NCBI GenBank assembly: GCA_000231825.2 | Contig: JH720351.1 | Location: 1 to 64,000 of the forward strand | Direction of reading: 5' to 3' | Length of the DNA stretch: 64,000 bases | Source: Tetrahymena elliotti 4EA | Lineage: Eukaryota; Ciliophora; Oligohymenophorea; Hymenostomatida; Tetrahymenidae | The notes under the pieces: model-generated | Database searches by the model: none | Seen by the model: only the letters and a program-made list of their open reading frames with translations | What the model was told of the DNA's origin: nothing | Shown here: positions 1 through 64,000 of the stretch, in pieces | Layout: every line of letters starts with the position of its first letter | How positions within the stretch are numbered: position 1 is the stretch's first letter | Made by a program: the position numbers and the translations under genes

Positions 1-34
1 CCAACCCCAACCCCAACCCCAACCCCAACCCCAA
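1..34. repeat. Macronuclear telomere (CCCCAA repeats)
   Basis: The first 34 bases are CCAA followed by five exact CCCCAA units, after which the sequence becomes ordinary AT-rich DNA. This is the C-rich strand of the GGGGTT telomere used by Tetrahymena and related hymenostome ciliates. The orientation (C-strand 5' to 3' reading inward) is what is expected at the left end of a linear macronuclear chromosome, so base 1 is at or very near the physical end. The array is only a fraction of a natural telomere, as is usual at the edge of an assembly. Confidence 0.97.
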
Positions 35-605
35 TTATATTAGAAGAATAAATTCTTTATTTATTTATTTATGATATCTCTTAATTTATATAAAAAATTA
101 CATCATTTATAAATTAACTTATAATAAATATTTATCTGTTTAAATTTTATTTTTTAGAGTGAGTTCAAATAATTTGTAAGAAATTTAATTTAATTATTAT
201 TATTCATTCATTAAACATAAAAAAAAAAAAATTTTTTTGTGATTCTATAAAAAAGATTAAGAAGTTAAGGTATAAATAGTACTAAACTGATTATAAATTT
301 TAGGCATTACTTGAAGGGATATAAATATTGATTATCATATTTTTTCAGATTATATAATTAAATCTTTTACATCAAAAATTATCAAGTTACTTATTAAAAA
401 AGAAAAAAAGGTGGTTAAGAAGTATCTTTATGTTATGAATACTTTAGTGCTTTTTGATATTATTATTGTTATTAAAAAAACAAAAAGGAATTTTTTAATT
501 ATCAAAAACTTTATTATATTCAATTTAATTTTGGTTGATATCAAGAACTTAAAAGCTACAAAAGCATCAAGTTGAGTTGAAATATCTTGCATTCATTTAT
601 AAGAG
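35..605. other. Subtelomeric AT-rich spacer
   Basis: About 570 bases of very AT-rich DNA between the telomere and the first gene. I see no sustained code-6 reading frame, no RNA gene and no repeat array. The last part must hold the promoter and 5' UTR of the Ras-like gene. Confidence 0.6.
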
Positions 606-1501
606 ATGAGCAGCATAGTATAGTTTGAAAATATATATAACATATAGAGCCATAAAATATAAGAAAATGAAGAAAACATAATAGAAGCTAGCTCTATCAA
701 ATTGATGCTTTTAGGGAAAGAAACAGTGGGTAAAACATCATTTAAGAGCTGTTTATTAGAAGGAAAAATCCCTGAAGATCATCTCTAAACTTTTATTGAT
801 GCATATTACTTCGATTTAAGAGATTAAAGTGGAAAAGAGACAGTTGAATATGTTAGTAAAATTGCATTTTTTTATTACAATTTCAATTTTTGATGCAAGC
901 TCTATGATCTTAAGTTACTAAAGATTTACATTATAAATAAATAATAGGGATTTAAGATTCAGCAGGCTAAGAAGAGTATTAATCTATAATAGAATAGATG
1001 ATATTTTACAATGATGGCTTTTTCATAGTATACTCTATTGACGATTCTGATAGCTTTCAATAAATTTAAAACTAGATATGGAAAAAAATCTTAATTAGTA
1101 AATAAGACTAAAAATTTTTTGCAGTACTGATTGGAAACAAAAAGGATTTAGAAGAAAGTAGAAAAGTTTCTTTTTTAGAAGGGTAAAATTTAGCAAATAA
1201 ATTTGGAATCCCATTTCATGAGATATCTTTGAAAAATGATCCTAAATCAGCAAAGGTCATATTCAATTAGCTAATTTTAAGTATGAAAAAAGATGAATAT
1301 TAATACCCTCAATATATTTAGTAATAAAATTTAGAGAGTAACACCTCAAATATAAGCAGTATTTCCTAAACAAGGTCTAAAAAGAATTCTATTCATAGTA
1401 TAGACCATAAATTTTAAAAATAAATTATTTCTAATGATAACTAAAATAATAAAAACTAAGAAATTTAAAAAGAGAAAAATTGCTGCTGTAGCATTTTTTG
1501 A
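606..1501 (+). CDS. Ras-like small GTPase with C-terminal CaaX box
   Basis: A 267-residue GTP-binding switch protein in two exons (606-855, 948-1501; intron 856-947, GTAAAA...ATAG). The G-boxes are visible: P-loop LLGKETVGKTS near residue 37-47 (GxxxxGKT), DSAGQE (G3, just after the intron) and GNKKDL (G4, NKxD). The Gln of DSAGQE, the catalytic Gln61 equivalent, is encoded by TAA at 968-970. The protein ends CCCSIF, a CaaX-type signal for prenylation with two extra cysteines, so it should sit on a membrane. An N/K/Q-rich linker separates the G domain from the tail. The P-loop has Lys-Glu-Thr where Ras has Ala-Gly-Gly (positions 11-13), so I assign only the Ras superfamily (Ras, Rap or Rheb-like rather than a double-Cys Rab). 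The ATG at 606 is the first in frame, and the TGA at 1499 is the only stop. Confidence 0.85.
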
Positions 1502-2448
1502 ATTTTTGATAAATACATTTACCAAACATTTAATTAATAATCGATGGTAAAACTTCAACTCTGAAATATAAGTGATAAGATATAAGAAATGACTATTTTA
1601 TAATAAATTAATTAACAAAATAAAATAAAAAATACTTATTCAAATAAAATATATTAGTTAAACTAAAAAAACTAACAATTTTAAGATATTTATTTCATTA
1701 TTTATACATAATCTTCTGAATTTAAATATTTTGTACCAAATTTATCTTTCATTCATGATACTAATTTTAATACCTCTACTATCTTCAAACTAAACTAAGT
1801 TTGTTTTAAAATGATAAAACATCCAACAAATTATTTTTAATAAATATTTTTAAATTTTATTTGATTTGATTTGTAAGAAGAATCTAATTGTAACAATTTT
1901 AGTTAAATAATTACAATCTTTTGATTTGAGTTTTTTTGATTAAAAAAATAGTAACCACAAAATTAAAAATGTATTTAACTGACATCAAAATGAATGTCTG
2001 TTTAATTGATTAGAGATAAAAGAAATATAAACATTAATTTACCAAAAAAATATGCCCTATTATTTTACATAATTTTCAATATTCTTTGAATACTTTAATT
2101 AATTCTCTTTTAGTTTAAAAAAATTTTAAAAAAACCAAATCAAAATATTTCATTTTAGTAAAGATTTTTTAATAGTTAATTCAATTTATTCTTTTTTAAT
2201 ACTACCAAAAATTGAATTATTTATGATTCGTCTAAATAAATTTAACAAATAAAAATTATTTTTCAAATTAACAACAAACTATTATATTTATGGCTAAATT
2301 ACTAAGCTAACTCAAATGTAGGTTTTTTTAAAATATTTCTCTTTTTTAATAATTTAAATAACATCAAATATAAAAACAAATAATAATTAGAAAATATACT
2401 GGCTATGATAAGAATTTTATAGAGAGTTATTATATTTTTTGAAAAAAA
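1502..2448. other. Intergenic spacer, convergent genes
   Basis: About 950 bases of AT-rich DNA between the 3' ends of the Ras-like gene (+) and the PHD-finger gene (-). It should contain both polyadenylation regions. I see no gene here. Confidence 0.6.
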
Positions 2449-5400
2449 TCATTTTTCAACAATAAAATAGCTGATAACCTAGTCTTTCACTTTTGCACAT
2501 TTTTCAATAAAGAAAATTATAATGCAATTATCTTCTTCTTAGTAAATTGCATCAACAAATGGCTTAGAAAAACTAAGAACTTTTTGTTATTAATTCACAC
2601 CATCGAGCCATTAAAGGTGTATTTACTCTTCATATAATTAAAGTAAGATTTTCTTTTAACTTTAGACATAATATTTTATGCATTAGTACTTGTTTGAATG
2701 AGAATAAACAGACTAGTTTTCACAAAATTTATAGCCATTCTTTTCATAAACAAGTATCCTTTTCTAATAGTCCATAAATACTTACTTTAGGTCAAATGGA
2801 TCAACTACATTCATTTAAAGTAATGGAATGTTACTTTCTATGCTAATTACTGGTTTATCAGAATCTTTATCTAAATCAGGACATAAATATATAGTTTACC
2901 TATCTTCACTTAGAAACATAAAATAGTTCTACTAGTTTTGATCTTTATAAAAGCATAGTTGCTAAAAATTTTAGAACATTTCATCAAGGTCAAATTTCTC
3001 CTCTACAATTGAAATAGTTTTCTCAAAAAATGAAAGATTTAAGCATTTCAGCTCATTTTTCTAATTTCCTTAAGTATATATCTATATACAATTTTCATTT
3101 GAACTTAGGTAAAAAGCTTAATTTTTATTAAATGTCTATGCCATTTTCCATGAATTTTTTTCCTAAACTGAGAATACTGTCATAGTCTACTCATGAGAAA
3201 ATATTAAATAAGATGATCCTATTTTTCCAAAATAAATAAATAAATGAATATTGCTGGATTGTATTGAAAGATTAATCAATGAAACATTAATTTAGAAAAA
3301 ATTTGGATAAAAAAACTTACTTTTAAAAATGACATGCCCAGCATAGAAGTATGAGGTTTCAGGACTATTTTCTTTGTAGAATACAGATTGGAGTTTTCTG
3401 GAATCAGTAAGATTTTTATCAAAGTTAAAAACTTCAATTTCAAATGGATGATTTTTGATAAGGGCTATCAAATTCACTTCAGCTTTAGATCTCTTATTCT
3501 TTTTATACTTTTCTAATTCTACTTAGCAGCTAAATATCTAATTTTGATGGAATTTAATTGAATCATGATTGGATTTATCAGATTTTAAATTCAAAATTTC
3601 TACATTAGAGGAATCTAGATTAAATTATTTGATGGGAGTAAATTTTTAATCTTCAATTTATTCAATCTCAAATTTTTCCTCTTAAATTTTATTTGTGTTC
3701 TAAAATTATACTTCTTCTTAGTCAATTATATCAATTTGATCATTTTGGAGGTCTCTCTTTTAAATATTAGGACTATTTTTATTTAAGTTAGCCAGATCTT
3801 CACTACTTTTATTACCTTTTTTGCTAGATTATGGAGAGTGCTTTTATTTATTATCCATAATGTCTTTTTTTTGCAATTGGGGAGATTTAGATAGATTTTA
3901 TTCCACTTACTATTAAGAAAAAATATTGTTGTTGTTCGTATTGTCTTCATGTATATCAGGAGCATATTTATTTAGTAATCTTTGTAATTTTTAATCAGAG
4001 TTCTCTTTACCTTTAGTGTCATCTGGAGATTAATTATGACTTTTTTCTTAACTAATTGGACTTTATTTTTTATCATGATATAAATCACTTTTTTAAGCAG
4101 ATCCAATAATTTTTTATGCACTTTCCAAACTTTTTTTGAGAGAGTTAGAGCTAATAAGATTGTTACTATTTTCACCTCCTTTTATAAAGCTTATACTGTT
4201 TTCAGAACCAAATAAAGTGGAATTCAGCATACTCAAGGATGAAGTATTCATTCCCTTCTTATTTTGTTATTTTTTATTTGATCTTTAATTTTCATTAAAA
4301 GATTAGCCATTATTTTTAAAAGCAAAATTTCTCTATTTTTGCAAATACTTTCTATGTTTTTTAGATCTCTTTTGTATTTAAGACTCATCTTTCTGACAAT
4401 CTTCACAAAACCATTCATCATCAGTTTTAGGTATACATTATTAGTTTTCTTCATCACTCTCATTATTTTTTATCTGCCCTATTTTTTCTAAACACTTCAG
4501 ATGGAACCATTATTTTAGACATTTCTTGTTATAGCATAACCTAACTTCATCTTTTTTTTCTTCTTGGCAATAACATGGAAGCTTTACTTTTTGTTCTAAA
4601 AAATGATAAATGATAAGAAATAATTTAATGTAATTTACATTTAGATTTGGCAGATTACTACTTCTTCGATTTTTACATTTCATCTTCGTTTTAAACACTC
4701 TCTTTATCACATTCGTCAACTCTTTCTTCATTATTTGAAAAAATTTAATTTCTTTTTTAAATATTTTTATCAGCTGGAGTATTGATATTTTCTTCTTAGG
4801 ATAATAGAATGATGCTCTCATCTGTAATTCTTTTTTTAAACTAAAAAAAAGATATTAATAAAAATTTATTAGAATATCATAATACTGTTTATGCTTTATT
4901 CTGGTAATTTTATGGGGGGGATCTTAATTTTTTTTGCTTCTGTTAATACTCCAAAAGAATTTCTGTTTTCTGATCATACTAATTCTATAAGAAATGAAAT
5001 AAAATTAGATAAAAAATATTAAAAATTATAATTTACTCCATCCTCTTCATATTTACGGATATCTCCTATAATGTTTAGTAATGCTTTCATTGATAATTGG
5101 AAGCAATATTTCTCTTTATTTCCTTTCTAAAAAAATATTTTACAATCAATAAATCAAAAAAAAGAAAATACCTCTAAATCATCATGCAAATGTTTTTTAT
5201 AAGAATAGGTTTTCTCTATCCCTTTCAACTTCTTTTCATCCTCATAAGAACATGTTTTTGTATAATCATTACTTGTAATTTTACGCAACTTTTCTTTATT
5301 GCGATAGTATTTAATCATCTGCCCTTCCTTTTTAACTATTGAAAAAGTATTATTAAAAAAATTATTGAGTATATATAGCTTGTAAAAAATCAACATTTTT

Positions 5401-6658
5401 ATTTACAATCTTATTTTTCTTTTTTTAAATATTCGAAAATGTTTTCAAATCTGTCTTCTTATTTCTCGGCTTGTAGTTTTACTCTTTCACATCTTGTTAT
5501 AAAATCATCTTCTGATGTGGCTTCACTATCAAATGAAGGATACTTCACTTATATTTCTTCTTGAGCTTATCTTCGTAAAGGTTCTTAAATTTTATTTTAT
5601 TGATTGTTTTTAGCATTTTCTTTTTACATCAACTGATTCATGAAACTTCCTTTATTGTTTTCTTAAATATTGCTTTTTATTTAATTTTATTTTTAAGTTG
5701 TCTGCATTAAATTAAAATTATTTGTTGTTTTTTCTTCATTCATAAAATTATTATTATTATTATTTACTGTAGCAACTCTTTAGTAGTCAAACACTTTATT
5801 CAGGCTATTTATTTTTTGATTCTAGTTTTCATAGTTGTTATTTTATTTAGTTGCTTGACTATTTTGATAATTTTAAGATGAGTGCATTTAAGGTCTTAGC
5901 TCATAAAACTAAGTTTTCATATTTTGAACATAATTTCTATTATTAAATATATTCTGAGGTGCGTTTTTATGGTCATCACTAGAATTTCCTACTTCAATGT
6001 CATCATTGTTTTGGTTGTAATAATAGTTTTAGCTTACTTCTTCGATATCATCTAAGTCAGCACCATCACTCTCATCAATTTAATCATCGTCTTCATCCTC
6101 GATATCTATGTAATTACACTAAGCAGGATTAACTTGAATTCTATCTCTTTGGTTAAGTTAATCCATACTAAGATATCTCTAATTTAAGGTATTATTATTA
6201 TTTCTAAGCATGTCAGGTCCTTAAAATTTATTGGCATTCAAATTATTTTGAATTCTTTCAACTGATGGAACTCCATTTAAAATCTATTTTCCTCTATTTA
6301 AATAGTTATTTCCAACAACTTATCTGTCTTGTTATTAAGATAGGTTTTCTATTTCTATTAGTCTATTGACATTTTATTTACTTTAAAATCTTTCCAACTA
6401 ATTTACTCCATCTTAGCTGTAGTATCTCTGTTGAGGAATTTATTAGAAATTATTTATAGGTTACTATTGTTATAATAGCCTTAAGCTATTGTTTTGCTAA
6501 ACTGAATATTAGCACATATCATTTCCATTAGGATAGTAATTTTGAAACTATTAAACCCCAATCTGCTAAAGGTTTTAGCTATAATTGATTAAACGATTTC
6601 CACTTATCAAATTATTTCTATTAAAATCTTATCTTTGTTGACTTTATGAGAAATTCAT
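2449..6658 (-). CDS. Large PHD-finger protein
   Basis: A predicted 1317-residue protein in six exons. Introns on the + strand are 5336-5406, 5127-5171, 4985-5036, 4841-4885 and 4596-4638. All exon phases agree and no TGA occurs until 2449-2451. Residues 1-417 are Asn/Gln-rich and contain an acidic patch (DIEDEDDDQIDES-like). Residues 610-669 form a C4HC3 PHD zinc finger: Cys610, Cys612, Cys623, Cys628, His634, Cys637 (context WFHLKC), Cys666 and Cys669 (WFCEDC). The tryptophan just before the last Cys pair is typical of PHD fingers that read histone H3 tails. The rest, to the C terminus, has no domain I recognise; it starts K/N/S-rich, and the last 350 residues look folded. A nuclear chromatin-reader role is inferred from the PHD finger only. 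The ATG at 6658 is the first in the open frame. Confidence 0.85.
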
Positions 6659-7821
6659 TTTGGAGTTTTTTTCTTTTTTTTAATTAATTTTTGATATCAA
6701 AGTTTATATATTTTGCTTGTTTAATTTAATTAAAGTAAAGTAGTAATAAAATCTAATTATTAGAGTGCTATCAATAAAATGATTACAAAATTTCTCTCTC
6801 TCCTAATTATAAATATCTTTAGAATGTCAACTCAATTTTTTACAAGCTATTTAAATTCAAATATCAAAAATTTATTTAAAAAATTAATTAATTTAAATTT
6901 AATCAAATCTAATGAACATATTGAATATTCCTCAATCAAATTAAAGTTATTCTAAAACATCTTTTAATTTAATTGACACAGAACTACCTACAATAATTTT
7001 TAACTTTTTTTAAAAAGCTAAATTCGTTTTTCTTATCTCTATCTTCATTTATATCTCAAATTTATTGAAAAAAATTTTCTATTTTTGATTTAAGGAAATC
7101 ATTATGATAAGATAAATAAAATTTCTTTATTCATATTATATTACAAATCTAAATAGGAAAAATATTATTTGTTTGATTTAAGCTTATTAACAAATTTTAT
7201 TAAATTAATCACTTTTATTAATAAACATTCTTGAGTTGCCTTCTCAAAATTTATTTAATTTTACAATTATTACTTTAAATATCTATCCTGAAGGGGATTA
7301 TTAAATTTTCTTATTTAGTAAAATTAATTTAATTTCTTTTTTCTTAGTTTTACAAAATTAATTGATTCATGCTATTAGACCTAGTATGAGCTTCCCTCCT
7401 ATAAATCAATCTAAAAAAAAATTCAATTGGCAGCCTATATAATGTTATCAATCCTTCAATTTTTACATTTATTTTTTGAATTTTTAATTCCTATTATCTT
7501 GCAATAAAAATAAATTTTATTTTCAACATAAAGAATTTATCTATCAAATATTTTATTTTTATTTCATCTTTCTTACTTCATAAAATAGTTTATCATGACA
7601 TATTAGTGTCTGTTAATATTTTTAATAAAACTAATGTTTTAATTAATGCATTTAAATAAATGAGATATTATAATTTTATTATTATAAAAGTAACTATAAC
7701 GAGTACAACGATTTATAAATTATATCTTACGATTGAAATAAAATTTATTTTACTTTATAATTAAGAAATATTTGTTTCTTTTTTTTTGAATATACTATTA
7801 TTTTATTATAAAAATTATTTA
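6659..7821. other. Intergenic spacer
   Basis: About 1.16 kb of AT-rich DNA upstream of the PHD-finger gene and downstream of the hydrolase gene, both on the minus strand. I see no sustained frame or structural element. Confidence 0.6.
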
Positions 7822-9125
7822 TCACAGCTTAGGAAGAAAAGTGCCAGGAGGAATTACACCAGGAGGGTTTCTGATAGCATTTTTATAGTAGTAGTCAACT
7901 GGCAATTTCTCAATTAATTAAATAAAGCATCTCATAGGCTTAGATAATTCTCTAGAACGCTTTGTATGAATTGTATGTCCAGTTTTTTTCATAACAAAAA
8001 CAAAATTTTCTTATACATTATCAAAATTGAAATTATTAATTTAGTTCAAAATAGGGTCATTTCTTACTAAATCTTTTTCTGCTTCAGTCATAAACTAAAA
8101 TCTCTACTTAATATATGTGTAAAAGTAATACTCATATCTCATTAGATCAGTATCAATAAGAGGATCAAACTCTCCACAGCAGTAAAATTTAAGAATTGGT
8201 AAGTCATTGTGTCCCATTTAATAGTATTCAGTCCATCCATCTTCTCCAACAGTCATAAAAGCTTTGAACCAAATCATTAATGTTTCTGGATCATTACACA
8301 TGATAGGAACATTTTCAAATTCAAAATAATTACCATCATGATCACTTTTAAATCTCTAGAATAAATGTCTACGAAATTCTATGCTTTCAAAAAGTTCAGG
8401 ATTCTTTCTTAATCCATATTCTTCATCATATCTATTAAAGACACTATACATATAGGTATGAGCTGGGATCCACAATATTGTAGGGCCGGCTATATTAATA
8501 TGAGCTTTAAACATTTTAGGATACTTTTTATGACAAAATCTCCACATGACAGTACCTCCAGAGTATCCAAGAGATATAACTTATCTATTTATTTAAAGAT
8601 GATCTCTAATAAGCATCATAATTAAATCTCCTAGTTCATCTAAATATCCATGATAATCTCCTCTAAAGATTTCTTTTTCTCCGTCCATGCCAGGTACCAT
8701 AAAATTAATCCACCTGCATAGTAATTAACCACTAGGATTTTGAGAAGGATCAGTTATAGTTTACTGTAAGCCTGCCATTTCTTTAGGATCTCCAGGCCAT
8801 CCATGTATAGTTACTACTATCTAGTTGTTATGAAAACTTTCTCCTTCTTTAAGTTTTTCTAAGTTATCTGTATAGTAGCAATACCAACCATTCTTAAAGG
8901 TAGCTTTTCTAATTGTTTCTTAAAAGGCAAACTTTTAACCTTTAGTAAAATATTCTATTCCATACTTTTATTCATTTTCCTTTGCAATTTTATCAATTTG
9001 CTTGAAAAGCGGTTTATCTTTTTAATTGATAATAAAAAAAATTAGTTTATTCAAATAGATGGAAAAATACTCTTCAAAAATCTTTAAATATTATTTTCAA
9101 GTGAAATGTATTGATTGGTAGGCAT
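7822..9125 (-). CDS. Alpha/beta hydrolase, epoxide-hydrolase-like fold with serine nucleophile
   Basis: A 416-residue enzyme in two exons (9125-9071 and 9017-7822; intron 9018-9070, 53 nt). The oxyanion-hole motif HGWPGDP resembles the HGWPG of epoxide hydrolases. The nucleophile elbow is LGYSGGT with Ser171, where true epoxide hydrolases have Asp. The other triad members are probably Asp303 (GEFDPLID) and His366 (KKTGHTIH). The expected chemistry is therefore ester, lipid or peptide hydrolysis rather than epoxide opening; the substrate is unknown. There is no clear signal peptide. The N-terminal exon (MPTNQYISLENN...) is short. It was chosen because its phase fits the splice and because the longer upstream frame starting near 9287 runs into TGA. 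Confidence 0.85.
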
Positions 9126-11037
9126 TCTAAATTTAGGGAGAATGAACCCACAAATCAACAGAGAACTTCTCCTAAAATAGTATTTGTTTTTTTTGTTTGC
9201 TTTTATGTGATTTGTAAGTAGAATAATTAAATATTACTTTCAATTCTGGGAAGACCAGTAAATTTGAATATTTCTTTGCTTGCCATAATTTTTCAATAAT
9301 TAGTTTATAAAAGGGAAATAATATGAAGCGTTATTATCTATTCAACCTATATTTTGATAATCTTTGAGAGTAGCCTTATTTTTTGCTTGCTTTTAAATAG
9401 GATATGCTATTTTATTTCTTTTTTCAAAACTTTTATGGTTTAAAAAAATTGTTTACTTGATTTTAATAAATCTAAAATTTATCTTTTCAAATAAAACCTT
9501 TAAGGCAATAATCTAAATAAGATAAGCGACAAGTACTTTCTTATGACGTATTGATTATTTTGCATATTTAATACATTTAATTTATCATACGTCGATTAAA
9601 TCATACTCTAGTCTGATATACCTAACTAAAAAAAACTTCTGTAAAAAAATGTTTTAAATGCTAAATTTAGCTTGTTATTATCATTATGTATTTATTTCTT
9701 GCTTTTAAAAATATTGAATTACTTTTTTTAATTTATAATCAATCTATTTTTAAATTGTTCATAGTTTAACAATAATATTATAAACAAACACATTTTAAAT
9801 CACCGAATAAAGAAGTGAATTTTCTTTTTCTTCTTCTTCTATTTTTAATTATGTTTATTCTCAATTGGCATCATAATCACAATTTATTAATTAATATATG
9901 ATGAGCTAAAATAATATAGATAGCTGATTGAATCTTCATTATGAAATTTAATTCTTCCAAAGCAGAAACATTTCAAATAAACATTAACTTTAAAGCAAAA
10001 CGTATTTTATATTCAATTTCCTAAATTAACTAAATTAATTTTTAAAAGAAAAAAATCAAAACAAATTTATATTTTTTATTATCTTGCTTAGAAATTTTAT
10101 TTATGAAAAAAAGTTTTTCAATATCTTTTTAATTTAAAAAAAAAATATTTATAGATTCAAAAAAATTTACAATTATGTATTTAAAATATAAATAAGTTAA
10201 TATGTTTGTTTGTAGTCAAATATCTTTTAAATTTAATTTTCTTAACTCAAAAAACTTATTATTCTTACTTTTAAAACAGATATTTTGTTTTAAATTTAAA
10301 TCAGTTTTTGGAAGCTTTTATAAATTTTGAATTTAGTTTGATGAAAAAATAATCATTTTTTAAAAATATTAATTGGATTTTCATTTTATTAAATTCATTT
10401 TATTTGAATTAAAATACTAAAACTTTGATGACATATAAAATAATTATTTATTTCTTTTAGAGTTAATATTTTTAATTTAAAATTTTTTAAATCAACAATA
10501 AAAAAGTTCAAAATTTAGAACTATTAGTTATTAGCCTAGAAAGCAATAATTTTATACAACCAAACAAAATCATTAATGAATTAGTCTTTAAAATTAAACA
10601 ATAATAAAATTTTTTTTAATCAAATAGAATTGTGATGTTTATCTATCAGTATATATTGAAAAAAATTCAAAAGAAGTCATAGAAGATCTTTTCAAAATGT
10701 AAAAGATATTCTCCAATAATTTAAATTATAAAAAGGAGAGATAAAATATTTAATAATTTTTAACACTTATTTTCAGTAATGAATTATTAATATTGTTTTT
10801 GAAATATTTATTTTGAAAATGCGGAATAGTAAAAATAATTTGAAATTTAAGATAATTATAATATAAATATCAAGAAGCTATAAATTATGAAGATAAATTT
10901 ATAATTAGATAAAATAACTTATTTTATCTTAAGAAATCTGATGTGGAGTAAAAGTTTTAAGTTTTTTATTTGAGTGTATAAGTATAAGTTGTTAAAAGAT
11001 GTTTGATTGAGATTAATATTAGTTATTTGTTTTTTTA
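9126..11037. other. Intergenic spacer
   Basis: About 1.9 kb, extremely AT-rich, between two minus-strand genes. A short open stretch near 9287-9150 (MASKEIF...) is interrupted by TGA and is probably 5' UTR or upstream noncoding DNA. I see nothing else. Confidence 0.55.
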
Positions 11038-13211
11038 TCATTCACAATTTTTAGCTGTAGTAATATTTTCTGAAAAGAACAGTTAAGATACTATTTTTTA
11101 ATCTTTAAGAAGTAATCCTTAAAGTTTATCTAAACGATCGATTATTGATTAATCGAAAGCTAAATATTCTTCACGAATGGATTCTATGGAGGTATTGGAT
11201 TTTTTGGTATTTTATGAAATATCTAGATTACTTGCTATTATTTCTTTGTCATCATCACAGACACTCAAACTCTTTTTAGCAATTTTTTCATTAGTTCTTT
11301 ATAAATGAGAATCACTATCTGTTGATTAAGCAGTTTAGTGTCCTTGCTTAATAGTCTAAATTTATGGATTATTTATTTATTAATTCATAATTTGCTATTG
11401 GTTTATTTCACCAAGTAAATTGTTCATTAACTATAAATCAGTAAATTAAGAATTTTATCTTGAATGATTATTATAGATAGTGGAAAAGAAAGATTCATTT
11501 TTTTGTTTATTTCCTGTTTGTAATTCAAAGCTATAGTGGTTTTGTTTGTTATTTATGTTACTATTTAAGGCTGTTGATAAAAAGTTTGAAGACTAATAGT
11601 TTTCATATTACATATTTTAGTACTCAGTGTTTTCTATAGATTTATTGGGAGTAAGATTCTAGAATGTCTCACTTATATTAGCTTTGAGCTAAGTTTAAAG
11701 TTCTTCGTTAACTTGAATTTTAATTTAATTGCACATTTCCTTTAATTCTACTTAAATCATTTATCTAGCCTTATCAATTTAAGACTAATCTTCTTTTTCC
11801 TTTGTTTATTTAATTATCTTTTAGGTCAATTCCTAAATGAATTTTTACTGGTCTTTTATTTTTTTTTGGAGTAGAAGAATGTCGCTTTGCATTTTTTTAA
11901 TTAAAATCTACTCTTGTTAATTAGGTTTCAATGAAAGCTTAAAAAGCTTCTCTTATAATCCTTTAATCTAATCATTTTTTTCTTATAGCTTTTTTTTTAG
12001 CTCTTAATTTTCTTACTCATAGTAGCTCTACCTCATCCTTTTTTTACTAAGCATTCCTGCTATTTCTCCTAATTATTCATTATCTGAACCATCTAATTCC
12101 TCATCGTTTTCTGTATTAAGAGTTTCTAAATCTTTAGTGTACTATTTACTTCTTTATTGATTTTTTAAAATAATAATTTGAGTCTATTTGAAGAAAGGGA
12201 AATAGAAATAAAATTTTTAATAATATTTTACAAGCTTTTCGGTAAATTTTAGAAAATTGTGTTAGAGGATATGAGTAATAAGTATCTATCGAAGCGATTT
12301 TAAAGCATCCTCTGGGTTAAAAAATCTTAAAAGACTTTGAAAATGGTTTACTCCAACCTATTAAACTATAATTAAAAATTAATTTATGTTACTTGGTGTG
12401 CTAATTAGGTTACTTATTAAGAAAAATTAGTTCTTTAGAAGAAAATAGATTATCTATTGCTAAAAACGCTACAAAGGAGCTGAAATAGATAGATGGAAAA
12501 TAAAAAATTACGGATTTTGATATAAATATACTATCAACGAGAGTTATTTGAGTTTCGAATCTGAGGAAGTTTACAAAAAACGAAGATATGTATTTATGAT
12601 ACTTTTATGCTAAGAAACTTAAGTCGAAATTTTTATTATTTTTGCAGAAAGACTCATTTTAAAACTGGCTGTTTATTTTTTATGACAGAACATCAATTAC
12701 TTTCTCACTTTCCATTATGTATTATGGCAAAATTGAGAAGTATGATTTTAGAAATTTAAATGCTAAAGATTAAGAGCTTAAAAGCAGAAAGAAGTAGGAC
12801 AATTATAGAAGCTCTACTGAAACATTTAATTTTTTGTAAATATTAAAAAAGGGAATCAGTAACCCAAGAACCTTTTCTTTCGCTTGTTTATAGTCAACTT
12901 ATAATTCATAAACTATTTCAAATAAGCTAAAATTGAATGCATTTGGAGCTATAAACCCTTTTTCTAAAGCTTATTATGCCTACTATACTTTCTTCTATAA
13001 ATCTTTATTTGTTTATAACTCTTTACTACTTTTTTAGTACAACTCTTAAAAATCTTCATCTACTTCTTACCTAATTAAAAATAGCAATAAAATATATTTT
13101 AAACAAGGTGATTTATTACTTATTGGTATTTAAATATCTCAGCCAATTAATAGCTATTTAAGAGTCCTCTCCAAATTGAAGTTAGCACTAAATTAATTAT
13201 AAAAAATACAT
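11038..13211 (-). CDS. Unrecognised coiled-coil protein
   Basis: A predicted 636-residue protein in four exons (introns 13071-13119, 12366-12531 and 12184-12231). Every splice keeps phase, which is why this structure was preferred although more than one frame is open in parts of 12200-13000. The N-terminal half (residues 1-255) looks alpha-helical, with many Gln and Leu residues (e.g. LQKKVQQAQQALEKG). Residues about 270-420 are an acidic patch followed by a strong coiled coil (KKRMRQSYYEQENQELKKKL onward). The C-terminal third is rich in N, Q and S. I do not recognise a family. A structural or scaffolding role is possible but unproven. Exons 2 and 3 are the least certain part. Confidence 0.65.
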
Positions 13212-14821
13212 TTTAAATCATACTGCATTTTCTATTGCAAAATAAAGCCCTGATCAAAAATATCTTATCTCATCTTCAAATGAAAATTCAAATAAATTTC
13301 TTTTGGCTTTTTGGTGATGGTTCTATTAAAATCCATTATGTATTTATGCCAGATTTGTATTAAAATTTTTAATTTAATTTTATTTAAACAAATCAATAGA
13401 ATTTTCATCATATTTCTATTACTATTGCTCTCAAAATACTCTTACCTATTTTATAGTTCCAAAGTTATGTTTTTACTCTTCTGCACATTTGACACAAATC
13501 CTTCTAGGCTTTTTGTCTTGCTTTAAACTTCCAGGTATCTATATTATATTATTATTATTATTCTTAATCCTTTGAACTTGGCTAAAAATGTTTAGTGCAT
13601 ATATGTATTATAGAAAAATGAATCTTTTCAAATGTTGGTAATTACAATAATGCGATTTTGACCACATGGCTAACAAATAGTCCTATAACATCTCTTGCAA
13701 TAGTAACTCTTTTTAAATAATCCAAATGAGTAACTACATATTTCGCATTAGTTAGATTTGGATAGTTAATCTGTAAATGAAATTTAATAAATTGTCCTAT
13801 TAGTGACTTCCATTTATAAGCTAATAATATTACTTTTATTTATCAAAAAAAACTGATAATAAGAATAAAGTTATTTAGTATTTTACAACTAAAGGTTAGC
13901 AGATTAATTATTAAAAGCAATAACTTTCTATTGATTACTGCTTTTTTTAGATCTTTAATTTATTAAAAACAGGTAAACATAATTTTAAATAGATAATCTC
14001 CTATCTCTTAAAAAGCTGATTAAAAAATATTAAATTGAATAATAATCTTAACTTTATTGCTTTTTTTGCGCATTTTCCACTCTGCCTACCTGCCTACCAA
14101 TCCTTTTATTATAATCAAATTTATTTTAATTATTTATAAAAATTAATTTATCTAATTGTTAAATCTTATTTTTGATATTCTAGCAAAGAAGAGGTTAATT
14201 GAAAATAAATATGATTTAGATTTCATGGCTTGATGTGAAAAAAATGATTGCTTGTTATTTTACTGAACATATTATTCATACTTTTGTTTTGGTTAATTTC
14301 AGAATACGTTTTTAAAAATTTAAATACATTACCAGAATTAATTAATTATTATTATTTAATTAACTTAAAGAAATTAATATTTTTTTAGCACTTTTATTAA
14401 CTCAATCAAGATCAATTACCCTAATAATTTCTATTCTTTTAATTTTAGGATATTGATAAATAAGTTTTTTATTTGATATGATTAGGATTAATTTTTTATA
14501 GACATGTTTATAATTGAGAAAAAGGGTTTATTAAATAAAACAAATAAGATTTTTTTAATAAAATGGATTAAATAACTTAAAATGAATTTTTGAGATACTA
14601 GTTAGTATTGAATAGTATTGAAGTGAGAAAAATTTGATTTTAATAAATATATTAAATTTATTTATTCTTTGTTCAAATAGTAATCATAAATAAATCAATC
14701 AATTAATTTTTAAATTAACTTACTCTAATCTTTCTTTTGAATAATATTTACTAACTTCAAAATAATAATCAAATAAAGAAAGAGAAAAAGAAGAATTTTT
14801 AAAATCAAAATTTATTTTAAA
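13212..14821. other. Intergenic spacer, divergent genes
   Basis: About 1.6 kb between the divergent starts of the coiled-coil gene (-) and the two-TM membrane-protein gene (+); it should hold both promoters. A slightly GC-richer pyrimidine patch (CTGCCTACCTGCCTACC, near 14082-14098) is the only thing that stands out. Confidence 0.55.
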
Positions 14822-16729
14822 ATGGCTAAAGGTTTTGCATTTATATCTAATATAGACTTATTTGGAGCTGAAGTAGGGTTAAAGTATGAAGGAAGAAATA
14901 AATATACTTCAAGAGTTGGAGGATTTGCTACTTTAATTGTAGGAGGACTTTTAAGTGCCCTATTTTATCAGTAGTTTTTTTAAATTTTAAATCATGTCAA
15001 TCCAAATGTGATTTAGTAATAATCATATGTTGACTTACCTGCCAGATATAATCTTACTAAGGACCAATTCAGTTTTATGATAGGATTATTAGATTAAAAT
15101 TAAAATCCCTTTGTTGATGAAAGTATATTTACAATAGAAGCAGAGTTTTAATACAAAATAGACATGTTTTAAAATGGTACACTGATATAGAAATTAGTTT
15201 CAATCTAAATACCCACAGGGCCGTGCACTTAAGATGACTTTGAAATAATGGATATTAAAAGCTATTTTACTAGCCAACCCTTTGAATAATATATTTGTTT
15301 AAAAAATTAAAATGATCTCTTCCTTGAAGGTTAGTTTGACTAAAAGAAATTTTCCGTTCTTATGTTTAAGATAGTAGAATGTATTGATAAACCTATTTGT
15401 AAGCCAGCTGAAACAAGATAATAGATTATAAAAACTTCAAAAGCTTAAATCTTTTACACAGATAGAATAGTAGAATCTTATGACTTTTACAAACCCTTCA
15501 AAAGCATAGGCAAAACTCAATATTATAATATATTTTATGAATATTTAGTCAAAAGTAGTTTTATATTTTCTAACACTGTAATCTAAGATGATATAGGACT
15601 TTTCATACAATCTTTAAGTACCAAGACATAACTACAATTTGTCACTGATAGCTAATCCTTGCAATCTAAGACAGCAAATGTATTTTTTAAAGTTTCAATT
15701 TTCTTAGATAAAAATAAAGAAAATAGCTATTTTAGAACATATAAAAAAATTCCTGAAGCACTTTCGCAATTAGGAGGTACATTTTAGGTCCTATTCTTTA
15801 TTGGGTGCTTGTTTATAAAACCATACAACTTTTTAAAGTTAAAAAATAGGCTACACAAAGATATTTTTTCTGAAGATAATTAAAACTTAAATAAAAAAAA
15901 ATCTTCTCAAAAAAAGAAGCAATAAAGAAGTAACTCAATATTTAACAAGAAAACATAAAATCCTCCTACCATAAATGTTTATAATAATACTAACACAGAC
16001 TAAATTCAGGAAGAAGAAAAGCCTATAAAAGAAAAATAAAGATTTTCATTTTTAAGAAAAATACATGAGTTTTTTGGAAAAGTTTCATAGTAAGTAAAGC
16101 AATAGTACTAAGATATAGAAAATATGAGAAGCATAAAGACAATAATTAACACCTAGATTTAGTTTATTCTCCTTTAAAAATTATTTTATCAAATAGATTT
16201 TTCAAAAATAAAATTAATTAGTAACTAGCCTTCTTTGTTATTTGATAGCAGATCTAAGATTCTTTTAGAAAGTAGTTTTAAAGATAATAGCTTTTAATCT
16301 TTTAATTTCTAAAAATTCTAACTAAAATTATCTTCCAATAATTAAGAAGTGCAAAATTTCAACAATTCAATAACTAAAAATTAAAATGTGTGTGATGTTT
16401 CTTGTTCATCTCCCATAAAAATTTAACCTGATAAAAATAAATTAATAATAGATAAATAAAATTCTCCTGATGAATAAAAAAAATAATAATCAGAAAGTGA
16501 TGATTATAGACATTCATATACCTCTAAATAAAATATTAAAGCTTCATAAATTTAAAATTAACAATAAGAGAACTAAAAATCTGATATAGATATAGAAAGC
16601 GAAAGCGTATATGTAAATTATATTTAAGGTTAATCTTTTAATACTATTCTTAATTTAAATAAATTTTAATAGCTGAACCCTAACCAAATAAAAAATTAAA
16701 ATGTTAATAACCAAATGATAAATGTTTGA
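14822..16729 (+). CDS. Ciliate two-transmembrane protein, intact tandem copy
   Basis: A single-exon gene of 635 residues. A short N-terminal tail (MAKGFAFISNIDLFGAEVGL) precedes a first membrane helix at about residues 34-55 (SRVGGFATLIVGGLLSALFY). A domain of about 260 residues with conserved-looking Cys pairs (GPCTQDD, VECIDKPICKPAE) follows. The second helix lies at about 316-335 (FQVLFFIGCLFIKPY). The remaining 300 residues are charged, N/K/S/Q-rich and presumably cytoplasmic. The two-helix layout resembles the large families of unnamed membrane proteins in ciliate genomes. No enzymatic motif is visible. A decayed copy lies 1 kb downstream at 17713-19378. Confidence 0.85.
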
Positions 16730-17712
16730 ATTTCTTGATTTTCTTTGTTGATTTGTTTGCTGTATTATTAATAACCAGTATATCACTCAAAAACATTAAA
16801 ATAAATTCATTGATTATGAAGAAGAGATATAATCTTGATAGAAAATTTATTTTTCAAAATTAAAGCTAATTAACTATTATTTGAAAATAAGAAATTCTTT
16901 TTGGAAGTTGCTCAAGTCTAAATCTTTATTAAACAAATTTACAATCATAAAATATAAATTATTCAAATGCGGTCAGAGTAATTGTAAAATGAGTAATTTT
17001 AATTGTCACACTCTGACTAAGCTTTAAAAAAAAATAAGTTTATTGCAATAATAATATTTTCCTAGTCAAAAATATTCAATAAAAAATTTATCTTCACATT
17101 AATGAAACCTCTAATTGAAAAGATTTTACTCATTTATTTAAAAAGACTGAAGTTCCTAAATAAGAATTGAAATATATGAAATATGTCATAGAGAAATAAA
17201 GTGAAAGTGCAAAGCATAAACAAAAGCTCATTAAAAAATTCTTTAATCAATCTCAAAAAATCATAATAAAATGTAAAACGTTAAATAAATTTATTAATTA
17301 TAATTGACAATATATTTTCTAATTAACTGTCTAATTTCCAGGCTAATATTTTTGATTAATCTTATTAAAAATTTATATTTATTGATTTAAAACATAAATT
17401 TATTTTGGGGGGGGGAGGCACTAGAAGTAAATGTAAAAAGATGATCAGTAATTAATTTGATATAATTAGCATTTCATTTTTAGTTTAATTGAATAAGATT
17501 AAAAATTTATTAACTCTATAATTCAATTTTTTTTACAACTAATATACTAACACTTAGCATCTTAATTAATTCAAATTTGAAAACTATTTGTGTTTATTAA
17601 TAAGATAGTGAAATTTTAATTCCTGATTTTTAGTGGCCAAAAATAAAAATTAATAAAAAGTAGAATCAAAAGAAAATAAAACACACAAACTATTTTTAGT
17701 AAAAAATAATAG
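16730..17712. other. Spacer between tandem copies, with hairpin and G-tract
   Basis: About 1 kb of AT-rich DNA between the intact gene and its pseudogene copy. It contains an inverted repeat (16972-17017, listed separately) and a run of nine G at 17407-17415 followed by AGG, unusual in DNA this AT-rich. I see no gene. Confidence 0.6.
16972..17017. repeat. Inverted repeat, possible stem-loop
   Basis: GTCAGAGT at 16972-16979 is the exact reverse complement of ACTCTGAC at 17010-17017. Partly complementary AATTGTAAAAT and ATTTTAATTGTCAC sequences extend the stem inward. The arms are much richer in G+C than the flanks. It could fold as an RNA or DNA hairpin, but I cannot assign a function. Confidence 0.55.
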
Positions 17713-19378
17713 ATGTCATCTTTTTCTTTAGGAGTAGTATCTAAGATAGATATTTTTGGAGCCGAAGTTGGGTTAAAATATGAAGGTATGAGAAATTTAG
17801 ATCTAGACTTGGAGGTTTAACCACCTTGATTGTAGGAGGCCTAATCACTGCTCTGCTTTATCAATTATTTAGCAATGTATTTTAAAGATTAAACCCAAAT
17901 CTAGTTTATTAGTAAACATATGTTTAAACTCCAGGAAGATACAATCAAACTAATGATTAATTTAGCATTATGGTAGGACTTGAAGATCACAATGGCAAAG
18001 ATTTTCTTAATGAGGATGTTTTTACAATAGAGGCCTACTTTGAATACAAAGTTGAAACTATTTAAGATGGTAAAGTTGTTTAAAATTTTGTTGTGAATTA
18101 AGTTTCTACAGGACCTTGTACAGAAGATGATTTCTAAATGAAAGATACTAGTTCCTACTTCTTGAGCAACCTTACAAATTTTCGGATTGTTTAAAAAACT
18201 ATATTGATCTTTACCTTGAAGGCAAGTTTGATCAAGATAAATTTTCTGTTCTTATCTTTAGAATTGTAGAGTGTGTTAACAAACCCAATTGCAAGACACC
18301 TGAATAAAGATAATAAATAATAAAGACATCTAATGCTCAAATTTATTATACAGATAGAATAGTGGAACCCCAAAATTTTGAAAAGCCCTTTAAAAATATT
18401 GGGAAAACTCAATATTATAACATTTTTTATGATTTTTTTTTGAAAAATAGCCTTGTATTTTCAAATACTCACATATCAGATGATACAGGTTTATTTGCAG
18501 AGTCTATGACTACTTAAACATAGCTATAATTTGCTAATGACCGTTACTAACTCTAATCAAAGACAGCAAATGAATTCTTTTAAATTTCAATTTATTTAGA
18601 GAAAAATAAAGAAAATAGTTATTTTAGAACCTACAAAAAAATTCCTGATGCCCTACCTCAGCTTGGAAGTACCTTTTAGGTATTATTTTTCATAGGGTGC
18701 TTGCTGATAAAGCCATATAATTATCTTAAGCTTAGAGAGAGGCTTCACAAAGATATATTTTCAGAAGAAAATTAAAATTACAATAAAAAAGAATCATCTC
18801 AGAAAAAAGAGAAAAAGAAAAGAAGCAATTCAATATTTAATAAAAAGACATTAAATACTTTAAATAACACAATTAAAGAGAAAAAAATAAGAAAATAAAT
18901 CTCAAGTTTAAGATCAATTCGGTCAATCTTTTATCTTAAAATTAAAGAGTCTTTTTGGAAAAGTTTAATAATAAAAAAAATTACAATATTAAGAGATAGA
19001 AAAATGAGAAGCACCAAGACTATTATTAATACATAGATATAATTTATTATCCTTAAAAATTTATTTTATTTCTAAGATTTTTCCTAAATGAAACTAAACA
19101 TTTAACAATCTTAGACTTTAGAAAGTAAATCTAAAATACATGCAAATAGCTATTTTAAAGAAAATAGTTTTTTTAATTCATTTAATCTCAATAAAATCTA
19201 AAAAGACCAATCAATTATTAATTTAAAAGCATTCAATTAAAACAAGTTTAATCTAAAAAGCAGCAATGTTTAAGATCTTTTCCCTTACTTTCCATCAACA
19301 ATTTAGATATTTTAAGTGATTCATGTAAAACCCCTGAATGCGAAGAAAAAAGAAAGAACTTAGTTAATCAGAGATTGA
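17713..19378 (+). pseudogene. Frameshifted copy of the two-transmembrane protein
   Basis: Aligns through most of its length with the gene at 14822 (shared FGAEVGLKYEG, GPCTEDDF, LYLEGKFDQDKFSV, ENSYFRTYKKIP, MRSTKTIINTQIQFI), but not in one frame. One base is missing near 17788 (between KYEG and RSRLGG). Another is missing near 18181 (before DCLKNYIDLYLEG). Two further, compensating shifts lie in the tail around 18940-19005. Reading from the ATG at 17713 gives TGA within about 40 codons. No plausible introns restore the frame at these points. It is therefore a tandem duplicate that has lost function or is decaying; sequencing error at several independent sites is less likely. Confidence 0.8.
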
Positions 19379-22099
19379 TGTCATAAGTTAAAATAACTCA
19401 ATCTAAAAAATAGAAACATATGTGCAGACGTTTTAGTCAATTCATCAAAAAAGAAAAAAAATCTATAAATCAATCATATAAAATTTAAAAATAAAATCTA
19501 TTATTAAATATCTAAAAAATAAAAAAAAATATGCAAATATTCATTCTAGCCTCTCATCTAAAAAGATGAGTAAGCCAACAGAATTTTGTATGAAAGTATA
19601 TATTAAATTTAAAAATAAAATGAATTTTTAAAATCAATTTACATTTTTTCTTGTCTTTTTCTCATTAAAGAAAGACAAATAATATTCATAATTTATTTTT
19701 CGTCTGAAATAAAAATATCAAAATTTATTTAATTCCCTAAAATTTATAAATAAAAATTTAGATATTTGAGTTAAGCTTTCTTGTATTATCTTTTAGTAAA
19801 AGCATAAAAGATTAGATTATTATAAGAAATAGTTATACACAAATTAAATTATATGTCAGAGATTTTAATTTAACTTCATAGTATGAAAGAAAATAAAAAA
19901 TTTAACCTTTTTTTTCTTAAATGTAAGAAACATAGTACAATTTAAATTGATAACAAAATAAATCTAAATTTATTTTAAGTTTCTTCCGTTTACTCTTCTT
20001 TTAGAGATTTTAGTCTAAATTAAATATGTGTTTTAATTAATTTATTGATTTGGTGTTTTTTTATCTAGGCTTTAGCTTATCTATTTAGAATTGTTTGTAA
20101 TTAAAATTAAATAAAATTTCTTTTTAGATTTATGAATTTAAGAATTTTTAAATAAGTTGAACTCTTCCAGTTTAAGTATGCTCAATACTTCAAAGTTAAA
20201 CAGATAAATATCTCATTTGATTGACACCTGATCAAAATATCTAATTTTGTTAAAAAATCTAGAAATTTAATAAAAGTTCTACTAAATTGAATATTTTACC
20301 TATACTATAAATTAAATAGATAATCTAAACTCTTACATAAAAACTAAACAAAATAAAAAAAAATTTATTTTGTTTATTACAGTTATCTATCTTATTAGTA
20401 TAAATAAAATTATTTCTAGTTTAGCTATCAAATTTAGACAAACTTACCTAGAATAAAATTTCATAAGTAAGTAATAATGTTAAGAGTTTCACAAGTTTAA
20501 TTAATTAATAATTTATTTTGGTGATGAATTTTCTTTTTCTTAATTAATTAAATCTAAATGTTATTTATGTAGTATTATTTATTCTGATACTTTTTGATTG
20601 TCTTTAATTTATTTACAAATGCAAAATAAATTATTTTTAAAAAGCTAAAGTCAATTTCATTAAAATTTCAATTTAGTTGAAATAATATTTTTGTGAAATT
20701 CATTGAACCTAAACAATTATTGCTTAATGAATAACAGCATATCTGAATTTATAAAAATACTAATCAAAGAATTTAATATTAATATTTTTACTGAATAAAA
20801 TTATAAAATAATGATTGCATTTTGAAATTAGTTGATGATTTTCATTTTAACTTACCTAAAAATATAAATATTTTTGTTTCGATTTTATTTTAATATTTTT
20901 TTACTAGTTTTGAAAATAAATTTTTAATTTATTTAAATGATAATCTAAATTAGGTGTTTTTACTGTTTAATAAAAAATAATTCTTGATAAAATAATAATT
21001 AAAAAATATATTAATAAAATTACTGATATGAAACAGCATTATAGATAAGATTATTTGTTTACATGTTTAAAAGAAAAGAAAAAGACCATAAAATTAGTCT
21101 TTATGAGAATAAATATTAGCTAATAAATTCAAGTTATTATAAACATATTTATAAGTTATAATTGATAAGCTAATACACCTAAGATGATAACTAAAAATAA
21201 TATTTGTATTTTTTTAAGCCTTTAAATCAAATAGAACCCATTTAACTTAATTATTATGCATATGCATATCCCCTTCTTTTAATTAAAAAAATAGATATTA
21301 ACTATTAAAAACAAATTTTTTTTAAAAAAGCTTACCAAAAAAAGACAACAACTCTATCTTTATTTTTTAAAGAGCTGTAAGAGTCAATAGATAAGAATAA
21401 AAAGAAACTAACAAAATCAATAGTAGATTTGCCAAAATAAGATAATATTTGAAGGAAATTAAGCAAATATAATTATTTAAATCACATAAAGCTAGCTATC
21501 TAAAGTGAAGATAAATCATATAACCATTTTATCTCAGGCTTAAAGGTAAAAATAAAATCAATTAGCTTATTTTTGTTCATCATTTTTAGCAATCACAGAA
21601 TGAATTTAATTTCCAGTATCAATATGAAATAACAAGAAACAACATATTTCTTATAATTAAACCAAATTCGCATAGCGAAAAATCCATTCAATTTCAAATG
21701 ATCTTAAAGCATCCAATAATATAAAATCTTATTTGAATATTATGATGATAATTTTTAAAAATATGATAACATGTTAAGAGTTATGCATATTTATATTAAC
21801 ATTCATATTAATCATTAAATTTACCTTTTATTTAATCGTTAGGGAATAGTGTATCAAAAAGGAAGCCTTTAAGAGGAAATAAAAAAAGAATCAAATAAAA
21901 AGCAGAAACATTTTTAAATAGGGAAGGAAGAAAATAGATTCTGTTGAATCTTTTCTATAAATATTATTGAAACCATCTTACAGTTTTATAGCTATTGGTT
22001 CTTGAATCAGTAAAATCAAGCTGATTAAATAGATTAAGATAATTTAGCAATACTTACAAAAGCAGTAAAAATAGGAAAAGAAATACTCATTCATTTTAA
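19379..22099. other. Long intergenic spacer
   Basis: About 2.7 kb of AT-rich DNA between the pseudogene and the NIMA-related kinase. I see no sustained frame on either strand, no RNA gene and no repeat array. The last few hundred bases should be the kinase promoter. Confidence 0.55.
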
Positions 22100-25000
22100 A
22101 TGAATACAAATAATCGATAGTAAAGATCTGAATCAGATAGAGAAAAAGCTCGCTTGATGAATGGTGTAGATATCAATATAGAGAAATAGGAGCATGAAGA
22201 TAATAAGCGCTAAATTGGATCATGTGTTTCTGATTTTACTATAGTAAAAGAACTAGGTAGAGGTTCATATGGTGTGGTATATAGAGCGATATCAAATATC
22301 AATAAAAAAGAATATGTAGTAAAAAAAATAAATATCAAGCATATGAGCAATAAGCATTAAAAGGAGGCTTTAAAAGAGGCATAAATTCTACGTAAAGTCA
22401 GGCATGAAAACATTATTAGATACTACACTTCTTTTGTAGAGCATGATTGCCTATATATTGTCATGGAATATGCTGATGGCGGCGATCTTTAACAAGTTAA
22501 TATACAAATACTATTTAAATTTTTCATATACTTTTAAGCAATTTAATATATTAGTTCAGTAATAGAGAAGAAATGCAAATAAACAAGCATTCAAATTATC
22601 CATGATTTAAGATAAATTTTAATCATAAAATACTGAAAAAAATATATTTTCAAGTCATAAAAAGTTACAGCAAACAAACATTTAAATGGATAATATTTTG
22701 CATTGGAAATTTTAATAAATTATTTCTATTTTTTACTGAAATTACTTTAAAAGTCAACAATTTTTTTGTAAAATAGCTCCTCAGATATCGCAGGGAGAAA
22801 AAAAAATAGTTTACAGAAACAGAAATATGGGAATACGCTCAGGATTTGATCAAAGCTGTTGATTACTTGCATAAAAATAACATTATCCATAGAGATATCA
22901 AAACTTTGAATATTTTTCTCACAAAAGATAGAAAAGTCAAGGTAACAATTTTGGCAAACAATATAAATTATTTAATATTTACTTACTAAAGAGCCTCTCT
23001 ATTTGCTATAAAAACTTGTGGATTTAGTTGGTATTTGAATTTGAGATTAGTCTATCTTTATAAACTCAAAAAGGATTTTTATATAGATTTTTTTATCTAT
23101 TTTTATGAATTAATTAAAAAAATATTTATCATTTTTAATTTTAAAACTCAATTAATTCTATTTAAATAGCTTGGTGATTTGGGTGTTTCAAAAATTGTAT
23201 CAAGCTAAGCAGCACTGTAAGGTACTAGAGTAGGTACTCCTTTATATCTTGCACCTGAGCTGGTCAAATAACAACCATATGACTTTAAAGTAAATTAAAT
23301 TTTTAATTGTTTAATGAAATAAATATTTTTATATTGGTTAGGTTGACATATGGGCAATTGGCATTGTTTTATATCACATCAGTGGTAATTACTTTTTTTA
23401 CATTTTAAAGATATTCTTTAAAAATATTTACTAATTTAGCTTTAGAACCACCATTTTAAGGAGAAAATTTGATAGCACTCGGATTTAATATCGTTCATAA
23501 ATTTCCTAAACCTTTACCCAGTGTTTATTCTCCTAAGCTTGTTGGATTTATAAATAAGTTATTGGAAAAAAATCCACTTTAGCGCCCTAAGACATCAGAA
23601 CTACTAGAGACTTTTCCAAAAAAAAGTGAAAGACCAATGACTGGGCAACCTTAATCTTCTAATTCATGGCAAAATAATGCAGCAAGAAATTCTTCTAGCA
23701 GTTCAAATATAAATGATAAGATAGAAGTTTATGATAAGGGTAATTACAATATGCTTAATAGGATCATTGAGGAAGATTAAGAAATGGCAGCTGCATTTCA
23801 CAACAAGCTTGATAATAAAAAAAAATCTTTAGAATTGAATGAATATGAAAACAAAATGGTAGGCTAACCTTCAGTTTTACCTTATCACATGAGAAGACCT
23901 TAAACAAGTGTTGGTAGAGATAAGGAAAAGTTATTGTATTAGTAAAAAATGTAAGAAAATATTAACAATGAATATAATAATTTAAACTTAAAAGCTTATA
24001 AAAATAATTCAAATTAAATTGATTACCAATAAGATCTAAAAAATTAATTTGATGAAGATTCATCAGATCTTAGAAACAGCAAATAAACTAAATAAAGAGA
24101 TAGAAGTGATTCATCTTCTTCATCATCTAATTATAATAATAATAATAATAATAGAGAGGTGTTAGTGATGGGAAATAATGCTGCTTTGACCTCGAGCAAT
24201 AATAATGTAGGAAGATATTTAAGTAAAAATAAAGAGATTATGACTTATAATAAAAAAAAAATGTCTTTGATCACAGATAGTAGTATTCTAAATGATGATA
24301 AAAAGAAGAGTGGAAGTACTCGTTAATCAACCACTGCTCAGCAAGGAATTAATTATAATCAAGTAACAAATGATGATAAAAAACTAAATTAAAATGAAGA
24401 CAAAAAGTCTAAGCCAGAATAATAAACTTAATAGTAATAATCTTATCTACCTACTCACAAAGTTAATTCATAAAGCTAACAAATATAAAATTCTAATTAA
24501 ATTTCTAATTAGCATTCACCCTCAGAAAATCATCTAAATTCACATCGAATATTAACTTCAGCTACAGAGAAAAAGTTAGAAAAAAATTAAAGCAGCAGTA
24601 ATAATAATAACAACAACAATAATGTTTCAAGTAGTGATTTTAGCTCTAACTAAAAAGCTAATTAATATCATGTTTAAGGAAAATAATTAAATAAGAATAA
24701 AAATGAGGAATAAGATTAAGAGTAAAAAAAGAAAAATTAGAGCTTATTAGAAGATGGTATGATGATCTAAGAAAAAGTAAAATAGAGCAAAGAAAACACT
24801 CCAGGTAATGTTTAAAATAATAAAGATACTAAAGCTACTCTTGAATAAAAGTAAAAAGAAGCTACAAATCAATTGTAGAAATTGATTTCCTAATAGAGTA
24901 ATTTAAAAGACACAAAAGAAACTAAAGAAATCAAAGAATATCTTAAGGATATTAATAGTAATAATAACATTAATAATAATGGTTCAAATAAAAATAATGA

Positions 25001-26207
25001 AATCAAAGGATAAAACCCATTAGTTGCCTATTTTAATATTAGTAAATCAATGAGTGATAACTTATAAAGCAATTTTAAAATACGCCCTTTCTCAGCATAA
25101 ACAAAGCCCAGATAAAATGAATTAGGAAAAAAGCCAGAAGTAAATAATTTTATTAAAAATGAAATGATGTCAAGCTAAAATAAAGATGCTATGAAACTGG
25201 AATAAATAATAAAAGAATTTAAATAAGAAGCTCAAAAAATTAGAGAAGCACCTCTTAACATTTATGCGAATGGTCAAAGCTAGCCTTTATCTACTCCTAA
25301 AGATCATAAAAGCACAACTGAAAGTAAAAAGAATGATAAAAATATAAATACTGGATTGTAATAGAGTGCTTCAACATAGTCTAACAAAAAAGAACCCTCA
25401 AATAAAACTGCAAATCAAAATGAGAAAATAGAAAATAAAAGGAAAGAAGATAGCAATTTAGGAAATGAAAATGCTGCAATTAGACCTTAATCAGCCCATC
25501 CTTTAGTAGGAAACAGATAGAATAAAGTCTTTAATTAATTTAATAATAGATATGTTTCTCCAAACTAGTATATAGCTGGATTCAGTAGTCCTTTCTAAAA
25601 TAATCCAAATACTAACACATCTCATAAATCGATTGTAAATAACTTTATTAAAAACAGCATAGGCAAAATGAGTAACAACGTCATTATCGATCCTGTAAGC
25701 AAGCCTCATAAAGGTAAGTTCATCTTTTAAATTCAAAATTTAACTTATTTTTATAATAAAATAGATTAAAATTAAAACTAAGAAAATGATAAAAACTATT
25801 TCTTTTATAGAATTGATAATGTTTAAAGAGATTTTAATGATGAAAGTAAAATTTTTTTATTTCAAATTAATTTTCACAAAACCAACTATATTTATTTTTT
25901 AACAGTTAATCCCTAGTCTACTAAATCTAGCTCATAGAAAATGGATATAACTTCTAAAATGAAATCAGCCACTTCTACTAATTTTTATAAAGATTAATCT
26001 TAACTAACTGTGAGTGTGAAGGGTGGAAACTCCTAAAACCTTGATAACCCTCCTACATAAAATAAAGAAAAGACAAACTAAGGGAAAGTTTTAGTCTTAA
26101 ATAATGCCCGTCCTTAAACTTCAACTGGCATTAGAAAAAAATATACAATAAAAGATTTAGTGTCTGATTAACATGTTTATCGCACTAACTAAGTTGTAAG
26201 CTAATGA
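22100..26207 (+). CDS. NIMA-related Ser/Thr protein kinase (NEK family)
   Basis: A predicted 1126-residue kinase in seven exons. Introns are 22496-22776, 22942-23169, 23290-23341, 23385-23439, 25714-25764 and 25846-25905; all phases agree and the total length is divisible by three. The kinase domain spans about residues 46-290: glycine loop GRGSYGVVY (53-61), ATP-anchoring Lys75 (EYVVKK), HRDIKTLN (170-177), DLG (190-192, the NEK variant of DFG) and LAPEL (214-218). Ordering and motifs are those of active NEKs, which in ciliates act on cilia length, basal bodies and cell cortex. The 830-residue C-terminal tail is low-complexity, rich in N, K, S and Q, with an Asn run near 24130-24155. It converges tail-to-tail with the second NEK gene at 27249-30473. 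Confidence 0.92.
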
Positions 26208-27248
26208 ATATTTTTGATACATTGTCCTAAATTATAGAGTTAATTAGTCAGTATTTAAATTAAAACTAAGGTACATTTTTAAACAAAAAAAGAGTAAGTA
26301 AACAAATAAACCAACAGTCTGATTAATCTTTTTCTTAATTAAAATAATCAAATATATAAAAGACATAAAAATATTTTATCAATAATTATATTATAAAAAT
26401 ACTAAATAAAATTCAACTCAAGTAATTTTCTTCATTTAAAATAATCAAATCAATTTATAAAATTTGAATGCTTTATTCTAATTTTATATTCTTCACTCCA
26501 CTCCATACATACATACAGCTAAGAAAATTTTTAAACATGATTTTTCCTCTAAAATTTTAGAGATTAACTATTCTAATATTAATATGTCTGTCTTACTTGT
26601 TTTATATTAAGTAAATCTACTTTTCTATTTATCATAAATTCATCATTTTTTTACCTCTTTTAAATTCCATATTTTTAATCAGAGTATCCATAATTTTTCA
26701 TAAATTAATTCATTTAAAAATTTTTTATTTTTATTAAAATAAATATCAGTAATTCAGGTAATTATTTATTTTGCTTAAATAAATTTGATTAAAAAATATT
26801 AGTTTAAATTTTTTATTTAATGTTTAGCAAAAGGTCAAATAATCAAAGAGTTTAGTTCATTTTTTATAAGTAAGTTTTATAAGTAGAAATTTTATTCTAA
26901 GTTGAAAAGTTTAAAAATAAAGTTATTTAGTGAATATTTTCTAATTTATTAAATCAAAAAATATACTTACTTTTATTTGATAATTGAGTATTTAAATTTT
27001 ATTAAAAAATTTTTTAAGTGTGAAAAATAAAATTATGAAATGATTAATTAATTTTTGGAATATTAAATATTTTTAGAAAGAATGGAATTTGCAAATACAA
27101 GATTATAAATGCAACAAAATAAATTACAAAATTGAGCAAATTATTAAATTGGCTGTTTGCTGATAAATTATTTAACTATTTTTATAAAAATATGTACATA
27201 TTAAATTAATGTTTATTTGTTTGTATTTTGGAAAATTAAAAGGTTTAA
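26208..27248. other. Spacer between two convergent NEK genes
   Basis: About 1 kb of AT-rich DNA separating the 3' ends of the two NEK-type kinase genes. It probably holds both polyadenylation regions. I see nothing else. Confidence 0.6.
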
Positions 27249-30200
27249 TCAAAAATTATCATCAGAAATGTCCATTAAATTTTCTTCATTCTGATCATCA
27301 CTACTAAACTCTTAATTTATTTTATTTTTTTAATTTTTGTTTGATGATTCTTACCCATTATAGTAATTATCATCTAAAGCATCTTCTTCATCATCAGTTC
27401 CATTTTTAAATTTATTTAATTCTGTATTTAATTACTTGGAAAGCAGATTACTTTTTAGAACTCCAATTTTAATTGTCATGGATTTTATTTCATTCTTTTT
27501 TTAATTTAGTAAAAAAGACAATTCATTAAAATAATTATAGTTAATAAATAAATTTTTTACTCTTATTTTTAATATGGCATCTTTTATTTTATTTGTTTGG
27601 TCATTTCCTGTCACTAATTTTTCTCTTTCAACAATCTCTTTTTTGACTTTTTCTAATTGATCATTAAGGGTATCGAAGTTTTAAATTTAACCCTTAACTA
27701 ACTCAGATTTTGATTCTAAATCTTCTAAAAATTTTTTTTTACTTTAAACTTTCTCTTTAAGTAAGCTGATGCTATCTATATTTCCTTAATTAATTCTTTC
27801 TTCTCCTTTTTGTATTGAATCGAGTTGATTTTACCAGTTAGTTATTATCTTATTTACAAAAGGTTCTTACAAAATTTATGCCTACATATTCATACCCTAT
27901 TATAAAAAATAATTTAATAAATAAGTTTGATTTAAATTTACTTAGATACTCTTTAATATTTTTAAAGTCTATTCAAGTTTTTTATATAATCATTGTCATT
28001 AATTTATGTTGTTATTTCATTTTTTTTTATTTTTATATCAAAATTTTATAGCTCTGTTGTGACTCTTAAGCATTCTTTTTACCATTCTAATGGATCAACA
28101 TTTGAAATAATAATTTCTCTATTTTCATCGATTACATTTTTATAATCAGCTTCTTCTCCATTTAACCTTTTATTATATTATCCATTTAATAAATCTCCTT
28201 ATTCATCTTCTCCTATAATAGATTCCCCTTCTTCTATTTCCTCCTCATCTATCATATACTCATTTAAATCAGGATCTTATAACACTCCGTTTTCTGTCTC
28301 TTGCCCATTCTAAATATCACTGTGTTTAGGATCTTCAAATTTAAAATTCAATCTAATCAATTCTCTATTTAATATATCATTTAAGATAAAGCAGACAGTA
28401 TCTCCATATCCCTATTTTTGTTTAAATTATCAATTTTTAAAATTTCATAGAAATAAATTATTAAAGATTTGTCTGTTTTTATGAGTTTAATTTTCTCTTT
28501 TTTTCAATATTGAAAATATAAAATTCTGAATTGAAGATTAAAGGTAAAATTTATTGTTACATTTCTTATATGTTGAATATTTAAAGAATCAGGTAGCCTG
28601 AGTCCCCATTTTTTAAGATCGAATAATAACTATGAAGCACATTCATCTACAGAATCCCAATTTCCAAGAGATTTTAATTTTAAAGCTGCTTATATTTTAT
28701 TTTTTTTATCATACTAATAAAAAAATAAACATTAACACAATTAAATTTTAATTAAATAATAAACTATTTTTATAAGGAATTTACTTTTTATATTGACATA
28801 ATCCAATAGCAAAGTTCAGCAAAGTAGAAAAATTTTTAATTATTTTATGCTGGTGTTCCATCTGAAATCGAAAAAAACACTTTTGATACGGGATCTCTAT
28901 GCATAGGTTTACAAAAAAAATTATGATACTCTAAAAGTGTTAGTTTTTCATATATATCTTCATTGACCTGTTTTATATTTTAACCAATTAAATGACTTTC
29001 TTTATTTGTTAAATATCCATTACTAAAATGCAATCAATCTTAGGATTTTTCTTTAACTAATTAATTTTTTATTCACATCTTTATAAAACAATATCAGTCC
29101 CAATTCTCTTAGCTGGGTCAACCACTATCATTTCATCTATAATTAACTATAAATCTTCACTATATCTCTTACTTATTTATTTATATTCTCCTAATATATT
29201 TTAACATTATTTAGATCTCATTTGCTTAAAAAAATTTATTTTACCTTTTGTAATATTCTAAAATAAATCCATTAAACTCATTTTATCATTTTCATTTCTA
29301 AATGGACTCTTAAATTCACATAACTCATAAACTATACATCCCAAACTCCATACATCGCTCTTCATATCGTAACCTTCACCATGTAAAAGCTATAATTTAC
29401 AAATAATATTAATTAATTTATGAAAAACCTAAAATTAGATCTAAACAAGTCTCAAACAAACATTTTAATTAGAATAGATAAAATTGTCTTGAAAGATTAA
29501 AAGTTTCATAATTTTCAATATTATTCATACAAGAAGCAATTACTCTTTTTCATGTTAAACTATCTTTTTAGCTGCTTTTTAAACTGCTTGATTGATGTTT
29601 ATTTATTTTTTATCTAAGTTTTAGAGATTTCATATTAAGTAGACATAACAATAACAAAGAAAAGATATTTCATATTATATTAAAATACCTCTGGACTCAT
29701 GTATAAGGGAGTACCTACTTTAGAATAAACTTCAATAGTTCCTGAAGAAAATTCTCTTCCTAAACCTAAATCTCCTACTTTTAAAGTATCGTCTTAAGCA
29801 ATAAAGATATTTGCAGGCTTTAGATCTCTATGCATAATTCTTTTTTCATGCATGTGATTGAGAGCTGAGGCAATCTATTACATGTATTCCCATATTTTTA
29901 ACTCCTCAAAAGGAGTCTCTTCCTATTGCTGCATTTTAATAAGTCTCTTTAAATCTCCTTTTTCAGCCCATTCTGTAACAATAATCAATTCATTATTATG
30001 TATAAATGAGTCTATATATTTAATTATATTAGGGTGATCTAATGGTTTCATCAAACCTACTTCTTTTAAACATTTCTCTCTCTATTTAGGATCCATCATA
30101 TCAAATATCTAAATTAAAAAATGATAAATTCGTTATTTAAAAACATTTTTCTATCTAGATTCTAATAATAATTTGTAAGCTATGGTAAAAATAATCTAAT

Positions 30201-30473
30201 AATTCAACTTAAAAAATCCAATTTAAATGAAAAAATGATTTAAATTCAAAACCAAAAGAAATTGCCCAAAAGAAATTTTCTATTTAAGTAGCTTCGATAG
30301 ATAGATATATCATATTAAACCATAAAGCTAAATTTGTTTACCTTTATCTTTTTTAATGCAAAAATCTATTTATTAGCAGTTTCAGCTTTATAAACTGTTG
30401 AAAATTTGCCCTAACCTGTTTTTTTATATATAGAAAATGCTTGAGTTTAAACATATTTTGAATTTAATTCCAT
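27249..30473 (-). CDS. NEK6/7-type protein kinase fused in frame to intraflagellar transport protein IFT57
   Basis: A predicted 769-residue protein in eight exons. Introns are 30109-30341, 29390-29688, 29191-29244, 28968-29023, 28714-28784, 28412-28560 and 27897-27949; every phase agrees. Residues 1-288 are a NEK6/7-like kinase: GQGKFSTVY (20-28), Lys41 (ALKK), HRDLKPAN (137-144), DLGLG (157-161) and a normal MSPE segment. Motifs such as KIFDMMD and [11 protein letters not shown] match NEK6/7. From residue 289 the sequence follows IFT57: the N-terminal calponin-like region, then [12 protein letters not shown] (about 398-409), then DPLEWQKE, then a long coiled coil with GEERINQ. IFT57 is a subunit of the IFT-B complex that carries cargo along ciliary microtubules. 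No TGA separates the two parts; intron 28968-29023 joins them in phase 0. An upstream ATG at 30657 could add an exon. The alternative is two genes with a kinase end I cannot see. Confidence 0.8.
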
Positions 30474-31416
30474 TTTTTGCCCTAATTATTTCACTAATTA
30501 AAATTTCTTTTAATATTTCTCATATCTTATTGGCAATTTGAGTAAAACAAAATCCAATTTCAAAAAATTCTATATCTACTATTTGTTTACCTATTGGTTT
30601 TGATACAGTATATCCTTAAATTTCCTTTCCAGTAAATTCCTAAATGTCCTTACTCATTTATAAATCTTTTTAATATTTAGCTGGTTATCCTATTAATATT
30701 TTAAACTATATTTTTGAGAGTAGATCTGATTGAAATATTTGTTTGCTTGTTTACACAAAATTCTAAAATTTAGATAAAAAATTTAAAGATAGATAGTTAA
30801 TCAATTTGATTTTTATTGTTTTGAATTTTTTAAATTATTAATACTATCCAGCCAAATACTATTCGATCCTATTAGTTAATTAACTAAGAAAAGATTCTTC
30901 TAAGTTATAAAATTAAATATATTAGTTAAAATTTATATCGAGCACTATTATTAAACTCATGAAAATCAAATTCTTCAATAAGTATTTGATACTAAATATG
31001 TTATTTAAATTTTTAAAACTTGTCTAAATAAATTATGTTTTTTTAAATATATTTTTCAACTTATTATTTACTAGAAAATCTTTTAATTTACTTTATATTT
31101 TTTGATGATTAATTTTTATTTTATTCAAATACATAATATAACTATTATCTCTTTTTTAAGTATTAAATTAGAGTTATATATAGATAGAAAATACAATAAA
31201 TATTTATGAAATTTTTAAATTTATTTTTTAAAAATATTTGGATAAGACATATTTAGTTCAAATCAGCAATTCTTTTTAGAGAAATGAATGGAAATAAATT
31301 AATTTAGAAAGCTTTAAAAACATTAATATAAATTTCTTTGAAAATTAGACTACTTGTTAAAATAATTAAAGTCTTAATTTTACTTAAATTTTATTATATC
31401 AGAAAAATAATTTAGG
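30474..31416. other. Spacer with possible upstream exon of the NEK-IFT57 gene
   Basis: About 940 bases upstream of the NEK-IFT57 start. An ATG at 30657 opens MSKDIQEFTGKEIQGYTVSKPI, which stops at TGA unless spliced. A GTAAAC donor after it can join it in frame to the kinase exon, so it may be a 5' exon. The remainder is AT-rich noncoding DNA. Confidence 0.45.
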
Positions 31417-33160
31417 TCATTTGTAATTACTTCTTGATGATGGAGTATTTAGGTTTGATTAAATTGGTAATGTTGAATTCATTTCTGCATCAACATCAAT
31501 ATCTCCTAAAATATCTTCCTTATAATCTATTTCACCTAGAACTGGTACTGTATTTCCATATTCATCATAAGCAGTGGGACGTGCTCTGCTTAATAAACTG
31601 CTCACTAAAGGGATAGAGAATAGTAGAAAAGGAAAACCTAAAATAGCATACATCCATTTACAAAAATAAATTGTACCTTTGGCTTCTTCAAAATTAGTTC
31701 TGTCTTCTTTTTGGAAATTGTAATAAAAGAAAGAAAACGATAAAGAAAACATAATAATATCCCAAATAATTAAGAATTTCATATGTCCACCACGATCCCA
31801 TACACAGCATTTCTTTTCTTCATCCTCTATACTTTCAAGATCATCATATTATTTCAGATTATATTCTTCTACAAAATCACTAAATTATGCATTTTCTCCT
31901 TTCTTTTTTTTCTTTTACACCTTTTCTTCTATTTTCTTAACTAACTTTTCTCTTTCCTTCTTACGTTTTTCTTTTTCTTTTTCAAGTTTTTCCTTTTCTT
32001 TTTTAGTTTCTTTCTCAGCAATACGGAATCTCAGCTATCCTTTTTATTCAGAAAATGGAAGGAAGAACAATACAATCCAAGTGAGTATTAAATCAACACC
32101 GAAAGAAATTAAATCTATTCTGACATGTATGAGACTACCAGGCCCATTATCATGACAGTTTTATTAGACAGATAAATTATAATGCTTAGTTTAATCAACG
32201 CAGTAAAAGTAGAGATAAAACCCTACAAATCCTCCAATTATTCCAATAGCAAAGAGCTAGAATCTCTTAAATGAAAGAATAAAATTAATCAGTTGATATT
32301 CATCAGTCTTATCAATAATCAAGAATAAAAAGATAAAATAAAAACTGTTAACTCCATAAAAGGGACAAAGACTAGCTGCAGTTTATATTAGCCATAATGG
32401 ATTTTTTAATTTTTAACCTAAAGTTTTATTATGAGGCATGACTGAATACTAAACCCTATTTATTTAATATCAGTAAAATATAATTATTTATACTTTTAAA
32501 TTTTTTTTATAAAATATTTTAAAATCTATGAAGCTAGCACAAACTAAGTAAATCCAAAAAGTATAAAATTATTAAATATAGTGGATTTAAATTCTTTTCA
32601 TGTGTGAAAGACATGTCTAACAACTTCTTTCAAATTCAATAAATTGCATAAATGATGAAAATTAACTTTCATATTAAGTAAAAAATATTCAAAAATCTAA
32701 ATCAGAGCTGTTTATTTTTAGCATGAAAAATGAATAGTGAATATGAAAATAAAATTTACGTGGATCTTATCTTCCAAGGTATCCATTTATACCAAGGCAA
32801 GTTTGGTATAACTTGGTTTGAATAAGGATAATCTGTTCTAATACGCAATTAATATTAAACTTCTTCTTCAAGAACAGGCCAATTTTCATCAACAACATCT
32901 TCTACAAAGTTCTAAACACAAACTGGCATGTTCTTGTCTTTGAACTATTCCTTCACTTTTGGTTTTTGCTTTGCAATAAATTCCATAATTTTGGCTTCTA
33001 TCTTCTTTCTAACATAATCATTTAAAGATTTTTTTATACCTCCCATGATTCCACCTCCCATAGAGGACTTTTTCCTTCTTTCCTAAATCTATTTATTTTT
33101 AGTGGACTTTTCATCTTCTAAAGTATCTAATTCTTTTTCTTTTTTGAAAAGAGATGACAT
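31417..33160 (-). CDS. Multi-pass membrane protein, family not recognised
   Basis: A 479-residue protein in two exons (33160-32760 and 32455-31417; intron 32456-32759). The N-terminal 150 residues are soluble and basic, with a Gly/Met patch (MGGGIMGGIKKS) and an acidic segment. Hydrophobic segments follow at about residues 154-182, 200-220 and 250-270. A highly charged coiled coil of Lys/Glu repeats (KEKEKLEKEKEKRKKEREK) interrupts them. Two more helices follow at about 365-384 (WDIIMFSLSFSFFYY) and 403-425. The tail carries a PVLGEIDYKEDILGDIDVDAE acidic stretch. The topology suggests a ciliate-specific channel-like or scaffolding membrane protein with a cytosolic coiled-coil loop, but no motif identifies it. 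Confidence 0.8.
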
Positions 33161-35747
33161 TTTTTTTATTTTTTTGTATGAATCTCAACTAAATAGGTAT
33201 TTGTTCTTATTTATTATTTATGATAAATTTGCAGCTTAACCACAGCTATTTCAATAACTATTTTAATTAAATTTTTTACCAAAAATATAGTTGTTATGAA
33301 TTATCAAAAAAAAAACAAATAAAAAATTAGTAAGTAAGTATAATTGAACTAAATCTTGATTTCGAGATAGCTTTTTAAGAAGGTAACATTATAGTGAAAT
33401 AAGTAGTCTTTAAAAAAATCAATATACAAATTTATTATGATCCTTACATTATAAAAAATAAAGTGATTATCATCTATGATTAATAAAAAATAAAAGTTTT
33501 AGTGAATAAATTTTAAACACTGCAACTATTTATTTTCTAGTAAGAAAGATTAAGATCTATTTATCTTACTCAATATTAACTAAGAGTCATCCAATTTTTC
33601 AAGAAGCTCTTAATGTCCATAAATTAAAGTTATAAAAATAAAATTTGAAATATTTATTATATTAATAAGGTTAAAGTAAATTATTACTTTTTTATTTTCG
33701 ATGAAAGAAAAACACGCTCAATCTTCTTTTTCGGATTTTCCTTGCTAAAAAAGGTAAAATATATTTAAATATAGATTATTTTATACTATCTATTTCAAAG
33801 AATGCTTTAAAAATCCATATTTGATCATAAAATGTTATTAAAATATTTCTATTTTTGCATATTTTATTTGAAAAATTGAGTAAAAATTTTATGTAAGCTA
33901 AAGTTAGAGAAACAATAATTGTAGCAGCCACCAACCACTTTTTTTAATAATAAATAAAATTAATTAAAAAAGGTGTAAATTTAATATTATCAATTTAATC
34001 ATTCATTTCATTTTATGAAAAGATTCTTAAATTAAGTTTTAATTATTTTCATCTTATAGCAAAATATTTGTTAGGATTAAATATAATTTTAAATAAAGGA
34101 AACTATCTTTTATGTTTCTAAAAAATATAATAACTTGCTTCATAATATTTCTTCTAATTTAATCTTTTTAGAATTTAATTATGATTATTAATTAAATTAT
34201 GTCAGGAATAAATCTGGTTTTGAATTTTTTCACATTATTTTTCTATTCTAGTTTTTTAATAATCACAAAATTCTTATTCTTTATTTAAGTAAAATAGTTA
34301 GAAATCAAAATTAATTTAGATATTATTATTTATGAGCAATATTAATTTTTACCTTAAAATTTTTCAAATAAAATCTTTTTTTTATATAGAATTATATAAA
34401 TAACTGTAAGTTATATTAATACACTGCTCCTTATAAAATTGCCACATAACAAATGATTTATGCTTAATACTTTCAAAAAATTTTGGGAATGAACATGAGC
34501 AGGTTGTAATTTAGGAGAATCTACAGTATTTTAGTTTTACTCTCTAAAAAAATTTTATTTAGAAATAATAAAATTTTCAATATTTACTTAAAGAAAACAT
34601 ATTCTAAGTAGCTATTAAGCTTTCAGTATTAAAATAATAAATATTTAATATATGAATAGCTAAGTTAAGATATCTAAACATAAAGCAATTCAATTAATTA
34701 TCCATTCAAATACCTATTTAAAATTTTAATTGTCTAAATGTTATTGAATTGATATTCATGGTAATTTATAAAAATACTTATTCTATGTTGAGCAAATTTA
34801 ATATATTAAATCGAATCTTAATAACATTATTTATTTTGTTATTTAATAGATTTAAAATAATTATTTACTTTTTGAAAATATTAATTCAATTTTAATTATT
34901 GATTGAAGTCAAATTATAAAAAATTTACTTTAATGGTTTGTTTGGTAAATTCAAAATTCACATTTAAAGTGAATTAAATTTGATAATTTTTTTGACAAAA
35001 ATAGCTAGAAAATGGAAAGGATTTGCTTTTGTTGAAAATGTTCTCTAAAAGCTCTATTTTTGTAATTGGAATCAATACGTAATGTATTTAAGGTGGGAAA
35101 TAATATATATTTTGAATGATGTAAATTAAAGATATTTCTTTTACTAAATTTAAAATAAACTTTTTGATTACATGAATGAAAGAAATTTGTTACTTTTTGT
35201 GGGGAATATTTTTAAATAAAATTTTAATTCAAACGAGGAATAAGGTGAGAAATAAATAGAAATTTAGGCTACTATACCGAAAAATCACATGAGACTTTAC
35301 ATCTGCAGAAAAATAAAAATTAGTTAATCAACTATTGTTAGCTTTTGTAATTGTATAATCAATTTCAATTATTTTAAATTATAAAAAAAATATTTATTGA
35401 AAATTCATATCGCAAAAGAATCTTAAACAAAAGACAATTAAAATAAATTTTACACAGAAAATGGATAAGTAAATGAAAGTGGTACAATTCAAGTGATTAG
35501 TTTATATAGTTTATATATAGTAGTAAATTTTTTTCTTTAAAGTTCTTAAAATAATATTTAATTTTATTTCATCATAGATTTCTGAAAATTTATTGTCCAG
35601 TCCTTACAAATAAATGAAAGTGTCTTTGATAGAGAGTTTTACTTAAAGATGGGGATTGAGATTATTCAAATATGCTCATAGACAAAATTTTAAAATGATT
35701 GATTAATATAATTTTATAAATGGTGTTTAAAATTGTGATATCTTTTT
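33161..35747. other. Long intergenic spacer
   Basis: About 2.6 kb between two minus-strand genes, AT-rich throughout. A code-6 frame of about 107 codons near 34015-34335 (+) has no protein-like composition and is what chance gives when TGA is the only stop. I see nothing supported. Confidence 0.55.
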
Positions 35748-38278
35748 TCAAACCATTTCAAATAATTTTGTGTGTAGAGAATCATCTATTAATGATTGTT
35801 GCTCATCAAAGAGGCACTCTATTTGCTTTCTGTTTAAGCCCTTTGTTTCCTTAATGTAATGGTGAACAAAGTAAAATCCTGCTGCACAATTCATAGCAAA
35901 GAAAAAGAAAGCAAAGCTGAGTCCTAAGCTATCAATTAAGATAGGGAAAATGAAGCCAACTATTGCTTCAAATCCCCAGTAAAACAAGTAAATTAGACTT
36001 AAGCTCTTTGGGCATAAGATATCAGCACTATATGCAAAAGAATTGGGGCCATATGCTGAAGCAGTATAAGATCTTGAAAAGAAAGTAAAAATTATTATAC
36101 AAATAGAGAGGCTACCGCTTGGTGTAGTATTTGTTTCTTGCATATAAGCAAAGAAACTCAAAATAAAATTAATGCAAACAAGTCCAGCCATACCATTTCT
36201 AAGAAGAGGCTTTCTACCATGCTTTTAAGATAGTTAACCAGCTACATAAGAGCATATAACTGGGGTTAGACCTATACCTACAGTTAAATATAAAGCAATG
36301 TTAGTGTTTCCGTTTGTAGCTTGTGAGAAGATCTTTGTTGCAACTAATTAAATAAAGAAAATATTTTAGAAATGATATGAGATATATTAAAAATTTAAAG
36401 ATGTAACATGGTAAAAACAGATTTAAAAAGAGTGAAATCTTCTCAAATCAATTATTAATAATCTTGTTTTGACATATTTCATAAATAAAACTAAGAGTAT
36501 TAGTAATACTCAAGAGATTTAAATGTCAATAGTATTTTTATAAGATCGATTTCCCCCAGTTTAATTTAACAAATTTCCAAAAATAAAAAAATAAATAAAT
36601 GAAAAATTGCAGATTTTCACTTTAGATTTACAAATATAATACATGATTTTTCAAAAATCTTGGGAAAAAAATACAGAAAGAGAACCTGAAAAATTTTGAT
36701 TTTGATTTGGGTTTCAGAGCTTAATAATTCAATCAAAATATCATAAGAAGATAAATAGAAATTATCTGATGTATTTGATTGGAAGATTTATTTCTTGATT
36801 TTTGAAGTCATTAGAACAAAAAAAAATGAAATGAAGAGCTTACAGAAAATAATTGCATATGTTCCACTCATTTGCATAAAGTACATAAGAGTTATGCCTA
36901 TTTAGAGTCTCTTCATATTTTTTGTAGAAAAAATATCATTTGATGAATTACTATTTCTTTGTTTTTCTTCATAAGACCCATAGTAATCTTGAGATACTTG
37001 ATGTACATATTTTTCTTTGTAGAGGATTTCCAAAACAAACTGGAGTTCTTCATCCATACCATTTTCTATGTAAAAGAAAGGAGTCTCCATAGTGTATTTA
37101 TACCTGATTGTTTGCAAAAAATAAATTTAAATAAATTAGTGAAAAAAGGGAATTTCAAGTATTGTATTTTTCCCCATCTATACTTGGGGATTATCAAAAT
37201 ATTTAATAAGAGAAGCTATTCAAAAATTTTAAATCTGTAAATTACTTCAATAAAAAGATTCTGATAACTGGGAATATTACAGGGAAGAGATATACGAAAA
37301 ATAGGTAGAAACTATTGCTTTATTCTATTCCAGTAGAGGATTCCGCTGACGAAGAGGCGAATCCAATTCCAAGTAGATAAGCTACAAAAACACCCATGTT
37401 GTTAATAAAAATTGGTAGAGTTCCTCCTTGCTGTAACATCTCTACTGGAGTGATTTCTTTTACAATTGTGCATACTAAGGATGAGTTAAATCCAGCATTT
37501 AAACCAAGCAAAAAACGTCCAAGAGAAAAGAGAGTAGTAGAATAGATAAATATATTGAAAAAGCAACCTAATTTTTTTAAAAATAATATAAAAAATTAGT
37601 GACTTGAGATATTGTTGTTGATTGTAACTAAGCTTAAAGGAAATATCCTCCCAAAATACAAATTTTATTCAAATTACAAATAAAAAAATTGTAATATATG
37701 GAATAAATTCTGGTTATAAATGTCTAAGAGATTTGAAAAACCTAGGTTATTTTGAAGTTTAATCCTTTTAAAATAAGAATTTTCAGTTATTCTATTAAAT
37801 TTTATTCTATTTAGATTAGAATGCTTTAAAAAAAATATTCAATATTTTGAGTATTTCTCAAACAGACAAAACTTAATTTAAAGATGGAAAGAATATTCCC
37901 AAAATGATTTTAGATTTTAATTTAAATAAAAAATATGTAGAAAAGTATTCATTTTAGTGTAAATAAATTACCGATGATGCCAAGTAAATCGATCATTATC
38001 ATAGAATATCTTCTTGATAAATATTTAAAAATGTACATAGACATCAAAGAGCCAATAAGACCTCCAATTGGTAATAAAGAAGTTATAAAACCATCAAAAG
38101 CAGCTTAAATTTCTTCTTTTATTTCTAAAGTCTTATGTATAGGATCTTAAGAAGAAGTGTAAACACCCAATTAAAATCCCCAAAAGAACTATCCTAGACA
38201 ATAAGTTAGAATAATTTTGAGTATGAGTGATCTATCTTTGTACTGAGGTTCGTGTTACTAACAGTTAGTGCCTATCAT
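35748..38278 (-). CDS. Major facilitator superfamily sugar transporter
   Basis: A 494-residue transporter in four exons. Introns are 37568-37971, 37104-37245 and 36344-36843; phases agree. Around 12 hydrophobic segments are spread along the protein. Family marks are visible: the first helix FFWGFQLGVYTSSQDPI, the loop KYLSRRYS between helices 2 and 3, GRFLLGLNAGFNSSLV with the PVEM that follows (the PxxxR-type region), HGRKPLLRNG between helices 8 and 9, and the C-terminal ETKGLNRKQI, equivalent to the PETKG of sugar porters. It should move a hexose or similar small solute across the plasma or a vacuolar membrane by facilitated diffusion or H+ symport; the substrate cannot be read from sequence. 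The ATG at 38278 is used, but the frame stays open upstream, so the N terminus is slightly uncertain. Confidence 0.88.
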
Positions 38279-39443
38279 TTCAGTTAATTTGAGTTGTTCT
38301 ATTTTGCTATTTGCAAGTTTTTGTTAAAAAAAATTGTCAAAAATTTACTTTTTTTATAATTTTATTATTTTTAATAATTAGTCAGTATTCTTCAAAGAAA
38401 TTAATAAGCAATAAAAAATCCAATCCTTCTGGAATCTAAGCTTTAAAGAATAATTGTTAATATTTTGCAATAATCAATATTATTAATTACAGCAATGCAC
38501 GTAAAACAATAAAGTAGAAGTATTCAAGTATGCCAAATCATTTTATATGTTCTAATTTCTCGAATGCATAATAAACAAATCGTTTAGTTATTTTTCAAAC
38601 AATAATTATTTCTTGTTTATTTTCAACTGTCAAACTTTTGTGAAGGCTTTGGGGTTTCATAATAATTTAAAATTTATTTAAATTATTTGGTGTTTATGAT
38701 ATTTTAAAAATCTGATATTGAATATTTAAAAATAGTTGGAATGATCAACATTAGTATTTGTTTTAACTACAAAAAACTCTGTTCAAGTTTTATTGAATTC
38801 AGTAGATTTTAATTGCATAAGCTTTAAAGATAAATTTCACAAGATATGATTTTCAACAAAACAAATTATTTTTGACTTTTTTTAACTAACTTTAATGATT
38901 ACAATTTTAGTGGTTTTCTAATTTGAAAAGCAAGAGTACTTTGTTTGATATTTTTTAATGAATGATTGATTGAAAGATTAATAAAATCTAGAATTCATTT
39001 TAAAAGGGGCCAAAAAAATGATAAAATTTAAAAATTGGTATGATTGTTGGTTGGATAGTAAATTGGAAAGTAATATATTTATTCACTTTTTGTTTCAAAT
39101 CAACTGCCTCTATTTTATAGATAAAAATTAATTAAAATTTAAATATTGTAAAAGAAACGTCACTTTTGATTAATATTAATCTAATCAATACGTCTAATTT
39201 CAAGAACGAACAATTTTCAATTTCAAAAACAAAAAATATAAAACTTTCAAATAACAAACAAGCATACATTTTTTGTATTAAATTTATACAAGTAAATAAA
39301 TATTTACATTTTAATTCCAAATTAAATTTATTGATGTGATTTGCCAAGCTATTTTATCCAGATATGAGATTCTCTTTACACTAAGCTATTCAAAAAACTG
39401 TTTATCAAAATTGATTTTCAAAATAGCGCTCATAATTAATTTC
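38279..39443. other. Intergenic spacer
   Basis: About 1.17 kb upstream of the sugar transporter. The frame of its first exon stays open for about 60 codons beyond the chosen ATG, so an upstream exon cannot be excluded. Otherwise no feature is visible. Confidence 0.5.
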
Positions 39444-41336
39444 TCAAATCCTTAGCATCTCTTCTCTTTTTTATTAATCAGTTTTACACTTTTCTTTTAC
39501 AGTTACTTCGTAATAATCAAAACTATCTTTGTCATATGCAATTAGCTCACTTTAAAATTTTTGAACGTACTCCAAAAAATCAGCCTTTTTTTATGAAAGA
39601 AAAAAATATTATGAATTTTAACAAAAATATGTATTACCTCTTATGGCTAATCTGGATTGAATAATGAATACCCTTTTTCTTAGCCATCTTGTATTATTTT
39701 AATATTAAATTTAGATTATTCTTGAGCTTTTTGATGTAAACACTCCACCATTTATATTATTTCTTTGCATGAATATCTATACAAAATTATTGAAAGTAAA
39801 TAACAACTATTAGAATTAAAATTACCTTTTTGCTAAAGAACCAATATTTTTTATTTGACCATCTTTAAGTGATGTAATATTTAGTATTTTCAACTACTAT
39901 TTTATTAAGTAAAACTTTTGTTTTTTATTTGGCCACTTTACTTTGACATTCTTCTTGAAAAAATTTTATAACTTTTAACTTAATTTCCATGGACAAGAAG
40001 AAGAAGCAAATATAAATACTCCTTTTTATTATTGAATTTCTTGTAATGAAGATAAAATATATTATGAATATTATTGTGATTGGATTATCTGATCCTAATC
40101 CTAATCAGGAACTTAGTGTTTAAATCCAAATACATCATCTATATCTTCTATAAAAACTAGGACTTTCTTAAACTTTTAAACTTCTCTAAATACTTTCTTA
40201 GGTGATCTTTTTTATTTAAAATTAACATTTTTAAAAGTTATTTCTACATGAAATCTAAATTAGAATTCAAATAATAAAAATTTGTTGATATTTATATTAT
40301 TCAATTAATCATTGGATAAAACAACTTCTTTAAAACGAAATATGTGTAGATAAATTCAAATAAATTTTTACATGAATTCTTCTCCATTTCTTTTGTTCAG
40401 CATTAAGCTTGCTTTTATATATATAACTTTTATTTCTTTAAACTCATTAGCTAGGCATTTTATAATTGAAGCTTTTCCACAATTTTAGGGCTATTAAAAT
40501 ATATTCTTATAAGAATTTCATAAAACTAAATAAGAATCAAATTACTCCATAAATCAATAAAGTATTTGGTGGTTATAATTTTTTGAAGAAATTTGGAAGT
40601 CTTAATGGCATCATGAGCATTTAATAGATAATTTTCTTTTATTCATCAACACCAATCAAATCATCCCATTTCAAGTTAAATCCCTCTAAATACATCTCAT
40701 CCTTTTAATCATCACTTTTTTATTTTTTGAAATTATTAGTTAACAAAAACTAATAAAATGAATTTTACTTCAAACTAGAAATAGATGTTTGTGTATTTAA
40801 TGTGATGGCTTCTTCTGCTTCATAAATTGTTTGTTGATTATTTTGTTTTTTGTAATCCAGGGGTATCTTGGGTACTGTTTGCTTTATTTATTTTTTTGGA
40901 ATACTTAATTTACTTATAAATGAAGATTGAGCTGAATCTTGATAAGAACTGCTTTAAATTGTTAAGAAACCAGAAGCAAAATCAGGATCTTCACTAGTAA
41001 CAGATTAATCTTTAGCTCTAAAGTAGGGCTAATCTGATACAGATATAGTAGATTTATTATCTATAATAGTGAAGATTGTATTTTAATCATAATCTTAAAT
41101 ACTTGATAAATCTTCATTATCAAGTTATTTATTTATTTTTACATCCATTGCTCCTTTGATATCTATTTAAATTAGTTTTTTAGGTATTGAATATTTAATT
41201 TGATACTGGCTTTTTCTTATTCTAATATTACTCAATAACTTATGGCTTTAATTAATCTAAATTAAAAAGCAAATTATTTTTACTTGCTGTTACTCCCTAT
41301 CTCCTTAAATACTTTGTTATAAATATTCTTTTACAT
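39444..41336 (-). CDS. Degenerate AAA-type ATPase, katanin/spastin/Vps4 relative
   Basis: A 504-residue protein in six coding exons. Introns are 41257-41312, 40491-40545, 40207-40371, 39777-39825 and 39585-39637; all phases agree. The first 210 residues are low-complexity. The AAA module starts at WDDLIGVDEQKKII, the motif that opens the meiotic-clade AAA domain, followed by PLRLPNFFKKLQPP and LLIYG. The Walker A is GPQNCGKAS (245-253): the Thr/Ser after Gly-Lys is Ala. The Walker B is VLVFIEDIDD (300-309), with the acidic pair as Glu-Asp instead of Asp-Glu. The segment after CPWKLSQKLQ reads NFF where arginine fingers (RRF) are expected. Together these suggest little or no ATPase activity, perhaps a partner of an active AAA subunit. 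An intron splits the P-loop between YG and PQN. The first 8-residue exon is the least certain. Confidence 0.8.
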
Positions 41337-42460
41337 ATGACAGTTATTATTTCAGTTCAAAAAAAAGTAGAATATTACATGATACATGTATTTATTTTTG
41401 ATTGTGGTAAGATCATAAAATATAAAATAAATTAGCATACAAACATAAATTAGTTAAAAAAGTAGATAACTTGGCAACTGAAAATATAATAATGAATACT
41501 TTGGATTAGTTTTAGATAAAATATTTGGAATCTCAAACACTTTAATTTTTTTTAACTTAAAGAGTTGTTTTTTAGGATTAAAATAAATGCAGGATTAATT
41601 TATTTATGAAAATTATTATGTGATGCAATCATCCTCTTCTATTTATAGGCAAATAAAAGAAATTAAAAAAGGAATACTTTGGATTAATTATGTATGTAAA
41701 AATATCAGATTTTTTTTTAATTTAAGAATTTTTCATCAATTTAAAGATCAAAATTAAATCATATTTATCTCTTTAGCAGAAGCTTTGATAAGACATATTT
41801 ATTAATATATGAAAGTGAGTCTATTTCTCATTAAAAAACATATTAAAAAAAAAGGGAATACTTTGGTTTAATTAATTCTTTAGAAATATTAGGTCTTTTT
41901 ATTTAAAAAAAATTTAGATTTTTAAGAATTTAATATGTTTAAACTAATATTTTGAGGAATAAAATTTTGTATTGGAAAGATAGAGCATTGATTTTGATCT
42001 CAATGATAATTCGATTTTAGCATAGAAAATTAGTTGAAAAGTTAGACAAAGATTATAGATTTTTTTATAAAAAAATCTGAGCTAATCAATAGAATAATTA
42101 TTGATTTAGAAAACTTAAATTTAAAAGAAAGAAATAAAGAAAAATATTAAAAAAATAGTGTAAATGATAATCTGCTGATGGATAATTTTCACTTATTTTT
42201 TGATAATCAATTATTTGGTGTTGTTTATGTATAAATATTATTTATATTTATTGTTATTATCTTTTCTAAACTATTTATATTACAGAGAATCAATAAAAAA
42301 ACTTATCAAAAAATTTATTAATTAATTTAATAGGAATTAAGTTCATTGCTTTTGATAGAAGATTAGATTAAAATAGATAGATATATATAGATAACTATAG
42401 TACCAAGCAAAAAAATACATCACATTTTGTAGATTAAAAAATAATTTTAGCTATATTACT
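41337..42460. other. Divergent promoter region with spaced repeats
   Basis: About 1.1 kb between the divergently transcribed AAA gene (-) and CaMKK-like kinase (+). It contains three copies of a GAATACTTTGGATTA-type motif about 180 bases apart (listed separately). Otherwise AT-rich, no gene seen. Confidence 0.6.
41494..41870 (+). repeat. Three spaced copies of GAATACTTTGGATTA
   Basis: The 15-mer GAATACTTTGGATTA occurs exactly at 41494-41508 and 41672-41686. One mismatch (GAATACTTTGGTTTA) occurs at 41856-41870. Spacing is 178 and 184 bases, close to a nucleosome repeat. The sequence between copies is only weakly alike, so this is either a very degenerate tandem repeat or three conserved binding sites. 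Confidence 0.6.
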
Positions 42461-45298
42461 ATGAATTTAAATGAAATGAGTACTCAACCTTCGTAATAAG
42501 GAATTTCAAATGTTAAGAAAAAAAAGGTTGAAGATGATGTGATTGATGAACCTCTTAATTCAAATTCTGAAGAATCAGAGGAATCTTTTGATTAAAATAA
42601 TGATTATGTTATCGAATATGATGATAAATCATTTTAAGGTCAAGGATTTATAAAAAACAATATTAGGAATATGTAAGGATTAGGAAATAATAAAATAATT
42701 TTTAATAGTTTATAGGATGAACACCATTCAAATATAAAGCCAGGTATTTAGTAAATAAACTATGGATAGATAGCATAGGGTAACAAAATGAGAAATTATA
42801 GTATTGGAGGATTGCCAAAAGGATCTCAAAATAAGTATAATACATAACAGCTTCCTCATAAAATAAACCCTTAATTAAGTATATATCAAAACCAAATAAG
42901 AGCATCTCCTTTGGACATTTTAGGGGGAAGTGCTGATAGAAAGTAAAGAAAATTTTCAGAGAATATAATGCAATTAGATGATAATCTTTATGACCAGTAA
43001 TTCAGTTAATACAAAAACTAATTTATAGAGTGTGGGTATAACTAATAAAGATAAAGATTTTAAGTGAAAGAAACTAGTGAAATCAAAGAAGGAAGAGATA
43101 CAATAGGGAAAAAAACAATAAATGAGTATAGGTTTATCAAAAAATTAGGTCAAGGAAATTTTGCAAAAGTAAAGCTAGCTATTTCATCAACCACATAAAA
43201 GCATTATGCCATAAAAATATTTTATAGATCATAATTAGTGAAAAATACTTATACAGTTGTTAATAATGAAGGGAAGTAAGTTATAAAGAATGCTCTTTAG
43301 AACTTGTTTAGAGAAATTTCCATTATGAAGCTTATTTGGCATCCTAATGCAATCAAACTTTATGAAGTAATCTAAAATAGAAATTATGATAAGATTTATT
43401 TAGTTATGGAGTATGCTTCTTAAGGATAGCTTATGGACTGGGATTCTAAAACAAATACATTCACAAGAAATGATTACCTTTTTCCTACAGGATTAGTATC
43501 TCCTTTATCTGAATTTAATATAACAAATTAATAATAATAAAACTAGTTAAAGTATGGATAAAGTTCTATTTGTAGCTTACCGCATCAATAGGGTTATTCT
43601 TCTTATTATAAAAAGGCTTCTTTAGATATTTAAAGTAATAATGATGATGAAGAATTTATTGATGAAGAATTAATTAGAATGATATTTAGATAATGCGTTA
43701 AAGGCTTATCTTATCTCCACTCAAATAATATAATACATAGAGATATTAAACCCTAAAATATTCTAATTTCTAAGTGTGGTATGGTAAAACTTGGTGATTT
43801 TGGTATATCTACTATAGTAGGAGATGAAGAAGAAAATCTCTAAAATTAAGATGGGACCTATCATTTTTAGCCACCTGAGTTTTTTGCAAAAGAAGTTAAA
43901 ACTTAAAATAATACAAATTTGTCTTTTCTTCCTGGTACATTTAGCCATCAAAGAAAGAATAAACATTTAAAAGATTAAGCATAACAAATTGCCTATAGGA
44001 TAGAAAGAATTTGTAGGCTCAAATAAGCAGACGTGTGGGCCTTAGGAGTCACACTCTTTGCTTTAGTATATAAAAAGTTGCCATTTTTTCATAATAATAC
44101 ATAATAATTATTCCACCTAATTGAAAAGGGAAATCTCATTTTCCCAAATAAACCAAAAATATCTCCAGGACTTTAAAATTTAATTCAAGGAATGCTTGAA
44201 AAAGATTTTGAGAAGCGCCTTACGCTCGAGGATATTTAAAAGAATTTTTGGATTAACCAAAATGAATAAGATCTATAAGCAGAAATAAAAGAAAGTTAAC
44301 GTAGACGATAACTTAATTAATTTTAAGACTAAAGCTCATAAAAATAATTACAATAACAAACTTCTAGTTTTGCTTCAATCAGCACATAAAATACTAATAC
44401 TTAATTATTTAGTAATAAAATTAAACTCACTTTAAGAAAAATTAAAGTTATTTGCTTGTGCAAAATTTTTTTTGTGCATTTTAGATACTTGCATAAAATA
44501 AGCTCTCCAATCATACCAGGAAATATTAAAAATATATCTCCACAGAAAATAAAATTAGATAAATTGATTATTTAAACAACTAGAAATGAAGAGAACTCTT
44601 CTAAGATTTTTAGCAACACAAATCATCCTACAGTCCTTTTAAATTAAAAAAATGAAAATGAAAAAAATGATAAAATAAAAAAACAAGATGGACAACTGTA
44701 AAAAAGTGAAGCAAAAAGAAATAGCTAAAATCAAATATTGCTTTAAATTGCAGATTAAGATGGTTCTCCAGGATAAAATTAACAAAATTTGTATAACTTT
44801 AGAAAAAAAGACTAATCATAATTCTTGCAAATTTTGAAAAATGAAGTTTCCTATAAATAAGCTTAAGAATTTATTTTGAAAGATGATGAAAGAGTATCTT
44901 CAAACGATGCAAATAGTAATGGTTAATCTTAGAAATTGATACAGCTTCATTCTAAAGCTAGCTTAAATGATGAGTCATTTCTTGAAGAAAGTGATGTAAT
45001 AAATACCTTACCATCATTTAACAATAAGCAAGTTAAACTTATTACGTAAATCGATTTTGAAAACTCGCTTGAAAATAATATTTAATCACCCATTTCTATT
45101 AAGCTTTACCCTAAATCAGAATTAGTGAACAACTAAAAAAAAATGTAATTAAATCCTAATATTCATCCCTTTTCTGAAGAAAATTTACAAATTTCTATGG
45201 ATAATGATACTCCAGTAAATAACTCCTCATTAGAAGGAGAAGAAAAGATAAAGGTACCACACTTCAGCACATCAACTTTAATTTAAAAGTTTGATTGA
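42461..45298 (+). CDS. CaMKK/LKB1-like Ser/Thr protein kinase
   Basis: A single-exon gene of 945 residues. Residues 1-220 are low-complexity and acidic. The kinase domain runs from about 222 (YRFIKKLGQGNFAKVKLA) to about 602: HYAIKIF supplies the ATP Lys, HRDIKPQN lies near 425, GDFGIST near 445, and a substrate-site motif GTYHFQPPEFF replaces the usual APE. The pattern of a basic segment after the catalytic Lys (IFYRSQLVKN) and an insert before the alpha-D region resembles CaMKK and other upstream kinases that activate AMPK/SnRK1, although two long N/Q-rich insertions (about residues 345-405 and 475-515) are unusual. The 340-residue tail is low-complexity. Activation-loop and tail Ser/Thr are many. 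It is divergently arranged with the AAA gene. Confidence 0.85.
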
Positions 45299-46519
45299 AC
45301 ATGATAAAAAATACTATTTATTAATCTAAACAATCTTAAAAATGAACTTAAATTCTGGTTAAATTAAAAAAATAACTTCTCTTTCTTACTTATTGCTTTA
45401 ACTTTTACTAGTTTCCTCTTAAATCATTAAATAATTCTTACTTAATAAGTTTATTTCTTTACTTCCATATTTGTATTTATTAACAATCTTAATACATATT
45501 TTAAATTTTTGAATAAATCTTAATTTAAACTGAATAGTTTATTATTCAAAAATTTTAACCTTTATTGATGCAAATCATTTTATGAACTATCTATCACTTT
45601 TATCACAAAAGATGATTAAAAATACTAATAAATTTTTTAATCATATTTCATTGATTTGTTTAATAAAATATAAATTGTTTTCAACTTTATTAAATTTATT
45701 TATACTCCAAAATAATAATAATTATTTTTCATTCTTTGAAAAGTAGTTCAATTTTATTGATAAAATTTTCTAAATTAGGATGAGATAAAGTATATTCGTG
45801 ATAAGGTATCCTTTCTATCTATAAGGTATTTTTGTTAATATTTTAAAAGTCTTAGTTTTGATAGCAAAAGAGATTAAACCTTAAAATCTTTTAAAAAATT
45901 AAACCATGATAATTTAAAAAGAATTTTTATATTAATAATTTAAATAGCCAAAAAACTTTTTTGTTTATTTTTTCAACATTTTTTTATGATCTAATGAAGT
46001 TTAAATTTATCAAAATTAGAATTCACTATTGAAAGTTTCATTTTTCATTCTCAAAACCGAAACATATGGAATTTATTACATTTGATATTAAAATAAATAT
46101 TTTGCAATTCTAATTTTTAATTATTTACTAATTTTATGTTAAAACTAAAATTCACTTTTTATTTAATTATTTTCTCTTGTAAAATTATTTAAAATTTATT
46201 TTTTCAACAAATTTTTGAGATGGTTTGTGAAACTTCAATAATTCCAATCAATAAAAATTTTTGGAGAAACTAACTATCTACTTATTTATGGTTTAAATAA
46301 ATTAAAGTTACATTTACTTATATCTTACAGATATTTTTTTTTGTATTCTTTCTACTAAATTAATGATTGGAAATATTTTGATTATAATTTATTTCTTAAT
46401 AAAGTTGATTAAATAAGATTTATCACAAAAAATGATGAAAAATTACTATTTTCTCTTATTTTTGTAAAAATTTATTCTATCAACTTAAATTTCTTCTAAA
46501 AGTATAAAAAATTTTAAAA
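45299..46519. other. Intergenic spacer
   Basis: About 1.2 kb of AT-rich DNA between the CaMKK-like kinase and the GH16 relic. I see no gene or repeat. Confidence 0.6.
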
Positions 46520-47268
46520 TGGTACAAAACCTTCATTTCAATACTTGAAGATAAATTTGAAAGGGATCATTTTGATAAAAATAAATGGAGCATTTCTAAT
46601 AATTCTACACAACTGAAAGAATAGAAAATCTATTTTCCCTAAAATGCTTCTAGAGACAAAACAGAGTTTTAACCAATCAATTATGCACCATCTTTATTGT
46701 CCTTATAATTACACTTCTACTTGGCAAGATAGCTCTTAAAAATTCAACTTAAACTTTGGGTCTAAGCTAGGATTTTATTACCATAAATATCTAAAGGAGA
46801 TTAAATATGGCCTGCTTTTTAGACAAAGGGTGAATCAGCTCCTTGGCCAGGATAGATAGATATTATGAAAATGAGTACAAACTGGTATGATGATTAAATT
46901 TGTCATTTTTTGGTACTTATCATTGGTGTTAAGCTGGAAACAATTACTATGGGGGTTGCAGAATATATTTACTTATTCTAAATTAAATTTAGATGAATAT
47001 ACTAATTTTTTAATAGTAATGGAGAAGAATAAAATAGCATGGTATACTAATAATATTGAATTTAGAGTGAATTAATAAGGGTCATTTTACTACATAGCAC
47101 AAACACTAATGAAACTATTGAATGGTCATAATATCCATAATATCTTATCTTAAATGATGATATAGATTGTTTTGCTACTCACGAATCTATCTTAAATACA
47201 TGAAAATTGACTATGTGAGAGTGTATAAAAAATAGATCTTCCATAAATTTGAATTTCTTTTTTAATGA
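46520..47268 (+). pseudogene. Relic of a GH16 beta-glucanase (laminarinase-type)
   Basis: Fragments of a family-16 glycoside hydrolase follow one another in the right order but in different frames: a start-like FEDKFERDHFDKNKW; SKLGFYY; KGDQIWPAFQTKGESAPWPG; QIDIMKMSTNW; LNLDEYTNF, KNKIAWYTNN and EFRV; and the C-terminal KIDYVRVYKK. GH16 enzymes cut beta-1,3(4)-glucans with the motif E-[IL]-D-x-x-E. Here both glutamates are gone: the first is TAG (46853-46855, read Gln) and the second AAA (Lys, 46868-46870). At least two frameshifts (near 46785 and between 46885 and 46985) remove any single open frame. It is a decayed gene, not a functional enzyme. Introns do not explain the breaks. Confidence 0.8.
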
Positions 47269-48095
47269 TTTTATGTTAAATGTATTTTCTATATTTTGAT
47301 AAATATTTTATTTCTCAAAAAAATGAAAGGATTTTTTCCAACATGACATCTATTAGGCTGCTAGAAGATGGTATAGTTTCAAATATTAAAATTAAAAGTA
47401 GTGATACTATTTCATTTTTAAAAAGTAACAAATAAAATAATTAAAGTCTAGTAAAATATGTAAAATTCCTCTCTTTCCCCAGCTAATTTGTAACAATAAA
47501 ATTAAAATTGAATAAATTTCTACATTCATTTTTTAATAAAAGTATAAAATAAAAATAATTTAACTCTTTTTTTTTATCAATTTTATGTGGCTAGAAACAA
47601 ATTAAAAAAAAGCTGATTAAAATTTAAACTAAAATTAGTCAATATTAATAAAATTATTTCATAGAATATTTTTTAGTAAACAATTCTACTAAGTAATTTA
47701 GTAATTACATGGCAAACTAAAATAAACTAAAACTATTTCAAGACTATTATTGGAAGTATTTTTGAAGGAAATAATAAGAAAGATATTTGTTTAAATTAAT
47801 TAATTCAAAAAAATAAAGAATTATTTATTCTTACAAAATTTTCATTTAAATCTTATTAAAGTACAAATAATTAAAAAAATTAAAATTTTTAAGATCAAAA
47901 TTGAAACATTAATTAAAAGATAATTATTTTATCAATAAACGGTTGTTCTATTTTTGAATTGCAAATCAATTAAAAAATATCAAGTCCTGACTAGATAATA
48001 TAATCATTTAATTAAATTCCAAATTAATAAGAAGAAAAAAAAAAAGTAAACAAACAATCAAAGATAAATAAATAATCAATCAATTAATTAAGATA
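47269..48095. other. Spacer with weak small open frame
   Basis: About 830 bases between the GH16 relic and the next gene. A code-6 frame of 140 codons opens with ATG at 47343 (MTSIRLLEDGIVSNIKIK) and ends TGA at 47763-47765. Its first 40 residues look protein-like, but the rest is K/N/Q/F-rich like noncoding DNA. A frame this long arises by chance often enough that I do not call it a gene. Confidence 0.4.
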
Positions 48096-50294
48096 ATGAC
48101 CTTAGAGAAATTAGAAGACAAAGCAATACATATTTTAAGAAATAGTGTCAATGTAAATACAAATGTAATTTAACAACAATAGTAAATGATTCGAAATTTG
48201 CAGGAAACTCGATTACACAAAAAGAAATATGAATATGGTGGTAGCTTAAATAATATATAGTAATTATCTAATATAAAATAAGTTCATTCTGAAACATTAT
48301 ATTTATCAGATATATTAACAAATTTAACACCATAAGAAATAATTTTTGTTATTGAATTAAAAGCGAACAATGATTCAAATTTTAGCTTTGAGAAAATGGA
48401 TGAATTTACTTATAAAATAACTTAGAAGAAGACAATTTTAGATTTTGATTTTAATGAAGAAACAGAAGAAATTACTGAAATAACTAGATAAATTGAATCT
48501 AAATATTATATATAAATTCTTTAAGTCTCTAATCTATAAAATATATACACATTACAATTTCAGAATATTACTCGAGAACAAAGTATAGACTTTTAAAATA
48601 ATAAAAGTGACTTTGTAGAATATTTAAAGGGATTTTGAGATTTTAAAATTACTACTAACAAAAATTTAGCTATAACCAAATTAATTTAACAAAACTAATT
48701 CACTAAATATAGAAAAACTGTGGCTACGTACCTAGTTAGCTAGCTTGATTAATTAAATAATGTTAAAAATACTCTATAACAAGCTAAATCAGTCTAGTCT
48801 ATAACTCTTACGAATGTCTATTTTTAGAGGGTTATCAATCATCTCTAAATAGAATTTTATTAATATTTTGTTTTATTTATATGTTACTATTTTTAAGATT
48901 TATTCAAATTTATTTCTTAGTTTAATCTTATCTCTAAAAAAATAATTTTTTAGAAGAATTTACAAGAAATTTTCAAGTATTTTTTGCTTTATTTGATTAA
49001 CGAAGGTGCCTTTTATAAATTTTACCTTCTAAAATTTGCAAAGACAAAGAAAAATTGTTATAATTTGAGCATTAATATTCTAAAAAATTAAGTCGAAGCT
49101 GGAAAGCATATAAGATTTGTTTTAATTTACTCATTCTAATATCATTTATATTTAAAATATTTTTGTGATAAATATTTGGCTTTGTTTTTTATTAGTTTGA
49201 TAGCAAAAATAAACACAATTTCTTTATCCTTTGCTGATAGGAAAAAAACTTTCTTTTACAATTTAATGAATCAGTAGAATTAAAATAGTGAACAATATCC
49301 AGAGGATGTTATTGAAATATTAAAGAGATTAATCAACCAAAATAAAGAAGAAGAACAAAAGAATGTGGAAGAGGCTAACTATGATAATTTAGATGATTAA
49401 AATGGATTAAATTTGAAGTTTTAAGACCAAGAATTCATTTCGAATTTGAATGAATATGCTGAACAATTTGAAGATCAAAAACAATAAGATGCTTAAATTG
49501 ATATAGAAAAAGACTAAGAAGTTGAAAAAGAAGAACAAACTACTTCAGTAAATTAATAGCCATAGAAAGAGTTAACTTATGAAGAAAAATTGAAATGGAT
49601 TGATGATGTTTTCAATGCTGCCTATTTTAAAGATGAAGAAAGCAGTTAAGATAGAATTTAAGATGAATAAAGCTAAGACTCAGATGAAGAAGATAACATT
49701 TATTAAATGGAAAAAAAATTCTTTGAAAGGATCAAATAGTAAGAAAGAGATGAAGAAGAAAAGAGGATAGCTCAGGTAGAAAAGGATAGAAAATTATATG
49801 AAGAAATAGTGGGTGAAAAGCACAGAAAAGTTTAAATAATAGTGCTTTCGAGTACATCATCAAGCTAGTCTTCTTCTCCTAAAATTAAACCGAATTAAAA
49901 TATGACTAACAGAGACATTAAATAACAATATTTTATTGAAAGATAAATAAGTGAGGGAGAATAAAATGATAACAAAAGTGGCTAATAAAAAGCTGATGAT
50001 GATTTCCTTGTCAAGGAGGAGTATATTTCTGATGAAGAGAGTTAATAGCTATAGAATGATAAAATAGATACTTAAATGGACTAAGAAAACAAAGAAATAG
50101 AAAACAAAGAATAAGAATATCAGAACGAAATGAAGAATTTATATCAATAAGACATAAATTATTATAATTAAAATGAATAAGCAAATGATTTTTAAAAAGA
50201 AGAAAATCTAGGTATATATTCCTAACTTTAATATAATAACAATGATTACGAAAAAGAACTTGAAGATTTATTTGATAAACTAAATATAAAATGA
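48096..50294 (+). CDS. Acidic Glu/Gln-rich coiled-coil protein, family not recognised
   Basis: A predicted 694-residue protein if two introns are used (48607-48669 and 48870-48920). The N-terminal 170 residues look folded (MTLEKLEDKAIHILRNS, LSDILTNLTPQEIIFVIEL). The C-terminal half, from about 49270, is strongly acidic and rich in Glu, Gln, Asp and Asn with coiled-coil potential. An in-frame TGA at 48637-48639 (after EYLKGF) must be removed. A 63-nt intron with GTGACT donor does so and keeps the frame, but a readthrough or a lesion is possible. The second intron is 51 nt with no TGA, so it may or may not be spliced (711 residues if retained). I recognise no family. Confidence 0.65.
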
Positions 50295-51869
50295 AAGAAA
50301 TATAAACAAATGAAGAGTATTTGATTTAAATATAATTGTTTTGAGATAGAAGAATTTTAATCAACCAAATTTTTTGTAAAATTATTAAATTTACATTTAA
50401 TTTGATAAAACACATATTGATTTTGAAAAAAAAACAATAAAAGTGTTTTATATTCTAAATATCTTTTCCCCCTATGAATTAGAGCCAAAATAATAATATT
50501 TGTTATACCGTGATTTATTAAAAATTATTATTATACGAATAAAATTTTTGTTTTCTCTTTTTCTAATTAGAAAATAAATTTTTCTTATATTTTACCTAAA
50601 TAATTATAGTAGTAGAATTTTTTATTTGAAAAGTATTGAGGATTTATTATTTTATTTTTATTTGTATGACTAATTCTCAATTATCTACAGGTTTTTCAAA
50701 TAAATTTCAATAATCTTATTCAAATTCTCTTAGAAACTCTTAGAATATTGTTTCAAATATTCATAAAAAATTAAAAATATAATTTAAACTATTTTTTATT
50801 TATGACAATTTCTCGAAATTTAAAAAACTTTTATTTTTATTATTATTATTGTATTGAGAACAAAATTTATTTGTTTATAACAATTCGAATAAAACTTTGA
50901 GATTTTTGGGCAAAAAACAGAATTTTATCTTTTTTTTAAAAGTTTAAAAAATAGGAATTTGATAAATTAATGAAATCTTCTTTTAAATTATATTTTTTTT
51001 TTTATTGAATAAATAAAATTTGATAAGTAAATTTCTTAAAAATATTTTAAAAGGCTGAGTTTATTTTTGGTAAGTTTTTAAAGGTCTTCTAATATTGTTA
51101 ATATTTATTATTTCAATTAATTTGATTAAGTTAATAGTTAAATGCTTTAATGTTAATGTTGACAATTTTAAACTTTAATAAAATATTTTTTTAAATTAAG
51201 CAATAAAATACATTAAAAAGTTTTGATTATCATAATATATTATCTAAATAAATTAAAAGAAATGTTTCAAATAAAAATAATGTTCTTGTTTAGCAGTTCA
51301 TTTTTTAATAATTTTTATGACTAAATAAAGTCGATATATGTTTTTGGAAAATTAATGAACAAATACCTTGACAAAATTTTAAATAAATTACTCAATAAAT
51401 GAAAAATTAAAATTATATTATTATTAAATAGTTTTTTTGTAGTGCAATGCATATTTTTTATTTAATAAAATTGATTTTTTTTTATTTTGCTGAAAATTAA
51501 AAATAGTATTTCAAATGTAATTGATATTAAAAACTAAACTATGTTATTTAATCAAATTTATTAAAAATATTTATTTGTTCTTAATATTTGCAATTATGAA
51601 TTGATTGATTATAATTTTAATTGAACACAGTTTTTTAAATAAAAGATATTTATCATTTAACATTTGGTTGATTAGTTGAGTAAAATCAAAAAAAACAATA
51701 GTGTGATGAAAACTTTTTTGTTTTATAAAAATTAAATAATTATAAATATTATAAGTTTTAAACGTATAATTGATCATTTGAAAACATTCAAAATCATTTA
51801 AAATTTTATCAAAAATATTGTTTTTATCAGGTTTTAAAATAAAAATAATTAATTTATACAACAAAAAGA
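50295..51869. other. Intergenic spacer
   Basis: About 1.6 kb of very AT-rich DNA before the lipid-anchored small protein. No frame or repeat stands out. Confidence 0.6.
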
Positions 51870-52482
51870 ATGGGAAACGAGTGTTGCAGATGTGATTGTG
51901 GTAAATTTAATATTTTGTGTATAATATTTTAATTATTGAACATTTCTATCTTTATTATTAGAGTAAGATAAGCACATTCCTCTGGAATATGAAGCCTCAA
52001 TAATAACTTAATCGGAAGTAGGAGATGATTATTACTGGAGAGGATACTAACCAGGTTATGAAAAGGCAGGTTAGCATCTTTCTTAATAATATGTATAAAG
52101 GGCATGCTACTTAATTGATGCATTTGACTAAATTTAAGAATAGCATAAGTCTCAAAAATTTGATATCTTCAATTAAATTTTAGAAACAGGAATATTAACT
52201 ACAAAAGATTCATAAAAGCTGAACTATCAAAGTAGAATAAATAAATATGGATCTGATTAAAGTATAAACAGAAACAATTTTAATAGCAGTAATATTAACA
52301 GAACAAATTTAAATGATAGTAAATTAATTAGCCCATAAAAGGTTTCAGACTGCAGATATTGCCTTAATCAAGATAGTAATTAAAAATGTATTCATAGCTC
52401 TTCTCATTCACATTTATCTTCGGGAAACAAACATTCAAATTTCAGTGATTATTCAAATTCAGTAATAAAATATGGAATATGA
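51870..52482 (+). CDS. Small protein with N-terminal myristoylation/palmitoylation signal
   Basis: A 183-residue protein in two exons (51870-51900 and 51962-52482; intron 51901-51961, 61 nt). It starts MGNECCRCDCE. Gly2 followed by a cysteine cluster at 5, 6, 8 and 10 is the classic dual-acylation signal for N-myristoylation and palmitoylation, used by ciliary and cortical membrane proteins of protists. The first 11 residues are almost exactly exon 1. The body has no recognised domain. It includes VGDDYYWRGYQPGYEKAGQ and a helical stretch (YVQRACYLIDAFDQIQEQ). A CRYC...C motif is followed by a Ser/His/Asn-rich end. Membrane anchoring is a firm prediction from sequence; the partner and role are unknown. 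Confidence 0.8.
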
Positions 52483-53196
52483 TTATTTGAACCTACTTTA
52501 CTCAAAAATTATTTTAACTCTATTTAATTACCTACTCTGCTATAACTCGATAATTGATGCTATCTTGATCACTTTAAATTTAAAATGCCATTTAAAAAAC
52601 TTGATTTATTTATTAATAAATGATTTAAATGTAAAAAAAATTAATAAATTAAATCTACAAATTGAATATTTACTAATGTTAACTAAATTACCTACTAATA
52701 TAAATTAAAAACTAATATTTTAAATGTATTCATAAAAAAATTGTATTCTCATTTAATAAACAAACGAGCAAACAAACGAACTAAACAAACACTCTTTTTT
52801 CTAGTTCTTAATACAATAATTCCTAAACAAAAAAAATCTTAAAATTTTAATTTCATAATAAATCCATTTTTTTACTCAATTCAAAATTATACTTTTATTA
52901 TTTTCATTAAAACTTCTATTTTTAAATCAATCAAAATAAAAAAAATGTTTTATTTTATTTTTTAAAGCTAAAACTCATTTCTATTTTTGATTTGAAACTT
53001 TTCTACTTGAAATATTAATAGACTCTTTTCAAATTGGAATCTTTTATGTTATTAATAATTTAGATTATTTGATAATTAATTCTGATTAAAGATATCAGAT
53101 ATCCACTTTAGATAGTTATCTAAATTAATTGACATTCTTCTACTTTTATTTTGGTAAAAATAAATCAAATAAACAATTAGATTTTCTAAAAAATAA
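52483..53196. other. Intergenic spacer
   Basis: About 700 bases of AT-rich DNA between the small lipidated protein and the LRR gene. It contains an unremarkable AACAAACGAGCAAACAAACG patch. No gene seen. Confidence 0.6.
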
Positions 53197-55183
53197 ATGG
53201 AAAGTTTCATAAATAAGATTTTGTCAAATATAACAGAAGATTGCTATATTTAGAGATATTATCTCTCTAAATTATTTGAATTTTTTGAGTAGTAAAAATA
53301 CTAATTTGAAAATTATGACTACTTAGAAAATGGATAATACAGTTTAAGTTTAAAAGCTTCATAAAAAGAAAACATTATAGCAATTGTTGTAAAATTAATG
53401 AATGTATCATTCCTTCAGGAAAAATCATAACTAGGTAAATTAGAAACCACCTTAAAGCTTAAGCCATAATAAATCATTCTTAAAACTAGATAGAATTTAT
53501 AGTATAAAATATTTTTGTGAAAAAGCTGAATAATATGATAATTTAATAATTTAGTTCTTTGATTTTAATAGATGTAAATTCTTTATTTTAATTTTATTTT
53601 TAGTAAATTTTTGTTTTAATAGATGTAAATCTCACAAAAGTCTTTCAATACTTTGAAGTAAAAAATATTCATTTTATTTAATTTCACTAAAAAATAATCT
53701 TTTCAATAGCTTAATCCTGAAAATTTTAGCCTTGTTAATAATCTTTAAGTAAAAAAGAGGTAGTTTTAATTCAAAAAATTGATATAATATTTTCTAATTT
53801 TTTATTAAATTCGTAAAAAGCTGCTTTGAAATTGATTTTAAGGATGCTGCTAATTTATCTTAAAATATTTCAAAGTGTACAAATTTATCTGCTCTCTAAC
53901 TCGATTTAGAGTAATTTTTTGCTTTTATATTTTTTATTTAAGTCTTTAATAGCTAAACATAGATTAATTGTATTGGGATATAAAAGATTCTTTCTGAAGC
54001 AAGTAAATGCTAATATATAGAATAATTTTCTCTCAATCTATTGTAAGAGATAAAATATAATTAGAAACATCAATTAAATATTTATTTTTATTAGTAAAAA
54101 TTAAATCAATTTGCATTCAAGTAAAATTATTGGATCTGAATTACTTAAATTCTAGAATTTAAAAAATCTTCATCTGGATTTGCAGTAAATATTTTTAAAT
54201 TAAATTTTTCAATATAGTCTTTGAAGTATTTTCTTATTTAATTTAAAACAAAAGAAATAATTTGATAGAAGAAAGTGATTTTTAATGGATAGCCAAAGGT
54301 TTAAAAACTATAAAGTTGGAAAGTCTCTCTATATTTTTGTTGTAAATGAATTAGTTAACAATCTATCTTCTGAATTTTAAATTAATATTTTTAAAGTTAA
54401 AACAACATATAGGATGAAGGAATTTCACATCTTGGTTCTGCTTTAAGCTTGATGAGCAATCTTTAAAATTTAGTTTTAGTTTTAAGGTAAAAGATTAAGG
54501 CAACTAATTTCTGACTAATTTTTAAAAAAAGATAAAACAAAATAACTTGTAAAGGATTATAGAATTTTTCAGAGGGATTAGGAAATTGTTCTAATTTAGT
54601 TAACTTTTAACTTCAACTCCAGTAATAAAATTTACAATAAAAATATAACTCAACGAATAACAATAAAATACAAAAAAGATAAAATATACTAAGAAATGGA
54701 ATTCATCATTTTGGATAAGCTTTTAAAAGGTTAAAAAAATTGCAATACCTCTAATTGAATTTAAGGTATAATTTTTCAGTTATTCTAATCTTGAAGTTAA
54801 TTCTTAAAATTTTTAGATAAACTTTAAATTATGATGAGGAGTTTTATTATTTATTTCATGGATTGTCAAATTGTACAAGCCTTCTTAATTTAGAAGTTGA
54901 TTTTGGGTAAAAAAATAAAATCTTAAAAAAAATTTATTTAAAATTATTTTTAGTAAAAATTATGTAAGTTAGACAGAAAGTGTAAAGAAAGTAGGAAAAT
55001 CATTAAGCAAATGTATTAATCTTCGTACTTTCAAACTAATCATTGAGTAAAATTTATTAATTTTAGTTTTAATTTAAAGATTTTTATTTGAAAAGTTCAA
55101 ATTAAATTGATGTCTAAGTAGTAAGAAATGTATTCAAGCAAACAACAAAAGGGAAAAAATTAGCATAATATTTTATTACTTGA
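53197..55183 (+). CDS. Leucine-rich-repeat protein, about one repeat per exon
   Basis: Exon 1 begins MESFINKILSNITEDCYIQR and stays open to about 53515. Downstream, short stretches of about 26-30 residues separated by AT-rich GTAA...AG introns each match an LRR unit of the ciliate type: SKCTNLSALQLDLE (about 53870), KNLHLDLQ (54170), DEGISHLGSALSLMSNLQNL (54420), EGLGNCSNLVNFQLQLQ (54580), HGLSNCTSLLNLEVDFG (54870) and KSLSKCINLRTFKLIIE (55020). The last exon ends in a basic tail (KQTTKGKKLAQ) with TGA at 55181. Such proteins form curved protein-binding scaffolds; partner and location are unknown. Exact splice sites were not resolved for every repeat, so the extent is approximate. It may be partly decayed, and a copy of the 3' tail lies downstream. 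Confidence 0.55.
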
Positions 55184-56370
55184 CTAAAAAATTATTTATG
55201 TTTATTGTTTAAGAAATTATTTGTAGAAAAGAGAGGGTTTAATAGCAAGTTTATTTGATCTATTAAGAAGTTTTATTAAATTTATATTTATTATACAAAA
55301 CTAAATGAATTGAACTTATATTCTAAATAATTTGGTATTTAAGCCAAATTAAAATTAATGAATTCTAAAATAATTCATTTAATTTCCTCTAAATCAACTA
55401 AAATATTGTAAATATAAAGTGAAAACTTAAATAAATAATCCATCTGATTTATACAAAATCAATACTGTAAATATGATTAATTAACAAATAATCAAAAGTA
55501 ACAATTCTATAATTTCAGATTTTCATTTGAAAAATTAAAATTAAATTGATGATATATGGTAAAAAGATTTGCAATAGTAAGCAGTAAAGCTAAAAAATTG
55601 GCATAAAATTTTATTTTTTGTAAGAAATTTATTTAAAATTTTTATTTCCTTTTGCTTCAGGAAATTTTTTGTAGAAAAAAGAGAGTTTAAAAGAATAAAT
55701 TAGGATATTAAAACTAAAGAATATGAAATGATAATTATATTACAAATATTAATTTGATCTTCTAGCAAAATCAATGAAAAGTTATTAGTTTCAATCTAAT
55801 TTACTACAAATCAACTAAAATATTGTAAATATGAATTTTTTTTTGCTAACTAAGAGAACTGAATGTAAAAAATTTGTATTCGTAATGAACGCATAACCAT
55901 ATGTTTTTCTTTAGTTAAAGTTATTATTATCGGGATAATAAAAAATATATTTAATGATTAATAAATAACGAGCAAAAATTATTAAGTTTAGGTTGAAATG
56001 TGCTTTGAAAAAAGAAAAAATGCAAAGAAATTTATTATATGCTTATTGCTAATAAAAATTCAATAGTTATTAATCCAAAACAAGAAATATTTATTATTTG
56101 CAGTGATAGTTAGTGATTAAAGTTGATTCATTTGTTATTAATCCACTATTAATTACTTTTTGTTCATAACAAAATAATAATAAAATAAATTAACAAAAAA
56201 GCAAGCAAATATTAAGCTTTCAATTTTACTTACAGGTGATAAGTTATTAAGCATAAAAGACACATTTTATAAATATAAAATAGATCTATTTGGGTAGCAT
56301 TCCATAAAAATAAAAGGTTCATCGTTCTAGTTGATCATAAACTGCACTGAAGGTAGCATACATTAGTAAA
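55184..56370. other. Spacer with duplicated LRR-gene tail
   Basis: About 1.2 kb. The stretch about 55510-55700 resembles the 3' end of the LRR gene (55070-55240): both carry a Lys-Leu-Ala-Gln segment (AAAAAATTAGCATAATATTTTA and AAAAAATTGGCATAAAATTTTA-like) followed by AAATTATTTGTAGAAAAGAGAG and AAATTTTTTGTAGAAAAAAGAG-like sequence. The rest is AT-rich DNA without a gene. Confidence 0.5.
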
Positions 56371-59300
56371 ATGATATACGAAGAATTTATCGGCGCAATC
56401 AAAATTAAAGATGGTCTTTTTATAGGAGACCAACAATCTGTTAAAGTAAACATCTAAAAAAAATTTGAGATATTATTGATTATTTAGAATATATAAATCA
56501 TTAAAAGAAATTCAGAGCAAAGGTTTCATTTTTTTAATGCTTTTAATTTAATCAAAAAAGGATTTAGAATTTATCATAACGAATAAAGTCACTCATATTA
56601 TAAATGCAGCTGGAAAATAGGTTGATAATATGTTAGAAAACTTAGGAATATCATACTTAACTTTTTTTTGGTAGGAATCAGACAAGCAGGTAAATAATAT
56701 AACTTATAATTAAATTAGGGGTCATTTTAAAATTTTGATAAATCCATGATACAATTATTTTCTTAGCACTTAATAAGCAAAACATGTAAAAAGTATATTT
56801 ACTGCTGTAAAATAATGTATACATGATAGCAGGCACACAGAATAATTGCAATGAGTTTAATATAAAAATATTTAATTAAATGACAATAATAATAAAATAT
56901 ACTTGATAGACAAGCAAAAGAAATATTATAATTTTAATATAATAGATTTTGTTTGAAAAAAACTTAGAAACAGTCAATTAAATTGTTGATTTTATAGAGG
57001 AAGCTAATTAAAATGGAGAATCTTGTTTAGTCCATAGCGTAAGAGGATAAAGTAGAGCATGTTGCATATTAACAGCTTATTTTATGAGAAAGTATTAATG
57101 GACTCTTCTTAAAACTCTTGACTATTTAAATTCGCGTAGGCCTGATCTTGAAATAAGAGCTACTTTTTTTGAGTAGTTGAAAAGTTTAGAAGCTCATTTA
57201 TAGTAGACGGGATAAGGTGCAATCAGTCAGGATTGGAATCATTTAGGATAAGGACCTGATGCCAGAATATAAGTTGAAAATTCTCCTGATGAAGTTCTAA
57301 TAAGAAATACTTATGTGAATTCAAAATAAGGATAAATTCCAGATTATTACTTGAATATAGGAAAACCTTAAAGGTTCGGAGGGTATTCACCATATAAGAA
57401 ACCTGCTCCCACTAAGATTATTTGGCTTGATGAAGTTTCAAATAATAAGAAAAAGTTAGTTTAGGTATTAAATTAATCTTAATCTACTGGCAAGAAAGGA
57501 GTGTCTGTTCAACACAGAAAACCATCTCCTGCTCCTTTTAAAAGAGCTCAATAGTAAACTCTTAAACAATTAGAGCAATAATAAGGCTAATTGCTTCCTC
57601 AAAATCAAAATTAGGATTACATAGATTCTATATTAAAGGTAAAAAAAAGAGATTTTCATTAAAATAATAATTTAAAAAGAGAAAAAAATTGTTTTCTTTC
57701 TTGATTACAAAGTAAAAAAAAGAGTTATTTTTAATAAACAGACAGAAAAAAATTGATTAAGATTTTCGTTAGTAAAGAAAGTTAATCAATTTAGGAATAT
57801 TAAAACTTATAATTAAGTGGTGATTCTCAGCCACTTATTTTATTTCAAAATTATTAGAAATTTATGTTTCGATTAAAAGGAAAACCAAAAAATAAACAAA
57901 TTAAAAATACTTGTTAAATTTAGTTCTTTCTTAACTATTTTTGTATTTAATAAAAGGGATCAAATAAAATCTTCAAAAAAGTTACAGGAGAAGAACTTAC
58001 AGAAATCGAAATAAATTAGATTAAGTAATAAACTAATCAATCTTCAATTTAAAATAACTCTTTTTAATAAAGTGCATAAAAATCAAATGAAAACAGTGCA
58101 AATAAACCTCCTCAAAATCCGATGACCAGTAGCTATAATAAGCTAAATAGCAATAGGGCAACACAACAAGAATCAGATGCAGAAAATAGCGATTCTACTA
58201 ATCCAGCAAGTAAAAGTATGACTAACAAAGAGAATTCTAGTAGAGCTGGCTCAACAAGAGACGAATCTCTTTTGTAGGATAAGAATGCAAATGAAATTTA
58301 ATATTAATCCTATTAAAAAGGCTCTTAAAAAGTTAAATAAGAAGTTTAATAAGTTAAAGTAAGTCAAAGTCGTAGTAAGGAGGCTGTTAGCAATTCCTAA
58401 AGTTTGAATAACTAAATTTACAATAATTAAAACACAGTCAACAATAATACTTAAATAAGGTCTGATAACTCCCAAAACACCATCAACAATTAAAATTTAA
58501 ATATAAAAAATAAATTTACAAATGATGGAAATGGAAAAGTGAATAACATTAATGGAAATATTATCAATCTCACAGTTAATAATTTCGTTAACTCTAATGT
58601 TGCAACAGGTAAATAAATCCACTTTTTATAATAAGCCAATCGTCTTCTTAATAAATTTAATTATTTCTTTTAGTTTTTAAGATATGCTTTAAATTTTAAA
58701 TAAAATACATTAAAAAAATTATTTATTTAAATTTAAAAAAATAGGAAATGTAGTTTAATAAGGATTCTAGATTGCAAATGTAACAAGTAATGGTGTTATT
58801 GGAAATTCTTAATAGATACCTGTTAATTATGATATGAATATTGATAATTAACCTTTTATTGTTCAATATCCTTAAAATGGCATAGATTATTGTAATAATT
58901 ATGTTAAAGGTAATAATACTGGATTAATAAATAACAGTAATAACTCAAGCATAAGTAACTCAAACTCTGCTGGTAAGCAGTATAAACAATTTGGTAGTGA
59001 TCCAAGTAAGCTATAAAATTATTACAAATTTGTAGTAGATGATAAAGTTAAGAATTAAGGAAGTGATTAAAAGGGTAATGTTTAAGGGTCTTAGCTTCCT
59101 ATGGCTCAGTAAATTATATTTCAAAATTAGTAGATGCTTTTGATGCAAAAGTAGCAGTAGCAGTAATAATAGCATCAAGCTTTAAGTTAAAACATTTAGT
59201 TGACTTAGTAATAACAATAGGCTCAATAATTTAATATCTAATAAATTCCAATTTAAATCTTATAAAACTAGAATACATCATAAAATTCTAGCAGTTAAAA

Positions 59301-60157
59301 TTCCAATTCTTAAGTTCTATCTAAAATGCTCAGCAAGAATAACACTTACCACCATTCTGACATGGTATACTAAAAAGTCATTTCTAAAAGCTTCAATCAA
59401 AGCAAGATGAAATAAGAAATGGTTTTTGGGTAAAACTAGTATCAGTTCCCAAAAGAAATCAACAACTACTCTTTGATAAAATAAGATTTATCAGTAAATA
59501 AAATTTAGATTAAATAAATATTTAAACATATTTTACTCTTTTTAGGATTCAAAAATAACAAAAAATATGTTGAAGCAAAAATAAAATATTTAGAACACTT
59601 CTTAGTAATAGCAGTAACCTATTAGCCACAAATTCCCAATAAAAGCTAATCCTGATTTATTTGAAAAAAGACCAAACTCTGCAAATACGTAAATTAAAAT
59701 TTATGATTATTTTATTCAAGTTATATATTCATTTCATCTATTATAGAAGCTTACCTCAAGGAAGATAGGGATACAATGGGTTTGTTGTAATGACAAACAA
59801 CTTTTTGATGGGAACTAACCACTTGAATAATAACAATAATAATTTTAATGAAAATGATTAGATTGACTCTAATAACATAAATAAAAGGCCTTCTTCCACT
59901 GGAGGAGGTATTCGCTCTTTTTCTCCAGGATCAAAAAGTATAAATTTATTTTCAGAATGATATATTAAGAATAAAAATTTAATTATTTAATAGATATGAA
60001 GCCATAAAACCTTCCCAATTCTATCAAACCTCAGTTGATAGTTACCAATTAAAACGGATCTAAAAAAACAGGAATGAGATATCCCTCTCCAGCAATAAAT
60101 TCCTCAAGTCAAAACACTTACCAGATGTCAATGTCTTAGAAAAACAAATGGAAATGA
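56371..60157 (+). CDS. Dual-specificity pseudophosphatase with long low-complexity tail
   Basis: A predicted 931-residue protein in eight exons. Introns are 56446-56560, 56690-56945, 57639-57956, 58609-58744, 59494-59545, 59689-59746 and 59938-59993; all phases agree. Residues 1-160 form a dual-specificity phosphatase domain: a start IKIKDGLFIGDQQSV, HIINAAGK, ISYLTFFWQESDKQ, then the signature loop LVHSVRGQSRACCI. The catalytic cysteine of HCxxGxxR is Ser99 (codon AGC), while Gly102 and Arg105 remain. Such a loop can still bind phosphate but cannot form the cysteinyl-phosphate intermediate, as in STYX-type pseudophosphatases. Residues 161 onward are Asn/Gln/Ser-rich with a poly-Gln stretch encoded mostly by TAA/TAG (about 59140-59180). 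It probably acts as a phospho-binding adaptor; this is inference. Confidence 0.88.
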
Positions 60158-61425
60158 GGATAAAATAAAAAAAAATATTATTGATAATAAATAGGTACTC
60201 AATTATAATTATAATTAACTTCTTTCTTAAAGATGAAATTTTTCCTACCATTTCTTGAACTAATAAAAATAAGAAAAGAAAGATTGAAAGAGTAAGTAAA
60301 ATTTACACTAATAAATTAATCCTAATTTAAAATAATTCATTTACTCTTTCTCACTAAAAACTACCAAAATAAATAATCAAATATTTTTATTCTTTATAAA
60401 ATAATTTATATATCAACTAATACTTATTTATATGTATTAAAATATTTCTTTGTATATAGACTAACCCAAAATTATGTATGTATGATATTTATGTAACCTA
60501 TAACTAGCTACCTTTTTACTCATTTATCTTACATATTTTTTGATTTTCGATTATAACCTAATTTTTTGCTTACTTATTAATTTATCTTTTCTTTTTTCTA
60601 AGTTTTTATTTTATGAAACACTTAATGCTGCTTTTTTGGGCTAAAAGTAACAAAAAAAAGAGTAAATAAAAAAAATATACACACTATAAAAGATTTAAAT
60701 TAATCATATTTGCAAATAGTACCACTTAAAAAATATTTCCAGCTGGTAACTACCAAAATAATTAATATTTAATTCATTCTTAAATAACGAATATTTATTA
60801 AAATATTTCTTTGAATTTAGAGAGAAATAACTTATGATATGTTCCTAAGAGATTCCTGCCTTAATGTTCATTTATCTTATTAATTTTTTTGTTTTTTAAT
60901 GACATGATATTACTCATTTGATAATTTATCTTTCTTTTTTTTTAATAAGTTTATATCTGAATATATAATTAAGGCTGGCTGCATCTATTTATCTTTTATT
61001 AAAGAGCAAATAAATTTATTTATAATTTTAAAATGTTCTGCAGATAAAGTTTTGACTAGAAAATATTTAATAATGTTTCTAATAGAATAATTCTAATTTT
61101 TTTTGAGTAGAAAGTTTCTCTTAGAAATCAATAATATTAAATGATCAAAACAACAATTAAATGTTTTTGAATGCCTAAAATAAATTGTAAAAAAATTCTA
61201 TGCTTTGTTTGTATTATAAATCTTAAAAATAAAAAAAACTGGATACTTGCAAAATTTGCGGTGTTTTTAATTATTATTAACTCTAAATATCTAAACAATC
61301 AATTTAGATATTTTTTTACTTACTTTTTTCACTAAATTAATATTAAAATTTTATATTACCAAAAAAGTTTAATACCATCTCTATTAACAACTAATTATCA
61401 AAATATCAAAAAAGCCAAAACAAAA
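60158..61425. other. Intergenic spacer with degenerate duplication
   Basis: About 1.27 kb. Sequence at about 60355-60660 and 60745-60990 shares motifs in the same order: AACTACCAAAATAA, TATTAAAATATTTCTTTG, CATTTATCTTA, AATTTATCTTTTCTTTTTT and AGTTT. This suggests an old duplication of a 250-300 base noncoding block. No gene. Confidence 0.5.
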
Positions 61426-62289
61426 ATGACTGATAAGAAATCAAAAGCTAATTCAAGTAGGAAACCTAACATCTTTGGAAGTCTTTCAGGATTCTTCTGC
61501 TAATGTTCTGGGGAAGATAGAATTTCTTAAGCTGATGAAAGCAATTACTAGATGAAGGCAAGAGCTTTGTCAAGTGATATTTCAACTTCATAAACTTCAG
61601 TAAACATCATTAAATCAAACAAACAATTGGATTTATTTTTAAGTGATTAACCTTGAAATTAATGTTATTTTTAAATTATAATAAAGGAGTTATTTAGAGA
61701 AATCGAAGAGGTAATATAATCATTTATTTAGGTTTTATGTAATAAATTTTGTTGTAACTAAAGGAGCTTTTAGTGAAGAGAGACCCATATGTAATGATTA
61801 ATTCATCATTAAATTAATAAACATGAATACATTTTTTAGAAAGAAAATTTATATTTTACTTAACAAAATAGGATTACAGACCATGCTTGTTTGCTAAGCC
61901 AAACCATTGGCATCCAGTGAGTGAATATGAAATATCGTAAGACAAAAAAAACATGAATCTTTATTGTTGGGGAAGATACCATGCTTTTCTAGGATAAGGG
62001 TAATTAAACATAGTTGATTTATTAATATAAATTAATATTAGTTTAATCATGAAAATTCAATAATTTTAGTAATATTATAATTAAATTATTTCTATTTCGA
62101 TGAGGATTTAAGCTCTGAAAGCAATTTAAATATAGTTTATAGCTAAAATCATTTTTTGATATTTCAGAAGCATTTCATAGATAAAAGGAGAAATGCATTA
62201 AACTAATCTAAAAAATACTAGGTCTTTTAAATTAAAAACATTTAGTTTTTAGTTATTAAATTTTTAGCTTATCAATTATAATTGTTTGA
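61426..62289 (+). CDS. Small cysteine-containing protein, unrecognised
   Basis: A predicted 168-residue protein in five exons. Introns are 61600-61686, 61711-61763, 61791-61871 and 62000-62135; all phases agree. The start MTDKKSKANSSRKPNIFG leads to GFFCQCSGED. The most protein-like part is DYRPCLFAKPNHWHPVSEYE and then NLYCWGRYHAFLGQG (exon 4), rich in Trp, Tyr, Pro and Cys, followed by an amphipathic SFFDISEAFHRQKEKCIK. Two tiny exons of 24 and 27 bases (ELFREIEE, ELLVKRDPY) are needed to connect the ends. The last 25 residues are hydrophobic and may be 3' intron read-through rather than coding. I do not recognise the family. Confidence 0.55.
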
Positions 62290-63558
62290 AGTAATTTCTG
62301 AAAGTTAAGTAAACTATCTACATCCATCCTTTTTAAATAACAAAGCATATTCAAGCATACTGTTCACATAAAAATAATACAAATTTTAAGAATATATTTT
62401 TAACTAAAATCAAATTTCTAAACAAAACCAAATAATTTGCATTTAAAAATAACCAAGAGTCTATAAAAATGCTTGAAAATGAAGAGATTTGAATTTAAAT
62501 AATAATTATCTAACAAGCGAGTAAGATCAGATAGATATATTAATTATATTTTTACTTTAAAACTTATAAATTCAATTAAAATACTTCCCTCAATCAAGTC
62601 TTAAAATAATTCAAATTTTAACTCAAAACCCCAATCTTTATCAAACAAATTTGAGAAAAGCAGAAATATAGTATGAATCAATATTTGAAAAGAAATAAAA
62701 CTTTCCTTCTCAAATTTTATAAAATTAAGTATTGCCTTAATAAAATTGTAATCTCATTTCTTAAATTTTGTATAAAAGAAAAATGTATATTAAAATTAAC
62801 AATGTCACCTACAGCTAGTTTAATTTACAATTTGAGATTATTTTATTACAGCTTTTAGTATTATTAAATGAAAGCTAGTTCTTTTCAAACAAACTAATAG
62901 AATATTTAACTAAAATAAATACTTCACTCCTCTAAAAAAAGTTAAGCACCCATTTTATTTATTTAAAAATTCTTCCAGTAAAATTGCTTAATCTCTTAAA
63001 TAAATAAATATTTATCAAATAATTTTTTTAAATATTTACTTTTAGTAATGATATTTGCCCAGTTTAAATTGATAATTTTAATAAAATATTTCTTTCTTTA
63101 TAAATAATTTTATTAAAATTAATAGCAATACTTCAAATAATTAATGTCCATTTTAAATTCATTGCTAAAAAATTTTTTGTAACTAAAAATTTGAAATGAA
63201 TACATTCAACTAATTTGCTAAAGAGTGTATCATAAACTTAGACAATATTCATTTTTCATTAAATTTTTAATTAAAATATTATGGTTAGCCTAAAAATAAA
63301 CAAATATTAAATTATCTCTTTATTTTAAATGATTGATAATCTTTGTTTTATTATCTAAATTTAAAATATGAGATCCCAATGTGTCAATATATTGAAAGCA
63401 AATAATAATCTAAAAAGTTCATTCTTCAATTTTCTTTAACTTAGATAAATATACTATTTCATTATATAATTTTTTATTCTTATACACAATTTTTTAATAA
63501 AAAGTTGTTTCATATTTTGGATTATCAGATATTGAAGATTTATTTTTTTAATTTATAG
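62290..63558. other. Spacer, including unknown 5' part of the last gene
   Basis: About 1.27 kb of AT-rich DNA. The first exon(s) of the gene at the right edge probably lie here, for example after an ATG at about 63368, but no splice with the correct phase could be established. Confidence 0.45.
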
Positions 63559-64000
63559 AAAGAATATTGGATAGAAAGCAATAGGCTTTTTTGAACCATA
63601 ATTAGATTTACAGTCTGAAAAACCTATTTCAATTAGCTTTAGATTCAACTAGTTCTCTAAAATTAGTGGTATTGGATTAAGTTTTGAAAGCTTAACTGAG
63701 AGTATCAGCTATAACATTGGTACTGTTAACAAAAGAAGAAATTAATGGATTTAAGAGAACATGCTTAACCCTGAAAATGAGTAATCTAATTAAGTAAAAA
63801 CGAATAGTTTGAACTTAAGGCATGGAGGTGTCTACATAATAAATGAATAGGGCTAAAATAAAAGTACTTTTATCTGTAATGATCGCTTTGAGTTAGTTCC
63901 AATAACTTGGAAGGAAAAGGATCACATAATCATGACATTCAACCCTCTAAAAAAAAATTTAAATATTTAGGTTGTAAATCATTAGAATTTAGAATGCAAA
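63559..64000 (+). CDS. Partial gene at window edge, unrecognised
   Basis: An internal exon begins after TTTATAG at 63558 and stays open to the window end (147 codons, no TGA in the frame starting 63560). The translation is protein-like rather than low-complexity: FFEPQLDLQSEKPISISF, GIGLSFESLTESISY, RHGGVYIINEQGQNKSTF, DRFELVPITWKEKDHIIM and NPLKKNLNIQVVN. Alternating beta-strand-like stretches, with W/F and Gly spacing, loosely recall SPRY/B30.2-type or other beta-sandwich modules, but no diagnostic motif is visible. Both the 5' exon(s) and the 3' end are missing. Confidence 0.7.

Follow-up and report, generated by a model that had tools for sequence, protein, structure and literature searches.

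We report a predicted gene of Tetrahymena elliotti in which a NEK6/7-type kinase is joined in frame to a paralogue of the intraflagellar transport protein IFT57. It is encoded on the minus strand of the window, by which we mean the whole stretch of 64,000 nucleotides that was analysed (part of contig C59; the assembly has 134 contigs and 90 Mb). As corrected here, the gene model has 10 exons and 9 introns and specifies a protein of 750 residues and 87.5 kDa. The same kinase plus IFT57 architecture was assigned by Pfam to predicted proteins from three other ciliates, Ichthyophthirius multifiliis (P0001), Pseudocohnilembus persalinus (P0002) and Paramecium pentaurelia (P0003). At the level of gene prediction, the fusion is real and conserved, and we consider it almost certain that a single conserved NEK6/7-IFT57 fusion gene is present.

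Structure of the fusion gene

The window was translated with the ciliate code, in which TAA and TAG are read as Q while TGA is the stop codon. An original prediction for this locus, made from the DNA alone, had described eight exons spanning 27249-30473. Its placement of both halves on one strand was correct, the strand being the minus strand, and its eight exons do sum arithmetically to a multiple of three, giving an open frame of 765 residues. In this model Pfam already recognizes a Pkinase domain (4.6e-65), and the IFT57 profile is matched over its full length (positions 1-360, 1.6e-82). The gene start had to be revised: position 30473 is intronic, and the homologues place the N terminus in an upstream exon (exon 1 in Table 1), which splices to 30415 in the corrected model. 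The first exon of the eight-exon model, corresponding to its first 19 residues, was rejected on the basis of the homologue alignment. A 54-base intron had also been overlooked. It contains no in-frame TGA and had been read as coding within the third of the eight exons, in the kinase C lobe, and we assign it as an intron because its 18 residues are missing from all three homologues. With both changes the number of exons rises to 10 and the feature extends to 30657.

In the corrected protein, Pfam assigns Pkinase to residues 16-272 and IFT57 (PF10498) to residues 293-686, the latter covering profile positions 1-360 with 277.9 bits at a cut-off of 40. The two parts are connected by a linker of about 20 residues. 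The label CH-like for exons 6 to 8 is taken from the IFT57 literature, the domain search performed here being that with the Pfam IFT57 profile.

Table 1 Predicted NEK6/7-IFT57 fusion gene and its parts (positions in the window)
Feature	Position	Strand	Basis
Whole NEK6/7-IFT57 fusion gene, coding part	27249..30657	-	table 6; TGA stop 27249-27251; frame without internal stop; homologues; Pfam
Exon 1, MSKDIQEFTGKEIQGYTVSKPIG	30591..30657	-	N termini of P0001 and P0003 match; N terminus of P0002 unaligned
Exon 2, kinase glycine loop to ALKKIK	30342..30415	-	homologue alignment and spliced model
Exon 3, kinase core including activation loop	29689..30108	-	spliced model
Exon 4, kinase C lobe	29245..29389	-	spliced model
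54-base in-frame intron, GT-AG, GC 0.15	29191..29244	-	its 18 residues missing in 3 of 3 homologues
Exon 5, kinase end and linker	29024..29190	-	spliced model
56-base intron at the kinase/IFT57 boundary, GT-AG, phase 0, not a multiple of three	28968..29023	-	joined peptide aligns gap-free to P0001 and P0002
Exon 6, start of IFT57 part (VNEDIYEKL...), N-terminal CH-like domain	28785..28967	-	Pfam IFT57 from residue 293
Exon 7, CH-like domain	28561..28713	-	spliced model
Exon 8, end of CH-like domain, acidic middle, DPLEWQKE	27950..28411	-	spliced model
Exon 9, coiled coil	27561..27896	-	spliced model
Exon 10, end of coiled coil, acidic tail, TGA	27249..27494	-	spliced model

One gene or two

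The two halves are separated solely by a 56-base GT-AG stretch (29023-28968), across which the splice is in phase 0 and the frame stays open with no TGA between the halves. On all of these points the original prediction was right. It may nevertheless be asked whether two adjacent genes, one for a kinase and one for an IFT57 paralogue, are transcribed separately and have been wrongly joined. The join is predicted from sequence, and wrongly merged models of adjacent genes are reported for T. thermophila (PMC3143110). However, the IFT57 half lacks a start codon of its own, as a TGA at 29036-29034 closes its frame upstream and the stretch from there to the acceptor at 28967 contains no ATG. Translation from the next methionine, which is in exon 6, would drop about 20 residues of a conserved region. 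Nor does the kinase have a stop codon before IFT57: when read unspliced, its frame is open to 28712 and the first TGA (28711-28709) lies within the IFT57 coding sequence. Were the 56-base intron retained, only a kinase product would be made.

The same order and the same join also recur in the predicted proteins of the three other genera. The spliced 19-residue junction peptide aligns gap-free with the Ichthyophthirius and Pseudocohnilembus proteins, and around the join 17 of 23 residues (Ichthyophthirius), 20 of 23 (Pseudocohnilembus) and 12 of 23 (Paramecium) are identical to the window protein. The Paramecium join is the least similar and has three extra residues nearby, with the domain order unchanged. 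With neither start nor stop at the join, and with its conservation in three genera, the mis-joining of two genes was rejected as extremely unlikely.

Fusion homologues in other ciliates

The three homologues are database gene predictions, which in the alignment are 62% (P0001), 50% (P0002) and 48% (P0003) identical to the eight-exon model. P0001 carries the database name "never in mitosis gene A-related kinase, putative", and the names of the three proteins, as far as displayed, give a kinase or nothing and not IFT57. In P0002 the kinase glycine loop is missing and the first residues (about 1-35) are unaligned, which probably reflects a wrong 5′ gene model.

When the IFT57 part of the eight-exon model was used as query, 7998 candidate proteins were scored and three were found, all of them fusions; this search admitted only proteins of about 421-1339 residues and so excluded shorter stand-alone IFT57s. 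A second search without that length bias (7992 scored) found four proteins, two fused and two stand-alone, and a further one (365 scored) found two, both fused; P0003 was missed in both. As the protein searches are limited by shared words and length, little can be concluded when other taxa, among them T. thermophila and other ciliate classes, are absent from their results. A T. thermophila fusion protein was not found in these word- and length-limited database searches, although the species is very close, while the stand-alone IFT57 of T. thermophila did appear in one of them. This absence would be accounted for by a gene model that is split, merged or missing, or else by loss of the gene. Gene loss is less likely because published trees include Tetrahymena Nek6/7: in one NEK phylogeny, sequences from Tetrahymena fall within the Nek6/7 clade (PMC2031824, in which the word IFT does not occur).

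With gapped columns omitted, identity to the window protein is 67-84% for the kinase, 53-70% for the IFT57 N-terminal domain and 26-38% for the coiled coil. That the kinase and the IFT57 N-terminal domain are best conserved is as expected if selection acts on the kinase and its docking domain. Pseudocohnilembus is an oligohymenophorean scuticociliate, and we take Tetrahymena, Ichthyophthirius and Paramecium to belong to the same class. The fusion probably predates the split between Tetrahymena and Paramecium.

The kinase half

With NEK7 the kinase scored 263 bits, compared with 174 for NEK1 and 148 for NEK2. Its kinase domain is 49% identical to NEK7 over 254 residues, and the DLG motif is common to both. 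The fused kinase and NEK7 form a clade with 100/100 support in a tree of 10 rows, in which NEK7 and NEK1 were the only named references. In humans, NEK6 and NEK7 are short, with about 300 residues and hardly anything besides the kinase domain. The fusion protein is unlike them in that its 750 residues include, at the C terminus, a whole IFT57 paralogue. Judged by these comparisons, its kinase domain is of the NEK6/7 type and stands in a new architecture.

The HRD (140-142) and DLG (160-162) motifs and the activation-loop serine S176, which is presumably the activating site of NEK6/7, are invariant in all four aligned sequences. The glycine loop and the ALKK lysine are intact in the window protein and could be compared in three of the four sequences, the start of P0002 being unaligned. 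The fused kinase is apparently active. It could instead be an inactive kinase that serves as a structural or scaffold domain, and NEK7 does act as a scaffold independently of its kinase activity in another setting (PMC13401987); however, with glycine loop, ALKK lysine, HRD and DLG all intact in the window protein, and with a kinase domain so similar across the three other genera, we regard a loss of activity as very unlikely.

Other NEK-type genes

A genome search for NEK-like sequences resulted in 136 matches (134 of 699 candidates scored), three of which are exons of the fusion gene. The best four of the other 133 matches were compared with the PDB. Three were nearest to NEK1 and one was a near tie (NEK7 216 bits, NEK1 211 bits), which in the tree pairs with a NEK1-like match. 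This suggests that the fusion may be the only NEK6/7-type kinase of this genome.

One further gene of the window, at 22025-26204 on the plus strand and thus tail to tail with the fusion gene, is presumably of the NEK family by its motifs. Its translations contain DFTIVKELGRGSYGVVYRA..., HRDIKTLNIFL and GDLGVSK, followed by a long Q/N-rich tail; ORF 23283-26204, when submitted alone, had no match in Pfam. Elsewhere in the window, an open frame of 980 aa (42356-45295, plus strand) has a protein kinase domain (Pfam 1.2e-55), and 39447-40355 (minus strand) possibly codes for a piece of an AAA ATPase (Pfam 2.1e-4, barely over the family cut-off). Of the ten window ORFs submitted to Pfam, the eight besides these two were not assigned to a family.

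The IFT57 half and the ordinary IFT57 subunit

The original prediction had proposed a search of this genome for a separate IFT57 gene, and such a gene was found. Two loci match the Pfam IFT57 profile, namely the fusion, in three pieces (78, 58 and 54 bits), and a gene on contig C111 (130 bits). Among 14 control genomes a weak match was seen in three and none exceeded the cut-off. The C111 gene (about 23787-25704; G000:C111, L005) is identical to the T. thermophila protein P0004 in 372 of 387 residues. P0004 has 404 residues and 46.7 kDa, and IFT57 of T. thermophila is TTHERM_01298520, with a table figure of 47, apparently in kDa (PMC8175508); because the sizes agree, P0004 is likely to be this protein.

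Between the fused IFT57 half and ordinary Tetrahymena IFT57, identity is about 27%. In a tree of eight rows the four fused halves form a clade of their own (100/100), apart from the stand-alone IFT57 proteins of this genome and T. thermophila, a metagenome protein and a PDB chain; the branches are long, which makes the root unsure. A profile built from the four fused halves and the C111 protein matched the PDB IFT57 at 7.9e-52. The fused half has the full-length Pfam profile in common with IFT57 from T. thermophila (P0004) and with PDB 8bd7 chain M, which we take to be Chlamydomonas IFT57, and differs from them in being fused to a kinase. By sequence, the fused half is a second, diverged IFT57 paralogue and the C111 gene is the orthologue of the ordinary subunit. 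That the fusion might be the only IFT57 of this organism was rejected in view of the second gene.

The original prediction can thus be upheld in one part. A NEK6/7-type kinase and IFT57 do appear as one gene, given the same architecture in the predicted proteins of three other ciliates and the grouping of the kinase with NEK7. What had to be given up is the view that a kinase has here been attached to the ordinary IFT57 subunit, since the ordinary IFT57 is the separate C111 gene, from which the fused half is far diverged. A complete IFT57 gene elsewhere, together with an unexpressed fusion locus, had been named as speaking against the prediction; as to the first half of this, the other IFT57 gene exists on C111.

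For the C111 gene itself, a first model (415 aa, with a 25-base intron) was rejected on comparison with T. thermophila. Alignment A2, the second protein search, the PDB profile search and the IFT57 tree used this first, unamended model. The first exon was not located at the locus upon comparison with P0004. Open stretches that look like coding sequence are found upstream of the gene.

Proposed role of the fused kinase

We infer the docking, substrates and effect of the fusion kinase as follows. The IFT57-derived part, a CH domain followed by a coiled coil, would dock the NEK6/7 kinase into the IFT-B2 sub-complex, with the fusion either replacing ordinary IFT57 in a minority of complexes or binding IFT172 at the basal-body pool. 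In other organisms the CH domain of IFT57 binds IFT172 (PMC6224603), and IFT57 contacts several dynein-2 subunits (PMC10110421). The kinase is proposed to be positioned beside IFT172 because it immediately precedes the CH domain. From there it might phosphorylate neighbouring subunits of IFT-B2, kinesin-2, dynein-2 or substrates in the axoneme, and this phosphorylation might tune train entry, turnaround or the disassembly of the cilium. The idea of the original prediction that the fused kinase would place phosphorylation on the moving IFT train is plausible. The Tetrahymena kinase LF4A, which reduces IFT frequency and speed, is mostly stationary along the cilium (PMC6682161). In contrast, the fusion suggests another route, with a kinase that is borne by the IFT complex itself. 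The predicted structure of the fusion protein (pLDDT 54, pTM 0.30) was too poor for use.

As the IFT57 half is far diverged, binding of IFT172 or IFT20 may have been lost. The main rival to an action on IFT trains is that the fusion is real but works away from them, with the IFT57 part retained in order to dimerise the kinase or to target it to basal bodies, the spindle or the macronucleus. Such a role would be compatible with the strong divergence of the IFT57 half in the presence of an ordinary subunit, and with the weak conservation of the coiled coil. We take the two IFT57 gene pairs of Paramecium to be stand-alone IFT57 genes. That one of these pairs gives rise to a macronuclear protein (PMC8535419) also favours a role off the trains. 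However, the N-terminal domain, which is the published IFT172-binding part, is the best conserved region within the IFT57 half, and we hold an off-train role to be unlikely. We lean slightly towards an action of the fusion on IFT complexes through its IFT57 part. The explanation as a whole, consisting of one fusion gene, a kinase docked on IFT-B2 by the IFT57 part, and an effect on IFT, is considered reasonably probable.

Significance

The NEK6/7-IFT57 domain fusion is apparently undescribed, although the proteins themselves are already in public databases. In agreement with the original prediction, no description of a NEK-IFT57 fusion was found among the matches listed in the literature searched (with subscription papers and supplements outside its scope), and none is mentioned in the accessible parts of PMC8041816, PMC12106347, PMC11149776 and PMC3341644. 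A survey of fusion genes in T. thermophila includes RSK4, a NIMA-related kinase joined to a radial spoke protein (PMC3143110), and the main text of this survey contains neither IFT nor intraflagellar. RSK4 is likewise a combination of a NEK with a ciliary structural protein in a ciliate, but the partner differs, being a radial spoke protein rather than IFT57.

Research on cilium length control has yet to explain how kinases get to IFT trains and act on them. With its kinase covalently linked to a paralogue of an IFT-B subunit, and with this link kept in genera as distant as Tetrahymena and Paramecium, the fusion would offer a tethered-kinase experiment made by nature, in two ciliates that lend themselves to genetics. 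The NEK6/7 branch, whose members have mainly been studied for their roles in mitosis and the inflammasome, would also be linked to IFT, and the fusion indicates a second kind of IFT57 in ciliates that has been overlooked.

As a tentative and rather doubtful generalisation, ciliates of this class might have their sole NEK6/7-type kinase permanently built onto a paralogue of an IFT-B2 subunit, so that some IFT-B complexes carry a kinase of their own. If this is true, what NEK6/7 does in this lineage would belong to IFT, and IFT57 would have given rise to two copies, one structural and the other regulatory and carrying the kinase. The fusion itself suggests that the transport machinery of the cilium may in part carry its own regulatory enzyme.
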